A stretch of DNA of 64,000 bases from the NCBI GenBank assembly GCA_947494695.1, contig CANLWB010000015.1, positions 1 to 64,000 on the forward strand, written 5' to 3'. The notes under the pieces are model-generated. The model ran no database searches. It was not told the origin of the DNA and saw only the letters and a program-made list of their open reading frames with translations. The translations under genes were made by a program, and so were the position numbers. Positions 1 through 64,000 of this stretch are shown piece after piece (the first letter of the stretch is position 1; the number at the start of each line of letters is the position of its first letter). This stretch comes from an uncultured Flavobacteriaceae bacterium. GTDB lineage: Bacteria; Bacteroidota; Bacteroidia; Flavobacteriales; Flavobacteriaceae.

Positions 1-77
1 TGATACTTGATACTTGATACTTGATACTTGATACTTGATACTTGATACTTGATACTTGATACTTGATACTTGATACT
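1..77. repeat. Tandem heptamer repeat, 11 copies of TGATACT
   Basis: Eleven exact copies of the 7-bp unit TGATACT run from the left edge of the window to position 77; the array may extend further left. It lies directly upstream of folD. Read on the other strand the unit is AGTATCA, which matches the AGTRTYN heptads at 14406-14454 and 47457-47528. No coding function is apparent. Confidence 0.95.
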
Positions 78-133
78 AGAAGTTTATAACCATTAATTCA
101 ATAACCAATAACCAAAGAACTAAATCCATAGTA

Positions 134-1012
134 ATGACAATCTTAGACGGAAAAAAAATTAGTAATGATATTAAAGATGAAATCGCAGTTGAAGTAAAAA
201 AAATAAAAGATAAGGGAGGGAAAGTGCCTCACCTTGCTGCGGTTATCGTTGGAAATGATGGCGCTAGTTTAACATACGTCGGGAGTAAAGTAAAAGCTTG
301 CGAACGTGTTGGTTTTGAGTCTACTCTAGTTCAAATGTCTAATACAACGAGTGAGATTGAACTATTGGAAAAAATTAAAGAACTTAATGAAAATGACGAT
401 ATAGACGGTTTTATAATTCAATTACCCTTACCTCCTCAAATTAATGAACAAAAGGTATTATTAGCGGTACATCCAGATAAGGACGTTGATGGCTTTCATC
501 CAGCTAATTTTGGGAAAATGGCTTTAGATATGTCTACGTTCATACCAGCAACTCCATTTGGTATTTTAGAATTGCTCGATCGTTATAATGTAGAAACTAA
601 AGGAAAACATACCGTTGTTATTGGTCGTTCGCATATTGTAGGTAGACCCATGAGTATTTTAATGGGGCGTAAGGGGTTTCCCGGTAATTCTACGGTTACA
701 TTGACGCATAGTCATACCAAAAATATTACTCAAATAACGTCGCAGGCAGATATTATTATTTCGGCATTAGGAGTACCAAATTTCTTAAAAGCCGAAATGG
801 TTAAAGATGACGCCGTTATAATAGACGTGGGTATTACCCGTGTTACGGATGAATCTAGGCCAAGAGGGTATCGAATTGTTGGAGACGTAGACTTTGATAA
901 TGTGAGTAAAAAGGCTAGTTTTATTACACCCGTGCCCGGAGGCGTTGGACCTATGACTATCGCTATGCTTCTTAAAAATACCTTACTTGCAAGAGAAAGG
1001 CATAACGCATAA
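134..1012 (+). CDS. folD: Bifunctional methylenetetrahydrofolate dehydrogenase / methenyltetrahydrofolate cyclohydrolase FolD
   Basis: FolD interconverts 5,10-methylene-, 5,10-methenyl- and 10-formyl-tetrahydrofolate in the cytoplasm, feeding purine synthesis and formyl-Met-tRNA. The 292-residue protein has the full family length. The catalytic Tyr48-x3-Lys52 pair (TYVGSK), the QLPLP motif at 96-100, DVDGFHP near 118-124, the nucleotide-binding GRSHIVGRP at 164-172 and the PGGVGPMT signature at 268-275 are all intact. The start is an ATG 57 nt after the heptamer array. A strong hairpin terminator follows at 1043-1086, so the gene is probably a single unit. Confidence 0.97.
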   Translation: MTILDGKKISNDIKDEIAVEVKKIKDKGGKVPHLAAVIVGNDGASLTYVGSKVKACERVGFESTLVQMSNTTSEIELLEKIKELNENDDIDGFIIQLPLPPQINEQKVLLAVHPDKDVDGFHPANFGKMALDMSTFIPATPFGILELLDRYNVETKGKHTVVIGRSHIVGRPMSILMGRKGFPGNSTVTLTHSHTKNITQITSQADIIISALGVPNFLKAEMVKDDAVIIDVGITRVTDESRPRGYRIVGDVDFDNVSKKASFITPVPGGVGPMTIAMLLKNTLLARERHNA

Positions 1013-1042
1013 CATACTTTTTAGTTTTTAAAGACCTAATAA

Positions 1043-1086
1043 AGAAAGCTATCTATGAAATCTAAGGATTTTATAGATAGCTTTCT
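1043..1086 (+). terminator. Hairpin terminator after folD
   Basis: A 14-bp perfect stem (AGAAAGCTATCTAT at 1043-1056 with its complement at 1073-1086) encloses a further AAATC/GATTT stem. There is only a short T-rich tail, so it may act mainly as a transcript-end hairpin. Confidence 0.7.
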
Positions 1087-1224
1087 AGTAAGTATCTCTT
1101 AATTTAATTAGAAAAATTGAGTCGAATTTTTCTATGAAATTGAATTAAAAGGAATAAGCCTATATGTTCTTAAAGAATTATTGTTATATTGTCCTACACA
1201 TTGTATGTAAAAACCTATGTGATT

Positions 1225-3084
1225 ATGGCAATAAATATCAAAAGACATCAGGTTCATTTTCATCCAGATCCTAAAAGAGTTATTGTTAGATTCTTCATGC
1301 CTGGCGGGGAAGAGCGTGCTAAAAAGATTATTAGACGAGTTATTACAATGCCTCATGAAGCTGCTTTACAGGTCTTAAATCAGACACTAAGGGATTTTAG
1401 TAATCGTCATAGAAATATAACCCGAATTCTTCAAAAACACTATGATCGAGTAGAAGGGCTATTTCCAGGTTTAGGGATTGATAAACGGAATATCCCTAAC
1501 GAAATAAAATTGTTAATTGGTGCATATTTTACGCATGAGTATTCGATAGAGTCGGCTGCATTTTTTAACCCGTCAATGGTAGAAGATCCAGACCAGTCCC
1601 ATTTAGAGAAAGGTCAAAAGCGCGTTATTGTTAGTTTTAGAGCTACCGGAGAAGGGCATGTTTCATCTATTGGTTTTAGAGGAGCGATTTTAGATAAAAA
1701 CAACGATCTGGAGTTTAACCCCGTGAGTAAACTTGTAGATATTGCAGAAACCATTCAATTACATGAATATAAAAAAGAGGACTTCATACATAAGTTAAAA
1801 GATATGAAGTTCGATGATACAGAAGTGGTTGAAAAGGTTATTGGACATTTGAATGATATCTTCCTCTTTAGAGAATTAATTAAAAATATAACCGATTTTG
1901 AAAATAACCATGAAGTAACTGTTGAAGGGAATAAAGTACTTCAGGCGATTAAGCTTATTGCAAATGCTCAATATAAAATTAGTTTTTCGCTTGATACAGC
2001 GATAAGCGAACGTGTTATTTTTCCGGTAACGGATGCCGAGAGTAATGGTATTGAAGATGCTAGATTTGTGAAGTTTACTGAAGAAAACGGTGATATAAAA
2101 TATTATGCAACGTATACAGCATATAACGGTTCTGTTATTATGCCTCAGCTTATAGAGACCACCGATTTTTATACATTCACAGTAATGCCTATTTATGGCA
2201 AGCATGCCCAAAATAAAGGAATGGCCGTATTTCCAAGAAAGGTGAATGGTAGGTATGCTATGTTATCCAGACAGGACGGTGAAAATAATTATCTCATGTA
2301 TAGTGACCAGATCAATATTTGGGATGAAGACCCCGTTTTGCTTCAGGAACCCCAGTACCCATGGGAGTTCGTACAACTAGGGAATTCCGGATCGGCCATA
2401 GAAACAAGTAGAGGTTGGTTAGTAATTACACATGGCGTAGGAGCAATCCGTAAATATGTTTTAGGCGCTATTCTATTAGATATAAATGATCCCAGTAAAG
2501 TTATAGCGCAACTTGATAATCCATTATTAATAGCCAATGAGAAAGAACGAGAGGGGTATGTGCCTAATGTTGTTTATTCATGTGGTTCCATTGTAAGTAA
2601 TGGTGAGATCATCATTCCATATGCCATGAGTGATACAAGCAGTGGCTTTGCTAGTGTATCTCTAAATGAGGTGTTTGAAAATATGATTTATAACGAAGGA
2701 AGCAAGAACGGTGAGCCATTAGATAGAGTCAAACGCATATTACTGGTAGATGATGATGAGGTGAATCTTACCATGGTTAGTCAGATGCTTATCGAGGATG
2801 GATATTTAGTTGATGAAGCTTCAGACGGTATTCAGGCTTTGGTTGCTATTGGGAAAAATACTTATGATTTGATCTTATCAGATATTGAAATGCCAAATTT
2901 TAATGGTTACCAATTACTCGAATTTATTAAAAAGGAATCTATAAAAATACCCGTTGTGTTTTTAAGTTCCCACAGTAGTGAAGCCGATGAGATTAAAGGT
3001 TTGGAATTAGGTGCAGCTGAATACCTACCTAAACCAGTACAGAAGGACTTGTTAAAATTAAGGTTGAAGAATATTTTTAAGTAA
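1225..3084 (+). CDS. GH130-family glycosidase/phosphorylase fused to a C-terminal response-regulator receiver domain
   Basis: Residues about 60-470 look like glycoside hydrolase family 130 (mannoside phosphorylases and beta-mannosidases). Visible marks are a GIEDAR motif typical of the family's active site, a GNSGSAIET stretch followed by GWLVITHG, and the late LGAILLDINDP strand. Residues about 503-619 are a CheY-like receiver with the acidic DDDE cluster, a phospho-acceptor Asp near 553 in LSDIEMPNFNG, SSHSS, and the PKP lysine. The open frame could begin at a TTG 36 nt earlier, but the ATG at 1225 (MAINIKRHQ) is preferred. It is convergent with the glycosyltransferase at 3256-5502, suggesting a shared mannose-type glycan pathway (inference). 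There is no signal peptide, so it should be cytoplasmic. Domain calls are confident; the substrate is not known. Confidence 0.85.
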   Translation: MAINIKRHQVHFHPDPKRVIVRFFMPGGEERAKKIIRRVITMPHEAALQVLNQTLRDFSNRHRNITRILQKHYDRVEGLFPGLGIDKRNIPNEIKLLIGAYFTHEYSIESAAFFNPSMVEDPDQSHLEKGQKRVIVSFRATGEGHVSSIGFRGAILDKNNDLEFNPVSKLVDIAETIQLHEYKKEDFIHKLKDMKFDDTEVVEKVIGHLNDIFLFRELIKNITDFENNHEVTVEGNKVLQAIKLIANAQYKISFSLDTAISERVIFPVTDAESNGIEDARFVKFTEENGDIKYYATYTAYNGSVIMPQLIETTDFYTFTVMPIYGKHAQNKGMAVFPRKVNGRYAMLSRQDGENNYLMYSDQINIWDEDPVLLQEPQYPWEFVQLGNSGSAIETSRGWLVITHGVGAIRKYVLGAILLDINDPSKVIAQLDNPLLIANEKEREGYVPNVVYSCGSIVSNGEIIIPYAMSDTSSGFASVSLNEVFENMIYNEGSKNGEPLDRVKRILLVDDDEVNLTMVSQMLIEDGYLVDEASDGIQALVAIGKNTYDLILSDIEMPNFNGYQLLEFIKKESIKIPVVFLSSHSSEADEIKGLELGAAEYLPKPVQKDLLKLRLKNIFK

Positions 3085-3131
3085 ACAACTCCTTTGGGAG
3101 TTGCTATGTTTATAATTAATTTGTCTAAATG

Positions 3132-3165
3132 AATTAAGGCGGGGTATACCCGCCTTAATTTTTTT
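3132..3165 (+). terminator. Intrinsic terminator after the GH130-receiver gene
   Basis: AATTAAGGCGGG at 3132-3143 pairs perfectly with 3149-3160 across GTATA and is followed by a T run. A smaller hairpin (ACTCC/GGAGT) lies just after the stop codon. Confidence 0.9.
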
Positions 3166-3255
3166 AATCCTAAATAACACAATTTTTAAGGAATGACCTA
3201 TAAGGTATGTATTCAACCTGTTTCTGTTTTATGTTTTGTGTTTTAGCTGTTGATT

Positions 3256-5502
3256 TTAACTAAGAACGACTTTATCTTCTATGGTTTCACTCTTAGAACT
3301 TCTTAGTTTTTGCTCACTTTCCCAAACTGTTAGATATGATAATAAATAAGAAATTGTGCTTTCCGCACCCTGATTTCGGTTCATGCTTAACGCTTCTAAA
3401 CCATCACAACAGCCTTTAGATTCTTCATCATAAAGTGGAATAAACAGATCGTTATTACCTGTAAACCAGCTATGCGCTATGCGCATTTTTTGATGATATA
3501 CTTTATCTTGGGTGATTTCAAAAGCTTTGCTGTACATCATGGTCATGGCCATTGCATTAAGAGGTTGCTGCCCTTTCGCAGGCCTTTCTTTTCCTTTATA
3601 ATACCAGGTGTTACCTACAAGGCTAATTCTGTTGTTTTTAAAAGTTTGTCGATCAAGAAAATCTGTACTTTCACTCGCAACATCGTAAATGTTCTTATCC
3701 TTTATAAAATCATATGCATGCCATAATGCCAATGGTATAATAGCATTATCGTAGCATAAAAGAGGTTCAAACCATTTCCAATCCCCATCACATTCATCTT
3801 TGTATTGATTTAGTAATTTCGAAGTGAGTTTATTCATTAAATGCATCACATGTTCGTTGTCTGGGTATCGCTTAAGAAAATAGCATAAACCTATAATAAT
3901 ATTTGCAATAGCTCTAATCGATTCAATCTGCTCAAAATGAGAGTAAGATTTAAAAAATAAGTCTTTAGCAAATTGAAAATGACTATCATTTGGAGCAAGC
4001 TTAATAAGGTAACCCATAGCCCAAATAGTTCTTCCGAAGGAATCTTCAGAGCCTCTTTCATCTAAAAATTTCTTTTCATAGCTCATGTCGTTATGGAAGA
4101 AACCATCCTCCATTTGCATTAGTTTTATATATCTTAGATAGGTGTCTGCTAAAGTGATTGAATTTTTATCAATACCCAGTTCGTAAGCCATAAGCACTAA
4201 CAGAAGTGCTCTGGAGTTATCATCCAGACAATAGCCTTCTTTATAATCGGGCACCGAATAGTTGGCATGTTCTAAAATACCCATATCGTCTGTTAGTCGT
4301 TTTATGTGATCCATATTGAAGGTTGGTAAAGTAAGTAAGCTTTCATCGAAACCGACTGGCGAGTTACCATTAACTTTGCTAAGTAAGGAATGATACTGCA
4401 TTCCAATTTTGTCCCAATACATATTTTTGGCGTACTTAAAAGCTACATCTTTTATGTTGGCAATTTTTTCGGGATGACTCAACAGGTCACATAAGGTATT
4501 AGCGAGGTCATTACTATTGCCAAAAGCAAAGGTTTTTCCCCGTCCGTCTGCAAGTAGTTCTTTGGCATGCCAAAACGGCGTGGAAACAATACAGGCTCCA
4601 GCTCCAAGAGCATAACATATGGTGCCACTGGTTATTTGGGCTTCATTTAAATAAGGGGTTATGTATATTTCAGACTCGGTTAAAAATGCTTTTATCTCTT
4701 CTTCTTCATAAAAACCATCTTCAAAAATCACATGATTCTCAACATGGTTTGTTTTGGCCAGGTTTTTAAGATAATCGCGGTATTCTTCACCGGAATGTTT
4801 TTTAACATTTGGGTGTGTTTGTCCTAGTATGGCGTAGATGACGTCGGGATGTTCCTTGATGACTTTTGGAAGTGCATTAATAACCGTTTCTATGCCCTTA
4901 CTGCGGCCCAGGAAACCAAAAGTACTCAGAACCTTTTTTCCAGTGTAGTTGAATTTTTTTTGAGTGGATTTAATCGTTGAGAAATCTGGGACACCATGTT
5001 GAATACAGGCTATTTTTTGTAAAGGTACTTCGTAAATTGTTGTTAAAAAATCAATGGCAAGACTACTCATAACCACCAGTTTTTGAGATAAATACCCAAT
5101 TTTTTTCAAGATATGTTTTTCGTGGTAACTGGGAGTTTGTAGTATGGTATGGAGGGTCGTAATGACAGGAATGTTTAATTGCTGTAATAATTTCAATACC
5201 AGAATACCACTTTCACCTCCAAAAATACCGAACTCGTGTTGCAAAATGCAAACGTCTGCATTGCTATGGTTTATAAAATCCGCTGCTTTGGCGTAATCAT
5301 TAGGTTCTTGTTGTTTTATCGTGTGTTTAACTATCTCGGGGTATTTATATTCCTGTTCATTGTCGTTCATGGCTACCACGAATACCTCGTTTTCAGTGTC
5401 ATTTTTGTCGTTAGTAGCAAGAATAGAATGAGCCAGGTTGGTAGTAAACGTCGCAATACCGCAACGCCTGGGCATAAAATTGCCAAGAATAATAATTCTC
5501 AT
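3256..5502 (-). CDS. Family 4 glycosyltransferase with a large C-terminal helical domain
   Basis: The N-terminal half (about 1-380) is a GT-B fold GT4-type transferase: it opens with a Rossmann strand and the FMPRRCGIATFT motif, and carries the donor-site region ESEIYITPYLNEAQITSGT followed by a glycine-rich helix (YALGAGACIVSTPF). Residues about 395-735 form a second domain rich in Trp, Tyr and acidic residues, resembling alpha/alpha-barrel (six-hairpin) modules; its role is not known. No signal peptide or membrane span is seen, so it should be cytoplasmic. It is convergent with the GH130-receiver fusion, and the pair probably makes or recycles a mannose-containing oligosaccharide or glycoconjugate (inference). 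At 748 residues it is about twice the length of a plain GT4 enzyme because of the extra domain. Confidence 0.85.
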   Translation of the reverse strand: MRIIILGNFMPRRCGIATFTTNLAHSILATNDKNDTENEVFVVAMNDNEQEYKYPEIVKHTIKQQEPNDYAKAADFINHSNADVCILQHEFGIFGGESGILVLKLLQQLNIPVITTLHTILQTPSYHEKHILKKIGYLSQKLVVMSSLAIDFLTTIYEVPLQKIACIQHGVPDFSTIKSTQKKFNYTGKKVLSTFGFLGRSKGIETVINALPKVIKEHPDVIYAILGQTHPNVKKHSGEEYRDYLKNLAKTNHVENHVIFEDGFYEEEEIKAFLTESEIYITPYLNEAQITSGTICYALGAGACIVSTPFWHAKELLADGRGKTFAFGNSNDLANTLCDLLSHPEKIANIKDVAFKYAKNMYWDKIGMQYHSLLSKVNGNSPVGFDESLLTLPTFNMDHIKRLTDDMGILEHANYSVPDYKEGYCLDDNSRALLLVLMAYELGIDKNSITLADTYLRYIKLMQMEDGFFHNDMSYEKKFLDERGSEDSFGRTIWAMGYLIKLAPNDSHFQFAKDLFFKSYSHFEQIESIRAIANIIIGLCYFLKRYPDNEHVMHLMNKLTSKLLNQYKDECDGDWKWFEPLLCYDNAIIPLALWHAYDFIKDKNIYDVASESTDFLDRQTFKNNRISLVGNTWYYKGKERPAKGQQPLNAMAMTMMYSKAFEITQDKVYHQKMRIAHSWFTGNNDLFIPLYDEESKGCCDGLEALSMNRNQGAESTISYLLSYLTVWESEQKLRSSKSETIEDKVVLS

Positions 5503-5822
5503 GTCTTTGTCTTTAGGTGTTAAAAACTATTTATTTGTAATAAAACACTTCGTAATTTGTAGTAAAAGTATGATAATATAATAAAAATAAAATTGATTTT
5601 TCGTGATTTTCTGACAATTTAACTGGTAAATGTTGGCATTTAGGGTATGAAAAAGTACTTATAATGAGTGGTTTATCAGGTTTTAGTGTGGTTTTCGAAC
5701 AAAGAAAAGGGCAAGTAAAATGATTGTATAAAAGCTTATAATTCTTAGGGCAACAGTTCGAAGTGTCAGGAAAATGAATCTAAGTAAGCACTAGCAAAGC
5801 TTTTCTTTAATTAGAAGCGTTG
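5503..5822. other. Intergenic region, 320 bp
   Basis: No gene is seen. The part next to 5502 should hold the promoter of the glycosyltransferase, but I find no clear TAnnTTTG box in the right orientation. Confidence 0.5.
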
Positions 5823-6254
5823 TTAATATTTAGCAAATAATTTATCTAAATCCTTAAAAGCTTTAAACTCTAAGGCATTACCTGAAGGGTCTTTAAAGAA
5901 CATGGTGGCTTGCTCACCCGGTTGTCCATGAAATCGAATATAAGGGGCAATAATAAAATCAATGGCTTTCTCTTTTAAGCTTTTAGCGAAGGTATGGAAG
6001 TCTTCCCATGGCAGTACGATTCCAAAATGAGGTACAGGCACATCTTTACCATCTACAGGATTAATATGCTGTTCTAAGGTTTCTTCTTTGGGTTTATAAT
6101 GAATAACCAATTGATGTCCAAAGAAGTTAAAATCTACCCAATGGTCACTATGTCTACCTTCTTCACAACCCAAAACATCTCTGTAAAAACGTCTACATGC
6201 TGTGAGATTATAAACAGGTATGGCCAAGTGAAAGGGAGATAACGAATTCGACAT
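5823..6254 (-). CDS. VOC-superfamily (glyoxalase/dioxygenase-like) protein
   Basis: A 143-residue protein with one pair of VOC beta-alpha-beta modules. The opening [22 protein letters not shown] holds the first metal-ligand His, HFGIVLPW the second, and the end [15 protein letters not shown] supplies the usual terminal Glu. The family includes glyoxalases, extradiol dioxygenases and fosfomycin-resistance enzymes; this one resembles the uncharacterised dioxygenase-like subgroup, and no substrate can be assigned. It lies 10 bp after rluF on the same strand and is probably co-transcribed with it. Confidence 0.85.
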
Positions 6255-6264
6255 AGGTTAATAA

Positions 6265-7026
6265 TTAACGTTTTAAGTTTCCATCCGAAGGTTTTCTATA
6301 TGCTTTAGAAGAGTCACTAACCAAACGATTCAGTTCACTTAGTTCTTCCTTAGTTAGTTCCCGGTACTGACCAACAGCGGTATCCATCTTAATATTCATG
6401 ATTCTAACTCGTTTTAGTGTTTGTACCTCGTAGTTTAGATACTCGCACATACGACGAATTTGTCTGTTTAGTCCTTGAGTTAAGATTATTCTAAATTGGT
6501 AAGTACTTAGTTTTTCAACTTTACATTTTTTGGTGACCTGGTTTAATTCTGCCAGAGGGATTCCTCCCGCCATACGCTCTATAAATGTTTGAGATATAGG
6601 CTTGTCCACAGTGACGATATATTCTTTTTCATGATTATTACTGGCCCTAAGAATCTTATTTACAATATCGCCGTCATCGGTTAAAAGAATGAGTCCTTCA
6701 CTGGGTTTATCTAACCTGCCAATGGGAAAGATACGTTTTGGATAGTTTATGAAGTCAATAATATTGTCTTTTTCAACCGAGGTATCTGTTGTACAAACAA
6801 TTCCAACTGGTTTATTAAACGCAATATAAACGAAGCTTTGCTTTTCATTTTTTATTTCTTCGCCATCAACATGGACCACGTCTCCCGGAGCAATTTTAGT
6901 ACCCATTTCGGGCACAGTTCCATTTATGGTTACACGTCCAGCCTCAATGAGTTTATCTGCTTCACGTCGAGAACAATATCCAACTTCGCTCAGGTATTTA
7001 TTAATGCGTTTTAATTGTACTTCCAT
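6265..7026 (-). CDS. rluF: 23S rRNA pseudouridine synthase, RluF type
   Basis: The protein has an N-terminal S4 RNA-binding domain (about 6-60) followed by an RsuA/RluB/E/F-type pseudouridine synthase fold. The catalytic aspartate is Asp106 in GRLDKPSEGL. The later LTQGLNRQIRRMCEYL stretch is the conserved C-terminal RNA-contact motif of this family. RluF modifies U2604 of 23S rRNA in E. coli. The S4 start and overall pattern fit RluF better than RluB or RluE, but target assignment rests on similarity. A -7-like box (TACTTTTG, minus strand, 7031-7038) sits only 4 nt from the ATG, so a nearly leaderless transcript is possible in addition to read-through from the hydrolase gene. Confidence 0.88.
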   Translation of the reverse strand: MEVQLKRINKYLSEVGYCSRREADKLIEAGRVTINGTVPEMGTKIAPGDVVHVDGEEIKNEKQSFVYIAFNKPVGIVCTTDTSVEKDNIIDFINYPKRIFPIGRLDKPSEGLILLTDDGDIVNKILRASNNHEKEYIVTVDKPISQTFIERMAGGIPLAELNQVTKKCKVEKLSTYQFRIILTQGLNRQIRRMCEYLNYEVQTLKRVRIMNIKMDTAVGQYRELTKEELSELNRLVSDSSKAYRKPSDGNLKR

Positions 7027-7045
7027 ACTTCAAAAGTACAACATT

Positions 7046-7873
7046 TTATGCGTTTAAGAAGTCGATAACATAGTTGTGAACGGTATCGTTTTTTAAACGA
7101 TGTCCAAAACCTTCTGTTTTAATAAATTGAATCTTATCGTGTGCTTTTTTGAATTTTAGCCCATCTGTATATGGAACAACGCGATCCTTCTTATCGTGAA
7201 CCACTAGAAAATTAGCCTTGATGTCTTTTGAAAAGTTAGCCGCAGAAAAGTATTCGGGTAAATGATTAAATTCTTTTAATACATACTGCTTGATTCCTTG
7301 AGAGACCCTCTGGTTATAACCCATCATGGTTTCATATCTCTTAAATATATCGATAAAATCGGACGGGGCACCCAGGGATACTATGTTTTGTAAAGATTTT
7401 AGAAGTGTACCGTGTTGGGAAATGATAGATGAGGTTCCTCCAACGGAATGCCCTACAATTGTATTCACTTTAAACTTGTTCGCAACGACACGGATACATT
7501 GCGAATAAAGGATCGCATTGAAATACCTACCCCCCGAATTACCATGTGCCGGAGCATCTAAGGCAACAACTGAATAGTTTCTGGATGTTAGCGTTTCAAT
7601 AAGAGGCTTCCACCTATACGTGTTACTTTCCCAACCATGAACTAATAAAATCGTTTCTTTTGAACCTTTCCAATGATATGTCCGAATTGAAATGTTATTA
7701 TGATATATATCTTCCTGAATAGCGGAATTGAGGTATTCATTTTCGTCTTCCTTAAGTCTTCCTTTTTGAGGAGAAGAGAACAGGTTAATAGCTAATTTTG
7801 CCGCATATTGTGACGAAAAATAACTGGTTAGGTTTACACAGAAACCAATAATCTTGTAGATGCGTTCGTTCAT
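7046..7873 (-). CDS. Alpha/beta-hydrolase
   Basis: A 275-residue alpha/beta-hydrolase with the oxyanion strand LLVHGW near 77-82, the nucleophile elbow GHSVGG with Ser143, a late acid in VVHDKKDRVVPY and the catalytic His in GFGHRLKND. Substrate is unknown. A longer reading frame begins 45 nt upstream, but the ATG at 7873 overlaps the TGA of the cupin gene as ATGA, the normal translational-coupling arrangement, so I use that start. It is followed 19 bp later by rluF. Probably cytoplasmic. Confidence 0.88.
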   Translation of the reverse strand: MNERIYKIIGFCVNLTSYFSSQYAAKLAINLFSSPQKGRLKEDENEYLNSAIQEDIYHNNISIRTYHWKGSKETILLVHGWESNTYRWKPLIETLTSRNYSVVALDAPAHGNSGGRYFNAILYSQCIRVVANKFKVNTIVGHSVGGTSSIISQHGTLLKSLQNIVSLGAPSDFIDIFKRYETMMGYNQRVSQGIKQYVLKEFNHLPEYFSAANFSKDIKANFLVVHDKKDRVVPYTDGLKFKKAHDKIQFIKTEGFGHRLKNDTVHNYVIDFLNA

Positions 7874-8241
7874 TCTGTTTCTCGGTTTACCAGGTCTACT
7901 GAAAATGCAGGAATACAAATAGCTAAATATTCACAGGTGTCTTGAAAAGGATTTGAGTATTGAACTCGGGTATTCTTTTCTATTCTTATCGATTGACCTG
8001 CCTCAAGAATGATGGTGTCTCCTTCTATAATAAATTGCTTTTTTCCTTTTATAATGAAGGTGAACTCATCGAATTTAGGAGTTTGAAAAGGTTCACTCCA
8101 ACCCGAAGGTGCCTTCATGTGTGCAATGCTAATTTCTGAGTTTCCATTTGAGGCATTTCCAAAATGTTCTTTTATTATTTTTCCATCTGTTGTGGGAACA
8201 ATAAAAGGACTGGTTTGAATGGTATATTTCTTTTGTATCAA
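7870..8241 (-). CDS. Small cupin-domain protein
   Basis: A single-domain cupin of 123 residues. The stretch from FDEFTFIIKGK onward has the shape of cupin motif 1, and the glycine-containing LEAGQSIRIEKNTRVQYSNP that of motif 2, but the usual metal-binding histidines are largely missing, so it may bind a ligand without metal catalysis. No ATG is available in frame upstream before a stop; the start is taken as the TTG at 8241. Its TGA overlaps the ATG of the downstream hydrolase, so the two are translationally coupled. Confidence 0.75.
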   Translation of the reverse strand: MIQKKYTIQTSPFIVPTTDGKIIKEHFGNASNGNSEISIAHMKAPSGWSEPFQTPKFDEFTFIIKGKKQFIIEGDTIILEAGQSIRIEKNTRVQYSNPFQDTCEYLAICIPAFSVDLVNRETE

Positions 8242-8275
8242 GCGCTTTGATTTTTGATGTATTTCAAGGACTTAC

Positions 8276-8839
8276 CTATTTGTGAGGGTTCCAGTTTAAA
8301 AAAAAGTATTTTATTTTGGCATTGTCAGGGATATGCATAGCCTCCAATTTAACATCCATATTAAATCTAAGGTTCGAAGGAAGTTCTTCCTTATCTATGA
8401 CGAAACTGGCATTTAATTCATTAACAGTAACGAGAACGGAATTAATTAGGTTACTTATTTTTGAAATTTTATAGGCCCCCGAAATGTCCTTAAACGTACT
8501 TAAAGTAGAAATACCTTTGTTGGTTTTATACCTAGGGTCTATAACTTGAATGCTTTGTATAACCGAGGTAGAGTCCAAAGTTTGTCTTGGAGTTAAAACT
8601 AAAAGCTTTTTTCCTCCCTTTTCAAATATTTCAAGATTGTTTTTACTACCCGAAAATGCCTCTCCACTGGTGAATTTTGCTAAGGAATCGCTAGCAAAAA
8701 TGAGCTTTAAATCCTTCACTTGAGTAGAGTCTGTTAAGAGTCCCAAGTGTTGTTTTCCTATTTCGAATGGATCTTGCTCTTTTTTACAACTAGAGAATAA
8801 AAGGCTAAGGATAGCAAGGCTTAAAAATGATTTATACAT
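8276..8839 (-). CDS. Predicted lipoprotein, function unknown
   Basis: A 187-residue protein with a lipoprotein signal: a short hydrophobic stretch ending in LLFSSC, with the modified cysteine at about residue 18, then KKEQ. The mature part is soluble, mixed alpha/beta, and I do not recognise a domain. It is likely periplasmic and lipid-anchored. It lies 36 bp after the HerA-like ATPase gene and 34 bp before the cupin gene on the same strand, so it may be part of a longer transcript. Confidence 0.75.
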   Translation of the reverse strand: MYKSFLSLAILSLLFSSCKKEQDPFEIGKQHLGLLTDSTQVKDLKLIFASDSLAKFTSGEAFSGSKNNLEIFEKGGKKLLVLTPRQTLDSTSVIQSIQVIDPRYKTNKGISTLSTFKDISGAYKISKISNLINSVLVTVNELNASFVIDKEELPSNLRFNMDVKLEAMHIPDNAKIKYFFLNWNPHK

Positions 8840-8877
8840 TATTTAAAATGATTTAAGGGTTGATTAGATTAATAGTT

Positions 8878-10419
8878 TTATTTTTTAAGGACTTTGGTTA
8901 ATATACCAAATACACTTCGTATAAATGTAGCACTGGTAAGAACTTTAACAATTGGATTCATTCTAGTACTGCGTCTGGAGCTGGTTTTACTGCGTTTTTT
9001 AGTTTCAGCCTTCTTAAGAGCTTCTTTTTCTTTTTTGGCTTTTTCTTTAGCTTCCTCGGCATCGGCTAGCTTTATTTTCTCATTAAGCATCTCGTAAGCA
9101 CTTTCTCTGTCAATATCTTTATTGTACTTTTTAACCAATTTCGATTGCGACAGTAAATTGTTTAACTCACCAGGCGTTAAGATATCCATTCTGCTCATAG
9201 GTGCGCGCATCATAGTCGCAGCTAGAGGTGTTGGTCTCCCTTTTTCATCTAAGGCAGATACAAGGGCCTCTCCAATACCTAATGATGTTAAAACTTCAGT
9301 AGTATTATAATATTCAGAATCCGGATAGTTTTCTGCAGTCAATTTTATAGCCTTTCTATCTTTAGCGGTAAAAGCCCTAAGCGCATGTTGAACTTTTAAA
9401 CCTAATTGACTTAAAACTTCCTCTGGTACATCTGTCGGGTTTTGAGTTACAAAATACAAGCCAACCCCTTTACTTCTAATAAGCTTTACAATGCTTTCTA
9501 TTTGACTTAATAAGGCTTTTGAGGCTTCATCAAAAATTAAGTGAGCCTCATCAATAAATAATACCAATTCTGGTCTATCGCTATCACCTTGCTCGGGGAA
9601 GGTGGAGTATATTTCTGCCAGTAGGCTTAACATAAATGTTGAAAATAGCTTGGGTCTATCTTGAATATCTGTTAACCTTATTATATTAATATAACCGCGA
9701 CCGTTCTCATCGATACGAAGTAAATCCTGAGTGTCAAAAGAGGTCTCACCAAAGAATAAATCGGCACCTTGCTGCTCTAGTTCCACAATTTTTCGAAGAA
9801 TAGCTCCAGTAGAAGCCGTCGATATTCTTCCATAAGATTCTGTGAATTCAGCTTTTCCTTCCTGGGTGGCATATTGAAGAATCTTTTTGAAGTCTTTTAA
9901 GTCGAGTAGCGGCAGAGCGTTATTGTCACAATATTGAAATATCACCGATACGATTCCAGACTGTGTTTCTGATAAATCTAGAATTCTAGACAGGAGTACA
10001 GGACCAAACTCACTAATAGTCGCTCTTAAACGTACGCCATCTTGCTCTGAAAGCGTTAACATTTCAACAGGAAAGCTTTTGGCTTCGAATGGAAGTCCTA
10101 TGTTTTCATGACGCTCATCAATCTTGGGATGTCCAGGGCTTGGTTGAGCCAATCCGCTTAAATCCCCTTTAATATCCATGAGCAACACAGGAATGCCTTT
10201 ATCACTTAAATTTTCGGCTAACACTTGCAGAGACTTTGTTTTACCAGTACCCGTCGCACCAGCTATTAAGCCATGGCGATTCATGGTTTTTAAAGGTATT
10301 TTTACATGTGCACCGGTAACTGTTTCACCGTTTAACATGGCCGCTCCAATAGGAATATAATCACCTTTGATAGTATGACCTTCTGTTATATGTTTAAAAA
10401 AAGTGTCTTGACTCCCCAT
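8878..10419 (-). CDS. HerA-like ATPase of the DUF853 family
   Basis: A FtsK/HerA-superfamily P-loop ATPase of 513 residues. Walker A is GATGTGKT at 54-61 and Walker B is LVLFIDEAHLIF near 283-294, followed by a sensor-type FVTQNPTDVPE. The C-terminal 70 residues are a Lys/Glu/Ala-rich charged coil (KEKAKKEKEALKKAETKKR) and a short basic-hydrophobic tail. The family is widespread in bacteria and is presumed to translocate DNA or remodel nucleoprotein, but its role is not established. It has no nuclease partner next to it, unlike HerA-NurA or HerA-SIR2 defence pairs. Confidence 0.9.
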   Translation of the reverse strand: MGSQDTFFKHITEGHTIKGDYIPIGAAMLNGETVTGAHVKIPLKTMNRHGLIAGATGTGKTKSLQVLAENLSDKGIPVLLMDIKGDLSGLAQPSPGHPKIDERHENIGLPFEAKSFPVEMLTLSEQDGVRLRATISEFGPVLLSRILDLSETQSGIVSVIFQYCDNNALPLLDLKDFKKILQYATQEGKAEFTESYGRISTASTGAILRKIVELEQQGADLFFGETSFDTQDLLRIDENGRGYINIIRLTDIQDRPKLFSTFMLSLLAEIYSTFPEQGDSDRPELVLFIDEAHLIFDEASKALLSQIESIVKLIRSKGVGLYFVTQNPTDVPEEVLSQLGLKVQHALRAFTAKDRKAIKLTAENYPDSEYYNTTEVLTSLGIGEALVSALDEKGRPTPLAATMMRAPMSRMDILTPGELNNLLSQSKLVKKYNKDIDRESAYEMLNEKIKLADAEEAKEKAKKEKEALKKAETKKRSKTSSRRSTRMNPIVKVLTSATFIRSVFGILTKVLKK

Positions 10420-10515
10420 TTCTATAAATTTTGCATAAAAATACAGGAAAAAATGAAGAAGAAAAAAAAAGGTTGTAAGGAGTAGAAATCAATCTATAGG
10501 CAACAATTTTATTTG

Positions 10516-11142
10516 TTATTGACGCCATTTTACCCAGATAATAGCGGCGGGGTCATTTACAGGATCACCATTGGCTCTGGCTTTAAGCATAATATAATCA
10601 CCTGCACTAAAATCTATGTTGTAGTCGGTATAAGTATATGAACCACTTGAAAGACTAAACCTCCCGTCAATTTCAGGGTTAGCATTATCATTTGCGACTG
10701 GAGTACCACTAATTTCAATATCAAATTGTTTTGAAGCATCTCCTCCTGATGATTGCACTGAGATGTAAATAATGGTGCCATCGAAAGGCATTTTGGGTCC
10801 CGTGTCATTCTCGGTGGTATTGTCTAAACCTACATCGCCACCAAAAAACAAGACCTGGTTGTCGGCACCAAACCCATAACCGTATTGAAGTGGTGTCGAT
10901 TCTACACTAAGCCATTTTGCTCTGGTAGCATCGTACATAAACAATTTATCGCCAATTACAGCTAATTGTCCAGTTACAGAACCGGTAGGTGCGGTTTGTG
11001 GGTTTAACTCCAAGGCCGGAATCCCGGTGTTAGTTGTTTCTATTTCTAATTCTGCGGTAGGACTGGTCGTACCAATTCCAACTTGCGCAATACCGTAATA
11101 GTGCATGCAAAACAGCACTACTGAATAAGCTATTTTTTTCAT
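10516..11142 (-). CDS. Secreted modular protein with QVGIGTT start, type 1
   Basis: A signal peptide (MKKIAYSVVLFCMHYYGIAQ) is followed by the VGIGTTSPTAELEI motif, then a short region (LFMYDATRAKWLSVES) and a C-terminal beta-rich domain of about 110 residues. The same start motif opens the proteins at 11429-12106 and 12454-13146, while the C-terminal domains differ. In Bacteroidetes this motif is common in surface, fibre-like proteins. No type IX sorting domain is evident. Function unknown; extracytoplasmic location is inferred from the signal. Confidence 0.7.
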   Translation of the reverse strand: MKKIAYSVVLFCMHYYGIAQVGIGTTSPTAELEIETTNTGIPALELNPQTAPTGSVTGQLAVIGDKLFMYDATRAKWLSVESTPLQYGYGFGADNQVLFFGGDVGLDNTTENDTGPKMPFDGTIIYISVQSSGGDASKQFDIEISGTPVANDNANPEIDGRFSLSSGSYTYTDYNIDFSAGDYIMLKARANGDPVNDPAAIIWVKWRQ

Positions 11143-11428
11143 TTTAGAGAGAGATTAAGAGCAATTTACTTTCTTATTAATCCGTGTCCAATGTATAAAA
11201 ATCGCACTGGAAATCAAAATGTGGTGTCGATCTAAGGCACACTAAATGTCTCATTTAACCAGGGAAAATAAGACATAAGCCCAGTAAATAAGGGGGATGC
11301 CGATTTTAATAAGAAATTTTATATTTTTTAAGATGAAACGATGCTATTACAGGATAGATGGTTCTTTCGGTAGGAATTAAAATACATATAATATGTGTTA
11401 TTTTTTACAATTTTAAAATATTAATCAG

Positions 11429-12106
11429 TTATTTAACAAAAAATTGATTCGCATTAATGGTCGATCCAAGAGTATATGAGTCTGGATTTGCACCCCAGGT
11501 GAATTCCATAAAATCACCTCCTGAATTTTCATAATACCAAAATTCTATTTTATGTTCACCACGTGCTAAAGTTACACTATTACTTCGTGTAGTAGGAGAC
11601 TGGTCAAACCAGTTTTCAAGAACAAGAACATCGTCTATATAGATTCTACTTCCATCGTCGGACCTTGCGTTGAACGTAAACGTTCCTGTATTATTCACTC
11701 TAAATGTGCCCACATAATGAATAATGTATCCATTATTATCTGGAGCAATAGCCGTACGGGCCACATTGTTTAATTCACCATTGTGAACGCCTTGGGATGT
11801 CGATACACCTAAGGTACGTTTGTTGTCTATATTTGGCTGAGATACATTTCCGGTATCCCAGGTGTAGTATTGTAATCCGGGGCGATCAATGGTGCTTAAT
11901 GCAGATTCAACAACGTCTCCATCGCTTTCTACCCCAAGAAGATAAACTTCATTACCAGTAATTGTTCCAGTTCCATAATTTGAAAATCTAACATTTCCAC
12001 CAGTGACATCAAGTTGTGCTTGCGGATTTGTAGTTCCAATTCCAACTTGAGAGCTGCTATAATAGTAACTAAATAGAAGGATTATAAAAAATGAGGATTT
12101 GTTCAC
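11429..12106 (-). CDS. Secreted modular protein with QVGIGTT start and PA14-type domain
   Basis: A GTG start is followed by a hydrophobic signal ending in SSSQ, the VGIGTTNPQAQLDV motif, a linker, and a PA14-like domain at about 85-215. The PA14 marks are FTFNARSDDGSRIYIDD, then VLVLENWFDQ and the later HKIEFWYYENSGGDFMEFTW. PA14 domains bind carbohydrate or mediate adhesion, so a glycan-binding surface role is plausible (inference). It sits in tandem with two paralogue-like modular genes but with gaps of about 290-350 bp, so each probably has its own promoter. Confidence 0.78.
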   Translation of the reverse strand: MNKSSFFIILLFSYYYSSSQVGIGTTNPQAQLDVTGGNVRFSNYGTGTITGNEVYLLGVESDGDVVESALSTIDRPGLQYYTWDTGNVSQPNIDNKRTLGVSTSQGVHNGELNNVARTAIAPDNNGYIIHYVGTFRVNNTGTFTFNARSDDGSRIYIDDVLVLENWFDQSPTTRSNSVTLARGEHKIEFWYYENSGGDFMEFTWGANPDSYTLGSTINANQFFVK

Positions 12107-12453
12107 TTTTAACTAGATTTAGGGGGAAATAATTCGAGTCAATAGACGTCAAAGTTATAAAACCGGAATTGTAAAACAATATTAAAATATAACGTGATGA
12201 GTGCTAGAATTATGTGTTCTGCTACTTATGAAAAATGAAGCTAAATCGCGTGTGGGTAAGGGATAATTATGTTTTCTGAAAGATAAGAATATCGCCTTCC
12301 ATTTTTATAAGAATTGATTACGAGATGAACGTATGTGGGATGGTAAATTGTCTTGGTAATTTATAAATAGTGCTGTTAATAGTTACCTATATGCAGGGAG
12401 ATACTAATTAGGATAGGCAACCTTATTACGCTTACTTTAAGGCTGTTGTTAAA
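12107..12453. other. Intergenic region, 347 bp
   Basis: No gene or clear regulatory motif is seen between the two QVGIGTT-type genes. The segment is AT-rich and without a strong hairpin. Confidence 0.45.
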
Positions 12454-13146
12454 TTAGTTCATCTTGGAAATGCCAATGTTGACTAAATGTGCGTCTAAAG
12501 GCACCCCTCCATTGTTTATAACGTACCTTATTTTTACTTCATCGTTTGCATTAATGGGATACATAATATTTCCACTGGTGCCCCAGTAATCTGTACCGGT
12601 TAAGGTCGCAAAACCTCTATTGAGATAACCAATTAAATTACCATTTAGTGTGATTCCCATAATGTATTTTGTACTACCAGATGGCATATTTCTAATAGAC
12701 ATGGAGGCACTAAACATATAATTTCCAGATTCTAGTATGGTTATGGTTCCATCGCCTGTTACGTTATATACTTGTGAGTTCGTAACTTGAATATCGCTGG
12801 CACCAATTGGTAAATCGTAGTAGGTATTGGTACTCGTTGAGATAAGGGCATTTGCAGAGCCATAAGACCTATTTAATATCAAGGTTGAATTGGAGAGATT
12901 AGACCATGAGCCATTTTCGAATATAAAATAAGAGTTTTTAGTAGTGTTAAATACTAAAGCACCATCTAAAGGCGTTGTAATGGACATCATCTGTGTGTTG
13001 GTCATTCTAGGAGGGACAAATGCACCCGTCGTACTGTCTATTTGTAAAGCAGAGCCGTCGTCGGGAGTAGTCGTACCAATGCCAACTTGAGCAAAACCAG
13101 AATAATGTATACAGAAGATAAGCACGACATAGTAAATTTTTTTCAT
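12454..13146 (-). CDS. Secreted modular protein with QVGIGTT start and C1q/TNF-like jelly-roll domain
   Basis: The N-terminus MKKIYYVVLIFCIHYSGFAQ is a signal peptide, followed by VGIGTTTPDDGSALQIDS. A middle segment (LVFNTTKNSYFIFENGSW) resembles the short fibre-associated repeat of such proteins. The C-terminal 110 residues have a beta-sandwich pattern (YNVTGDGTITILESGNYMFS ... VKIRYVINNGG) like C1q/TNF-type trimerising jelly rolls. An extracellular, possibly trimeric adhesin or fibre tip is a reasonable inference. Function is not established. Confidence 0.7.
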   Translation of the reverse strand: MKKIYYVVLIFCIHYSGFAQVGIGTTTPDDGSALQIDSTTGAFVPPRMTNTQMMSITTPLDGALVFNTTKNSYFIFENGSWSNLSNSTLILNRSYGSANALISTSTNTYYDLPIGASDIQVTNSQVYNVTGDGTITILESGNYMFSASMSIRNMPSGSTKYIMGITLNGNLIGYLNRGFATLTGTDYWGTSGNIMYPINANDEVKIRYVINNGGVPLDAHLVNIGISKMN

Positions 13147-13242
13147 TGGGGAGAGGAGAGATTAAAAACAATCAAAGCGAACAAGGTAACCGTAAAATGA
13201 TTACAATGTCATTTAATTGCCGCTATTTTAATTCATTTAATA

Positions 13243-13653
13243 TTAGCAAAAATAGTTACGCGGATCTTTACCTAGTATAAAATCTGCAAAAGCATGTCCA
13301 GCATTTGAGTAATGTCTGAATTTTGACTTCCTAATCGTTAGCCATAATCTGTCATTGTTACAAATGGTGTTATAGGAATTCTTATATGCAGATATTCCAT
13401 GTCCATTGGGTATAGCGTTACTCACAACAGGGTGATGTGGATTGTTGAGGGGAATTTTAACAACAGTTTTATCGTTTTTTAAATGAGTAACATGCACATG
13501 TGTTTCCAGAACAACGCCGGTTTCATGTTTAGATAATCTAATGTTTGTGGGAGAATCGAGTGGAGCTTGTAGGTTGTTCATATCATTATCAGCTAAAGAA
13601 AAAGCATAATAATTACCTAAAAGCAACATAACTAATAGAGTGGTTTTTTTCAT
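13243..13653 (-). CDS. Small predicted secreted protein, unknown
   Basis: The open frame extends to 13680, but the ATG at 13653 gives a clean signal peptide (MKKTTLLVMLLLGNYYAFS), so I use it; length 136 residues. The mature part is His-, Asn- and Lys-rich (ETHVHVTHLKNDK, NNPHHPVVS) with two cysteines, one at the very end (NYFC) and one in TICNNDRLW. I do not recognise a family. It lies about 120 bp from the divergent queE. Confidence 0.6.
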   Translation of the reverse strand: MKKTTLLVMLLLGNYYAFSLADNDMNNLQAPLDSPTNIRLSKHETGVVLETHVHVTHLKNDKTVVKIPLNNPHHPVVSNAIPNGHGISAYKNSYNTICNNDRLWLTIRKSKFRHYSNAGHAFADFILGKDPRNYFC

Positions 13654-13756
13654 AAGAGATAGATTTTTGAGGGGCATCAAACTTAATCAATCTTCTGCAA
13701 ATCTATAAAAATAGTATTGAAAATAAAAACATTATAGTATAAGTAACTTAATTATG

Positions 13757-13764
13757 TATCTTTG
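13757..13764 (+). promoter_or_regulatory. Predicted -7 box of queE (TATCTTTG), leaderless geometry
   Basis: TATCTTTG fits TAnnTTTG and lies 6 nt before the queE ATG, placing the likely transcription start at or next to the start codon. No TTG is found 19-21 nt upstream. Confidence 0.5.
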
Positions 13765-13770
13765 CAAGCT

Positions 13771-14400
13771 ATGAAAAACGAGGTTAAATCGAGGGTAGAT
13801 AAAGGAGAGTTGTTGCCATTAATGGAAGAATTTTATACCATACAAGGAGAAGGGTATCATAAGGGTACAGCGGCCTACTTTATTAGAATTGGAGGATGTG
13901 ATGTTGGTTGTCACTGGTGTGATGTTAAGGAAAGTTGGAATGCCGATTTGCACCCGCCAACAGAGGCTACTAAGATTGTTGAAAATGCCAAAAAATATAG
14001 TGATACTATTGTTATAACGGGCGGAGAACCGTTAATGTGGGATATGGCTCCATTAACAGGTCTGTTAAAAGAAAATGATCTTCAGGTACATATTGAAACA
14101 TCAGGAGCGTATCAGTTAACCGGTATTTGGGACTGGATTTGTCTATCTCCGAAGAAAATAAAGTTACCAACGGAAGAGATATATGCTAAAGCCCATGAAC
14201 TTAAGGTTATCGTTTATAATAAGGACGATTTTAAATTTGCGGAAGAACAAGCTGCCAGAGTGAATGACGATTGCATTTTATATTTACAACCAGAGTGGAG
14301 CAAACGTGATAAAATTGTACCTCATATCGTAGATTATGTTATGGCTAACCCTAAATGGAAAGTGTCTTTGCAAACACATAAGTATTTGAATATTCCTTAG
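13771..14400 (+). CDS. queE: 7-carboxy-7-deazaguanine synthase QueE
   Basis: QueE is a radical-SAM enzyme that rearranges 6-carboxytetrahydropterin to 7-carboxy-7-deazaguanine in preQ0/queuosine synthesis. The 4Fe-4S ligands are in the CxxxCxxC form (CDVGCHWC; Cys43, Cys47, Cys50), and the SAM-binding TGGEPLMW and HIETSGAY motifs follow. Length 209 residues is normal. An in-frame TTG exists 9 nt upstream, but the ATG at 13771 is preferred. Substrate would come from a QueD encoded elsewhere. Followed by a heptamer repeat and a bidirectional terminator. Confidence 0.95.
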   Translation: MKNEVKSRVDKGELLPLMEEFYTIQGEGYHKGTAAYFIRIGGCDVGCHWCDVKESWNADLHPPTEATKIVENAKKYSDTIVITGGEPLMWDMAPLTGLLKENDLQVHIETSGAYQLTGIWDWICLSPKKIKLPTEEIYAKAHELKVIVYNKDDFKFAEEQAARVNDDCILYLQPEWSKRDKIVPHIVDYVMANPKWKVSLQTHKYLNIP

Positions 14401-14405
14401 ATTCG

Positions 14406-14454
14406 GTGTTGAGTATTGAGTATTGAGTATTGAGTATTGAGTATTTAGTGTTGA
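14406..14454. repeat. Tandem heptamer repeat (GTATTGA type), 7 units
   Basis: Units are GTGTTGA, four GTATTGA, GTATTTA and GTGTTGA, starting 6 nt after the queE stop. It belongs to the same heptad family as the arrays at 1-77 and 47457-47528. Confidence 0.9.
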
Positions 14455-14522
14455 ATGTTTGATGGTTGAGTTTTGGGATTGGGAATTTTCAGATTTGGAG
14501 TTTTATAGTATAAAATGCTATA

Positions 14523-14561
14523 AAAAAATGTCCCAACAGTATAACCATTGGAACATTTTTT
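14523..14561 (-). terminator. Bidirectional terminator between queE and the DUF2911 gene
   Basis: AAAAAATGTCCCAA (14523-14536) pairs with 14548-14561 across an 11-nt loop. The one C-A mismatch on the plus strand is a G-U pair on the minus transcript, so the hairpin is perfect for the DUF2911 gene and still usable for queE. A/T tracts lie on both sides. Confidence 0.8.
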
Positions 14562-14582
14562 ATATAGCCTTATCAAGCACTT

Positions 14583-15128
14583 TTACTTAGTAAAAGGAAC
14601 CACAACTCTAGTAGTTCCCCATCCTAAATGCATATCTATACCACCATCACCTTCAGCAAACGCAATTGAAAACGCTTCTAAAGATTCGGTTCCAGAGGTT
14701 ACTGGAACAGATAAACGAGCAACATCGTGTTCTTTTTTATAGAAATAAGAACCCCACGCGTTTAAATCTTTACTTACTATAGCAGTCCACGCTTTATCTC
14801 CAGGAATGGCATAAAATGTATATGTACCTGCTTTTACTGAGGTATCACCTAATTTCATATCCTTATAAAGCGTTAATTCGGCAGCTTCGTTAGCACCTAA
14901 TCTCCAAACTTTATCGTTAGGAGCTAATTTAGCAAGTTCTCTTCCTTTTAACTGAGGTCTGCTGTAAACTATTTTAATAAGTTTATTAGCATCTTTATAG
15001 CTGGTAGGGTATGCAGATGCATCCATTGGACTCTTATCAAGCTTTGAGAATTTTTGAGCATTTGCATTTGTAGACAATAGCGTAACGAATGCAAAAGCAA
15101 TGATTGAGAATACTGTTGATGTTTTCAT
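14583..15128 (-). CDS. DUF2911-family secreted protein
   Basis: A 181-residue protein with a signal peptide ending in TNANAQ. The mature part shows the DUF2911 pattern: IKIVYSRPQLKGRE, VWRLGANEAAELTLYKD, AGTYTFYAIPG and the final MHLGWGTTRVVVPF. The family is common in Bacteroidetes and its function is not known; the fold is probably a beta-sandwich. Periplasmic or outer-membrane-associated location is inferred. It is a single gene with its own terminator. Confidence 0.88.
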   Translation of the reverse strand: MKTSTVFSIIAFAFVTLLSTNANAQKFSKLDKSPMDASAYPTSYKDANKLIKIVYSRPQLKGRELAKLAPNDKVWRLGANEAAELTLYKDMKLGDTSVKAGTYTFYAIPGDKAWTAIVSKDLNAWGSYFYKKEHDVARLSVPVTSGTESLEAFSIAFAEGDGGIDMHLGWGTTRVVVPFTK

Positions 15129-15288
15129 AATGATTTTAATGAGTTTGAATAATTCAAATATAAATTTAAAATGTGTTAAGGTTTTTGTAAAAGTCGGAAG
15201 GGGATGTTAAAGTTTACAAACTACTTAAAAAATAAAAACTTCATGATAAATGAAGGTTTTAGAATGGATTTTAAAATGAGGCTTGCTT

Positions 15289-16566
15289 TTATTCTTTTAT
15301 AAACTTAAAAGAGGCTCGCCCTGTATTATTGTGTAGGTTTACCAGATAGGTGCCAGGGCTTAAATGTTTCACAGCGCATGAATAACGTTTTGTTGTTTTG
15401 GTATTTGTACGGTCTCTTACAAGTTGTTTTATAAATTTACCATGGATATCATATAGCTCAATGAGTATATTATCATCGGAAGTAAATTCAATATTAAATT
15501 CTAATAAATCCTGAACAGGATTGTTCTTTAATTGGACTTTTAAAGAAGTTCTGTCTTTTTCCTGAAAATCACCAGAACTTAACGTCCCTTCTGTGAATTT
15601 ATATAAGGTGGTTCCACTGGCATAAGCCAGAGTTGAATTGATTATAAATATGCGATTAAGGTTACTACCAATATTTAAATTGGTCCAGGATTGACCACCG
15701 TTTGTGGTTTCGTAAAATCCCGTGTTATGCCCTCCCATCCAACCTGTATTTTGGTCAATGAAACCCACTGCCTGAATGTCCGTTTCGGGAGCATTATAAG
15801 TGGTCCATGTTGCGCCTCCATTTACAGTTGTTATCAATCCTCCCGGGTTTGGGGAAACCGAAGTAATAGCTCCAAACATGATATCGGTATTGCTGTCCAG
15901 TATCTGCAGCTTCCATACGTATTCACCTATAATATTAGAATTAAATATTTCTGTCCATGAGGTGCCTCCATTTGTAGTTTTTAAAATAACAGCACCGCTA
16001 TCACTTCTACCTGCTGCAAAACCTATATCTTCTGTTAAAAACGTGATTTCCACTAAAGCATTTGCGTAGGCAGACATGTCTATATATTGCCAGGTATTGC
16101 CACTATCTGTAGATTTTATAATATATGCTGGGGTGAAATAAGCACCACATCCATATATGGTTGAATTTCCAATAGTTTCCAGGCCGCAAATAGCTTGAGG
16201 ATTGGGTGAAATATTGTTTACAGTCGTCCAGTTAGTACCTCCATCGGTCGTTTTTAAAAACAGGTTATTCAAAGTACCAATAAAACCTATATTCTGATCT
16301 AAAAACTCAACATTTCTAAAGTAATAATTACCACCTAAATCGGTTTCATTTAATTGTTCGCTCCAGGTGAGTCCGCCATCGGTCGTTTTTAAAATAGCTG
16401 CAGAGGCTCCGTTTACTGCCCAGCCTAAATCATTATTAATAAAAAAGATATCATCGAAGCGCTGATTATTGGTATTGGATATAATACCGGATAACGTTTG
16501 CCATGATGCCTGAGCATTTACCAATACCCCCAAAAGCAAAAAGAAGCTCACCGAAATTTTATACAT
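15289..16566 (-). CDS. Type IX-secreted BNR/Ycf48-like beta-propeller protein
   Basis: The 425-residue protein has a signal peptide (ending VLVNAQA) and six to seven sialidase-type Asp-box repeats such as TTDGGLTWS, TTDGGTNWT, STDSGNTWQ, TTNGGTSWT, TVNGGATWT and TTNGGQSWT between about 60 and 300. These form a beta-propeller like Ycf48/sortilin. Residues about 345-425 are a type IX secretion sorting domain (NNPVQDLLEFNIE ... IELYDIHGKFIKQL ... SPGTYLVNLHNNTG), so it should be exported to the cell surface. Ligand unknown; there is no evidence of sialidase activity. Confidence 0.88.
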   Translation of the reverse strand: MYKISVSFFLLLGVLVNAQASWQTLSGIISNTNNQRFDDIFFINNDLGWAVNGASAAILKTTDGGLTWSEQLNETDLGGNYYFRNVEFLDQNIGFIGTLNNLFLKTTDGGTNWTTVNNISPNPQAICGLETIGNSTIYGCGAYFTPAYIIKSTDSGNTWQYIDMSAYANALVEITFLTEDIGFAAGRSDSGAVILKTTNGGTSWTEIFNSNIIGEYVWKLQILDSNTDIMFGAITSVSPNPGGLITTVNGGATWTTYNAPETDIQAVGFIDQNTGWMGGHNTGFYETTNGGQSWTNLNIGSNLNRIFIINSTLAYASGTTLYKFTEGTLSSGDFQEKDRTSLKVQLKNNPVQDLLEFNIEFTSDDNILIELYDIHGKFIKQLVRDRTNTKTTKRYSCAVKHLSPGTYLVNLHNNTGRASFKFIKE

Positions 16567-16605
16567 CTAAATACGCTTTAAGAATTCTTAGAACATCTAA
16601 ATGTA

Positions 16606-19600
16606 CTATTTATTTTTTAATACTTTAACATTCATTTCCTCCACTTTTTTATCAGATAAAATAGAAGGGGCACCGAATAACAAATCATCACTGGTACCAG
16701 TTTTCGGGAAAGCCATAACTTCTCTAATGGACACCTTTTTTTCCAAAATCATCATTAGCCTGTCCACACCCCAGGCGATACCACCATGAGGAGGTGCACC
16801 ATAGTGAAAGGACTTATACATGGTACCAACGCTTTTTAGCATGTCCTCTTTGTTATACCCCATATTTTTATAGGTAGCTTCTAAAATTTCAGGTTTATGC
16901 GCACGCACAGAACCTCCTCCAATTTCATAGCCGTTTAAAATAAGGTCGTATTGTTGAGCGATAATGTCTCCTATTTCATCTTCCTTACCAATCATGTGTT
17001 TCTCAATATCATAAACTGCAGGCATAGAGAATGGATTGTGAGTAAAGGTCCAACGTCCTTCATCTGTTTTTTCAAACATTGGAAAATCTACAACCCATGC
17101 TGGTCTTAGTTCTTTCGGATTGATTAAACGAAGCATACGCCCTAATTCCTGACGAACAGCGTCCAAGGCCTTATTAGCTGTAGCATAATCGGCAGCAGAG
17201 AAAAATACAATGTCGCCAACTTTCGCATCTGTGGTTTTTATAATACCACTGGCAATATCTTCTCCAAGGAACTTAATTATTGGAGATTGTAGGTCATTTT
17301 CATTTACAATAATATAGGCTAAACCACCAAGTCCGTGCTGTTGGGCAATGGCAGTTAGTCTCTCTATTTGTCCTTTAGATAAACGTTTTTTTCCTTGTTC
17401 TTCGGCCGAGACTTTAATGCATTTTACAATACCGCCTTCTTCAATAGGTTTACTAAAAACCTGAAACGTGGTATCTCTTACTATAGCCGTAATATCTTGA
17501 AGTTGTAGTCCGAAACGCAAATCTGGTCGATCACAACCGTATTTATCCATCGCTTCTTTATAGGTAAGTACCTCAAATGGATGTAAAATCCATTTTTTAC
17601 CATATATTTTCTTTACGATATCGTTGAACATGTTGGTGTTCAAATCGATAATTTGTTGCATACTAGCATAGGCCATTTCAATATCCAACTGTGTGAATTC
17701 CGGTTGACGGTCTCCACGAGAATCTTCGTCTCTAAAGCAACGTGCCAGTTGGAAATATTTTTCATAACCACTTACCATGAGCATTTGCTTAAATTGTTGC
17801 GGTGCCTGCGGTAAGGTGTAAAATGCCCCAGATTGTTTACGACTAGGTACAATAAATTCTCTTGCACCCTCGTCTGTCCCAGCACTTAGAATAGGCGTTT
17901 CTATTTCCAAAAAGTTCTGTTCATCCAGTATATCGCGCATCAATTTAATGACTTTATGGCGGTTCACTATAACACGACGAACATCATCATTTCTATGATC
18001 TAAAAATTTATATTGAAAGCGTACATTTTCATTACTCTTGACGGCACGTTTTATTTCGAAAGGTAATGTTTTTGAGAGATTTAGAATCTCTAAAGAAGCG
18101 GTTTCCATTTCGATCTTTCCTGTTCTTAAGGAAGCATTGTAATCGTCTTCATGACGTTGAACAATGGTACCACTAACCATAATAACCGATTCTGGTTTTA
18201 ACTTTACCAATTCGTCTAAGTTTGGAAAGGATTCTCTACTTAAACGTACCTGAAATACTTCATGACTGGAATCTCTTAAATCGATAAAAATAAGTTCGCC
18301 ATGATCGCGTACGCTAGAGACCCATCCTGCGAAAGTGACATCGTTCGAGATGTTTTCATCTGAAATATCTGTAATAAGATGCGTGCGGTATTCTTCTTTA
18401 ATAACCATGGGGATTTCTGGCAAAACTTCTTCTTGAACTTTCGAAGCCCCCCCTTGATCGCTTGTTGTAACGTGTTCTTTTTTTGTAGTTGAGGTATCCT
18501 GGCTATTGGATCCTGAGGCTTGTAATTCGCTAATAATTTTTTCACGAATTACTTTACCTGAAGCACCTTTTCCAATGATGCTTATAACTTTACCAACAAG
18601 GATCCCTGCTTTTCCTTGATTTCCTGCTTTAATATCGTTAGCAACTGCTTCATTCTGGGCAATTACTTTAGAAATAGCATCTTGAATTTGAGATTCGGAA
18701 ATGGTATTATCTTCGAAATACTTATTGTAATCGAAGTCTCTATCTTTTAAATACGATGTGATGGCATTCTGAACCAATACTGAGGTAATTTTTTCTTCCT
18801 TAAAGAGCTGAAAAATCTCAATGAGATGTTCAATTCTATGAATATCACCATACTCGTCTGCCCCAATATTATTTACCAAAGTTTTAGCAACAAATGATGG
18901 GTCTTTAAGTTCATTATTTATGGCGATAAACGTTCTAGAGCGCACTGGGTCTGATGTGAAAAATTTCGCATCTTGAGGGAGTACACCACCTTTAATAAGA
19001 ATAGATTCTACTGCGAAGGGAAGTGTGCTGGTGTCTACTTGTACCGTGTCTACCACGTCCTTTATAGACACAAAAGGAAGATCTGGTTCGGAAATAAAAC
19101 GGTAGTCCGCTTCAAACTCCTTTTTACGCATCGTCTTGGTTTGCTTTAACTCGGCATCCCATAAAACAGTAGTTTGCTCTGGTCTAAACTCTTTATGTTC
19201 GATGTAATAGTTAAGTTGTTTTTCAATTTCTTCCTTTAAAGCTTCAACCATAAACTTAAACGAGTTTAGGTTCTTTATTTCGGTACGAGGGTTTAAATTA
19301 TAACTGTGTTTCTTTCGAAGTGATACAGAAACATCCGATTTAAATTCTCCTTTTTCGAGATTGGCTTCAGATATTCCTAAATTTTGAACAATACGCTGAA
19401 TGTATTGCGCATATATTGAAGCATCTTCAATATGACGAATGCACGGTTCGGTTACAATTTCAATAAGTGGCACGCCGGCTTTATTAAAGTCGACTAGTGA
19501 TACTGTTTTTTCGTGCATCAACTTAGCGGCATCTTCCTCAATATGAACCTGGGTTAGGTTAACGGTAAATTGCGAACCGTCATTTCTAAAACAAGAGACT

Positions 19601-19950
19601 TGCCCGTCTGGAATAATTGGGTTATGAAACTGAGTGATTTGTATGTTTTTGGGGTTGTCTGGGTATTCGTAATGTTTTCTATCCCAGGATATCACGTCAT
19701 TTTCGAAAGATGATTTTACCGCTTTTCCAAAATGAATAGCCTTGATAATGGCTTCTTTGTTAATGGCTGGCAGAACGCCCATTTGTCCGGTACAAACCGA
19801 ACATATATGTTCATTGGGTGTTTCTATGTCGCTGCTTGGACAAGAACAAAACAATTTGGTTTTGGTATTTAACCGCACGTGTGTTTCCAGTCCGATTACC
19901 AATTCTATCTCATGGGCTTTTAATGCCTCGTCTAATTGTTCCAATTTCAT
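16606..19950 (-). CDS. gatB/aspS: Fusion of GatB (Asp/Glu-tRNA amidotransferase subunit B) and aspartyl-tRNA synthetase
   Basis: One 1114-residue frame carries two complete enzymes. Residues 1 to about 490 are GatB: the kinase-like core begins GLETHVRLNTKTKLFCSC with zinc ligands Cys35, Cys37, Cys50, Cys53, and ends in the YqeY-like tRNA-binding tail (AGNQGKAGILVGKV, GKGASGKV). A Ser/Thr/Gln/Glu-rich linker of about 25 residues follows. Residues about 513-1114 are bacterial-type AspRS: OB anticodon domain (VRDHGELIFIDLRD), class II motif 2 (ARCFRDEDSRGDRQPEFTQ), the GAD insertion, and motif 3 (GGIAWGVDRLMMIL). AspRS charges tRNA; GatCAB converts mischarged Asp-tRNA(Asn) to Asn-tRNA(Asn). It is third in the gatC-gatA-gatB::aspS operon, 87 bp after gatA. 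Sequencing error is unlikely because the linker is continuous and both halves are intact. Confidence 0.95.
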   Translation of the reverse strand: MKLEQLDEALKAHEIELVIGLETHVRLNTKTKLFCSCPSSDIETPNEHICSVCTGQMGVLPAINKEAIIKAIHFGKAVKSSFENDVISWDRKHYEYPDNPKNIQITQFHNPIIPDGQVSCFRNDGSQFTVNLTQVHIEEDAAKLMHEKTVSLVDFNKAGVPLIEIVTEPCIRHIEDASIYAQYIQRIVQNLGISEANLEKGEFKSDVSVSLRKKHSYNLNPRTEIKNLNSFKFMVEALKEEIEKQLNYYIEHKEFRPEQTTVLWDAELKQTKTMRKKEFEADYRFISEPDLPFVSIKDVVDTVQVDTSTLPFAVESILIKGGVLPQDAKFFTSDPVRSRTFIAINNELKDPSFVAKTLVNNIGADEYGDIHRIEHLIEIFQLFKEEKITSVLVQNAITSYLKDRDFDYNKYFEDNTISESQIQDAISKVIAQNEAVANDIKAGNQGKAGILVGKVISIIGKGASGKVIREKIISELQASGSNSQDTSTTKKEHVTTSDQGGASKVQEEVLPEIPMVIKEEYRTHLITDISDENISNDVTFAGWVSSVRDHGELIFIDLRDSSHEVFQVRLSRESFPNLDELVKLKPESVIMVSGTIVQRHEDDYNASLRTGKIEMETASLEILNLSKTLPFEIKRAVKSNENVRFQYKFLDHRNDDVRRVIVNRHKVIKLMRDILDEQNFLEIETPILSAGTDEGAREFIVPSRKQSGAFYTLPQAPQQFKQMLMVSGYEKYFQLARCFRDEDSRGDRQPEFTQLDIEMAYASMQQIIDLNTNMFNDIVKKIYGKKWILHPFEVLTYKEAMDKYGCDRPDLRFGLQLQDITAIVRDTTFQVFSKPIEEGGIVKCIKVSAEEQGKKRLSKGQIERLTAIAQQHGLGGLAYIIVNENDLQSPIIKFLGEDIASGIIKTTDAKVGDIVFFSAADYATANKALDAVRQELGRMLRLINPKELRPAWVVDFPMFEKTDEGRWTFTHNPFSMPAVYDIEKHMIGKEDEIGDIIAQQYDLILNGYEIGGGSVRAHKPEILEATYKNMGYNKEDMLKSVGTMYKSFHYGAPPHGGIAWGVDRLMMILEKKVSIREVMAFPKTGTSDDLLFGAPSILSDKKVEEMNVKVLKNK

Positions 19951-20037
19951 CTGCTTATTTTATTTTTTTAGAGGTCAGATGCAATATCCAAATGGAGATA
20001 CTTCGTTCGATTGAAAATGTCGTTAATGTATATGTCA

Positions 20038-21438
20038 TTATATTGTATCTTTTAAGAAGTTAGCAAACTTCAAAACAAGTTCATCATTGTTTTTAGCTGC
20101 TGTTATCTGTAACCCGGTTTGAGTACCTTGAGGTACAGCTAAAGTTGGTAATTGCCCCAAGCTGAAACCTACGGTGTAGGCATCAGAGAGATACATGGCC
20201 AGCGGGTCTTTTAAACTATCTCCAATTTTTGGGGGTATGTTTGGTGTGACTGGAGAAATTATAATATCCAGATTTTCAAAGTCTTTTTCGAAATTTTCAG
20301 AAATAGCATCTCTTAAAGCCAGACCTTTTAAATAGATTTCATCAGAAAACCCTTGGGAAAGCACCTGATTACCGCCTACGATACGTCTTTTTGTTTCTTC
20401 AGAAAATTTTTCAGACCGGGTAATGGCGTAAGATTCTTTTAAATTTTTGTCCTCAATACGATCCCCATAATTAGTACCGTCTAAGCGCGATAAATTAGAG
20501 GCGGTTTCGGCCATGGCTAAGGTGTAATACGTAGATACCAGAATATCTGAATCAAAGAAATCCAGTTCTTTTACTGTAATACCTTTAGCTTTTATTTTTT
20601 CGATGGTCTCTAAAAATTCGTCCTTGATCTGAGGATCTATAGCTTCACTTTCAATGAAATTTTTAAAGTAGCCAACCGTTTTTGCATTGGAAGTACTTTG
20701 AATACGTTCCTTTTCTATGTGTTGTGATTGATACGTGGTTTGGTCTTTAGTGTCCTGCCCACTCATGGTATTTAATATAATTCGAATATCTTCAACAGTC
20801 TTTGCAATAGGGCCCACACAATCTGTTGAAGAGGCATAGGCCATGATGCCATATCGTGAAACACGTCCGTAAGTCGGTTTTAATCCATAAACGCGGTTAT
20901 AACCTGCCGGTTGACGTACAGATCCTCCGGTATCACCACCTATAGAAAACACGGTGTAGTCTTTAGCCACGTTTACGGCCGATCCTCCGCTGGAACCACC
21001 GGCAACGAGCTCTGGGTTTATGGCGTTTTTAACAGCTCCAAAAACAGTATTTTCGCTAGAAGACCCGTGCCCAAAGCTATCGCAGTTCTCTTTTACGATA
21101 GGTATGGCTCCCGCATCTAATAGCTTTTGGATAGCAGTTGCTGTATAAGCCGATTTATATGGTTTTAGTAAATTCGAGCTTGAAGTAGCATATGTGCCTT
21201 GTAGCATGATGACATCCTTAATACCAAACGGAATACCTTCCAGGAGTCCAATGGTTTCTCCATTTTCAATTTTGGCATCTACTTTAGCAGCCTTTTCCAA
21301 GGCGAATTCAGATAATAAAGAATTTACGGTATGGTGAGTGTTTTTTTGTAATGCATCTAACCTTTCCTGTATTAAGGTAACACAGGAGATGCTCTTGTCA
21401 ACTAATTGTTGATGGATTTGCTGTATTTGAGATTCCAT
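20038..21438 (-). CDS. gatA: Asp-tRNA(Asn)/Glu-tRNA(Gln) amidotransferase subunit A
   Basis: GatA is the glutaminase subunit of GatCAB, releasing ammonia that is channelled to GatB. The amidase-signature triad is present: Lys74 in GIKDVI, Ser149 in AGGSSGGS and the nucleophile Ser173 in GGDTGGSVRQPAGY, with the usual 75- and 24-residue spacings. Length 466 is typical. It starts 3 bp after the gatC stop, so the two are one transcript, and gatB::aspS follows. Confidence 0.95.
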   Translation of the reverse strand: MESQIQQIHQQLVDKSISCVTLIQERLDALQKNTHHTVNSLLSEFALEKAAKVDAKIENGETIGLLEGIPFGIKDVIMLQGTYATSSSNLLKPYKSAYTATAIQKLLDAGAIPIVKENCDSFGHGSSSENTVFGAVKNAINPELVAGGSSGGSAVNVAKDYTVFSIGGDTGGSVRQPAGYNRVYGLKPTYGRVSRYGIMAYASSTDCVGPIAKTVEDIRIILNTMSGQDTKDQTTYQSQHIEKERIQSTSNAKTVGYFKNFIESEAIDPQIKDEFLETIEKIKAKGITVKELDFFDSDILVSTYYTLAMAETASNLSRLDGTNYGDRIEDKNLKESYAITRSEKFSEETKRRIVGGNQVLSQGFSDEIYLKGLALRDAISENFEKDFENLDIIISPVTPNIPPKIGDSLKDPLAMYLSDAYTVGFSLGQLPTLAVPQGTQTGLQITAAKNNDELVLKFANFLKDTI

Positions 21439-21441
21439 AGT

Positions 21442-21708
21442 TTATGCATCTATAACTTTAGAAACAACCAAATAGCCGTTTTTCTCTTTAGGAAAGTTGT
21501 CTTTAATGATCTGTTTCTCTAAAGCAGAACTTTCTACGATTTCATCGGCTCTCAAATTGTCTAAAGACACGCTATCATGATTATTATTAAAGGGAGTGTT
21601 ATTTGTAGCTTGTGCATGTTTTATCACCTCGAATAATTTGTTTACAGCCTCAGAGGGTTCTGCGCCTTTAATACTAGACAATATGTCTACTGTCATAATT
21701 TTACTCAT
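21442..21708 (-). CDS. gatC: Amidotransferase subunit C, short form
   Basis: An 88-residue protein in the GatC position at the head of the operon. The C-terminal half matches the GatC pattern LRxDExxxS...NFP...GYLVVSKVI (LRADEIVESSALEKQIIKDN, then GYLVVSKVIDA), the belt that wraps around GatA. The N-terminal half is less conserved, as often in Flavobacteria, and a second possible start (M5) exists. Its ATG lies 23 nt beyond the terminator hairpin of the leader, so its expression should depend on antitermination. Confidence 0.85.
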   Translation of the reverse strand: MSKIMTVDILSSIKGAEPSEAVNKLFEVIKHAQATNNTPFNNNHDSVSLDNLRADEIVESSALEKQIIKDNFPKEKNGYLVVSKVIDA

Positions 21709-21728
21709 GTCTTAATTTTTGAATTAAT

Positions 21729-21757
21729 AAAAAAGCCTTCCGGATTCGGAAGGCTTT
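21729..21757 (-). terminator. Intrinsic terminator of the gatC leader (attenuator terminator)
   Basis: On the minus transcript AAAGCCTTCCG pairs over 11 bp with CGGAAGGCTTT (plus coordinates 21747-21757 and 21732-21742) across a 4-nt loop and is followed by six T residues. It lies between the leader peptide and gatC, within the operon's own 5' leader. Confidence 0.9.
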
Positions 21758-21834
21758 ACATATTTTTAAACAATAACCTTCCTATCCTAGAACTTAGGAT
21801 TATTGAAATTATTATTGTTATTATTTTTTGTCAT
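21732..21834 (-). promoter_or_regulatory. Ribosome-mediated transcription attenuator responding to Asn-tRNA
   Basis: The leader has the parts of a classical amino-acid attenuator. (1) A 15-codon peptide rich in Asn. (2) A hairpin at its end: ATCCTA (21795-21800) with TAGGAT (21784-21789), the latter overlapping the stop codon. (3) GGAAGG at 21777-21782, which can instead pair with CCTTCC in the 5' arm of the terminator (21748-21753), giving an antiterminator. (4) The terminator itself. Stalling at Asn codons would cover element 1, freeing the region after it to form the antiterminator; fast translation to the stop would cover it and let the terminator form. This matches the product of the operon, Asn-tRNA. 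Confidence 0.85.
21787..21834 (-). CDS. Asn-rich leader peptide of the gatCAB-aspS operon
   Basis: ATG at 21834 and TAG at 21787-21789 give the 15-residue peptide MTKNNNNNNFNNPKF. Eight of the fifteen codons are Asn (seven AAT, one AAC), six of them in a row. It begins about 18 nt after a TATATTTG box and ends on the first hairpin of the attenuator. Too short for normal gene finders. Confidence 0.85.
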   Translation of the reverse strand: MTKNNNNNNFNNPKF

Positions 21835-21851
21835 AATGGTTGTTCTGATGT

Positions 21852-21859
21852 CAAATATA
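21852..21859 (-). promoter_or_regulatory. Predicted -7 box of the gatCAB-aspS operon (TATATTTG)
   Basis: TATATTTG on the minus strand fits TAnnTTTG and would start transcription about 12 nt before the leader-peptide ATG. A matching TTG at 19-21 nt upstream is not evident. Confidence 0.55.
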
Positions 21860-22282
21860 TACAGAATAAATTTAGTATACATCATTTTTTACTCATCTAA
21901 AATTTTTATTGCCAAATTAATAAAAAACGTGAAGTTAATTTATTAGTTCTATAATGATTCTTCGTTTAGGCTTAATTCTTGACAGAATATTTTGTCTTTG
22001 TAGATTGAAAAAGTGAGTGTTTACCTGTTTTATCTGTCATGATCGTGTTATCTCATATTTAAGTGTTTTAACAGGTGCTCCAAAGGTTAAAACTGAAAAG
22101 TAATTGTTTGGTCAAAATAAACGTGAAATTAACAAAAGACCTGTTTGTGATTTCGGTTGAACGATTTGTGATATAGTAGGGTAGGTTGTTGCGTGTAATT
22201 GACTGATTTGTGATTAATATTGATCTAAAATTGATTACAAAAAGTAATTAATTGCGGTCTGTAAATTTAAAACCAAATCATT
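21860..22282. other. Intergenic region with three helically phased TTTGTGAT repeats
   Basis: TTTGTGAT occurs at 22144-22151, 22165-22172 and 22207-22214, offsets of 21 and 42 bp, i.e. two and four DNA turns. They lie upstream of the decayed LRR gene and look like a relict multi-site operator. No gene is seen. Confidence 0.5.
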
Positions 22283-22577
22283 ATGAACAAACCATTACTT
22301 TTTTTATTCACCACCTTTTTATGCGGTATGTTGTCTTATGGATAAACTTTTGAAGCTAACGGTATACATTATATGGTTGTCGATGTGGTAGGAAAACAGT
22401 AGAGATGGCTGCAAACACAGGTCATGTTGGATTCCTGCTACGGTAACAAATGAAGGTATTACCTATTGGGTTACAAGGATTGGAAACTATGCATTTAAAG
22501 ATTGTGCGGGATTGTTATTTGTTGTTATGATTAATCCTGAAAAAGTTCTGGTATTTTTTGAATTCACAATGTTTTAG
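22283..22577 (+). pseudogene. 5' remnant of a BspA-like leucine-rich-repeat surface protein
   Basis: An ATG begins a signal peptide (MNKPLLFLFTTFLCGMLSYG) that runs straight into a TAA. Further reading in shifted frames gives recognisable BspA-type sequence: TFEANGIHYMVVD, then VEMAANTGHVGF, then IPATVTNEGITYWVTRIGNY and AFKDC. At least two frameshifts and several stops are needed, so the gene is dead. The matching 3' end lies at 23226-23525. Confidence 0.8.
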
Positions 22578-22656
22578 CAAATTGAAAACGTTTAAATGAG
22601 TTCTTTGCTTAAACCTGAAGTTTATATTTTAAAATTGATTAATAAATTTAAAACAA

Positions 22657-23190
22657 ATGAGTAAATATTATCACTTAAAAGCTACGAAAGTAGAAGGCGC
22701 TAAAGTGCTACTAGACATTCGAACAACAAGTTCTGATGCTAAAGGTATAACCGATAATGGTGGATTAGAACAATGGCCATTAGCCTTTATGATTGAATTA
22801 AATGAAGAACTTTTAGAAGATACTAAAGGGTTTGAAATAGATATAAATAAACATCCATATAAAGAGAAGTACCAAGATTTATACGGTATGAAAATGGGTA
22901 AAAAGCACTATGTTGAAGACAGTCAGGCTGATGCTGATACATACGAAGGTCATAAGGTGGTTAATCGATTTAATATTGGAGGGAAAAACCTTCTTATTAC
23001 AAGACCGCAATACAAACAGTTTTGCCTAGATGCTAAAGATTATTTTGAGGTAAAATCGTTAGAAAAAGATGAAGAAGGCTATAGCATGACTTTTGAGGCA
23101 AAGGATGAAAACATGATTTATCATCTTAAAGAAGGAATGGAATGGGATTCAATTGCATATAATATGTGGGATATGTTGGCCTATATTTAA
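22657..23190 (+). CDS. Hypothetical protein lying between two halves of a decayed LRR gene
   Basis: A 177-residue soluble protein, acidic, without signal peptide or membrane span. I do not recognise a family. Aromatic and acidic residues are frequent (LEQWPLAFMIELNEELLED, EWDSIAYNMWDMLAYI). It is preceded by an AT-rich stretch ending AAACAAATG. Its placement between the 5' and 3' remnants of one LRR gene indicates insertion during or after decay of that gene. It could be an imported cargo or immunity-type gene, but this is speculation. Confidence 0.6.
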   Translation: MSKYYHLKATKVEGAKVLLDIRTTSSDAKGITDNGGLEQWPLAFMIELNEELLEDTKGFEIDINKHPYKEKYQDLYGMKMGKKHYVEDSQADADTYEGHKVVNRFNIGGKNLLITRPQYKQFCLDAKDYFEVKSLEKDEEGYSMTFEAKDENMIYHLKEGMEWDSIAYNMWDMLAYI

Positions 23191-23225
23191 AATGATTAAA
23201 CCTTTCTTAAGACTTAAAAAGGGAA

Positions 23226-23525
23226 GCTGCTTACAAGGTAGTCAATGTATGGAAAGGTTTTGGAGCAGTATTAAATACAAAAGAGTTACAAAATGATTTA
23301 GATGTCTTCAGCATCTATCCTGTTCCTAACAAAGGCAATTTAAATATAAAATCGACGGTATATAATGCATTTCAAATTATAAATCAATACGGTCAAAAGG
23401 TTAAACGTTTTGCTGTAGCGCCTGGAGCAGTTACAAAAATGAACACTGGGTTTTTAAGCGATGGTGTATATTATGTTAAATCAAATCAGGATAATAAAGT
23501 AAAAAAAATAGTTATCAAGAATTAA
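23226..23525 (+). pseudogene. 3' remnant of the LRR protein with type IX sorting domain
   Basis: A 99-codon open frame without a start, ending in TAA. It begins with the typical BspA end AAYKVVNVWKGFG and continues as a type IX secretion sorting domain (FSIYPVPNKGNLNIKSTVYN ... INQYGQKVKRF ... LSDGVYYVKSN ... KIVIKN). It is the natural C-terminus of the remnant at 22283-22577. Confidence 0.8.
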
Positions 23526-23557
23526 TAAGTAGGTTGTCATAACAACTTAAATTTGAA

Positions 23558-23594
23558 AAGCTGCCATGTAAGTATACTGGTAGCTTTTTTTTGT
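23558..23594 (+). terminator. Terminator after the LRR remnant
   Basis: AAGCTGCCA (23558-23566) pairs with TGGTAGCTT (23578-23586, one G-U) and runs into eight T residues. Its arm AAGCTGCC is the same as in the terminators of the three RNA cassettes at 25.3-26.4 kb. Confidence 0.8.
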
Positions 23595-23946
23595 TAAATA
23601 GTACGTTTATTACTTAAGATTTTCTTTTAGACGAAATTGCATTCCTAAAGTATTAAATATTGATAGTTAAAATTTATAGAAAGATTAGTATAATATTTCT
23701 GTGTTTAAAGATTATTAAATACTTTTGTACTCCAATTCTCAAGAAATTTGCCCCAATGAATCTCAGTAACTCTCAATTTTTTCTAAAATAAATCGATAAA
23801 AGTTTATCTAAATCGTCAGTATATAAGCTTCGCGTGTTATATACCGATTTAGAAATGGTTGTTAGTAAAACTGGCAAGGAATTTGTGGGAGTAATATTTC
23901 TTGAAAAGTAAGACTAAACGATTTCAACTAAGCGTTTAAAAAAGAC
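23595..23946 (+). promoter_or_regulatory. Upstream region of the AraC gene with -7 box and long inverted repeat
   Basis: TACTTTTG at 23720-23727 fits TAnnTTTG. GTATATAA (23819-23826) and TTATATAC (23837-23844) form an inverted repeat that extends outward as AAATCG/CGATTT with a 3-nt bulge. It may be an operator or a hairpin in a long 5' leader. No gene is seen here. Confidence 0.4.
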
Positions 23947-25035
23947 ATGAAACTAATGCTCCAGAAAAGAATAAACAGTTGGTTTACTCATTTTCAAAAA
24001 TACTTTTTTAAATACAAGGATGGCTTTTTTGAGCTAACTTGTTTGCTCAATACTCCTGAGGCCTTGGTAGAAAGCCTTAAGAAGATGCCCTTCAATAAAT
24101 ACGATGATAAAAATCAAATCATAACCTGCAATAATTTTTTCCTGGATGCAGAAGTTCACTTTCAGGAGTTAGATGAAGGCTTATGGTTAATTTATGTTGA
24201 TAATTATTATAAGACCAATTTGAGTTTTAAAATAATATATGATGAATATCTTCCTGCAGAGTACTATTCATTGAGTTATCATCTGTTGGAAAATAAATTG
24301 TTTAAGAACAAGAGTCCCGAAAACAGTGATATTCAATATGAAAATGAAACGTGGAGTTTGACCAAACCTAAGGCGACTTACATAGATAGCCATCTAAAGG
24401 AATCGAGAATGAAGATCTTAACTGTGTTTTTTACCGAAAAATGGCTAACACGTAATGTGTTTAATGATTTGAGGTTTGAAAACAATAATTTTAAGAAGTT
24501 TTTTGATAACGAGGAGCAGAAATATATAGTTTGGTCTGGATCACCAGAGTTTAAAAATATAGAATACCAGAGTATTATTGATAATGTTTGTGAGAAGGGG
24601 AATAAAGGTGTTGCAAACGTATTAGACTTGAAATTTAGGGTTTATAAGTATATTCAGGAATTCTTCCTTACAGAGAATGAGAACTTGAATTTGGATGCTA
24701 AGCTTTCGGTATCTGATGTTTCAAAACAATTGAAGGTTGAGAACTTTTTAATAGAAAACCTCAAAGATAAGTTCGTTGGCGTAGAATTCCTGTCTAAGAA
24801 ATTTGGAATATCACCAACAAAGCTAAAAAACGATTTTAAAGAAGCTTATGGAATGTCTCTTCTTCAATATTTTCAAAGGAAGCAGATGGAGCTTGCTAAG
24901 GAATTAATAGAATTTAAGAATTTTAAAATAAGCGACTTAGCACTTAAGTTTGGATACGAAAATCCTAGTAAATTTTCAAGGGCTTTTTTGAAGCATAATG
25001 GTAAGTTGCCTTCATTTTATAAAAGGAAGGATTAA
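23947..25035 (+). CDS. AraC-family transcriptional regulator
   Basis: A 362-residue protein whose last 90 residues are an AraC/XylS double helix-turn-helix: FLSKKFGISPTKLKNDFKEA (first HTH), then LQYFQRKQMELAKELI and ISDLALKFGYENPSKFSRAF (second HTH). The first 260 residues are an effector or dimerisation region of unknown ligand. AraC proteins usually bind direct repeats about two helical turns apart, and exactly such sites (TGTCYTTTTGGR, 20-bp period) occur in the three RNA cassettes starting 280 bp downstream, so this is the natural candidate regulator (inference). Confidence 0.9.
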   Translation: MKLMLQKRINSWFTHFQKYFFKYKDGFFELTCLLNTPEALVESLKKMPFNKYDDKNQIITCNNFFLDAEVHFQELDEGLWLIYVDNYYKTNLSFKIIYDEYLPAEYYSLSYHLLENKLFKNKSPENSDIQYENETWSLTKPKATYIDSHLKESRMKILTVFFTEKWLTRNVFNDLRFENNNFKKFFDNEEQKYIVWSGSPEFKNIEYQSIIDNVCEKGNKGVANVLDLKFRVYKYIQEFFLTENENLNLDAKLSVSDVSKQLKVENFLIENLKDKFVGVEFLSKKFGISPTKLKNDFKEAYGMSLLQYFQRKQMELAKELIEFKNFKISDLALKFGYENPSKFSRAFLKHNGKLPSFYKRKD

Positions 25036-25313
25036 ATGTTTTTATATAATAATGATGTTTCTTTTTATCATGACGTATTGCAGTCATTAAGGAGTATGTA
25101 TGGAAAACGTCATTTGACTAGTTAGCCCGAAGTATGGTGTGTTGTTGAATAATCTTAGCTTAGACCAAAACCTGGGTTTTTAACATAGAAACTCATATTA
25201 AATTATATAGAGGGGTGTTTTTTTAAAGTCAGTAAGGGTTTTTATTAAAGTTTTCGGTTTTTTTGAAAAATCAATATCATGTATCTTAAATAAATGATAA
25301 AAAATGAGATATA

Positions 25314-25378
25314 TGTCTTTTTGGGCTGTATTTTGTCTTTTTGGGTTGGATTTAGGTGTTATTCACTTTTTATTTTTG
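25314..25378 (+). promoter_or_regulatory. Cassette A: double operator and promoter
   Basis: Two copies of TGTCTTTTTGGG (25314-25325, 25334-25345) with 20-bp period, then CACTT and the -7 box TATTTTTG (25371-25378). The same arrangement recurs at 25889-25952 and 26207-26270. Confidence 0.75.
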
Positions 25379-25383
25379 GTCAG

Positions 25384-25605
25384 ATTTTTACTTCAAGTCT
25401 TAATGTGAGGTGAATTCGTATCGTGCTATACGTAATATTTGAAATTTGATAACGTATTACAAATGTTGGAGTATTTAATTTTTAAGTTAATATAATTCAT
25501 ATGTATCATCGTATGTAGAATTACAGTTTAATAATTAAAACCAGTAATTATTAGCGCCCCCAATTTACTAGGTTTTGAAAGCTGCCTACCATAGGCAGCT
25601 TTTTT
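25384..25605 (+). ncRNA. Cassette A: predicted small RNA
   Basis: From the predicted start about 6 nt after the TATTTTTG box to an intrinsic terminator (AGCTGCCTA/TAGGCAGCT then T6, 25580-25605), about 220 nt. It contains internal inverted repeats such as GTAATA/TATTAC, and no ORF longer than about 10 codons with an ATG. The body differs from the RNAs of cassettes B and C. Confidence 0.6.
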
Positions 25606-25636
25606 GCTGCCTATGTAATTTATATAAATGTTTGTA

Positions 25637-25665
25637 AATAACCCGGAAAGTAGTTTCGGGTTATT
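25637..25665 (+). terminator. Hairpin AATAACCCG/CGGGTTATT
   Basis: A 9-bp perfect stem with an 11-nt loop just after cassette A, without a T run. It may be a back-up transcript end or part of a longer transcript. Confidence 0.4.
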
Positions 25666-25888
25666 GTGGTTTTTAAAGCTTTACTTTTGATGTTTTTTAA
25701 ATTAATTGTGAGAAACTGTCAATCTAAAGTGGAGATGAGTGATAAAGTATTCCAAAAATTAAAAATAATTTAATTTTTCTTGTTTTTTTGAGGGCTCGAA
25801 ATTAGAGACTCAAAATGTTGTTAATTAAATGGTTGTTTTTTTTGTTTCAGGTTTATGCGATTCGGTTTTTATTAAAAAATAATCTAAA

Positions 25889-25952
25889 TGTCTTTTTGGG
25901 CTACGGTATGTCTTTTTGGGTTTAAATTAAAATAAAACACTTCATATTTTTG
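25889..25952 (+). promoter_or_regulatory. Cassette B: double operator and promoter
   Basis: TGTCTTTTTGGG at 25889-25900 and 25909-25920, 20-bp period, then CACTT and TATTTTTG at 25945-25952. Confidence 0.75.
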
Positions 25953-25957
25953 AGCTG

Positions 25958-26157
25958 TTCAATCCAAGTTCATATTAACAATAGCGGAATTATGGTAAGT
26001 TGAGAGATATCATTTTTGTGCAGTCAATATTAACCTTGGAATTGAGAGTGATGGGTTTTGTTCATTCGTGACATTGAGAGCATAGTGTCAAACAAAAAAA
26101 ACGTAACTATTTTAGTTTACCTGATTTTTAAAGCTGCTAATTTTAGCAGCTTTTTTT
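25958..26157 (+). ncRNA. Cassette B: predicted small RNA
   Basis: About 200 nt from the predicted start to the terminator AAAGCTGCTAA/TTAGCAGCTTT with T7 (26130-26157). ATG-started frames are seven codons or shorter. A GACA...TGTC arm is visible near 26070-26089. Confidence 0.6.
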
Positions 26158-26206
26158 AGTTGAAAATGCAACTTTTTCTAATTCACATCAAAAAACAGTG
26201 TTAAAA

Positions 26207-26270
26207 TGTCCTTTTGGGATAACAATTGTCCTTTTGGATTACACCAGACATGAACCACTTTATATTTTTG
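26207..26270 (+). promoter_or_regulatory. Cassette C: double operator and promoter
   Basis: TGTCCTTTTGGG at 26207-26218 and TGTCCTTTTGGA at 26227-26238, again 20 bp apart, then CACTT and TATTTTTG at 26263-26270. Confidence 0.75.
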
Positions 26271-26275
26271 CAGCG

Positions 26276-26413
26276 CTATTAAAAACAACTCTTAAATCAA
26301 CAGAAGACATATAGACAATTAAGACGGTAAGTCTAAAAATCTAGTAGTGGGATTGTAAGTAGGTATTATAACGTACTAGCATTATAAAGCTGCCCTTTTG
26401 GGTGGCTTTTTTT
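26276..26413 (+). ncRNA. Cassette C: predicted small RNA
   Basis: About 138 nt, ending at AAAGCTGCCC/GGGTGGCTTT with a T run (26386-26413). It has no ATG-started frame of note, and a long-range arm CTAGTA/TACTAG plus AGAC/GTCT. Same control and terminator type as cassettes A and B, different body. Confidence 0.6.
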
Positions 26414-26645
26414 GTTTAAAAGGATTTTATACTTTTCTTTTTTTGAGAATAAAGCGATTTCATGTAGCGAAAATGATAGCTCTAAAGGATTTTTTAAATT
26501 TTTATTCGGCCAAAACGAAAAACAATAAGCTGCATCCATTTTAAGCTGCTTTTTAGACGATTTAAGCTACTTTTGAATAATTAACAATTGTTGATAATTA
26601 TTGTATAAAGTCTTTGAAATGCTTTTTAAAGGGCTTATGATTTCG

Positions 26646-28664
<2,019 letters not shown>

Positions 28665-28687
28665 ACAGAGAGAATACATGATTCTAT

Positions 28688-28724
28688 AACCCCTAATGTT
28701 TTCAAAATATTAGGGGTTATTTTT
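28688..28724 (+). terminator. Intrinsic terminator after gyrB
   Basis: AACCCCTAAT (28688-28697) pairs with ATTAGGGGTT (28709-28718), followed by ATTTTTAT. Confidence 0.9.
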
Positions 28725-28765
28725 ATAAGAAATATCGGTAAAATGCAATTTTTAACGATTAAAAG

Positions 28766-28795
28766 TTGGTTAGCGTAGTTTTTTTTGTACTTTTG
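28766..28795 (+). promoter_or_regulatory. Flavobacterial promoter TTG-N19-TACTTTTG
   Basis: TTG at 28766-28768 and TACTTTTG at 28788-28795 with a 19-nt spacer, matching the Bacteroidetes consensus; the ATG of the barrel gene is 23 nt beyond. Confidence 0.75.
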
Positions 28796-28818
28796 TTTTA
28801 ACAAAATTTACAAAAAGA

Positions 28819-29832
28819 ATGAAAAAGTTAACCTTACTTTGTGTACTACTCTTAGTAGCACATGTCTCTCCTTCACAGGAACTTGAAAGCATTCTTCTTG
28901 CTGCCAGAGAAGATGCAAACAAACTAGCCAAAGGCTATATGAATCCTGTTATGTCAGGATTAATTTATGGGATGAACAGTGGTTGGTACCACACCGCCAA
29001 AGCCCACAAAAAACTGGGATTCGATGTTACCATTGGGTTTAATGCCTCAATGGTGCCCTCAAAAGATGAGGTATTCGATATTGCCAATTTGGGGTTGACA
29101 AGTATTACGGCTCCCGGGTCTTCTTTAACTCCAACAGCTGCAGGAAAAGGCGATGGAGCCATGCTAAATGTAAATGCTAATGTCCAGGGACAAGCTGTTA
29201 CAGCATCCTTTCAAATGCCAGACGGTGTTAGTGATGATTTACCGTTAGGAGCGGTTCCAACGCCAGCACTTCAAGTGGGGGTAGGACTACCGTTTAAATT
29301 TGATGTTATGCTACGTGCCGTGCCTAAGGTAGGTAGCGATGATGTTAAAGCAGGTTTATTTGGTATTGGACTTAAAAAAGAAATTACAGATATTTTTGGC
29401 CCAATGGATAAAACACCTTTACACGTTGCTGTGTTAGCCGCATATACTAATATGAATGTGGATTACAACATTGATGGGGATGCTATACCTGGTCAAAATC
29501 AAAGTGCGGAGTTTAAATTAAACTCGTTCACATTGCAAGCGATAGGATCGTTAAATTTCCCAATTATAAATATCTACGGAGGTATTGGCTATACAGGAGG
29601 TAGCTCTTCATTAACAATGTTAGGAACTTACGACCTGGAATATACACCAATAGCTGCTGGACCAACGATTACTGAAACTGTTACCGATCCATTAGATCTG
29701 GATTTCGATACTAGTGGGTTTAGAACAACACTTGGTGTGAGATTGAGCCTAGGATTTTTTAAACTGTTTGGAGATTATACTTTACAAAAGTATAATACAT
29801 TATCCGCAGGAATGGCATTTAGTTTCAGATAA
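28819..29832 (+). CDS. Outer-membrane beta-barrel protein, DUF6588-like
   Basis: A 337-residue protein with signal peptide (MKKLTLLCVLLLVAHVSPSQ). The mature part has alternating amphipathic strands rich in Gly and aromatic residues and ends with a C-terminal Phe-Arg (SAGMAFSFR), as for outer-membrane barrels. It resembles the DUF6588 family common in Flavobacteria; function unknown. It has its own promoter and terminator, so it is monocistronic. Confidence 0.75.
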   Translation: MKKLTLLCVLLLVAHVSPSQELESILLAAREDANKLAKGYMNPVMSGLIYGMNSGWYHTAKAHKKLGFDVTIGFNASMVPSKDEVFDIANLGLTSITAPGSSLTPTAAGKGDGAMLNVNANVQGQAVTASFQMPDGVSDDLPLGAVPTPALQVGVGLPFKFDVMLRAVPKVGSDDVKAGLFGIGLKKEITDIFGPMDKTPLHVAVLAAYTNMNVDYNIDGDAIPGQNQSAEFKLNSFTLQAIGSLNFPIINIYGGIGYTGGSSSLTMLGTYDLEYTPIAAGPTITETVTDPLDLDFDTSGFRTTLGVRLSLGFFKLFGDYTLQKYNTLSAGMAFSFR

Positions 29833-29891
29833 AAACTTAAAAATAGTATCATTTAGTTTAAGTTAGTTTATATTTCGTAATTAGTTTGAAA

Positions 29892-29921
29892 AAGTACAGG
29901 ATTTAATCTTGTGCTTTTTTT
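29892..29921 (+). terminator. Terminator after the barrel gene
   Basis: AAGTACAGGATT (29892-29903) pairs with AATCTTGTGCTT (29905-29916) with two G-U pairs, followed by T7. Confidence 0.75.
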
Positions 29922-30065
29922 CTTTAGAGTATATTAATTCGTAGTTTTGCATGACTAAAATCATATAATTTAGGCTTTTAAATTATGAGATTTGTGTCAC
30001 CAATTTATTCTTCTATCGAGAATTAATGAATAAAAGTTACTAATAATAAATTAAAAATAATATAC

Positions 30066-30992
30066 ATGAAAGTAACAGTTGTAGGAGCAGGGGCAGTAGG
30101 TGCAAGTTGCGCTGAGTACATTGCTATTAAAGATTTTGCTTCAGAAGTTGTTTTATTAGACATTAAAGAAGGTTACGCAGAGGGTAAAGCTATGGATTTA
30201 ATGCAAACGGCATCATTAAATGGCTTTGATACTAAAATAACCGGAGTTACGAATGATTACAGTAAAACTGCAGGTAGTGATATTTGTGTGATTACTTCAG
30301 GAATTCCTCGTAAACCAGGAATGACTCGTGAGGAATTAATAGGAATCAATGCAGGTATTGTAAAAACTGTAGCAACAAGTTTAGTTGAGCAATCTCCAAA
30401 TACCATCCTTATTGTAGTTAGTAATCCAATGGATACGATGACGTATTTGGCACACAAATCCATAAACTTGCCTAAGAACAAGATTATAGGGATGGGTGGC
30501 GCTTTAGATTCTGCAAGATTCAAGTATAGATTAGCAGAGGCTTTAAAAGCCCCTATTAGTGATGTTGACGGTATGGTAATTGGTGGACATAGTGATACGG
30601 GTATGGTGCCATTAACTAGTCACGCGACAAGAAACAGTATAAAAGTATCTGAGTTTTTAAGTGAAGATCGATTAAATCAGGTGAAAGAAGATACAAAGGT
30701 AGGAGGAGCTACTTTAACTAAGTTATTAGGAACGTCGGCATGGTATGCGCCAGGAGCGGCAGTAAGCGCTTTGGTACAGGCTATCGCTTGCGATCAGAAA
30801 AAAATATTCCCATGTTCTACTTACTTAGAGGGTGAGTATGGATTAAATGATATTTGTATTGGAGTGCCTGTAATTTTAGGTAGAAATGGTATTGAAGAAA
30901 TTGTAGATATCCCATTGAGCAATGCTGAAAAGGAGCATATGCAATCAAGCGCAGAAGGCGTAAGAAAAACAAATGGATTATTAGATCTCTAA
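30066..30992 (+). CDS. mdh: Malate dehydrogenase
   Basis: Oxidises malate to oxaloacetate with NAD in the citric-acid cycle. The 308-residue protein is of the LDH-like MDH group: Rossmann GAGAVGAS at 7-14, Asp of LLDIKEG for NAD, the Arg-containing mobile loop (GIPRKPGMTR), the VVSNPMDTMTY motif and the catalytic His in GGHSDTGMVP. A box TAGTTTTG at 29942-29949 is a possible -7 element but would give a 110-nt leader. Strong terminator after the stop. Confidence 0.96.
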   Translation: MKVTVVGAGAVGASCAEYIAIKDFASEVVLLDIKEGYAEGKAMDLMQTASLNGFDTKITGVTNDYSKTAGSDICVITSGIPRKPGMTREELIGINAGIVKTVATSLVEQSPNTILIVVSNPMDTMTYLAHKSINLPKNKIIGMGGALDSARFKYRLAEALKAPISDVDGMVIGGHSDTGMVPLTSHATRNSIKVSEFLSEDRLNQVKEDTKVGGATLTKLLGTSAWYAPGAAVSALVQAIACDQKKIFPCSTYLEGEYGLNDICIGVPVILGRNGIEEIVDIPLSNAEKEHMQSSAEGVRKTNGLLDL

Positions 30993-31015
30993 AAGTCTGT
31001 TTTTCAAATATATTA

Positions 31016-31054
31016 AAAGAGCGTGTCTAAAACGTTTTAGACACGCTCTTTTTT
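31016..31054 (+). terminator. Intrinsic terminator after mdh
   Basis: A perfect 36-bp palindrome (AAAGAGCGTGTCTAAAAC at 31016-31033 with 31034-31051) followed by T residues. Confidence 0.92.
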
Positions 31055-31229
31055 GATTGAAACGAAACACTAGAGATTTTTTTTGGTTCAATTGTAGGCT
31101 TTTTTAATAATACAGCGTCGCTTTGTATTACTATTTATTATATGAAATCCATAAAAATAATAGTCTGGCTTTAGCAGTATTTCTTTTGTTTGTCTTGCAA
31201 TTTCTTTAAAGAAAAATGTGTATTTGTTT

Positions 31230-31367
31230 ATGAGTTTAAAAACAGACAAGGTGTCCCGAAGCGAGATGTTGTGGAGGCACGAAAATTTTAAAGAAAAGAC
31301 CAGATGTTTGCCCAAGCGCTTTAGAGATCTTGGGAAACTTTACAAAAGAAGAGAACGGGATCTGTAA
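31230..31367 (+). CDS. Possible small basic protein, 45 residues
   Basis: An ATG-started 45-codon frame with about 16 Lys/Arg (KRFRDLGKLYKRRERDL at the end). It lies in a 540-bp region without other genes, upstream of a good terminator (31461-31490). No homology is recognised; an overlapping 75-codon frame on the other strand is equally unsupported. The rest of 31055-31590 holds two TATATTTG boxes (31449-31456, 31490-31497). Confidence 0.25.
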   Translation: MSLKTDKVSRSEMLWRHENFKEKTRCLPKRFRDLGKLYKRRERDL

Positions 31368-31460
31368 ACCAATCTTAAAATTAAAAAAAAGTACTCCGAA
31401 ATTGAAAAATAGTTCGACGTTTGGAAATATTTAAAGACTTACGGCATATATATTTGTATA

Positions 31461-31490
31461 AGGACAGTAGAAATACTGTCTTTATTTTTT
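31461..31490 (+). terminator. Hairpin with T run upstream of the 31591 gene
   Basis: GACAGTA (31463-31469), GAAA loop, TACTGTC (31474-31480), then TTTATTTTTT. It would end any transcript from the preceding 400 bp, or act within the leader of the following gene. Confidence 0.65.
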
Positions 31491-31590
31491 ATATTTGGGG
31501 CTTTAAGTTATTCTAAGGTTTTTTTTACACATTAGAAGAGCGATTTAAAGATGCAATCTTTAGCCATTGAAATACACTATAAACAGACTC

Positions 31591-32205
31591 ATGAGAGCAA
31601 AATGGTACGTTAGTACTTTAATTATTGTCTTTTCCTTACTGGGTATATTCAGGGAACAAATTTCCGTACCCAATCAGGAAATTGTTCTTGAGTTTGAATA
31701 CAATAAAATTACCACAGACGATGTAGAGGATGTTATTGCTGCTGTTAAGAAAGAACTACATACTTTAGGAGCAGACAATATCAATGTTGGTAAACAAGAA
31801 GATGGAAAATTAAGGATTACTTACTATAGTGATGTTAACGTTGTTAATGTTAAAAAGATCCTGTCGGAAGCCGAAGTTCCAGGGCTCGTTGATATACCTT
31901 TCAATCAAGATCAGGAGGATGAAAAGTTCCCGTCTACAGGGGATCATACAGCAGGTTACAATCTAAATGTCTATGAGATACAAAAAGACATTGATGGATC
32001 TGGAGACCTTAACGGAACGCTCGTAACAGAGTTAAAACATGAATATGATCGCTCGACTCATCCTAATTTATACTTTTTTAAGATTGAAGACGACGATCGA
32101 GACCATATTCTGGAAGTTATATACAAAGTACGGAGAACGATTGCCATCGCAATAGGCACAATATCTCATAATGTTCCAGATGTTAGAGCTGGACCAATTG
32201 TATAA
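31591..32205 (+). CDS. Single-span membrane protein of unknown function upstream of secDF
   Basis: A 204-residue protein from the ATG at 31591 (an in-frame TTG 24 nt upstream is less likely). An N-terminal membrane anchor (WYVSTLIIVFSLLGIF) is followed by an extracytoplasmic alpha/beta domain. The part EIVLEFEYNKITTDDVEDVI and VKKELHTLGADNINVGKQED resembles the periplasmic P1-like regions of SecD, in which an amphipathic helix and strands repeat. Together with its position 400 bp before secDF this suggests a SecDF-related accessory (inference). Family name not recognised. Confidence 0.7.
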   Translation: MRAKWYVSTLIIVFSLLGIFREQISVPNQEIVLEFEYNKITTDDVEDVIAAVKKELHTLGADNINVGKQEDGKLRITYYSDVNVVNVKKILSEAEVPGLVDIPFNQDQEDEKFPSTGDHTAGYNLNVYEIQKDIDGSGDLNGTLVTELKHEYDRSTHPNLYFFKIEDDDRDHILEVIYKVRRTIAIAIGTISHNVPDVRAGPIV

Positions 32206-32604
32206 GGGAATTCCATCCTGAATAATGCTTTTCACCTAACTTATATTGGTTATAACTGTCTTAATTATTTCAGACATTAAGTTAAAAAGCATATCCCATA
32301 AAACACACCATTTTAAATCGACTCTTAAGTTTTAGAGGTCGTAATATCTATTAAATCATAAAGAAATATTTCAGATTTAATATTGAACTAAATGTTTGTT
32401 CAATTAAAATCTAATAAAAATAAATACGAATGTCTGTAATTAGTCATAAACCAAAAAGCCTAATAATTTTGTCATTCAGAATGAAGAGAAGCGACATGAA
32501 GAATCTATAGGATTCCCTGTCTGTCGACAGGCATGGCTACTTTGTTGGAATGACAAAACATAGCATTATGAATACGGATATTCAAAACATAAATTAACAA
32601 TAAA
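32206..32604. other. Intergenic region before secDF holding a palindromic element
   Basis: Apart from the 92-bp element at 32467-32558 no gene or clear promoter is seen. secDF starts 46 bp after the element. Confidence 0.5.
32467..32558. repeat. REP/MITE-like element with 11-bp terminal inverted repeats
   Basis: TTTTGTCATTC (32467-32477) and its exact inverse GAATGACAAAA (32548-32558) bound a 92-bp segment containing GAATCTATAGGATTCC and CCTGTCTGTCGACAGGCA. This layout is familiar from dispersed intergenic palindromes of Flavobacteria; only one copy is in the window. Confidence 0.65.
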
Positions 32605-35595
32605 ATGCAAAATAAAGGATTAGTAAGATTATTTGCAGTGTTGTTCGGATTGGTAAGTATTTATCAATTATCGTTCACATTTAGAGCAAATCAAATTGAA
32701 AGTGAAGCAGAAGAATTGGCTATTAGTAAGTTCCCTGAATCGGAAGATGATTACCGGGCTAAAAGAAGCCAGGAAGAGGTTAGTTATTTAGAAGCCAAAG
32801 CAACAGATACCGTGTTTAACATAGGTATTGCAAAATTTACTTATAACCAGGTAAAAGAAAAAGCCATGCCTTTAGGTTTAGACCTTAAGGGTGGGGTTAG
32901 TGTGACTTTACAAATCTCTGTAAGGGATATCTTGGAAGGTCTGGCAAATAACAGTAAGGATCCTGCATTTAATAAAGCTTTAGATGATGCTAACGAATTA
33001 CAAAAAGACGCTCAGGAATCGTATTTAGAGTCTTTTTACAGGGCTTTTGATGCCATTAAAGGGGATACAAAATTAGCCTCACCAGATATCTTTTATACAA
33101 AAGATTTAGATGGTGAAATTAATAGTAACATGACCGATGATGAAGTTAAGAAAGTTATCGAGCAAAAAGTAGACGAATCTATCGTTTCGGCGTTTGAAGT
33201 ATTACGTAAACGTATTGATGAATTCGGAGTAACCCAACCAACAATTCAACGTCTAGGTAATTCTGGGCGTATCTTAGTTGAGTTACCAGGCGTTAAAGAC
33301 AAAGAGCGTGCTATTAGATTATTACAGAATACGGCTCAGTTAGAGTTTTGGGATGCCTATAAAGGTGACCAGTTTTTTGGTTTCCTACAGCAAGCAAACG
33401 ATCTTTTAAAAGCTTCTGTTAAACCCGTAGAAGAAGCAAAAGAAGAAGAGCCTCAAGATGGAGAAAATGCACAAGAGGAGACGATTGATGACCTTTTAGG
33501 AGATGCTACAACAGACTCAACAAAGGTTGAAACTGAAATTAACCCGATTTTCGATTTATTTAGAGGACCTGGTTATGCTGGAGGGCCTATTATTGGAAGA
33601 TTTGAGCTTAAGGATAAGGCAACACTTCTTGATTATTTAAACAGACCAGAGGTAAGAGCTTTACTTCCTGCCGAACAACGTTATACAAAATTTGTTTTTG
33701 GTAAACAGGAGAAAGAAAGTGAGATTATTGATTTGTATGCTCTTGTAGGAAACAGAGATAATGAGCCACAATTAAGTGGAGCTGTTATAACAGATGCTCG
33801 TAATCAATTTGGACCTTCAGGAAAGTCTGAAGTATCCATGCAAATGAACGCTAAAGGTGCCAAAATCTGGGAAGAAATGACCGGAAGAGCATATAACCAA
33901 CAAAGTCAAATAGCTATTGTTCTTGATGATATTGTGTATTCTGCACCAGGAGTTACAACCGGAGCAATTGCAGGAGGAAACTCTTCAATATCAGGGAATT
34001 TCACACTTAATGAGGCCGTCGATTTAGCGAATGTTTTACGTGCAGGTAAGTTACCGGCATCGGCAGATATTATTCAAAGCGAGGTTGTTGGTCCGTCCCT
34101 AGGACAGGAAGCTATCGATAGTGGTACAACATCATTCTTAATAGCATTAGCTTTAGTATTGATATGGATGATATTCTACTACGGTAAAGCAGGTGGTTTT
34201 GCAGATATTGCAATGTTATTAAACATCCTGTTAATATTTGGTATCTTATCAGGATTAGGAGCTGTATTAACATTACCTGGTATTGCTGGTATTGTTTTAA
34301 CAATTGGTATGTCGGTAGATGCGAATGTGCTTATATTTGAGCGTATCCGGGAAGAGCTATCTAAAGGAAAAGGACAAAAAGAAGCTATTAAAGACGGATT
34401 TAGTAATGCTTTATCATCAATTTTAGATGCGAACATTACAACCGGTTTAACCGCATTAATTTTATTCGTGTTTGGTACTGGGCCAATTAAAGGATTTGCA
34501 ACAACCTTATTAATAGGTATTGGAACATCGTTATTTACAGCCATATTTATTACAAGATTATCAATAGACTGGTATGCTAATAAAGGTGGTGTATTAAATT
34601 TCTCAACAACGATTACCAAGAATCTGTTTAGAAATATAAACATTGAGTTCTTGAAAAAACGCAAAATAGCTTACATCATTTCAGGGGCTTTTATCATATT
34701 GAGTTTAGGGTCGCTATTTACTAACGGGCTGGATCAAGGTGTAGATTTTGTTGGAGGTAGAACCTATCAGGTACGTTTTGCTCAAGATGTGAGTGCTTCA
34801 GAAATTACAAATGTTTTATCTAAACCTGATGTTTTTGGAAGTGCAGATGCTAAAACCTTTGGTAATGCGAACCAGTTAAAAATTACAACAAAGTACAAAG
34901 TAAACGAAACAGGAGCAGAAGTTGATGAAGCCATTAGAAAGTCTTTATTTAATGCTTTGCAATCACATTTAGACGGTTTATCATATGAAGACTTTATTAG
35001 TGATGCAGAAGATAAGACTGTAGGTTTAATGAAATATTACAAGGTGAGTCCAACGATTGCAGATGATATCAAGCAAGCCTCATTCTGGGCCATTTTAGGA
35101 TCATTAATTGTTGTATTCCTTTATATCTTAATTCGTTTTAAAAGATGGCAATTTTCATTGGGAGCAGTTGCGGCTGTATTTCACGATGTATTAATTGTAT
35201 TGGGTATCTTCTCTTTAACGTATAAGTTTATGCCGTTCAACATGGAAATCGATCAGGCCTTTATTGCTGCGATTCTTACAGTGATTGGTTACTCATTGAA
35301 TGATACCGTGGTTGTATTCGATAGAATTCGTGAATTCTTTAACGACCACCCTAACTGGAAATTTGATCGTGTTGTAAATGTATCATTGAGTAGCACCCTA
35401 AGTAGAACATTAAATACATCCCTTACAACTTTGGTTGTATTGTTAGCAATCTTTATATTTGGTGGAGATTCTATTCGAGGATTTATGTTTGCCCTAATCG
35501 TAGGTGTTATTGTTGGTACATATTCGTCTTTATTTATCGCAACACCTGTAATGTATGATACTGTTCAAAAACTAGAAGATAAAAAGAAGAAGTAA
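32605..35595 (+). CDS. secDF: Protein translocase subunits SecD and SecF, fused
   Basis: SecDF uses the proton-motive force to help SecYEG export proteins. The 996-residue polypeptide joins SecD and SecF: SecD marks are LGLDLKGGVSVTL, a large periplasmic P1 region and the transmembrane motif SVDANVLIFERIREEL; SecF marks are LDQGVDFVGGRTY and the motif DTVVVFDRIREFF. Twelve membrane spans are expected. A Glu-rich insert with low complexity (about 270-300) lies in the periplasmic part of SecD. The fused form is normal for Bacteroidetes. A strong terminator follows. Confidence 0.95.
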   Translation: MQNKGLVRLFAVLFGLVSIYQLSFTFRANQIESEAEELAISKFPESEDDYRAKRSQEEVSYLEAKATDTVFNIGIAKFTYNQVKEKAMPLGLDLKGGVSVTLQISVRDILEGLANNSKDPAFNKALDDANELQKDAQESYLESFYRAFDAIKGDTKLASPDIFYTKDLDGEINSNMTDDEVKKVIEQKVDESIVSAFEVLRKRIDEFGVTQPTIQRLGNSGRILVELPGVKDKERAIRLLQNTAQLEFWDAYKGDQFFGFLQQANDLLKASVKPVEEAKEEEPQDGENAQEETIDDLLGDATTDSTKVETEINPIFDLFRGPGYAGGPIIGRFELKDKATLLDYLNRPEVRALLPAEQRYTKFVFGKQEKESEIIDLYALVGNRDNEPQLSGAVITDARNQFGPSGKSEVSMQMNAKGAKIWEEMTGRAYNQQSQIAIVLDDIVYSAPGVTTGAIAGGNSSISGNFTLNEAVDLANVLRAGKLPASADIIQSEVVGPSLGQEAIDSGTTSFLIALALVLIWMIFYYGKAGGFADIAMLLNILLIFGILSGLGAVLTLPGIAGIVLTIGMSVDANVLIFERIREELSKGKGQKEAIKDGFSNALSSILDANITTGLTALILFVFGTGPIKGFATTLLIGIGTSLFTAIFITRLSIDWYANKGGVLNFSTTITKNLFRNINIEFLKKRKIAYIISGAFIILSLGSLFTNGLDQGVDFVGGRTYQVRFAQDVSASEITNVLSKPDVFGSADAKTFGNANQLKITTKYKVNETGAEVDEAIRKSLFNALQSHLDGLSYEDFISDAEDKTVGLMKYYKVSPTIADDIKQASFWAILGSLIVVFLYILIRFKRWQFSLGAVAAVFHDVLIVLGIFSLTYKFMPFNMEIDQAFIAAILTVIGYSLNDTVVVFDRIREFFNDHPNWKFDRVVNVSLSSTLSRTLNTSLTTLVVLLAIFIFGGDSIRGFMFALIVGVIVGTYSSLFIATPVMYDTVQKLEDKKKK

Positions 35596-35638
35596 CTTAA
35601 TATATAAACTAACTTAAACTGGTATTTCTTCTTATAAG

Positions 35639-35671
35639 AGCCTGTCAACTTAGCGTTGACAGGCTTTTTTT
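35639..35671 (+). terminator. Intrinsic terminator after secDF
   Basis: AGCCTGTCAAC (35639-35649) pairs with GTTGACAGGCT (35655-35665) across TTAGC and runs into T7. Confidence 0.92.
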
Positions 35672-36035
35672 CGAGACCAATCTTAAAAAGCTGAGTGAAG
35701 AGGATATGTCGTTCTTGCTTCAATATCAAGTTTCAACCTTTCATTGACGTGAGTTTCTATGTTAAAAACCAAGTAAAAAAGGTATTATTATGTTATGCCA
35801 TAAAAAGCACTTATCTCATGAGTGCATAGAGATGTAACAATCTGTTTCTATGGGCTTTCTAGTGTGTTAAATAGTGGCTTGAAATAAAAATCTATGACTC
35901 TAAAGTGGGGACATGATAGTTCATTTTAAAATACTTTACTGTTAAATCAAGCAGGCCTACAAATTAAATGAAATGTACTTTCAGGTTTCGTGTTGATAAC
36001 AGGTAATTATAAAGGAAATGATATTTAAAAGCCCG
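35672..36035. other. Intergenic region, 364 bp
   Basis: Convergent spacer between the secDF terminator and the end of the acyl-CoA-binding protein gene. No gene, repeat or promoter is seen. Confidence 0.5.
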
Positions 36036-36302
36036 TTACTGCCTGCGTAGAAAGTAATTATTAACAAGCTCTACATACATGAGTTTTGCTTCTTTTTCGG
36101 TAATATTTTTAGCTTGAAATAGAGCATTAGTTTTAAACGCATTAATAATGGGTTTTTTACTTCTGGGCTTTCCATAGTCATTGGTGGCCTTTTTATAGTA
36201 TGCGTAAAGCTTTAAAAGCGTATCAGCAGGAAACGGGTCAGTATGAGCATTTACTCTACTAACCGCTTTATCAAACTGTATGTCTAATTCTTCATCTGTC
36301 AT
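36036..36302 (-). CDS. Acyl-CoA-binding protein
   Basis: An 88-residue ACBP-type four-helix protein: LDIQFDKAVSRVNAHTDPFP, then LLKLYAYYKKATNDYGKPR and the final AKLMYVELVNNYF match the family's acyl-CoA pocket residues (Tyr, Lys of YxxYKxAT). It binds long-chain acyl-CoA in the cytoplasm. Its ATG overlaps the psd stop codon as TAATG, so it is the last gene of the LUD-cdsA-psd-ACBP operon, which places it in phospholipid metabolism. Confidence 0.9.
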   Translation of the reverse strand: MTDEELDIQFDKAVSRVNAHTDPFPADTLLKLYAYYKKATNDYGKPRSKKPIINAFKTNALFQAKNITEKEAKLMYVELVNNYFLRRQ

Positions 36303-36952
36303 TAAATCTCCGCAATAACACTTTCACCTCCGCGAACCTTTTGATTAAGCTCTACTTTGATATTTGTATCCAATGGCAAAAACAAATCAACTCTGGAACC
36401 AAATTTTATAAAGCCAGAATCTGCACCCTGTACAGCCTTATCGTTTAATTTGGCATAGTTTACAATACGTTTTGCTAAAGCTCCCGCAATCTGTCTGTAA
36501 AGCACTTTTCCATACGTTTCATTCTCTACTACAACAGTTGTGCGTTCATTTTCTTCGCTTGCTTTAGGGTGCCAGGCTACTAAATATTTTCCAGGATGAT
36601 ATTTGCTAAAAATAACATGCCCAGCAATAGGATAACGTGTAACATGAACATTTATTGGAGACATAAAAACACTAACCTGTAGACGCTTTTCTTTGAAGTA
36701 CTCCTTTTCAAAAACCTCTTCAATAACAACCACTTTTCCATCAACCGGAGAAATCACTTGTTTGTCATTTGTTTGAGTATGACGTTTAGGGTTTCTAAAA
36801 AATTGCAGGATAAGAACTAAAAATACTAAGAGCACAAGTAGAATACTTGTCCTTAGCCACATAATTTCAATGAAACTGTCAACCAGTAAATAGGATGCAA
36901 TAATGAATATAAAAGTAATTAATATGATTTTGTGGCCTTCTTTATGAAACAT
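36302..36952 (-). CDS. psd: Phosphatidylserine decarboxylase, short bacterial type
   Basis: Makes phosphatidylethanolamine from phosphatidylserine at the membrane. The 216-residue proenzyme has two N-terminal membrane spans (about 8-27 and 36-51), the core SPVDGKVVVIE and SPINVHVTRYPIAG motifs, and the self-cleavage site FIKFGSRVD, where Gly185-Ser186 breaks to make the pyruvoyl group. It overlaps cdsA upstream by 11 bp and the ACBP gene downstream by 1 bp. Confidence 0.94.
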   Translation of the reverse strand: MFHKEGHKIILITFIFIIASYLLVDSFIEIMWLRTSILLVLLVFLVLILQFFRNPKRHTQTNDKQVISPVDGKVVVIEEVFEKEYFKEKRLQVSVFMSPINVHVTRYPIAGHVIFSKYHPGKYLVAWHPKASEENERTTVVVENETYGKVLYRQIAGALAKRIVNYAKLNDKAVQGADSGFIKFGSRVDLFLPLDTNIKVELNQKVRGGESVIAEI

Positions 36953-37763
36953 ACTGTAAAATTCTTAAAAATAAATATATAAATGGAGCAGCAAAAATGA
37001 TGCTATCCAAGCGATCTAACATTCCACCATGGCCGGGCATTATAGCACCACTGTCTTTAACCTGCGCTTGTCTTTTAAACTTGGATTCTATAAGGTCTCC
37101 AAGGGTTCCAAATACGCTAATAATAATGCTTAAGACGAGCCAGCTTGAGAAGCTCAAGAGTTCTGTAAAGGTAGCAATAAAATAGCTTGTTACACACGAA
37201 AAAAACAAACCACCAAGAAAACCTTCCACCGTTTTTTTAGGTGAAATCTTCTCAAAAAGCTTTTGTTTACCAAAATTTTTACCCACCAGATATGCGAAGG
37301 AATCGTTCACCCAAATCAATATGAATGCACCTAACAATATATTCGGGTTATAGTTTTCAAAATAGTTTGCAATTAAAATTAAAAATACAAAACCACTGGA
37401 TAAGTAAAAGGTTGTAAGTATAAAGCGTTTCGATGCGAATAAGGGAATGATTTTCTCTGAAAACAAATCTTTAATTAAAAAGAGATTAACAAAAAGTGAT
37501 ATGACTACCAATATTTGTGTTGCTTCATCTAAACCTATACTTGTGCTTAATACGGTTTGCCAATATGCAAAAATAGCATAAAGAACAGCAAAAATAATGT
37601 ATGGAATAAAGCTTTTAAGTTGAATAAGCTTTTTAAACTCGAATAAAGATACAATGCCAAAAACAAAAAAAAGAGCTAATAAAAGTTGTTCATAGTTTAA
37701 ACAAAGAATTAACAGCAAGACATAGAGTAGTCCAGAAAATGACCGAATAAGAATTTCTTTCAT
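36942..37763 (-). CDS. cdsA: Phosphatidate cytidylyltransferase
   Basis: CdsA makes CDP-diacylglycerol, the precursor of phosphatidylserine used by Psd. The 273-residue integral membrane protein has about eight spans and the C-terminal signature (GDLIESKFKRQAQVKDSG, then MPGHGGMLDRLDS). It starts 1 bp after the LUD gene stop and overlaps psd. Confidence 0.95.
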   Translation of the reverse strand: MKEILIRSFSGLLYVLLLILCLNYEQLLLALFFVFGIVSLFEFKKLIQLKSFIPYIIFAVLYAIFAYWQTVLSTSIGLDEATQILVVISLFVNLFLIKDLFSEKIIPLFASKRFILTTFYLSSGFVFLILIANYFENYNPNILLGAFILIWVNDSFAYLVGKNFGKQKLFEKISPKKTVEGFLGGLFFSCVTSYFIATFTELLSFSSWLVLSIIISVFGTLGDLIESKFKRQAQVKDSGAIMPGHGGMLDRLDSIIFAAPFIYLFLRILQYVS

Positions 37764-37764
37764 T

Positions 37765-38373
37765 CTATAAATCTTCTAAAAGCAGTAGGTATAGGTTTTT
37801 TGCGCTACTACCATAACTTAAGAAATCTTTGTCATCCTCAGATTTGAAGTGTTTTATGGTGGTAATATTAGTTGGGATTTTCTGTCTGTTTTTAGATTTT
37901 ATACCTCGCAGACCCTCTCCTATATTTTCAACAATTTGACTCGTCGTTGCATAAACAATAAAATTTACCGGTAATTCTGTAAGTTTCTTTTCGAAGATAT
38001 GTTTTGAAGAGATAAGAAGCGATCCATCGTTGGCAATAAGGTTTTCGCATGTGGTAAGAAAAAACGTGGAATCACCAACTTTATTCGTTGCATGTAAATT
38101 AGAGTTCTCAAATTTGTTTTTTAAATTATCATCAAGTAGTAAGGCCCTTTTTTCTTTCCAATTGTTCTCCTCAAGTATGTACTCTAAATTGTTAAATATT
38201 TCGTTTAAACTTTCACAATATAAGAACTTGCCACCATTAGCTTTGAAGTTTATGGTAAACCTTTCATCTATTGGCAGTTTTACTTCCGGCATGTATTTAC
38301 CGCGACTGTCCGATTTCAATTCTTTCCCTGAACGCTCAGATTTCGAACCAAAAATTTTTTTAAAAAGACTCAT
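37765..38373 (-). CDS. LUD-domain (LutC/YkgG-like) protein
   Basis: A 202-residue protein with the LUD fold seen in lactate-utilisation proteins: LLDDNLKNKF, GDSTFFLTTCENLIANDGSL, and IVYATTSQIVENIGEGLRG. Stand-alone LUD proteins of this kind are widespread in Flavobacteria beside lipid or ftsH genes; their role is unknown. It is the first gene of the operon running to the ACBP gene. Confidence 0.85.
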   Translation of the reverse strand: MSLFKKIFGSKSERSGKELKSDSRGKYMPEVKLPIDERFTINFKANGGKFLYCESLNEIFNNLEYILEENNWKEKRALLLDDNLKNKFENSNLHATNKVGDSTFFLTTCENLIANDGSLLISSKHIFEKKLTELPVNFIVYATTSQIVENIGEGLRGIKSKNRQKIPTNITTIKHFKSEDDKDFLSYGSSAKNLYLLLLEDL

Positions 38374-38413
38374 CTAAGTGGTTGCTATTAACAGAATTCT
38401 CTTTGAGGTTCAT

Positions 38414-38421
38414 CAAATATA
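38414..38421 (-). promoter_or_regulatory. Predicted -7 box of the LUD-cdsA-psd operon (TATATTTG)
   Basis: TATATTTG on the minus strand, 40 nt before the LUD ATG and directly beyond the ftsH terminator palindrome. Confidence 0.45.
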
Positions 38422-38461
38422 AAAAATCTTAAATTAATCATATGATTAATTTAAGATTTTT
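38422..38461 (-). terminator. Perfect 40-bp palindrome between ftsH and the LUD gene
   Basis: AAAAATCTTAAATTAATCAT and its exact inverse meet at CATATG. On the minus strand it ends in a T run, so it terminates ftsH. Confidence 0.8.
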
Positions 38462-38494
38462 ACTAAAACGTTAACAAAATAAGTTATTATATGG

Positions 38495-40435
38495 TTATTT
38501 ATCTAAATTCTCACGTTTTTCCTTCTCGAAAGTACGCTTTCCAAATATGTTTTCAAGGTTGTCTTTGAAGATCACTTCCTTCTCTAAAAGTTCTTCTGCA
38601 AGCTCTGTTAATTTGTCTTTATTGTCTTCTAATAATTCAATTGCTCTTTGGTATTGTTTTTCAATAATATCTGAGATTTCTCTGTCAATTAACTCTGCTG
38701 TTTGTTCGCTGTAAGGCTTTGTGAAACCATACTCATTTTGTCCAGAGTCGTAATAGGTTAAATTACCTATTTTATCACTAAGGCCATAAATAGTTACCAT
38801 AGCTCTGGCTTGCTTTGTGACCTTTTCTAAATCACTAAGTGCACCTGTAGATATTTTATCGAAAATCACTTTTTCTGCGGCACGACCACCAAGAGCGGCA
38901 CACATCTCATCCAGCATTTGTTCTGGCCTAACAATTAAACGTTCTTCAGGTAGATACCAGGCCGCACCTAAGGATCGACCGCGAGGTACAATGGTTACTT
39001 TTACTAATGGAGCAGCATGCTCTAACATCCAACTTACTGTAGCATGTCCAGCTTCATGGTAAGCTACCGCTTTTTTCTCACTAGGTGTAATGATTTTATT
39101 TTTCTTTTCTAATCCACCAATAATCCTGTCAACAGCATCGAGGAAATCCTGTTTGTCTACAGCTTTTTTACCATTTCTTGCAGCAATTAAGGCAGCTTCA
39201 TTACACACATTAGCAATATCGGCACCAGAGAATCCTGGTGTTTGTTTCGATAGGAAATCGGTATCTAAATCTTTAGATTTTTTAAGCGGTCTTAAGTGGA
39301 CTTCAAAAATTTCTTTACGTTCACGAACATCTGGAAGGTCTACAAAAATTTGTCGATCAAAACGTCCGGCACGCATTAATGCTTTATCTAAAATATCGGC
39401 TCTATTGGTAGCGGCCACAACAATAACATTCGTATTGGTGCCAAAGCCATCCATTTCTGTTAGTAACTGGTTCAATGTGTTTTCACGCTCATCGTTACTT
39501 CCAGACATGGCATTTTTTCCTCTTGCACGTCCAATGGCGTCTATTTCATCAATGAAAATAATAGATGGAGATTTTTCCTTGGCTTGCTTGAATAAATCTC
39601 TAACACGAGATGCTCCAACCCCAACAAACATTTCTACGAAATCTGAACCTGATAGGGAAAAGAAAGGAACTTTTGCTTCGCCAGCTACTGCTCTTGCCAA
39701 TAATGTTTTTCCGGTTCCCGGAGGCCCCACCAGTAAAGCTCCTTTAGGAATTTTACCTCCCAACGTTGTATATTTTTCAGGGAATTTAAGAAAGTCTACA
39801 ATTTCCTGAACTTCTTCTTTAGCACCTTCTAAACCAGCAACATCTTTAAAAGTCGTTTTTACTTCGGTATTTTGGTCGAAAAGTTTCGCTTTAGATTTTC
39901 CAATGTTGAAAATTTGTCCTCCAGCACCACCAGCGCCACCACCAGACATACGTCGCATGATAAAAATCCAAACACCGATAAGCAGTATAAATGGTAATAT
40001 GCCCATTAATAGGTTACCCCAATCATTTGTTTCAGTATCGAAGGTTATAACAGGTTTAGCCGATAAATCTTTTGTGATCTCATTTAACCGGTTTTCAAAA
40101 TTTTGAAGGTCTCCAAATTCAAATTTGTAATTGGGTAATCTTGTTGCCGAAGGAATAAGACTTGTAGGCTTAGAGTTTTTATGGATTTCCTTACTCTCAG
40201 CATCTTTTGTTAAATAAACTCTGGCAACTCGGGTGTTCTTTACAATGTCAACTTTTTCAATATCTCCTGCATCTAGATAGCTAAAGAAATCTGAAGGCGT
40301 AGTCATGTTTTCATCCTGATAGCCTCCATTGTTAAATAATTGAAAGCCTAAGAAGACTGCGATAAGTATTCCGTAGATCCAATATGGGCTAAATTTTGGC
40401 TTTTTGTCTTTTGTATTTTTTTTATCGTTTACCAT
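38495..40435 (-). CDS. ftsH: ATP-dependent zinc metalloprotease FtsH
   Basis: FtsH degrades membrane and regulatory proteins. The 646-residue protein has two N-terminal membrane spans around a periplasmic domain, a Gly-rich linker (MSGGGAGGAGG), the AAA core with GPPGTGKTLLARA, FIDEIDAIG and the second region of homology, and the zinc site AYHEAGHATVSW. Length and order are standard. It follows rsfS by 9 bp. Confidence 0.97.
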   Translation of the reverse strand: MVNDKKNTKDKKPKFSPYWIYGILIAVFLGFQLFNNGGYQDENMTTPSDFFSYLDAGDIEKVDIVKNTRVARVYLTKDAESKEIHKNSKPTSLIPSATRLPNYKFEFGDLQNFENRLNEITKDLSAKPVITFDTETNDWGNLLMGILPFILLIGVWIFIMRRMSGGGAGGAGGQIFNIGKSKAKLFDQNTEVKTTFKDVAGLEGAKEEVQEIVDFLKFPEKYTTLGGKIPKGALLVGPPGTGKTLLARAVAGEAKVPFFSLSGSDFVEMFVGVGASRVRDLFKQAKEKSPSIIFIDEIDAIGRARGKNAMSGSNDERENTLNQLLTEMDGFGTNTNVIVVAATNRADILDKALMRAGRFDRQIFVDLPDVRERKEIFEVHLRPLKKSKDLDTDFLSKQTPGFSGADIANVCNEAALIAARNGKKAVDKQDFLDAVDRIIGGLEKKNKIITPSEKKAVAYHEAGHATVSWMLEHAAPLVKVTIVPRGRSLGAAWYLPEERLIVRPEQMLDEMCAALGGRAAEKVIFDKISTGALSDLEKVTKQARAMVTIYGLSDKIGNLTYYDSGQNEYGFTKPYSEQTAELIDREISDIIEKQYQRAIELLEDNKDKLTELAEELLEKEVIFKDNLENIFGKRTFEKEKRENLDK

Positions 40436-40444
40436 CTGATTTTT

Positions 40445-40816
40445 TTAGTAACTGGTTTCCACAACTGTTGTTTTAGCATCTCCCCAAAGACTCTCTATGT
40501 CGTAATACTCTCTAATATGTTTTTGGAAGACGTGTACAACAACGTTTATGTAATCGATCAACACCCACTCGGCATTGTCTACTCCTTCGGTATGCCAAGG
40601 ATTATCTTTAAGTTCTTTGCTTACTTTTTTTTGTATTGAATTAACTATGGCGTTTACTTGTGTGTTTGAAGTTCCTTCACAAATTATAAAGTAATCACAA
40701 ACCGTATTGTCAATCTCTCTTAAATCCAGAATATTTATCTCTTTGCCCTTAACATCTTCAATGCCATTTATTATTACCGATATTAGTTGGTCTGCGCTTA
40801 TATTTTCTTTCGCCAT
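40445..40816 (-). CDS. rsfS: Ribosomal silencing factor RsfS
   Basis: RsfS binds uL14 on the large subunit and blocks subunit joining under starvation. The 123-residue protein has the family motif EINILDLREIDNTVCDYFII, CEGTSNTQVNAI, and WHTEGVDNAEWVLIDY. The neighbouring ftsH is the usual Bacteroidetes order. A -7-like box TAACTTTG (minus, 40836-40843) lies 20 nt upstream. Confidence 0.93.
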   Translation of the reverse strand: MAKENISADQLISVIINGIEDVKGKEINILDLREIDNTVCDYFIICEGTSNTQVNAIVNSIQKKVSKELKDNPWHTEGVDNAEWVLIDYINVVVHVFQKHIREYYDIESLWGDAKTTVVETSY

Positions 40817-40909
40817 TAAATTTATTTAATTTATGCAAAGTTATTATTTTTTTAGTTCTTTACGCTTTAAAAAAAACATAAGATTTTTTAGTGACACAAT
40901 AACTTCAAT

Positions 40910-41641
40910 ATGCTTATAGTCAAACTTAATGCCATCGATTCCACAAACAGTTACTTACGCAAGTTAAGTGTGGAAGAAATCGTAGACGATTTTACCGCTG
41001 TAATTGCTGAAAGGCAGACTAACGGACGTGGGCAAATGGGGACTATTTGGAGTTCTGAAGCAGCAAAAAACCTGACCTTCAGTGTTTTTAAGGATGTGTC
41101 TAAGTTTCGATTAGAAGACCCTTTTTATATTAGTATTGTGACATCTTTAGCCCTGCTTAAGACCCTTCAATTTTTTTCAATTTCTCGACTAAGTGTAAAA
41201 TGGCCGAACGACATTTTGTCAGAAGACAAGAAAATTTGTGGAATTTTAATCGAAAATGTCATAAAATACAACACTATTAACGCTTCTGTTATTGGTGTTG
41301 GATTGAATGTAAACCAGACAGAATTTGAAAATTTACCGCAGGCATCGTCATTAAAAAATGTATCTGGAAAGGTTTTCGATCTTGATGAGTTGGTTCATCG
41401 TATTTTAATGAATTTAAAGCATTATTTCTTCTTTTTAGAACGTGGTGAGTACTATGTTTTAAAAGAAGAATACGAAAGATATTTGTTTAGAAAAGACAAG
41501 CCTTCCACATTTAAAGATGAAGAAGGCCTTATATTTTCAGGGTTTATAAAAGGAGTTTCCAATTGTGGAAAACTTCAGGTGTTACTTCAGGACGATATTA
41601 TAAATGAATACGACCTTAAAACCATTACCCTGCTCTATTAA
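40910..41641 (+). CDS. birA: Biotin-[acetyl-CoA-carboxylase] ligase
   Basis: Attaches biotin to carboxylase carrier protein. The 243-residue protein begins with the LNAIDSTNSYLRKL substrate loop, then AERQTNGRGQMGTIWSS (biotinyl-AMP site, GRGQ), KWPNDILSEDKKICGILIEN, and a C-terminal SH3-like domain. It lacks the N-terminal DNA-binding domain of E. coli BirA, so it is not a repressor. Divergent from rsfS; its 3' end overlaps the SRPBCC gene by 4 bp tail-to-tail. Confidence 0.95.
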   Translation: MLIVKLNAIDSTNSYLRKLSVEEIVDDFTAVIAERQTNGRGQMGTIWSSEAAKNLTFSVFKDVSKFRLEDPFYISIVTSLALLKTLQFFSISRLSVKWPNDILSEDKKICGILIENVIKYNTINASVIGVGLNVNQTEFENLPQASSLKNVSGKVFDLDELVHRILMNLKHYFFFLERGEYYVLKEEYERYLFRKDKPSTFKDEEGLIFSGFIKGVSNCGKLQVLLQDDIINEYDLKTITLLY

Positions 41642-42033
41642 ATTGAATTGGGAATACGAGTTGCCAGTGTTTCTATAAATTTACTTATAGGTCCTTTAAC
41701 CATCATGGCCATCATGGGATTGAAATCACCAGAAAACCTTAATTGTACGTTGCTTGAGCCTGAGTCTATTTCGGTAATATCACCCACTAAAGAAAAATCC
41801 AATTTTCCCCCTGCAGCGCCCAAAACGATTTTACTATGAGGTGTTGTTTCTTTCTTTTTAAGGATAATTTCGGGCATACCCTTTAATGCAAATAGGAACT
41901 TGTCTTCTTCTAAAACTTCAAACTTACTAATGTTCTCAGGCATTAAAGATTCAAAATTCTTAACGTCTGAAAGAAATTCAAATACGTCTTGAGCCGATTT
42001 AGCTATATTAATTTTTGGTGATTCTAAATTCAT
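41638..42033 (-). CDS. SRPBCC-fold (START-like) protein
   Basis: A 131-residue polyketide-cyclase/START-like protein: the first 30 residues have the pattern SAQDVFEFLSDVKNFESLMP typical of the fold, and the C-terminal helix begins PMMAMMVKGPISKFIETLA. It probably binds a hydrophobic ligand; specific role unknown. It follows pyrE by 24 bp on the same strand and is likely co-transcribed. Confidence 0.82.
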   Translation of the reverse strand: MNLESPKINIAKSAQDVFEFLSDVKNFESLMPENISKFEVLEEDKFLFALKGMPEIILKKKETTPHSKIVLGAAGGKLDFSLVGDITEIDSGSSNVQLRFSGDFNPMMAMMVKGPISKFIETLATRIPNSI

Positions 42034-42057
42034 AATGTTCGTTTTGCTTGGCTTATA

Positions 42058-42702
42058 TCAATTAGCATTCCATTCTGATGGATTACTGTTCCATTCAGCT
42101 AAAGTTTTTAATTCTTCTTCCGAGATGTACTTGGTATCTAAAGCCTGTTCTAACAAGTTTTCGTAGTTGCTTAGCGTGTAAAGTTCGATGCCTTCTTTTT
42201 CAAAATTTTGATCAGCTACTTCGAAGCCATAAGTAAAGATAGCAATCATACCTTTTACATTTACATGAGCCTCCTTAAGTGCTTTTACAGCATTTAAGCT
42301 GCTTTTGCCCGTGCTAATTAAATCTTCAACAACAACAACATTTTGGCCGCCTTCAATAAAACCTTCAATTTGGTTTTTTCTACCGTGCCCTTTAGCATCC
42401 GGTCTTACGTAAATAAAAGGGAGTCCTAAATAGTCTGCCACTAGCATGCCTATGCCAATAGCACCGGTAGCAACACCTGCAATAGCGTCCGGTCTTCCAT
42501 ATTGTGCTTCAATTTGCTTACCCATTACTTCGCTTATATAGTTACGAATTGGTGGGAAAGACAAGGCAATACGATTGTCGCAATAAATTGGTGATTTCCA
42601 TCCAGATGCCCAGGTGAACGGCTCTTTTGGACTAAGCTTAATAGCGTTAATCTGAAGTAAAACTTCTGCGGTTTTCTTAGCGGTTTCTTTGTTAAAAATC
42701 AT
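42058..42702 (-). CDS. pyrE: Orotate phosphoribosyltransferase
   Basis: Converts orotate and PRPP to OMP in pyrimidine synthesis. From the ATG at 42702 the protein has 214 residues, the usual length; the frame extends 60 nt further but MIFNKETAKKTAE is the family start. Motifs: WASGWKSPIYCDNR, GVATGAIGIG, YVRPDAKGHGRKNQIEG, and the PRPP loop VVVEDLISTGKSS. Confidence 0.95.
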   Translation of the reverse strand: MIFNKETAKKTAEVLLQINAIKLSPKEPFTWASGWKSPIYCDNRIALSFPPIRNYISEVMGKQIEAQYGRPDAIAGVATGAIGIGMLVADYLGLPFIYVRPDAKGHGRKNQIEGFIEGGQNVVVVEDLISTGKSSLNAVKALKEAHVNVKGMIAIFTYGFEVADQNFEKEGIELYTLSNYENLLEQALDTKYISEEELKTLAEWNSNPSEWNAN

Positions 42703-42822
42703 GATGGCTAAAATACATATAAATTTAGATTTTTTTAACAGTTGAAAATATTTTTTCGACATTAAGCCGATGTGTAGTTAAAAATGATATTTTTACGGTA
42801 TTAAAATTTTCAATTTTAAAGT

Positions 42823-43404
42823 ATGTATAAAGTTTTTGTGGGAGATAAACCTATTATCCTAACGACTAAAATTGAACAGGAAACCTATTTTAAAAATTAT
42901 TTACTGGATACGGTAAATATTGGAAAAGTTATAAAAGAGCTTAATAAAACACCTCTTGAAGAAGTTAGACTTATTCATAAAAATAAGGATAAACTTTTAA
43001 AAAAATTCTTAAAAACATTACCTAACGTTGTCGCGGGAGGAGGGAAGGTGTATAATGAGAACAATGATATCCTTTTTATATATCGAAACGATAAATGGGA
43101 TTTGCCAAAGGGAAAAGTTGAAGGGAATGAAACCATAGAGAAAACGGCAATTCGGGAGGTATCTGAAGAAACTGGAGTTAGTGGGCTGGAAATTACAAAA
43201 CCTCTGGATACCACATATCATATTTTTAAGCGTAATGGTAAGTATAAAATTAAGATTACGTATTGGTTTGAAATGAAAACCAGTTTTAATGGTAATCTTT
43301 ATGGACAGGAAGAGGAAGGAATCACCGAAGTTAAATGGTTGAATAAAAATCAGACCGAAAAAGCCCTGATGAACTCTTATTCCAATATAAAATTACTGAT
43401 TTAA
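42823..43404 (+). CDS. Nudix hydrolase
   Basis: A 193-residue protein with an N-terminal region of about 70 residues and a Nudix domain. The Nudix box GKVEGNETIEKTAIREVSEETGV (about 98-120) is complete, with the REVSEETG metal-binding glutamates. Substrate unknown; it may hydrolyse a nucleotide diphosphate derivative. Divergent from pyrE, 120 bp away. Confidence 0.9.
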   Translation: MYKVFVGDKPIILTTKIEQETYFKNYLLDTVNIGKVIKELNKTPLEEVRLIHKNKDKLLKKFLKTLPNVVAGGGKVYNENNDILFIYRNDKWDLPKGKVEGNETIEKTAIREVSEETGVSGLEITKPLDTTYHIFKRNGKYKIKITYWFEMKTSFNGNLYGQEEEGITEVKWLNKNQTEKALMNSYSNIKLLI

Positions 43405-43469
43405 ACCCATGCTCATGGTGTTTAGCTTTTCGATTAAATACGTATCTAATATAATTAAATCAAATACAT

Positions 43470-45221
43470 TTAATGCTTTAACCTGTATATAGGGTATCTC
43501 ATGTGTGCTTTTTCATAATTTTCGCTTTGCTTGTGTATCCAGTCTAATTGAGCATACCAATTCTTACTAAAACCGGGATCTTCCTTTTTGCGTTTTTGGA
43601 AAGTGTTCTTCAATTCGGGATTGTGTTTTAATAAGTCTAAAGCCTTGTCTTCCCATACGTAAGGAGAGAAGCCTTCTTTTTGTTGTAAAATAGTATCGAA
43701 GAAATTCCAGTTAAAAAAAGAATCCGGGGCTTGAGGTTCTAAGGTAGCCATTAAATATCTTAAGGCGTTTTGATTGGTGTAAATAATGCAATCACCTTTT
43801 AAGAATTTTACGTCTTGTTCTGTTTTCGAAACGTGCGTATTGTAGTGTTGGTAATGGCCCTCATAAGGAGCCTTTCGGGTTTCAAAACTGTCGATTCTAT
43901 AACGTTCTACTTTTAATATCGAATCTTGCTGCAATGTTGTTATCTCAACCTGATTTAGTTTCAGTAACTCAATAATATTATGCCATCCCTTTGGTATAAG
44001 GTAAGCTTTTGGAACGTCTACAGTAATATCTGGTTTAAAGTAGTTTTGGTAGTTTATGTCTTTGGTAAAAGGCTTATTTCTATCGTACTTTAAACGCGGA
44101 AGTCCTGTGATATCACTCGTAATAATGTCGGCCTCATAGCCTTTAAAGTGTAGTGTAGAAGTTTTTGTGGTGTCCAGTTTCCAGCTAAGCGTGTATGTTT
44201 TAGTATGGTTTATTAGGTTTTTTAAAGTTTCCATACGTTTTTGTTGAATAATCTCATGATCTTCTTCAATAATATCAATCATCGTATTCATAAGGGCATA
44301 GGTGCCCTCAACACGTTGTTTATAAGGTTTAAGCATATGTGTTTCTACCATCATACCAAGCGTGTTAAAAAGGGTTGTGTAACCGGTAGAGTATCTCGGT
44401 GAATCCATAAATTGAGAAAAGCCGTTTTCGGGAACCTCATTAAAAATATTTACATAAGGTGTAATATCCCATTTTTGCGTACTCAATTTATCTTCTAGTT
44501 TAGGCATCATGTGTTCATGAAGGTAAGTGCCTAAAATTCCTCCCAACTTATTGTGCTGTGTAAATAAGTGGGTTAGAGTGTACTGGTAATCGGCTCCGTT
44601 ACTCACATGATTATCGATAAAAACATCTGGTTTTATGTGATGAAAAATTTGAGCGAAAGTCCTAGCATTCTTTGTGTCACATTTTACAAAATCACGGTTT
44701 AAGTCATAATTCCTGGCGTTACCTCTAAAACCGTATTCCTTTGGACCATTTTGATTAGTTCGTGTACTGGAGTTTCTATTTAAACTACCTCCAATATTAT
44801 AAACCGGAATGGTTACCAATACCGTATTTTTAGGTCGATCTATTTTACCCAGAACAATGTCTCTAAAGAGGATCATGGTGGCATCGATGCCATCACTTTC
44901 ACCTGGATGAATACCGTTATTAATTAGTAAAATGCTTTTTCCACTAGTTCTAATTTTGGAAAAATCAAATTCACTATCTGGATTAAGTGTAACTATATGT
45001 AATGGGTTTCCAGAATCGGTCTCACCTATGGCCTTTATAGAGATTTCTGGATAAACGCCTGCCAGATTCTTATAAAATTCTATGGTTTGCTCGTATGTAG
45101 CTGTTTCTAACCCTTCCGTTTTTTCGAAATGTGTTTCGAAATTATGATCTGTTTTTTTGTTAGAATTGGTACATGATATACATAGTATACATAAAATTAG
45201 GGCAACAAGAACCTGTCTCAT
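43470..45221 (-). CDS. M14-family zinc carboxypeptidase-like lipoprotein
   Basis: A 583-residue protein with lipoprotein signal (VALILCILCISC, then TNSNKK). The M14 zinc site is HPGES with the Glu three residues after His; downstream are the second zinc His in FIDNHVSNGADYQ and the catalytic-Glu segment GMMVETHMLKPY. The C-terminal 240 residues are an extra region typical of this Bacteroidetes group. It probably trims peptides in the periplasm. Start taken at the ATG, 9 nt inside a TTG-started frame. Confidence 0.85.
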   Translation of the reverse strand: MRQVLVALILCILCISCTNSNKKTDHNFETHFEKTEGLETATYEQTIEFYKNLAGVYPEISIKAIGETDSGNPLHIVTLNPDSEFDFSKIRTSGKSILLINNGIHPGESDGIDATMILFRDIVLGKIDRPKNTVLVTIPVYNIGGSLNRNSSTRTNQNGPKEYGFRGNARNYDLNRDFVKCDTKNARTFAQIFHHIKPDVFIDNHVSNGADYQYTLTHLFTQHNKLGGILGTYLHEHMMPKLEDKLSTQKWDITPYVNIFNEVPENGFSQFMDSPRYSTGYTTLFNTLGMMVETHMLKPYKQRVEGTYALMNTMIDIIEEDHEIIQQKRMETLKNLINHTKTYTLSWKLDTTKTSTLHFKGYEADIITSDITGLPRLKYDRNKPFTKDINYQNYFKPDITVDVPKAYLIPKGWHNIIELLKLNQVEITTLQQDSILKVERYRIDSFETRKAPYEGHYQHYNTHVSKTEQDVKFLKGDCIIYTNQNALRYLMATLEPQAPDSFFNWNFFDTILQQKEGFSPYVWEDKALDLLKHNPELKNTFQKRKKEDPGFSKNWYAQLDWIHKQSENYEKAHMRYPIYRLKH

Positions 45222-45343
45222 ATCAATCAAATTTGGAGTTATTTTGGAGTTCGTGGTTATAAGAGGTCTAAATTATGAAAAATTGATGAATTGTATTTTG
45301 TGGTTTTTTTCTTATATTTATTTAATTTCTTAAAAGGCTTCAT

Positions 45344-45724
45344 ATGAAAAGTTATAGACTGTCATTTGGTACAATTGGTTTAATTAATGACAATATAGCA
45401 GAGGTCATTGTTGATGAAGGTGTGGAAATAGATGAGATAATGGTCGATGAATACCACGATTTTTTATTGAGCACTCTAGAAGTGCCTTTTTATTTATTAA
45501 TCAATAAAAAGAATTCCTATACCTATACTTTCGGAGCTCAACAGGTGATAACACAATTAAAGGAAATAGATTCTATGGCTGTGGTTACAACTACAGAGGC
45601 TGGAATTATGTCTACCAAAACGTTAATTAGTATGAATTACAATGACACTAGCCTTAACGTTAAAATGTTTCATGAAAGAGAAGAGGCCCTTGCCTGGCTT
45701 AAAAAAGCTAAGACATGCGCTTAA
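45344..45724 (+). CDS. Small STAS/SpoIIAA-like protein (DUF7793-like)
   Basis: A 126-residue soluble alpha/beta protein: GLINDNIAEVIVDEGVEIDE, VPFYLLINKKNSYTYT, then AVVTTTEAGIMSTKTLI and the end HEREEALAWLKKA, which resembles SpoIIAA/STAS-like proteins of Bacteroidetes. Role unknown. An AAAGG sequence 7 nt before the ATG is one of the few Shine-Dalgarno-like sites in the window. Confidence 0.65.
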   Translation: MKSYRLSFGTIGLINDNIAEVIVDEGVEIDEIMVDEYHDFLLSTLEVPFYLLINKKNSYTYTFGAQQVITQLKEIDSMAVVTTTEAGIMSTKTLISMNYNDTSLNVKMFHEREEALAWLKKAKTCA

Positions 45725-45778
45725 CGATTATTACTCAAACGTTTTAGTGTTCTTTCCTGGTAAAATAAGAATTGCGTA

Positions 45779-45808
45779 TTGCTTCTCAATATTTTAAGCG
45801 TAAATTTG
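45779..45808 (+). promoter_or_regulatory. Flavobacterial promoter TTG-N19-TAAATTTG before the SulP gene
   Basis: TTG 45779-45781, TAAATTTG 45801-45808, exact 19-nt spacer; the ATG is 19 nt downstream. Confidence 0.78.
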
Positions 45809-45827
45809 CACCTCCAAAAATTTCGGT

Positions 45828-47441
45828 ATGACAGAGTTTATTAGAAAGCGTGCGGCAAATGCAAAGAATGATGTTTTAAGTGGATTAACTGTGGCACTTG
45901 CTTTAGTGCCCGAGGCTGTGGCTTTTGCGTTTGTGGCAGGTGTGGATCCTCTTGTTGGATTGTACGCCGCATTTATGATAGGTTTAATTACTGCCATTTT
46001 TGGTGGCCGTCCTGGTATGATTAGCGGTGCGACCGGTGCCTTGGCAGTGGTTATGGTGAGTTTGGTAGCAGAAGGCAATGCGTTTGGGGCAGAAGGTGAA
46101 AACCTAGGACTTTATTACTTATTTGCCACCGTAATTTTAATGGGAATTATACAAATGCTAGCTGGAATTTTAAAGCTTGGAAAATTTGTAAGGCTAATTC
46201 CTCATCCCGTAATGATGGGGTTCGTAAATGGATTGGCTATTGTAATATTCCTGGCGCAATTAAAAATGTTTAAAGATATTAATGGTGATTGGTTTGTGGG
46301 AACAGAATTATGGACCATGATAGGTTTTGTAGCTTTAACTATGGGCATTATGTTTGGTCTGCCAAAGCTTACCAAAAAATTACCTGAAGCTTTAATCGCT
46401 ATTCTAGTCGTATCGGCAATTGTTATTTTTGGAAATATTGACGCGGCTACCGTGGGTAGTTTTATTCGTGATGGGGGAGGTACTGGATTAAAAGGAGGCT
46501 TACCACAATTTCAAACAGATATATTTAGTAAGGTGCCATTTACCTGGCAGACTTTAAAGTTTATTGGGCCTTATGCCTTAATATTGGCGGCTATTGGTTT
46601 AATTGAGTCCTTAATGACTTTAAATCTTGTAGATGAATTAACAGATACTCGAGGGAACTCCAATAGAGAATGTATGGCACAAGGAGGTGCTAATATCATT
46701 ACCGGGTTATTTGGTGGTATGGGAGGTTGTGCTATGATAGGACAATCGCTTATTAACATCAAAGGAGGTGGACGCGGTAGATTATCCGGTATTGTGGCCG
46801 CCGTAGCTTTACTTGCTTTTATCTTATTTGCTTCTGGCTTAATTGAACAGGTCCCTATTGCAGCTTTAGTAGGTGTTATGTTTATGGTAGTAATTGGAAC
46901 TTTTGCATGGAGTAGCTTTAGAATCTTAAATAAGATTCCTATCATGGATGTGATTGTATTAATAACAGTATCTTCATTAACCGTTATTTTCGATCTTGCC
47001 GTTGCTGTTATTGCAGGGGTTATTATAAGTGCATTGGTATTTTCATGGGAAAATGCGAAGCGTATTAGAGCAAGAAAGCGAGTTAAAGAAGACGGTACCA
47101 AGATTTACGAAATCTGGGGGCCATTATTCTTCGGTTCGATCATTGCGTTTAATGACAAGTTTGATGTGAAAAATGATCCAGAACAGATAGAAGTGGACTT
47201 TATAGAATCTCGAGTGAGCGATCATTCAGCCATAGAGGCCATATTTAATTTGGTAAACAAATACGAAGCCGAAGGAAAGACCATAAGGTTAAAACACTTG
47301 AGTGAGGATTGTAAGATACTATTGTATAAGTCTAGTCCGAAGTTTAGAGAAGTGATCGTTGAAGATGTCGATGATCCACGTTACCACTTAGCAGAAAATC
47401 CAGAGGCATTTACCAAAGGACTTGCGGAGTATAAGTTGTAG
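45828..47441 (+). CDS. SulP-family inorganic anion transporter
   Basis: A 537-residue SLC26/SulP transporter. The N-terminal signature ALVPEAVAFAFVAGVDPLVG is followed by a dozen or so membrane spans (GFVNGLAIVIFL, GGMGGCAMIGQSLINIKGGG) and a C-terminal STAS domain from about 430 (IWGPLFFGSIIAFNDKF ... DHSAIEAIFNLVNKYE). Substrate may be sulfate, bicarbonate or another anion; it cannot be fixed by sequence. Confidence 0.92.
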   Translation: MTEFIRKRAANAKNDVLSGLTVALALVPEAVAFAFVAGVDPLVGLYAAFMIGLITAIFGGRPGMISGATGALAVVMVSLVAEGNAFGAEGENLGLYYLFATVILMGIIQMLAGILKLGKFVRLIPHPVMMGFVNGLAIVIFLAQLKMFKDINGDWFVGTELWTMIGFVALTMGIMFGLPKLTKKLPEALIAILVVSAIVIFGNIDAATVGSFIRDGGGTGLKGGLPQFQTDIFSKVPFTWQTLKFIGPYALILAAIGLIESLMTLNLVDELTDTRGNSNRECMAQGGANIITGLFGGMGGCAMIGQSLINIKGGGRGRLSGIVAAVALLAFILFASGLIEQVPIAALVGVMFMVVIGTFAWSSFRILNKIPIMDVIVLITVSSLTVIFDLAVAVIAGVIISALVFSWENAKRIRARKRVKEDGTKIYEIWGPLFFGSIIAFNDKFDVKNDPEQIEVDFIESRVSDHSAIEAIFNLVNKYEAEGKTIRLKHLSEDCKILLYKSSPKFREVIVEDVDDPRYHLAENPEAFTKGLAEYKL

Positions 47442-47456
47442 GTTTAAGCTAGAATT

Positions 47457-47528
47457 CAGTGTGCAGTGTCTAGTATGCAGTATTCAGTGTTCTGTATGTA
47501 GTGTCTAGTATTCTCAGTATCTAGTATC
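47457..47528. repeat. Degenerate tandem heptamer repeat (CAGTRTY type)
   Basis: About nine units such as CAGTGTG, CAGTGTC, TAGTATG, CAGTATT, TAGTATC, starting 15 nt after the SulP stop, with one 9-nt unit. Same heptad core (AGTRTYN) as the arrays at 1-77 and 14406-14454, but more diverged. Confidence 0.8.
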
Positions 47529-47534
47529 GAAAAC

Positions 47535-48005
47535 CTATAAGTTTCTTGATTGTCCGTTTAAGAATTTCCAGCCATCTTCGCGTTTAATGAGTGTTCCCGA
47601 TTCGATGACTTTAAACGTCATTGGGTTATGGTTTGTATCTACCTGCACGCATTTTACAACACCCGAATAATTGGCAATTTCATTAGTTAAAGGAAAGATT
47701 TGGACACTTTCCCAAGAAAACTCAATGAAGTTTATGAGTTTTGCATTTTCGATTAAAATGTCCTTTATGGTTTTGTAATCCAAAGTTTTGGTATATCCAG
47801 GAGGCACCCAAAAAAAATCTGAAGAGTTATCCAGGTATTTAAATTCGCTCGCAAGACCATTTTTTGTGATATCGTGATGAAAGTTTTCAAACATTTGTTT
47901 GATCTCTGTTGAAATACTTTCTTTGAGGTCATTACTCAGTGTTTCCTGGCTATAACCATAAAAAGTAATAGCCAGAAGTAGAATTGTAGCGGTAAGTTTT
48001 TTCAT
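47535..48005 (-). CDS. Secreted NTF2/DUF4440-like protein
   Basis: A 156-residue protein with signal peptide (MKKLTATILLLAITFYGYSQ) and a cone-shaped NTF2-like fold pattern: EIKQMFENFHHDITKNG, YLDNSSDFFWVPPG, and the last strands GTLIKREDGWKFLNG. Role unknown. It starts directly after the coaD stop (adjacent bases), so it is co-transcribed with coaD and perhaps ddl. Confidence 0.8.
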   Translation of the reverse strand: MKKLTATILLLAITFYGYSQETLSNDLKESISTEIKQMFENFHHDITKNGLASEFKYLDNSSDFFWVPPGYTKTLDYKTIKDILIENAKLINFIEFSWESVQIFPLTNEIANYSGVVKCVQVDTNHNPMTFKVIESGTLIKREDGWKFLNGQSRNL

Positions 48006-48458
48006 TTATGTTCTAACACTTTTAGGAACTAATTTGGTGTAATCACCATGGTTTCTTATAACATCTCTAACAATAGAGGACGCTATATAAGATGTTTTCG
48101 CCGATGTTAAAAGAAAAACTGTTTCGATTGGGGCCAGGTCACGATTGGTGTGTGCTATGGCCTTTTCAAATTCAAAATCTGCCGGATTTCGAAGTCCTCG
48201 TAAAATAAACTCAACTCCAATTTTATTACAGAAATCAACAGTCAATCCTTCATATGTAACGACTTTAATCTTTGGTTCATCTGCAAATGCATCTTCGATA
48301 AATTGTTGGCGTTCTTCTAAAGAGAACATGTACTTTTTATCGGCATTTACACCAATGGCCACAATAATCTCATCAAAGAGGGTGACACCACGCTTAATAA
48401 TATCATAATGCCCTAGAGTGAGCGGATCGAAAGACCCTGGGAATATGGCTCTTTTCAT
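48006..48458 (-). CDS. coaD: Pantetheine-phosphate adenylyltransferase
   Basis: Fourth step of coenzyme A synthesis. The 150-residue enzyme has GSFDPLTLGHYD (residues 8-19) holding the catalytic TxGH, LRGLRNPADFEFE and the ATP-site TSAKTSYIASSIVRD. Length and motifs are standard. Confidence 0.96.
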   Translation of the reverse strand: MKRAIFPGSFDPLTLGHYDIIKRGVTLFDEIIVAIGVNADKKYMFSLEERQQFIEDAFADEPKIKVVTYEGLTVDFCNKIGVEFILRGLRNPADFEFEKAIAHTNRDLAPIETVFLLTSAKTSYIASSIVRDVIRNHGDYTKLVPKSVRT

Positions 48459-48508
48459 GTTTTTAAATTTACGAATTTTATTTAATTTGTATTAATTTTA
48501 CTATAAAA

Positions 48509-48530
48509 TAATTAAGTAAAAGCTTAATTA
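48509..48530 (-). terminator. Weak hairpin after ddl
   Basis: TAATTAAG (48509-48516) and CTTAATTA (48523-48530) with a 6-nt loop; on the minus strand four T residues follow. It may only partly terminate ddl before coaD. Confidence 0.45.
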
Positions 48531-48538
48531 TGTTGATT

Positions 48539-49531
48539 TTACAGATTTACAGGAAGCTTCTTTAATGCTTCTTCAATGGCATTGTCAAATAACTCAGCAA
48601 GAGAAATACCCGCAGCCGCAGCTTGTTGAGGTAAAATACTTTCCTTTGTTAAACCTGGGATCGTATTCATTTCCAGCATATGAGGTTCGTCATCTTTAAA
48701 GATAAACTCAGAACGGGAGAAGCCTTTCATTTTTAGTACATCGTAGACCTTTTTCGCTACCGCATTAACCTTATCTTCTTGTTCTTTTGTTAACCTTGCC
48801 GGCGTTATTTCTTGCGATTTCCCTAAATACTTAGCTTCATAATCGAAAAAATCATTGTCGCTAACAATTTCAGTGATTGGTAGTACTTTAGTTTCGCCTT
48901 TAAAAGTAATAACACCCACAGACACCTCGGTACCGTCTAAAAAAGATTCTATAATAATTTCATCATCTTCTTTAAAGGCAACATCTATGGCGTTTTGCAA
49001 ATCTTCTTTTTTATGGACTTTGGTGACTCCAAAACTGCTTCCAGCCTTGTTTGCTTTCACAAAACATGGTAAACCAACCTTCTCGATAATTAAATTTTCA
49101 TCAACAACATCGCCTTCGTTTAAGTAAAAAGAGTCTGCCGTTTTAATACCATAGGGTTTTAAAGTGCTTAAGCAGTCTCGCTTATTAAAGGTTAGAGCAG
49201 CCTGGTACATACTGCAACTCGTATGTGGTATGCTTAGTAAATCCAAATACCCTTGTATAAACCCATCCTCTCCAGGAGATCCATGAATGGCATTAAATAC
49301 GCAGTCGAATGTGATGATACGATTGGCAACACATACCGAAAAATCATCTTTATTAATAGGGAATTCCGCATTATCGTCATCTACATATACCCATTTATCT
49401 TTGAATATGTGAATACAATATCCATTATATTTTGAGGGATCCAGGGTTTCGTAAACAACGCTTCCACTTTTCAGGGAGATTTCATATTCACTTGAAAAGC
49501 CACCCATAATTATAGCAATGTTTTTTTTCAT
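48539..49531 (-). CDS. ddl: D-alanine--D-alanine ligase
   Basis: Makes D-Ala-D-Ala for peptidoglycan. The 330-residue ATP-grasp protein has IIMGGFSSEYEISLKSG, FNAIHGSPGEDGFIQGYLD, KANKAGSSFGVTKV, the ATP-binding IESFLDGTEVSVGV, and the catalytic end LEMNTIPGLTKESILPQQA. Divergent from the PASTA-domain gene. Confidence 0.96.
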   Translation of the reverse strand: MKKNIAIIMGGFSSEYEISLKSGSVVYETLDPSKYNGYCIHIFKDKWVYVDDDNAEFPINKDDFSVCVANRIITFDCVFNAIHGSPGEDGFIQGYLDLLSIPHTSCSMYQAALTFNKRDCLSTLKPYGIKTADSFYLNEGDVVDENLIIEKVGLPCFVKANKAGSSFGVTKVHKKEDLQNAIDVAFKEDDEIIIESFLDGTEVSVGVITFKGETKVLPITEIVSDNDFFDYEAKYLGKSQEITPARLTKEQEDKVNAVAKKVYDVLKMKGFSRSEFIFKDDEPHMLEMNTIPGLTKESILPQQAAAAGISLAELFDNAIEEALKKLPVNL

Positions 49532-49710
49532 TGATGTTAGAGAAGTTTTATTGGTCTAAATGTAAAATTAATACGTATCTATACATACAAGTTGGCATCA
49601 ATCTAAACTGGTATTCAGCATTTAAATTGATATAGGCTAAAATATCATATATATTGCAAAAGAAAAAACAGTTCTGTTTTTATATATTTGCCTTATCGAA
49701 AAATTTACCA

Positions 49711-50265
49711 ATGACCTTATTAAAATTTCTTACAAGTAAAACATTTTTAAAACAGGTTTTATTAGCGTTAGTTGCTGTAGTTATACTCTGTTTTATTATG
49801 CTTAGGTGGTTGAAGTCTTCAACCAATCATGGAGAATTTGAAACCGTTCCCGATTTAACCGGGAAATCGGTAAATGTGGCCGATATTGAATTAAAGGCTA
49901 ACAAATTAGTCATGCAAATTCAGGATTCGGCAAATTTTAATCCCAATTATCCCAAGTTTTCGGTGATAGAGCAGGATCCTTCACCAGGAACAAAGGTCAA
50001 GGAAAGCAGAAAAATATATTTAACCTTGAACCCCTCTGGATACCGGAAAATTCAAGTTCCTAATTTAAGAGAACGTACTTATAGACAAGCAAAACCTATG
50101 CTAGAAGCCTTAGGGTTTCAAATAGGGAAAATAACTTACGAGAATAATATAGGTAAGAACCTGGTGCTGAAAATGTACCATAAGGGGAATGTTATTAAAA
50201 ATGGGGATAAGCTATCCAAGACTTCTAAAATAGATTTGGTTTTGGGTAATGGTAAGAGACCTTAA
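49711..50265 (+). CDS. PASTA-domain membrane protein
   Basis: A 184-residue protein from the ATG at 49711 (the frame could begin at a TTG 57 nt upstream). One membrane span (VLLALVAVVILCFIML) is followed by a PASTA domain beginning TVPDLTGKSVNVADIELK and a second one with VPNLRERTYRQAKPMLEALG. PASTA domains bind peptidoglycan. Beside ddl, a cell-wall role is likely (inference). A -7 box TATATTTG lies at 49683-49690. Confidence 0.88.
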   Translation: MTLLKFLTSKTFLKQVLLALVAVVILCFIMLRWLKSSTNHGEFETVPDLTGKSVNVADIELKANKLVMQIQDSANFNPNYPKFSVIEQDPSPGTKVKESRKIYLTLNPSGYRKIQVPNLRERTYRQAKPMLEALGFQIGKITYENNIGKNLVLKMYHKGNVIKNGDKLSKTSKIDLVLGNGKRP

Positions 50266-50307
50266 AAGAACACCTGTCAGGGTATTAATTTCTAACTTTA
50301 TTAAAGC

Positions 50308-51345
50308 ATGGCTGACTATACGCCACAATTACCAGATGAGGATAGTCTCTACGAACACTACGCTTTCGAGGTAGATAAGGGTCAAACACCGTTACGTATA
50401 GATAAATATTTAATGAATTTTGTGGAAAATGCCACACGAAACAAAATTCAGACAGCCGCAAAAAACGGAAGTATTTTTGTTAACGATCAAGTTGTTAAGT
50501 CTAGTTATAAGGTCAAGCCATTTGATAAAATTCGGGTGCTCTTTACTCATCCTCCTCATGAAAACTTATTAGTTGGAGAAGATATACCTATTGATGTGGT
50601 TTATGAAGATAATGACCTCTTGGTAGTAAATAAACCAGCAGGAATGGTAGTACACCCTGGGCATGGTAATTATTCGGGAACACTTATTAATGCGCTTATC
50701 CATAGATTTGATAATTTACCTAATAATTCTAGTGACCGTCCCGGATTGGTACATAGAATAGACAAAGATACAAGTGGGTTATTGGTTGTGGCCAAGACAG
50801 AACAGGCCATGACCGAATTATCACTTCAGTTTGCAGAGAAAACGAGTGAGCGAGAATACTTGGCACTTGTTTGGGGCCATGTTGAGGAAGAAGAAGGAAC
50901 CGTTGAAGGTCATATTGGACGTCATCCTAAAAATCGATTACAAAACACCGTATATTTTGGTGATGATGCTCATAAGGGCAAGCCGGCCGTTACACATTAT
51001 AAAGTTTTAGAACGGTTGGGGTATGTTACTTTAGTGTCCTGTAAGCTGGAAACGGGGCGTACTCATCAAATACGCGTCCATATGAAACATATTGGACATA
51101 CGCTTTTTAATGATGAAAGATATGGTGGCGAAAAGATCTTAAAAGGCACGACCTTTACCAGGTACAAGCAGTTTGTAGAAAACTGTTTTAAGGTTTTGCC
51201 GCGTCAGGCACTTCATGCAAGAACGTTAGGATTTACTCACCCGAGAACGAAAGCGTTTATGCGTTTTGAATCGTCGATTCCAGAAGACATACAGCAGTGT
51301 ATAGAAAAGTGGCGGACGTATACGAAAAATCAAAGATTAGAGTAG
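50308..51345 (+). CDS. rluD: 23S rRNA pseudouridine synthase, RluD type
   Basis: A 345-residue RluA-family enzyme: S4 domain at about 28-90 (LRIDKYLMNFVENATRNKIQ), then NKPAGMVVHPGHGN and the catalytic motif HRIDKDTSGLLV. RluD modifies helix 69 of 23S rRNA. Starts 42 bp after the PASTA gene and is followed by a terminator that overlaps its stop codon. Confidence 0.93.
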   Translation: MADYTPQLPDEDSLYEHYAFEVDKGQTPLRIDKYLMNFVENATRNKIQTAAKNGSIFVNDQVVKSSYKVKPFDKIRVLFTHPPHENLLVGEDIPIDVVYEDNDLLVVNKPAGMVVHPGHGNYSGTLINALIHRFDNLPNNSSDRPGLVHRIDKDTSGLLVVAKTEQAMTELSLQFAEKTSEREYLALVWGHVEEEEGTVEGHIGRHPKNRLQNTVYFGDDAHKGKPAVTHYKVLERLGYVTLVSCKLETGRTHQIRVHMKHIGHTLFNDERYGGEKILKGTTFTRYKQFVENCFKVLPRQALHARTLGFTHPRTKAFMRFESSIPEDIQQCIEKWRTYTKNQRLE

Positions 51346-51363
51346 AAACCTACTCCGTTTTTT
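51340..51363 (+). terminator. Intrinsic terminator overlapping the rluD stop
   Basis: GAGTAG (51340-51345, containing the TAG stop) pairs with CTACTC (51350-51355) across AAAC, then CG and T6. Confidence 0.8.
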
Positions 51364-51639
51364 GCCCCCTCAATGATCTTTGCACAGATTTAATCATTTC
51401 GATAAATCAGTCCGCCACTTATTTGGTATTTTCAATCAGGAAAGTCTATATAAACACAACCTGAATGTTTTGCTTTTAATTAATTTCCGGCAAAGGTGAA
51501 CATTTAAGAATTCTGTTCCTTTAACATATGTTAATAATTGCTTTTTATTTGAAGAAAATTTATGAATTTTAATATAAATAACGCAGAATTTATCTTAAAA
51601 TAGAATAAGATGATAATCTACCTATAGCTTAAACCAGTT

Positions 51640-51939
51640 TTACCCTTCAATACGTTTTTTTAAATCCATTCTTTCGTGAAGAATTCTCGTGATTTCCACA
51701 TAATCTTCATTAAGGATTCTAAAAAAGATAAGGTGCCTGTTCGCCTTAATACCTTTTAGGTTAGGGCTAAGACTATCGTAGTTTTTCCCCAGGCCTGGGC
51801 TAATAGCAATTTTTTCACAATTAGCGATGAGCATGTTATAGTAGGCGTCGGCTTGTTTTTCAGACCACGTTTCGTAGGCGTACTCCCAAATATCCGATAA
51901 ATCCTCAACAGCTTTTTTCGTGAGTTTGTATTTAGCCAT
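51640..51939 (-). CDS. parE: ParE/RelE-superfamily toxin
   Basis: A 99-residue protein with the ParE fold: YKLTKKAVEDLSDIWEYAYE at the start, AYYNMLIANCEKIA, and the end HLIFFRILNEDYVEITRILH. In the family this poisons gyrase (ParE) or cleaves mRNA (RelE). The upstream antitoxin overlaps by 8 bp, the normal order for ParDE modules. Confidence 0.9.
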   Translation of the reverse strand: MAKYKLTKKAVEDLSDIWEYAYETWSEKQADAYYNMLIANCEKIAISPGLGKNYDSLSPNLKGIKANRHLIFFRILNEDYVEITRILHERMDLKKRIEG

Positions 51940-52183
51940 TCTGGTGTTTTTTTGCTTTTAGAGCTTCCAGATGCGTTTTAGGATTATAGTCATATGCAAC
52001 ACCGCTTTCAATCCCTTCTTCAATAGCTTTTTTTAATACAATTATTTTGCTTTCCTCTTCTTCTAAAAGCCTCAATCCTGCTCTAATCACTTCACTTACG
52101 TTTTTAAATCGTCCCTCATTTATTCGACTCTGAATAAATTGATCAAAATAATTTCCGAGAGATACAGATGTGTTTTTACCCAT
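51932..52183 (-). CDS. parD: ParD-type antitoxin
   Basis: An 83-residue ribbon-helix-helix protein: VSLGNYFDQFIQSRINEGRF then VSEVIRAGLRLLEEEE, with the C-terminal toxin-binding arm. Forms a toxin-antitoxin pair with the following parE and should repress its own promoter. Confidence 0.9.
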   Translation of the reverse strand: MGKNTSVSLGNYFDQFIQSRINEGRFKNVSEVIRAGLRLLEEEESKIIVLKKAIEEGIESGVAYDYNPKTHLEALKAKKHQNG

Positions 52184-52483
52184 TATTAAAATTATTTAAC
52201 TATCAAATATACCAAAAATTGGTAAACTTGCAAATATAGAATGTTAATTATATCCAATATTATGAGAAGGGTTTAACTTTAAAAAATGAGAATATTTTCT
52301 CTGGTAATTAAGATTTTTAGTGGTTGATATACTGTGTTTTACGTTGATTCGTGTTGTTTTTTTAGTTTAGGTTGATTTTGTTACGTTTTTAAACCACTCA
52401 CACATAAAAACCATTTATCCGAGTATAAATTTTATCATTTTAGATTAAAGACAAGAGGGTGAATTCTACATTATATTTGAAGT
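52184..52483. other. Intergenic region, 300 bp
   Basis: Divergent spacer between parD and the VOC-like gene. Near its right end TATATTTG (52472-52479) lies 4 nt before the ATG at 52484, again a leaderless geometry. Nothing else is seen. Confidence 0.5.
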
Positions 52484-53140
52484 ATGAAGATCAAAGAGGT
52501 TATACTTTTTACGAACAATATTCAAAACCAAAAGCAATTTTATAAAGATACTTTGTGTTTTGAACTGTTATGTGATTCCAAAGAGAAAGTTTCTTTCAAA
52601 ACCGGGACGAGCATATTATCTTTTGTATCTGTTGAAACACCGGTTAACCCGTCTCATTTTGCGTTTAATATTCCTTCTAACCAGGCAGAAGACGCTTTAA
52701 AGTGGTTACAGGAACGGGTAGAGGTTTTGCCAAGTGGAGATGATCTTATATCCGATTTTGTAGATTGGAACGCTAAGGCCATTTATTTTTATGATAACGA
52801 TAGGAATATTGTCGAGTTTATAGCCCGTAAAAACTTAGAAATTAATTCTAACGTTGCGTTTTCTTCAAAAAGTGTGGTGTCCATTAGTGAAATGGCCATA
52901 GCAGTTAATACGATTAAAACCATTTATCGATCTATAAACCATATAAAGCACATTTCAATCTATAGTGGAGACCTAAACCGTTTTTGTGCCTTGGGAAACG
53001 ATGAAGGCTTGTTTATACTAGTCAATAAAGCGATAAAAGGATGGCACCCAACTAAAGAAGAGGCCTTTACCTCAAATTTTATAATAAAAGGCGATTACAA
53101 CTTCAGTTTTGAAAATGGAGAAGTAAAAGAATTGTTGTAA
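52484..53140 (+). CDS. VOC-superfamily (glyoxalase-like) protein, two-module
   Basis: A 218-residue protein whose first 120 residues are a VOC domain (EVILFTNNIQNQKQFYKDTL, then HFAFNIPSNQAEDAL, and IYFYDNDRNIVEFIAR). The second half is a shorter region with a VOC-like end (ISIYSGDLNRFCALGNDEGLF). Substrate unknown. A -7 box lies 4 nt before the ATG. Confidence 0.82.
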   Translation: MKIKEVILFTNNIQNQKQFYKDTLCFELLCDSKEKVSFKTGTSILSFVSVETPVNPSHFAFNIPSNQAEDALKWLQERVEVLPSGDDLISDFVDWNAKAIYFYDNDRNIVEFIARKNLEINSNVAFSSKSVVSISEMAIAVNTIKTIYRSINHIKHISIYSGDLNRFCALGNDEGLFILVNKAIKGWHPTKEEAFTSNFIIKGDYNFSFENGEVKELL

Positions 53141-53165
53141 TTTAGTTAAATCAAAATTAACTTTA

Positions 53166-53924
53166 ATGAAATTAGTGTTATCACCGGCAAAATCTCTCGA
53201 TTTTGAAAGTCAATTACCAACGTCAAGATATACAGATGCTCAATTTTCGAAACAATCTGAACGTTTAAATAAATTGCTTAAAAAGAAATCGGCAAAGAGT
53301 TTATCTAAACTCATGAAAATTTCTGATGCTCTGGGGCGATTAAATTATGAACGTAATCAGGAATGGCAATTGCCATTTACAACAGATAATGCCAGGCCGG
53401 CGGTGTATGCCTTTAGTGGAGACGTGTATAGAGGGTTTGATGTTTATACGTTGCCAGAAGAAAAACTAGATGGGCTACAAGATAAAGTACGCATTATTTC
53501 GGGTTTATATGGCATATTAAGACCAACAGATTTGATTCAACCCTATCGTTTGGAGATGGGGACTAAATTTCCGGTTGGAAAACATAAAAACCTATATGAA
53601 TTCTGGAAAAAACAAATCACAGATGTACTTAATGAGGAATTGGAAGACGACGAGTTATTTTTAAACCTCGCCAGTAATGAATACTTTAAAGCTATTGATG
53701 TTAAAGCATTGAAAGTGCCAGTTATTACCGCTAACTTCAAAGATTTTAAAAACGGAGAATACAAAACCATTATGACTTTCGCAAAATTAGCAAGAGGTTA
53801 TATGGCACGCTATGTTGTAGATACCAATGCCGAAACAATCGATGACATTAAAGGGTTTAATTATGAGGGCTATAATTTTAGCGAACCGATGTCTACAGAT
53901 ACCGATTTAGTTTTTATCAGATAG
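53166..53924 (+). CDS. yaaA: Peroxide-stress protein YaaA (DUF328 family)
   Basis: YaaA lowers free iron and protects DNA during peroxide stress in E. coli. The 252-residue protein matches the family: LVLSPAKSLDFES, DNARPAVYAFSGDVYRGFD, RIISGLYGILRPTDLIQPY, LNLASNEYFKAID, and FAKLARGYMARYVV. It starts 25 bp after the VOC gene and may be co-transcribed with it. Confidence 0.95.
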   Translation: MKLVLSPAKSLDFESQLPTSRYTDAQFSKQSERLNKLLKKKSAKSLSKLMKISDALGRLNYERNQEWQLPFTTDNARPAVYAFSGDVYRGFDVYTLPEEKLDGLQDKVRIISGLYGILRPTDLIQPYRLEMGTKFPVGKHKNLYEFWKKQITDVLNEELEDDELFLNLASNEYFKAIDVKALKVPVITANFKDFKNGEYKTIMTFAKLARGYMARYVVDTNAETIDDIKGFNYEGYNFSEPMSTDTDLVFIR

Positions 53925-53996
53925 TTTGAACATATTTTTATGTCGTATCGGTATTCCTCAAAATAGCACAATGATCTAAATAGCCATCAATTCTAA

Positions 53997-54719
53997 ATGT
54001 ATTATTATTTAATTATCGCACTTCAGGTATTTTGTCTATATCATCTCTATAAAAACAGAAACCCTTACTATTGGTTCTTTATTATATTTTTTATCCCATT
54101 AATTGGGTGTGTTATATATTTAATAACCCATGTATATAATAAACGTGATGCCGAGAATATAGCCAATGAGATTACTCATATTATCAACCCCACAAAGAAA
54201 ATCACCGATCTTGAGAAACAGCTTCAATTTTCAGATTCATATCAAAATAGAATCAATTTGGGAGACGCTCATTTAGAAAATAAAGATTATAACAATGCTA
54301 TTACCTGCTATTTAGAGGCACTCGAAGATACTTCTCAAAACCATTTCTATGTGATTAAACAATTAATAGAGGCTTATATTAATATAGAGGATTTTAAAAG
54401 TGTGATTACTTATGCCGAAAGAATAAAAGCGCATGCTGAGTTCAAAAAATCTAGGTCTCAGTTTTTATATGGTTTGGCCTTAGAAAAAGTTGACAGGTTA
54501 GACGAGGCTGAAGCCAATTTAAAGCAAATTGATTGTCGATATTCTTTTTACGACGAACGCTTAATATACGCTAAGTTCCTATTGAGCCGCAATAAAGAAG
54601 AACAAGCCAGGGAAATATTGGAAGAGATTCTTGCTGAATCTCAACATATGACAAAACCTAACAAACGACTGTATAGAGCAACTATTGCCGAGGTTGAAGG
54701 GGTGTTAAAGTCGGTTTAA
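53997..54719 (+). CDS. Membrane-anchored TPR protein with phospholipase-D-like N-terminal anchor
   Basis: A 240-residue protein. Residues 1-45 are two membrane spans (YYLIIALQVFCLYHLY; YWFFIIFFIPLIGCVIYLIT) in the arrangement of the cardiolipin-synthase N-terminal anchor. Residues 70-235 are TPR helices (INLGDAHLENKDYNNAITCY, YGLALEKVDRLDEAEANLKQ). The domain pair is common in Bacteroidetes; function unknown. Confidence 0.82.
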   Translation: MYYYLIIALQVFCLYHLYKNRNPYYWFFIIFFIPLIGCVIYLITHVYNKRDAENIANEITHIINPTKKITDLEKQLQFSDSYQNRINLGDAHLENKDYNNAITCYLEALEDTSQNHFYVIKQLIEAYINIEDFKSVITYAERIKAHAEFKKSRSQFLYGLALEKVDRLDEAEANLKQIDCRYSFYDERLIYAKFLLSRNKEEQAREILEEILAESQHMTKPNKRLYRATIAEVEGVLKSV

Positions 54720-54748
54720 TGGTGATAGCAGGTTTTACAGTTTAAAAT

Positions 54749-55708
54749 TTAAGAGAACTTTCCCCATGCTTTTACGGCGTGTAAGTAAGCACTGGAACCC
54801 GAATACCCTAAAATATAGGCAATATCCTGTGTTTTTAAGTGCTTTTCATGAGATAAATAAAAAGAAAGTTCTTTTTTTATGTCGTTTACAATGCTTCTAA
54901 AAGACATGCCTTCTTGTGTTAATTTCCTTTGTATAGTGCGTTTACTGTAAAAAAACTGTTGTTGTACCTGCTCAAAAGAAGGAATCTCAGGAGCGCACAT
55001 ATTTAAAATCATTTTTCTTATTTGAGCAGAGAAGATGGTGTCACTGTCTTTGATCTCATTTAGCATGGCTATAAATTTTGGAAGTAAAAACTCTATTTCT
55101 TTTATCTTGTTTTTGTTTATTTCTGCACTCACAATATCTGATGGAAGTAGAAACTGATAGTTGGTATGAAAGCTCACATCAATATTTAGTACATCATTAT
55201 AAGGCTTAGGGGCTATAACGGGTAATCGAATTTTAGGTTTGTAGGTGTTGGGGAGCATTAACGATAATTCTCTATAAATAATGCAGAGTACCATATCTAG
55301 AATGTTTCGTCTTAAAAGATCGTCTTTTATAGGGCAGTCCAGTTGTAAAATATAATGTTCTGAATCGTCAATAACAGTAGCCGATACTAGAGGGAATTTC
55401 GTATCCAGAAAACTTTGAAGAATAAAAACACCTTGTTGAATACTTGAGGTACTAAGTGATATTTCTAGAACTAGTCCCAGGGCTCCCAGATTAAAGTACG
55501 TTCCAAGATTTAGCCCGGTATGTTCATTCTCTGTAGTTTCGATAATGCTTTTCAATACGGTCAGGTAGTCATTAGCATTAATCATGTCATCCTGGTTATG
55601 GAGGTTGAGGTCTAGACCCGTTAGTATGTTTTTTAACGAATCACCATCCATATTTTGATATTGAGCGTACTCCAATAGAGCATTTAAGTAAGGCGCAAAA
55701 ATTTTCAT
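54749..55708 (-). CDS. AraC-family transcriptional regulator, OruR-like
   Basis: A 319-residue protein with the N-terminal effector domain of the Arabinose_bd/OruR type (LLEYAQYQNMDGDSLKNILT, NLGTYFNLGALGLVLEISLS) and a C-terminal AraC HTH (FYSKRTIQRKLTQEGMSFRS, DIAYILGYSGSSAYLHAVKA). Divergent from the SRPBCC membrane gene, 86 bp away, which it may control (inference). Confidence 0.88.
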   Translation of the reverse strand: MKIFAPYLNALLEYAQYQNMDGDSLKNILTGLDLNLHNQDDMINANDYLTVLKSIIETTENEHTGLNLGTYFNLGALGLVLEISLSTSSIQQGVFILQSFLDTKFPLVSATVIDDSEHYILQLDCPIKDDLLRRNILDMVLCIIYRELSLMLPNTYKPKIRLPVIAPKPYNDVLNIDVSFHTNYQFLLPSDIVSAEINKNKIKEIEFLLPKFIAMLNEIKDSDTIFSAQIRKMILNMCAPEIPSFEQVQQQFFYSKRTIQRKLTQEGMSFRSIVNDIKKELSFYLSHEKHLKTQDIAYILGYSGSSAYLHAVKAWGKFS

Positions 55709-55794
55709 ACCATAAAGGTATGTAAATGGCGCAAAATATCAATAATCCATTTTTGTTTCGATCTAAATTTGCCATAAAGATTAAATTAAAGCAT

Positions 55795-56619
55795 ATGAAC
55801 ACATCACAAAAAGCAACAAGATTAAATGCAATTTCCACATTAGCTTCGGGACTTGGTATTTTGGGTTTTCATAACTACTTAGCAACCATTTTTGAGCTGG
55901 AAAACGGTACCCCTTTTTTAGTAGTAGGAGGTGTGATTACCTTTTTTGCACTAACCATGTTTGTTGAGTTAAAGAAACAAAGGGCGCTGGCTCTTTTATG
56001 GATTGTAATACAGGATCTACTATTTTTTCTTGCTAGTATTTATGTCATTATTATGAGGCCCTTCGAAATTTCTAATACGGGTTATTTACTAATGGGGTTA
56101 TTTTTAATACCGATTGTATTTTTTATTATTTATCAATCTATTGGTTTGTTTAGAATGGATTTTATACAAGGTACCAAGGTTAAAATGATGTCCTTTAAAA
56201 GAATTGTAAAGGCGAATAAAACGGAGGTCTGGAAGATCATCTCAGATGTTGGTAATTATCACAAAGTAGCTCCCAACATCGATGGTTCGAAAATAATTTC
56301 GGGAGAAAAGCAAGGACTGGTGCGTTCCTGTTCTCATGGCAAAGACAGTTGGACAGAGACCTGTAGTCTATGGGAAGACGAAAAACAATATGCATTCATT
56401 GTTAATACGAAGGCTCCAGATTATCCTTATCCGTTGAAAACATTAAACGGGAACTGGAGTGTTAATGAAATTTCATCGCATAGCACTGAAATCATTATGA
56501 CTTTCAAGTTTGAATATAAAAAACCAATTCAAAACATGTTGATTCACCCTATAATGAAGCACCAGTTTACCAAGGTTTGCAAAGAGTTAATGGACAATTG
56601 GCAGAAGATGATCGAATAA
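55795..56619 (+). CDS. Membrane protein with SRPBCC domain
   Basis: A 274-residue protein from the ATG at 55795; the frame continues 69 nt upstream, but a -7 box TAAATTTG (55764-55771) lies inside that part, so the longer start is unlikely. The first 125 residues have four membrane spans (AISTLASGLGILGF, VVGGVITFFALTMF, LLFFLASIYVIIM, IPIVFFIIYQSIGLF). Residues about 135-274 are an SRPBCC/START-like domain (KTEVWKIISDVGNYHKVAPN). Role unknown. Confidence 0.8.
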   Translation: MNTSQKATRLNAISTLASGLGILGFHNYLATIFELENGTPFLVVGGVITFFALTMFVELKKQRALALLWIVIQDLLFFLASIYVIIMRPFEISNTGYLLMGLFLIPIVFFIIYQSIGLFRMDFIQGTKVKMMSFKRIVKANKTEVWKIISDVGNYHKVAPNIDGSKIISGEKQGLVRSCSHGKDSWTETCSLWEDEKQYAFIVNTKAPDYPYPLKTLNGNWSVNEISSHSTEIIMTFKFEYKKPIQNMLIHPIMKHQFTKVCKELMDNWQKMIE

Positions 56620-56633
56620 AAATATGCGAAATC

Positions 56634-57686
56634 TTATATCACTTTTAAGTGTTCTAAGATTTCTTGTATTGAAAATGAGGCTTGACAAACATATTGATCT
56701 GATGCGCCGTAGTAAATAATTAGGCTATCACCTTTTACAATATGCCCGTTGGTAAAAACTACATTTCCAAAAAAGCCTTGCTTTTCATAAGGAGCTAGTG
56801 GTTCCATAATAGGTTCTTCCGATCTGGCAATAACGATGCTTGGGTCATTTAAATCCAGTAATAAAGCGCCCAGGCAATACCGATGTGTTTCGGTAGCACC
56901 ATGATAAATCTCTAACCAGCCATAGGGCGTCTTAATTGGGGATGCTCCAGCTCCTAGCCTTTGACTATCAAATTTACCAGGTCTGGTTTTGGCTATACAT
57001 TTGTGATTTCCCCAATGCCGTCCGTCCGGTGATTGGGCAATCCACAAATAATGACCACCTATTTGTGGACTACTTGGTCGGTGTAAGGCATAGTATGTTC
57101 CGTTTATTTTTGAGGTGAACAGTGCGCAGTCCTTATTATGAGGGGGAAAGATTATCCCATGTTTTTTAAAATGTATCCAGTCTTTGGTCGTTTGAAGCCC
57201 AACACCAACACCGTAATCTGAAACTGCTGTATAGGTGAGGTAATACATGTTATCTAATTGGGCTACTCTGCAGTCCTCAATGCCATAACTCTCGTATTTT
57301 CCTTTTCCGAATAGGTTTTTATGGTTGTCAGATTCTTCAAATATAACGCCATCCTCGCTATGGAAGAGTCTTAAATGTGAAATGGTAGTTAAGTAGTCTG
57401 TGCCATCATAGTTTATAACACGAGGGTCTTCTGTGTTTAATTTTGGATCATCAATTCGAAAACTTAGAACTTCTAAAGCTTCGTTTTCATTATAAATGGG
57501 GATGCTTACCGTGCCATGTTTTTGATGGGGCCTTTCTGCTACCCTTACTAAGATCCATATTTTGTTGTTGAAACTGAAAACTCCCGGGTTAAGCAGACAT
57601 TCTATGACCATTTGTGATGAACTAGGGGATATGTCTTCAGGGGATAAAATGGGGTTATTAGGGTTTCTTTTGGAGAGGTCTTTCAT
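56634..57686 (-). CDS. Glycoside hydrolase family 130 protein
   Basis: A 350-residue single-domain GH130 protein. Visible family marks are NPNNPILSPEDI at the start, the acid-bearing DDPKLNTEDPRVI, the GIEDCRVAQLDN motif, RLGAGASPIKTPYGWLEIYH and the end VIARSEEPIMEPLAPYEKQG. GH130 enzymes are phosphorylases or hydrolases of beta-mannosides. It lacks a signal peptide and so should be intracellular. It is separate from the GH130-receiver fusion at 1225-3084, to which it is related. It lies 45 bp after two small membrane-associated genes on the same strand, perhaps one transcript. Confidence 0.9.
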   Translation of the reverse strand: MKDLSKRNPNNPILSPEDISPSSSQMVIECLLNPGVFSFNNKIWILVRVAERPHQKHGTVSIPIYNENEALEVLSFRIDDPKLNTEDPRVINYDGTDYLTTISHLRLFHSEDGVIFEESDNHKNLFGKGKYESYGIEDCRVAQLDNMYYLTYTAVSDYGVGVGLQTTKDWIHFKKHGIIFPPHNKDCALFTSKINGTYYALHRPSSPQIGGHYLWIAQSPDGRHWGNHKCIAKTRPGKFDSQRLGAGASPIKTPYGWLEIYHGATETHRYCLGALLLDLNDPSIVIARSEEPIMEPLAPYEKQGFFGNVVFTNGHIVKGDSLIIYYGASDQYVCQASFSIQEILEHLKVI

Positions 57687-57731
57687 GACTTATATAGATT
57701 AATAGGAAATGTGGTTAAGCTTTTAACTGCT

Positions 57732-58097
57732 CTAATAAATAAATTTAACGTCATATGATCCCTTGGTCAATATATTCGGCTCCCAAAAGACAAATTCCAA
57801 AATTTTTATTTCGCTTTTATCGAAATGGACGTCCCTGTATTGACTAAAATCCCCCATATTGGTGGAAATTTTAGCATGGATCGTTAACATCCCATCACCA
57901 CCAATGTTTTTTATTGTTGGTTTAATGGTCCAGCCTATGTCCTCTCCCCATATATTAGCCTTATCCTTTCTGGATGTTGTGTTTTGGTCAACATTTAAAA
58001 CTTCTCCTTTTGGCTCACTTTTAGTGCTTCCAACGGCCAGAATAATAAAAGATATGACCATTGAGAGTGATAGAAGATATTTAGACGTTTTTTTCAT
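57732..58097 (-). CDS. Small predicted secreted protein
   Basis: A 121-residue protein with an N-terminal signal (MKKTSKYLLSLSMVISFIIL) and a soluble domain (IWGEDIGWTIKPTIKNIGGD, KISTNMGDFSQYRDVHFDKS). I do not recognise it. Its start overlaps the VanZ-like gene upstream by 17 bp. Confidence 0.6.
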   Translation of the reverse strand: MKKTSKYLLSLSMVISFIILAVGSTKSEPKGEVLNVDQNTTSRKDKANIWGEDIGWTIKPTIKNIGGDGMLTIHAKISTNMGDFSQYRDVHFDKSEIKILEFVFWEPNILTKGSYDVKFIY

Positions 58098-58536
58098 TTG
58101 TTTTTATGTTTATTTTAGTTTTCATCAAGTAAAAGGGGAGTATGAATGAGATGATGTAAACAAGTAGGTCTTTGGGGTCGAATGTTCCATTAACGATGGC
58201 TATGAATTGACCGAGTTCCAAAAAAACAGCGATTAGTGGAATAAAAAGAATGAATGCCAAATTTTCTATACCAACTTTTTTGTCCCAAATAATTAAAATT
58301 AAAGACGTATAAGAAAAAAGCCATAATCCATCCGGGATTGAGAAGAGCACGATTTTAGGTATGAATTTAGCAAATTCGCTAACAAGACTTCGAAGGGGCA
58401 ATATGAACTTTAAGACCCCGATATTACTTAACCACTCGAATACTTTGAGGTCCATGGTTCTAAAAAGTATATATATGGATATTCCCAATATTAATGGGAC
58501 AAAACCAAAAAGTAGGATGTTTAATAATGTTTTCAA
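58081..58536 (-). CDS. Small membrane protein, VanZ-like
   Basis: A 151-residue protein with four or five membrane spans (LLNILLFGFVPLILGISIYI, GLWLFSYTSLILIIW, LAFILFIPLIAVFLELGQFI, LLVYIISFILPFYLM). The GQFI...FDPKDLLVYIISF part resembles the Glu-Gln...Asp-x2-Asp pattern of VanZ-like proteins. The start is a TTG. First gene of a likely three-gene unit ending in the GH130 gene. Confidence 0.6.
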   Translation of the reverse strand: MKTLLNILLFGFVPLILGISIYILFRTMDLKVFEWLSNIGVLKFILPLRSLVSEFAKFIPKIVLFSIPDGLWLFSYTSLILIIWDKKVGIENLAFILFIPLIAVFLELGQFIAIVNGTFDPKDLLVYIISFILPFYLMKTKINIKTNEKNV

Positions 58537-58862
58537 CCTCAGATATAATAAAATGCAACAGCCTTAAGTAATAGTGTTGCGATGTTTATGGCTTTAATGT
58601 TCTAAATACAGATCATCTCAATCATTTTTTCAAATACAAATGTAGCTTTTTTCTTATTAATTTATATTCTGCCTTGTTGATTTTGTTGCTTTTAAAACAT
58701 GCGTTTATATAATCATCTAATTTTAAGAGTATGTGTTGGACAATAACTAATAGGAAGAAATACGGTGAATGCAGTGCAACAATCCATTTTTAGTTTAGGA
58801 TATGCTTAAAAGCTTTTAAATAAAGATAAAACGACACAGGTATTCATGTCTTCCGGGATGCA
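58537..58862. other. Intergenic region, 326 bp
   Basis: No gene, hairpin or clear promoter is seen. Confidence 0.45.
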
Positions 58863-59120
58863 TTAAGCTGAACTTATATATTGGTAGCCCAGACAAATCA
58901 TTATAAGCATGAGGATTACTTTAAATAACCTCCCAATGATTACGTTCTTCTTTAATTCTTTTGGATTATAAAAGTGATTAAATGTTTTTCTTCCTAAATG
59001 CCAAAAGTAACGAATGATAGCCCCAAACCATTCAGAACTATGTAGTTCTATTTCGGCTCTGGTTTCGAGGTGCAACGTTTCTGGTTTTTCTGTATTCTCT
59101 TTTCTAGAAGCCTTTGCCAC
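58863..59120 (-). CDS. Small membrane-anchored hypothetical protein
   Basis: An 85-residue protein with a polar Lys/Glu-rich N-terminus, a central amphipathic part (SSEWFGAIIRYFWHLGRKTF) and a C-terminal membrane span (LFKVILMLIMICLGYQYISS). The start is a GTG; no ATG is in frame. Family not recognised. Stands alone, about 145 bp after folE. Confidence 0.5.
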   Translation of the reverse strand: MAKASRKENTEKPETLHLETRAEIELHSSEWFGAIIRYFWHLGRKTFNHFYNPKELKKNVIIGRLFKVILMLIMICLGYQYISSA

Positions 59121-59265
59121 TTTAATGACATGTTTTGGAGTTCACATTATAGGTCTGGAAATTAGTAAATATGTTACCAGGGTGTTGTGAGATTACGAAT
59201 GTCCAATAGGATGAATAATTGTGTTTTGGACTTTAAAACGTCTTAAGGTAAAAAGGTGTAACATT

Positions 59266-59931
59266 TTATTGCTTCAATTCGCTTTTTAGGCAATTAAAGA
59301 ATTCATTTCGATGCATATTATCATTAAAACAACCTCCATATTCAATGGTTGTAGTAAAGCTGTCTTTGTCTTTAATCCCCCTTGAGGACACACAAAGGTG
59401 TCTGGTATTGATTACCACGATAACATCTTCTGTTTCTAAAGTTTCTTGTAAATCCTTTAGAATCTGAAGACATAGTCGTTCCTGAACTTGAGGGCGATGC
59501 GAATAATAATCCACCAATCGGTTAATTTTTGAAAGCCCTACAACCTTATCCTTTGGTAAATAGGCAATATGCGCATGTCCTGTAATGGGTAAAAAATGAT
59601 GCTCGCAGGTAGAGTTAATAGTTATGTTCTGCTCAATGAGCATTTTCTTATACCCGTATTTATTTTCAAAAACCGATAGACGTGGTTTGTTTTTGGGATT
59701 TAAGCCATAAAATAACTCCTTGACATACATTTTTGCAACACGGTACGGTGTTCCAGATAGGCTGTCGTCTGTGAGGTCTAATCCCAGTTCTTCCATAATT
59801 ATATGGAAATGCTCCTCAATACGCTTCATTTTTTCTGCATCAGATTTATCGAATGCATCTGCACGCAAAGGTGTTTCTGTACTTGAAGAGATATGATTAT
59901 CGCCTAATGACTCGATGTGTTTCTGCTTCAT
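59266..59931 (-). CDS. folE: GTP cyclohydrolase I, type FolE
   Basis: Opens GTP to dihydroneopterin triphosphate, first step of folate and pterin (including queuosine) synthesis. The 221-residue protein has YGLNPKN, the zinc-site TCEHHFLPITGHAHIAYLP, GLSKINRLVDYYSHRPQVQE and the CVSSRGIKD motif with the second zinc cysteine. The zinc dependence fits its placement after a merC-type gene behind a Zur-like operator. ATGA overlap with merC. Confidence 0.95.
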   Translation of the reverse strand: MKQKHIESLGDNHISSSTETPLRADAFDKSDAEKMKRIEEHFHIIMEELGLDLTDDSLSGTPYRVAKMYVKELFYGLNPKNKPRLSVFENKYGYKKMLIEQNITINSTCEHHFLPITGHAHIAYLPKDKVVGLSKINRLVDYYSHRPQVQERLCLQILKDLQETLETEDVIVVINTRHLCVSSRGIKDKDSFTTTIEYGGCFNDNMHRNEFFNCLKSELKQ

Positions 59932-60335
59932 AGGTTCGTGTTATTAATAGTGCAGCATGTGTCTTTCTTACATTGGCAGTATCTTCTATTGTATAAATGG
60001 AGTACGATTAATACTAATGCTGGAATATAAATGATCTCATGGGGTAAATGAACCCATTCAAATTTTTCGTTTAGAATGATTGTCAACAGTAAAACCCAAG
60101 CGATTGAGAAGGCCCATTTTATCCAATGGCTACGTGTTGTTTGTATGGATCGATAAATAGCCATAAAGGAAATGATCAAAAAACCATAATCAACCCATTG
60201 CCACCACCCCGGTGTTGCTTCGCAACAAGACGAAGCTTGGGCTACAAAAATGAAGGGTGTTGCCAGACAGTGAACAAGACATAAAGCACTAGAAACGACT
60301 CCAAGAGAATCAGAGCTTCGGGTTAGAATGGTCAT
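59928..60335 (-). CDS. MerC-domain membrane protein
   Basis: A 135-residue protein from the ATG at 60335 (a TTG-started frame begins 30 nt upstream inside the promoter). Four membrane spans and the MerC mark SSALCLVHCLATPFIF with Cys-x2-His-Cys, a Cys pair (SSCCEATPG) and a Cys/His-rich tail (YCQCKKDTCC). MerC proteins move heavy-metal ions; in Bacteroidetes they sit in zinc-responsive operons. Its TGA overlaps the folE ATG. Confidence 0.85.
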   Translation of the reverse strand: MTILTRSSDSLGVVSSALCLVHCLATPFIFVAQASSCCEATPGWWQWVDYGFLIISFMAIYRSIQTTRSHWIKWAFSIAWVLLLTIILNEKFEWVHLPHEIIYIPALVLIVLHLYNRRYCQCKKDTCCTINNTNL

Positions 60336-60362
60336 AAAATTTTCTTTATTGAAATTTAACTG

Positions 60363-60401
60363 CAAAGATAAGAGAAATATTTTTTAATGCAACACTGTTG
60401 C
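60363..60401 (-). promoter_or_regulatory. Promoter of merC-folE with a palindromic Zur-like operator
   Basis: On the minus strand TTG (60390-60392), 19 nt, then TATCTTTG (60363-60370): a full flavobacterial promoter. The TTG lies inside the palindrome GCAACACTGTTGC (60389-60401). A repressor on it would block the -33 box. The palindrome resembles GCAAC-n-GTTGC boxes of Zur-type regulators; the two downstream gene products are metal-linked, which supports zinc control (inference). Confidence 0.7.
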
Positions 60402-60695
60402 TTCCTTATTAAACTCGTAATAATTGTAGTTAATTTGAAGCGATTCATTCGATTTGCTCACAATTTGGGCGCAACATTTTTGCGTTTTCAAACATATAAC
60501 ATGTCTCCAATTCCGATAATTTTGAAATTTGTGATACCATGGTAAGACTTTGGTTGATTCAAGTTATTTACTTTTCCTAAGTAAGTGATTTTAGTTTTTG
60601 AATGTTCGTCTGTTAGTCATTGTTTTTTTTATTTTTTTGTTAGAAGCAAATTGGTTATAAAATTCTAATTCTGCTAAGCCCAGATTATACTTTCT
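60402..60695. other. Intergenic region, 294 bp
   Basis: No gene is seen. An imperfect inverted repeat CGCAA/TTGCG lies at 60470-60484. Confidence 0.4.
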
Positions 60696-62132
60696 TTACT
60701 CCTTTATATTGGGAATCATATTAAGTATATCCTCTCGTACTTCGGCAAAATCCGTATCGTCAATAATGTCATTAAAATCATGAGTGTGGTATGCATTAGA
60801 AAAGAGTGCTCCACAAGTTTTTAGTATGCTTAGGCATTCTTTTTTGTTACCCAAACGCAATGTTGTTTTTGCTAGGCCGTAGTATGGATGTGTATAAAAA
60901 TCTTTCCCCAAAATACGACTATCTTCAAACTGTTTTTTGGCTTCAAGCAGTGTGTTTTCGTTAGAGAAGTTTTCTAAATATTTCGAATAATCATAAAGGT
61001 AATCACCGTGGTAAACACTTAATTGGAAATCGCTAATCTTTTTTTGGGCGTTTTCAAAAATTTGGAGCCCTTGATTAAATAACGTAATCGACGCGTCATG
61101 TTCCTTATTTGTAAGATGAATTAAAGCCATCATTTTAAGTGTGTTGCTGGCATAGTAAGGGGTAGACCATGTTTCGTTATTTACTTTTAAAGCTTTGGAA
61201 TAATAATTAAAGGCGGTTTCAAAGTATGAATACTTAGCTTCTTTTTTGGCGACTGTATCGAAGAGATGTCCAATGCTTGTTAAAAAGTGTTCGTCATCGG
61301 ATGGTATATCGGTAGCTAGGTTTAATACATCTTTAGCTTCTTTCCAAAGACTATCGACAACCTCTTGAGATATTCTGCACGTGTCTATCTTAGGGTAATC
61401 CACCCAGGTTGTCATTTGAACTAGTGTCGCGGCCCAATGATAATAAATAGAAGGGTTTTTTTCGGTATAGAGCTTAATCGCTCTTTTAAAAGCTAGTTTA
61501 AACTCTTTATGGATCTTAGTATTATTATTGAATGTTAATGCCAGAAATTCATAAGACATATTCAAAAAACTACGAATTGCAGAACCGTTAAAACCAAAGA
61601 AGCTTGACTGGTGTTCTTCTTTTCTTTCCAGATGAAGTGCCTTAAGGAATAATGATTTTATTTCATTAAATGTTTGTGCTTGATAATCCTGAGACAACCT
61701 ACAGTATAGAAAAAGATTTTCGGCTAAATCGATAAGTAACGTAACATCGTCTTTGTTAATCTCTTGCTGATGTCGTAGATGCGCTATGCACAGATTGTTA
61801 AACTTGATTTTATTTTGCGGTTCCTCATCTACATTTGAAAGCATTTCATAGACATGGGCTTTGTAGTAATTGGATTGATCAAAATCCGGACTTAATATCT
61901 CGACCTTTTCTATCCATTCCATGAGTTCCCATATCCATTCTGAGTTATTAAACTTACCACACATATAATCATAATGGCATTGACCAAATTCTGAAAGATA
62001 AGCTTCAGCTAAAAGCTCTTTTTCTTGAGGCATACCTTGAAGAGATAAATGGTCGAAAAGATGATCTAACGTAGGCTTTTCGTCTCCATTAGTGTATCTT
62101 TCTATTAAGGCTTCTATGGTTTGTGTGTCCAT
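60696..62132 (-). CDS. TPR-like repeat protein, cytoplasmic
   Basis: A 478-residue, wholly alpha-helical protein without signal or membrane span. Helix pairs such as EAYLSEFGQCHYDYMCGKFN, YYSKALKVNNETWSTPYYAS, and LFNQGLQIFENAQK are TPR/SEL1-like. No catalytic domain is seen. Probably a scaffold or co-chaperone-like protein; function unknown. It has no near neighbour on its strand. Confidence 0.75.
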   Translation of the reverse strand: MDTQTIEALIERYTNGDEKPTLDHLFDHLSLQGMPQEKELLAEAYLSEFGQCHYDYMCGKFNNSEWIWELMEWIEKVEILSPDFDQSNYYKAHVYEMLSNVDEEPQNKIKFNNLCIAHLRHQQEINKDDVTLLIDLAENLFLYCRLSQDYQAQTFNEIKSLFLKALHLERKEEHQSSFFGFNGSAIRSFLNMSYEFLALTFNNNTKIHKEFKLAFKRAIKLYTEKNPSIYYHWAATLVQMTTWVDYPKIDTCRISQEVVDSLWKEAKDVLNLATDIPSDDEHFLTSIGHLFDTVAKKEAKYSYFETAFNYYSKALKVNNETWSTPYYASNTLKMMALIHLTNKEHDASITLFNQGLQIFENAQKKISDFQLSVYHGDYLYDYSKYLENFSNENTLLEAKKQFEDSRILGKDFYTHPYYGLAKTTLRLGNKKECLSILKTCGALFSNAYHTHDFNDIIDDTDFAEVREDILNMIPNIKE

Positions 62133-62364
62133 TTTTTAAATGTAGTTAAAAAATCAAATATCAGGATTTACTTTTGCTTGGTTGGCCCTGTTTTCAGTGA
62201 AAATTTTAACTCAGGTTCCTTTTTTATAATATATTTAGATAGAATTATTTTTAATTAAGGTAGATAGGAATTATACGGTAGTCAGTATTGAGAGCGTAGA
62301 AGTAAAACCTATTGAATCTAAACGACGTAAACATTAGACAGATTCCTGTCTGCAAAGGTATATT

Positions 62365-63057
62365 ATGTTTAAACACACCCACCCATATCAACCGTTTATT
62401 CAAAGTGATACGAAAAAAATAATCGTTGGGACATTACCACCACCACGGTTTACCACAGGTGACCTTTTAGAAAAAGATGTAGACTTTTGTTATGGGAGTT
62501 ATTATAATTCACTTTGGTTATTCATTGATGAAATACACGGGCTGAACCTAACCTACGATAACTCGCAAGACGCAGTAGAGCAACGCAAGCTGTTTTTAAT
62601 TAAAAATAAAATTGGAGTTTGCGATATCGTTGAAAGTGCGGAACGTGAAAAAATTGATGCCTCCGATTTGGGTATGAAAAACATTAAGCTGCGTGATGTT
62701 ATTGGATATATAAAACAATATCCGAGTATTGATACCATATTGTTTACTGGAGGAAACAGTAAAAACGGTCCAGAATACTTTTTTAGAAAACATATACGAG
62801 ACTACCATATCAAGTTGGAATTGATCTCCAATGAAGTTCCAAGGGTTCATCAATTCGAACTCCCTGCAGAGCCGCGTACTTTAGCTGTTTCAGACGAATA
62901 CCTGCCACGAATTATTAAAACGGTATCGTTAACTTCTGGGTCTGGAGCTGCGAATATTTCGATAAGCAGACTACCTTTATATAAGCAGTTGAAAGCAAAA
63001 GATCCTAAATTCAACACCTTTGATTTTAGAGTGATGCAGTATCGGGAGTTTTTTTAA
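62365..63057 (+). CDS. Uracil-DNA-glycosylase-fold protein
   Basis: A 230-residue protein that begins with a strand and Pro-rich loop (IIVGTLPPPRFTTGD) like the water-activating or uracil pocket of the UDG superfamily. KIGVCDIVESAEREKID and the TILFTGGNSKNGPEYF strand fit the Rossmann-like core, and LTSGSGAANISISRL may be the substrate loop. Members of this subgroup are annotated as uracil-DNA glycosylase-like proteins; activity is not proven. Confidence 0.72.
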   Translation: MFKHTHPYQPFIQSDTKKIIVGTLPPPRFTTGDLLEKDVDFCYGSYYNSLWLFIDEIHGLNLTYDNSQDAVEQRKLFLIKNKIGVCDIVESAEREKIDASDLGMKNIKLRDVIGYIKQYPSIDTILFTGGNSKNGPEYFFRKHIRDYHIKLELISNEVPRVHQFELPAEPRTLAVSDEYLPRIIKTVSLTSGSGAANISISRLPLYKQLKAKDPKFNTFDFRVMQYREFF

Positions 63058-63121
63058 TTAAATGCTCGTTATTGAATTGTTAAAATCTAATGAGTTGTAG
63101 CCTTCCCTAAAAGCAAACATA

Positions 63122-63158
63122 AAAAAGATTGCCAAAAAGACTCATTGACAATCTTTTT
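63122..63158. terminator. Bidirectional terminator between the glycosylase-fold gene and the CxxC gene
   Basis: AAAAAGATTG (63122-63131) pairs with CAATCTTTTT (63149-63158); A and T tracts serve both strands. Confidence 0.78.
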
Positions 63159-63166
63159 CATAAAAG

Positions 63167-63457
63167 TTAATATAACAGGACAAGACAGTCTAACTTATCC
63201 ATGAGTTGTTTAACATTAAACAAAAAATACTTTTCTTCTTCTTCAATATGCAAATGGGAGTGATAAATTGCTGTGTTATGAACCCATTCTAAGGAGTAGA
63301 TGAGTTCTAAAGCATTTTGAAATTTAATAAATTCTAAAAACTTAAGTTCATTAGGATGTAAATCCTTTTTACTTTTTTTCGATACGTGTCGTGCATCCTC
63401 CGGTGTATGGACCGACTTGCATTTCGGGCATACATTTTGACCATTCTGTGTTGACAT
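63167..63457 (-). CDS. Small CxxC protein, unknown
   Basis: A 96-residue protein from the ATG at 63457 (a TTG-started frame begins 54 nt upstream). An N-terminal Cys pair (VCPKCKSVHTP) suggests half a zinc ribbon or a metal- or thiol-active site; the rest is alpha-helical and acidic near the middle (HLHIEEEEKYFLF). I do not recognise the family. It lies upstream of and divergent to a type VI tube gene, but a link is not shown. A structured segment lies just upstream. Confidence 0.5.
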   Translation of the reverse strand: MSTQNGQNVCPKCKSVHTPEDARHVSKKSKKDLHPNELKFLEFIKFQNALELIYSLEWVHNTAIYHSHLHIEEEEKYFLFNVKQLMDKLDCLVLLY

Positions 63458-63484
63458 AATAAAAAATGATGGGTTAATAAAAGA

Positions 63485-63556
63485 GGGAAGGTCACTGTCA
63501 ACACACTCCAAGCGATGCTTAGATTGGTCTCGGGACTTGCACCCGTATGCCTTCCC
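63485..63556 (-). promoter_or_regulatory. Possible structured 5'-leader element upstream of the CxxC gene
   Basis: GGGAAGG and CCTTCCC (63485-63491, 63550-63556) close a 72-nt segment. On the minus transcript it contains CGGG-TGCAAGT-CCCG (a 4-bp stem with 7-nt loop) after GGGAAGG, and a CCAA/TTGG arm. The GGGAA...GGTGCAAGTCC order recalls the P4-P5 part of cobalamin riboswitches, but the ACTGT and GCCAGGAGACC boxes are not found. It ends 27 nt before the ATG. Confidence 0.35.
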
Positions 63557-63828
63557 AATAGCTTTTCTTTAAACCTGTTTTGAAATTTCCGCATCATAAA
63601 TAATAAGTGTGTTGACTTTGCAAAAGTAAGAAAATAAATAATACAAACAATACTCCAAAAAGTATAATGTATTGCTCTTACCTGTCGGCAAACAGGTCTG
63701 ATTTTTTTGTAGAAAAATCCTTATGCTTTTAGTACCTTCGTTTCTCAATCTGAAAATCGCTTTAGATTTTCTCGCAACAAATCATACACGAACCGCTTGC
63801 GGTAAGGCATTCACTTAATCGAAAATAA
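63557..63828. other. Intergenic region before tssD
   Basis: Divergent spacer. ACCTGTCGGCAAACAGGT (63680-63697 region) is a short hairpin followed by CTGATTTTTTT. No gene is seen. Confidence 0.4.
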
Positions 63829-64000
63829 TGAGCGTAAAAGCAAAGATACTCATAGACGAACATCAAATAAATGTGCTCTCTTTTAGTTTTGGCTTCAACC
63901 AAGGGACAGACACGAATAACAGACCTACTAAAAAATCAGTATTTGTTGGTTTACAATTGGAGATTGAAACCATAAGAGATTTAAACCTGGCGGATTGGGC
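63829..64000 (+). CDS. tssD: Type VI secretion tube protein TssD (Hcp), Bacteroidetes type, 5' part only
   Basis: The ATG at 63829 opens a frame running off the window (57 codons seen). It begins MSVKAKILIDEHQINVLSFS, then FNQGTDTNNRPTKKSVFVG and LQLEIETIRDLNLADW. This is the usual pattern of the Bacteroidetes T6SS-iii tube protein TssD: first strand, an F-N-Q-x-T-D turn, then R-P and a long second strand. The rest, and any other T6SS genes, lie beyond the right edge. Confidence 0.8.

Follow-up and report, generated by a model that had tools for sequence, protein, structure and literature searches.

A candidate asparagine-codon attenuator ahead of a probable tRNA-dependent asparagine operon in Flavobacteriaceae

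The window analysed here, a stretch of 64,000 nucleotides from the genome of an uncultured Flavobacteriaceae bacterium (contig CANLWB010000015.1), carries on its minus strand a three-gene operon, gatC-gatA-gatB::aspS. The last gene (16606-19950), identified with both NCBIfam and Pfam, encodes a fusion protein of 1114 residues in which GatB (residues 14-477) is joined through a linker to a complete AspRS of bacterial type (residues 520-1112), with GatB_N, GatB_Yqey, OB-fold, tRNA-synt_2 and GAD domains. The amidase subunit gene gatA (20038-21438) matches NCBIfam TIGR00132 at 436 bits, below the cut-off of 481.1, and gatC (21442-21708) matches TIGR00135 at 22.2 bits, below the cut-off of 47.1, and has no Pfam match; the gatC assignment is also backed by its operon position, which is kept in relatives. 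More generally, wherever the stretch of a relative contains the genes, they follow the order gatC-gatA-gatB::aspS. A gap of 87 nt (19951-20037) separates gatA from gatB::aspS in the window; in most relatives the two genes are near-adjacent.

The GatB part of the fusion was found in 59 of 397 genomes of the family (E <= 1e-120), and in 58 of these 59 the open frame that contains it is as long as a fusion. At E <= 1e-150, 5 of 296 genomes across the order have it, each a member of the Flavobacteriaceae. The protein corresponds to a covalently linked form of an AspRS-GatCAB complex that is kept across Flavobacteriaceae; nothing relevant to a GatB-AspRS fusion was found among the papers matched. 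The fused AspRS has the motif RDHG in all 92 rows compared (some genomes appear twice), and the stand-alone AspRS encoded elsewhere in the genome of the window has RDKG. A histidine at this place marks non-discriminating enzymes; in the reading developed below, the fused AspRS would accept tRNA(Asn).

Upstream of gatC, a series of elements on the minus strand makes up a compact leader, which from its ORF to the T-run lies within the 126 nt preceding gatC. A -7 promoter element, TATATTTG (21852-21859), of the form TAnnTTTG, ends 17 nt upstream of the ATG (21834-21832) of a leader peptide gene, MTKNNNNNNFNNPKF (21787-21834), whose 15 codons include eight Asn codons and whose stop codon is TAG (21789-21787). 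A small hairpin, CCTAA/..TAGG (21785-21799), spans this stop codon. The motif GGAAGG (21782-21777) begins 4 nt past the stop codon and forms the core of an antiterminator 5' arm, GGAAGG(TT) (21775-21782), whose partner, (AG)CCTTCC (21748-21755), is shared with the 5' arm of an intrinsic terminator (21729-21757). The terminator has an 11-bp stem (21757-21747 paired with 21742-21732) and a T-run to 21729, and lies 23 nt upstream of the gatC ATG (21708). The first-pass annotation, made from the letters and their open reading frames, had described the 15-residue peptide with its eight Asn codons, the hairpin on the stop codon, GGAAGG and the 11-bp terminator; all of these, with their coordinates, were confirmed on the minus strand.

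As judged by eye, the leader precedes the operon in all 12 genomes looked at from the same genus (probably Flavivirga or close kin). We further considered named GTDB loci, namely the best 80 of 305 relatives (L051-L130); four of these have no gatC in their stretch. Of the remaining 76, all of which have the operon and upstream DNA that can be read, the leader is present in 48 and missing in 28. Conservation of the Asn run and of the competing arms in relatives, on which the first-pass annotation had staked its proposal, holds where the leader occurs and does not extend to these 28 loci. A covariance model built from 53 distinct leaders gave 37 strong matches in the 397 family genomes, once each and at 93.5 bits or more, followed by a gap down to 49.1 bits; some of these 37 genomes also contributed model sequences, so that some strong matches fit by construction. 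Any match at E <= 0.01 was obtained in 168 of the 397 genomes, the 131 beyond the strong ones being weak. The gene that follows is gatC in all 30 strong loci retrieved from the 37, the locus of the window included, and the fusion is present in 36 of the 37 strong-match genomes; in the remaining one (G423) the contig ends in gatA. A rough tree places leader-bearing rows in each of the two large parts of the fusion clade. Its 15 leader changes are an overcount, because six rows (L047, L048, L049, L050, L086 and L129) were marked leaderless when their upstream DNA is absent or short.

The consensus fold of 53 sequences (RNAalifold) includes, besides the terminator and the pairing of CCUAA with UUAGG over the stop codon, an Asn-codon hairpin (21769-21819) in which Asn codons (21819-21814) pair with UUAUUGUU (21774-21769) and UUUC (21808-21805) pairs with GGAA (21781-21778). 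The pairs of this leader hairpin are possible in 99.5% of cells, nearly all of them unchanged, and those of the stop-codon hairpin in 100% of cells across the 53 sequences, with a single double-sided change from C-G to U-A; covariation therefore lends the leader folds little support, since their pairs are mostly unchanged. For the antiterminator, GGAAGG is kept in 49 of 53 alignment rows (four depart) and CCTTCC in 52, the remaining row being shifted by one column, and an alignment-free search found GGA[AG]GG within 14 nt of the stop codon with a later CCTTCC in 52 of 54 rows. Identity reaches 98% over GGAAGG and 99% over the CCTTCC arm, against 55% in the linker just before GGAAGG, and 98.3% of cells in the antiterminator helix are paired. 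Compensatory changes in the GGAAGG:CCTTCC pair, which had been named earlier as a check, did not materialise, with no double-sided change in 53 sequences; the pair is nearly invariant, an outcome neutral for the proposal, and the antiterminator therefore rests on conservation. The covariation score of the terminator exceeds that of all 500 shuffles, with 21 cells changed on both sides, of which 19 belong to the loop-proximal pair, a result limited by the fact that related sequences can beat shuffles in such a score. A further block, AAAAATAT (21760-21767, minus strand; alignment columns 74-82), lies between the leader hairpin and the terminator and is 97% identical across the 53 sequences, yet it is unpaired in all three structures considered; perhaps it is a pause or factor site.

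Because both require CCTTCC, antiterminator and terminator are predicted to be mutually exclusive folds. We computed the probability of the antiterminator for 53 leaders as a function of ribosome position, using two ribosome footprints and the RNA as it stands before the terminator 3' arm is made. The mean stays near 0.95 for A-site positions from codon -13 to codon -3, is 0.61 or 0.96 at codon -2 depending on the footprint, and drops to at most 0.09 at the stop codon. This profile fits the 4-nt spacing of GGAAGG from the stop codon as well as the position of almost every Asn codon. In the full-length RNA at equilibrium the terminator is always favoured, so any antitermination must be kinetic, as it is in trp attenuation.

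We consider it very probable that the element controls a tRNA-dependent asparagine operon as a ribosome-mediated transcription attenuator responsive to the supply of Asn-tRNA(Asn). The core of the earlier proposal, an Asn-codon leader attenuating gatC-gatA-gatB::aspS, is strongly supported by conservation across many genera, synonymous change among the Asn codons, the conserved promoter and the computed dependence on ribosome position. More specifically, transcription would start about 10 nt upstream of the leader ATG, as judged from the promoter box. With ample Asn-tRNA, the ribosome would pass the Asn codons, reach TAG and cover GGAAGG; CCTTCC would then fold into the terminator, and transcription would end ahead of gatC. 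When Asn-tRNA is short, as under asparagine starvation, the ribosome would instead pause at an Asn codon and leave GGAAGG free to pair with newly made CCTTCC, the terminator would not form in time, and gatC-gatA-gatB::aspS would be transcribed. The fused enzyme would charge tRNA(Asn) with Asp, which GatCAB would then amidate, yielding the very molecule that the leader is proposed to sense. In a leader that is not translated, the Asn codons could pair with downstream sequence and sequester GGAA, possibly favouring termination; this state is not clearly off, because the RNA free of ribosomes also forms the antiterminator, with a computed probability of 0.93 before the 3' arm is made.

The same ribosome position could in principle be read out differently, with the leader sensing Asn-tRNA and acting on translation, by reinitiation at or coupling into gatC. 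The short ORF does lie near gatC, and leader ORFs can affect downstream translation. We nevertheless regard this alternative as improbable: the 11-bp stem is followed by a U-run and shows covariation, and in some relatives the spacer between terminator and gatC extends to about 50 nt (L071-L073) or even 188 nt (L079), lengths with which coupling into gatC is hard to reconcile.

The reading as an Asn-specific attenuator draws further on the coding constraint of the leader. Over the nine positions counted back from the stop codon in 53 leaders, 448 of 477 codons specify Asn (369 AAT and 79 AAC) and only 6 specify Lys (5 AAA and 1 AAG); the remainder is mainly Arg (CGT) at one position in seven leaders, Polaribacter included. 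Each of the six run positions encodes Asn in 45 to 53 of the 53 leaders, with synonymous third positions. The stop codon is TAG in all 53, an invariance that fits the requirement of the stop hairpin. Furthermore, all 54 leader rows (one genome counted twice) have TAnnTTTG, given as the flavobacterial promoter consensus in PMC9723704, in the 75 nt ahead of the leader ATG, at a distance of 15-19 nt in 48 of them, compared with 158 of 2700 shuffled 75-mers. Since this conserved box lies just upstream, the leader ORF is probably situated at the very 5' end of the transcript.

This constraint bears on the possibility that the device is a general attenuator of translation stress, in which GGAAGG becomes free whenever translation is slow and the Asn run is just a sign of A-richness. 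Such a device would agree with the computation, where the antiterminator is free whichever codon between -13 and -3 the ribosome halts at. An A-rich tract would, however, hardly keep a run of six Asn codons and more through AAT/AAC exchange with as few as six Lys codons among 477, and the leader has a single target, one that would make Asn-tRNA; we hold this alternative to be marginally less probable still than an action on translation.

Even more doubtful is a T-box-like riboswitch, that is, an RNA that itself binds tRNA(Asn) or another ligand and contains the short ORF by accident. No Rfam family matches in the window at its gathering score, T-box included, and no T-box is found among the 16 Rfam matches at E up to 10 in 21600-21960; in addition, the Asn codons vary synonymously with their frame kept. 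A match to RF01859 (Phe_leader) in the region around the leader is sub-threshold, at 39.4 bits against a gathering score of 55, and RF01692 (Bacteroid-trp) is absent both in the window at gathering and among the leader matches at E up to 10.

As to whether the leader exceeds what an AT-rich genome produces by accident, a run of six AAY codons by itself is not rare: in the whole genome the pattern has 3 matches, two of them overlapping, as does the reversed control pattern. At the same time, when the 300 nt upstream of gatC were shuffled 20,000 times with dinucleotides preserved, no shuffle contained a short ORF with at least eight Asn codons including five consecutive ones, and the leader is the sole short ORF with five consecutive Asn codons in the 862 kb examined from this genome (the window and 40 further stretches, together about one sixth of it). 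The computed folding energy of positions 21700-21860 (161 nt) is -33.6 kcal/mol (z -4.4), a value equalled by none of 200 shuffles. The covariance model gives one strong match in the genome, at 126.7 bits, with the next at 43 bits. Four of the next matches (up to 43 bits) were inspected as candidates for a second Asn leader and rejected, as they are ordinary terminators near gene ends. A low-complexity, AT-rich ORF that happens to lie beside an ordinary terminator of an upstream transcript would accommodate the commonness of such runs and the 43 bits that ordinary terminators reach, but it is opposed by the shuffles and refuted by the conservation of the leader with a fixed promoter in dozens of genomes, and retains a negligible probability.

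The attenuator would thus control an enzyme set whose place in the cell has to be seen next to other routes to asparagine and to Asn-tRNA. The genome of the window additionally encodes a stand-alone AspRS and a full AsnRS, and AsnRS was found (E <= 1e-80) in 63 of 68 operon-bearing genomes searched. The first-pass statement that these are the very enzymes that make Asn-tRNA(Asn) is too strong in that the set is not the sole route: with AsnRS and a separate AspRS in the genome, the operon probably represents an added, tRNA-dependent route that serves asparagine biosynthesis. None of the 68 operon-bearing genomes has asnA (E <= 1e-20). AsnB, scored at E <= 1e-70 with TIGR01536, a model that also picks up paralogues from polysaccharide clusters, is missing from 36 of 59 fusion genomes versus 31 of 338 fusion-free ones (Fisher p ~1e-17, kinship ignored), and 10 of the 12 genomes of the genus have none above the cut-off. 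The single AsnB-like gene in the genome of the window sits among glycosyltransferase, polysaccharide deacetylase, formyltransferase and MBOAT genes, and because of these surroundings it is probably not the housekeeping enzyme. One tRNA-Asn gene was found by ARAGORN in 798 kb of this genome, and it has a U1-A72 pair, which PMC4206432 presents as recognised and needed by bacterial GatCAB. A pattern scan for tRNA-Asn in 20 genomes gave matches in two only, one of them not tRNA-like, and missed the tRNA of the genome itself, whose T-loop differs. Given the pattern of AsnRS, AsnB and asnA together with U1-A72, the operon is best read as asparagine synthesis on tRNA.

Presence of the leader shows no significant link to AsnB among fusion genomes, AsnB being found in 12 of 36 with the leader and 11 of 23 without it (p 0.29). 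AsnRS is missing from none of 33 leader genomes versus 4 of 22 leaderless ones (p 0.02), a comparison with small numbers and with kinship ignored, from which four genomes less than 90% complete (G555, G460, G435 and G352) were left out; in G555, which is 76% complete, the leader is present and AsnRS is not matched. Four genomes at least 99% complete (G468, G513, G522 and G663) have the fusion operon with neither an AsnRS match nor a strong leader match, and because AsnRS is not matched there, they may depend on the fusion alone for Asn-tRNA.

Indirect routes of this kind have precedents. Deinococcus, Thermus and Bdellovibrio combine AsnRS with a non-discriminating AspRS and GatCAB, and the account in PMC4206432 has the indirect route proposed or shown as asparagine biosynthesis. 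According to the same source, the second AspRS of Deinococcus-Thermus is of archaeal type, whereas that of the window is of bacterial type (GAD), is fused to GatB and belongs to an operon with a candidate attenuator; Bdellovibrio is described there with one AspRS, whereas the genome of the window has two.

The control itself can likewise be set beside known systems. The Phe, Trp, Leu and His leaders share with the present one a peptide rich in the cognate amino acid, a terminator and control of a gene for tRNA charging; the present leader differs in using Asn, in governing an indirect amidation route and in occurring in Bacteroidota, and no sequence homology is claimed. In Firmicutes, tRNA-dependent Asn formation is controlled by the state of tRNA(Asn), as proposed here, but there the RNA senses the tRNA directly and no leader peptide is involved. 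Within Bacteroidota, Rfam holds Bacteroid-trp (RF01692), a tryptophan peptide leader (PMC2864571), which is a peptide-leader attenuator of the same phylum and differs in its amino acid, Trp rather than Asn. In Flavobacterium psychrophilum, a member of the same family, PMC9723704 describes signs of leader peptides ahead of amino-acid operons as well as structured leaders at synthetase genes; the leader examples in that report include pheA, hisG, alaS and others, with no Asn or gat case among those named. For Bacteroides thetaiotaomicron, PMC7366714 mentions short ORFs reminiscent of leader peptides. The earlier remark that such control is not described in Bacteroidetes consequently needs narrowing, as peptide-leader attenuators are known there; the Asn/gat case, for its part, appears new. 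No Asn leader in print was found among the matches listed in open-licence PMC literature, and with attenuators of this kind already established, the principle is known while the amino acid, the pathway and the enzyme arrangement appear to be new. Two marginal Bacteroid-trp matches were seen in relatives, at L099:9378-9493 (54.0 bits) and L092:11912-12028 (50.7 bits; cut-off 49); the one in L099 sits just downstream of the fusion gene, and both may be chance.

If the proposal is true, this would be an Asn-specific ribosome-mediated attenuator, to our knowledge the first in Bacteroidota to govern indirect aminoacylation. The set of amino acids read by leader-peptide attenuation would grow to include asparagine, and such a device would sit on a tRNA-dependent pathway, where the input of the sensor is the product of the enzymes. 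The attenuator would also give this phylum, in which few such switches are described, a compact one that responds to Asn. On a wider scale, we lean towards a scenario in which many Flavobacteriaceae have replaced asparagine synthetase by asparagine made on its own tRNA through a joined AspRS-GatB, controlled through the charging of that tRNA by an Asn leader, as a self-contained module that is carried or dropped. This would be a testable answer to the question of why bacteria with AsnRS retain the indirect route, and the family, with members that have and lack the leader, AsnB and AsnRS, offers a comparative set.

The leaderless relatives comprise 30 rows, namely L044, L045 and the 28 named loci; L044 and L065 come from the same genome. 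No hidden weak leader was found in them, the highest model score being 28.6 bits and none lying within 350 nt of gatC, with just 158 nt of upstream DNA in the case of L117. A promoter-like sequence of the form TTTYGTARTTTY(G/A), or similar to TTTYGTAATTTTG, is seen in leaderless rows, for example in L064, L067, L069, L075, L113, L116, L119, L120 and L125. The pattern TTT[TC]GTA[AG]TTT[TC][GA] occurs within 100 nt before gatC in 27 of the 30 leaderless rows versus none of the 54 leader rows, as if leader and promoter had been swapped as one module for a leaderless promoter.
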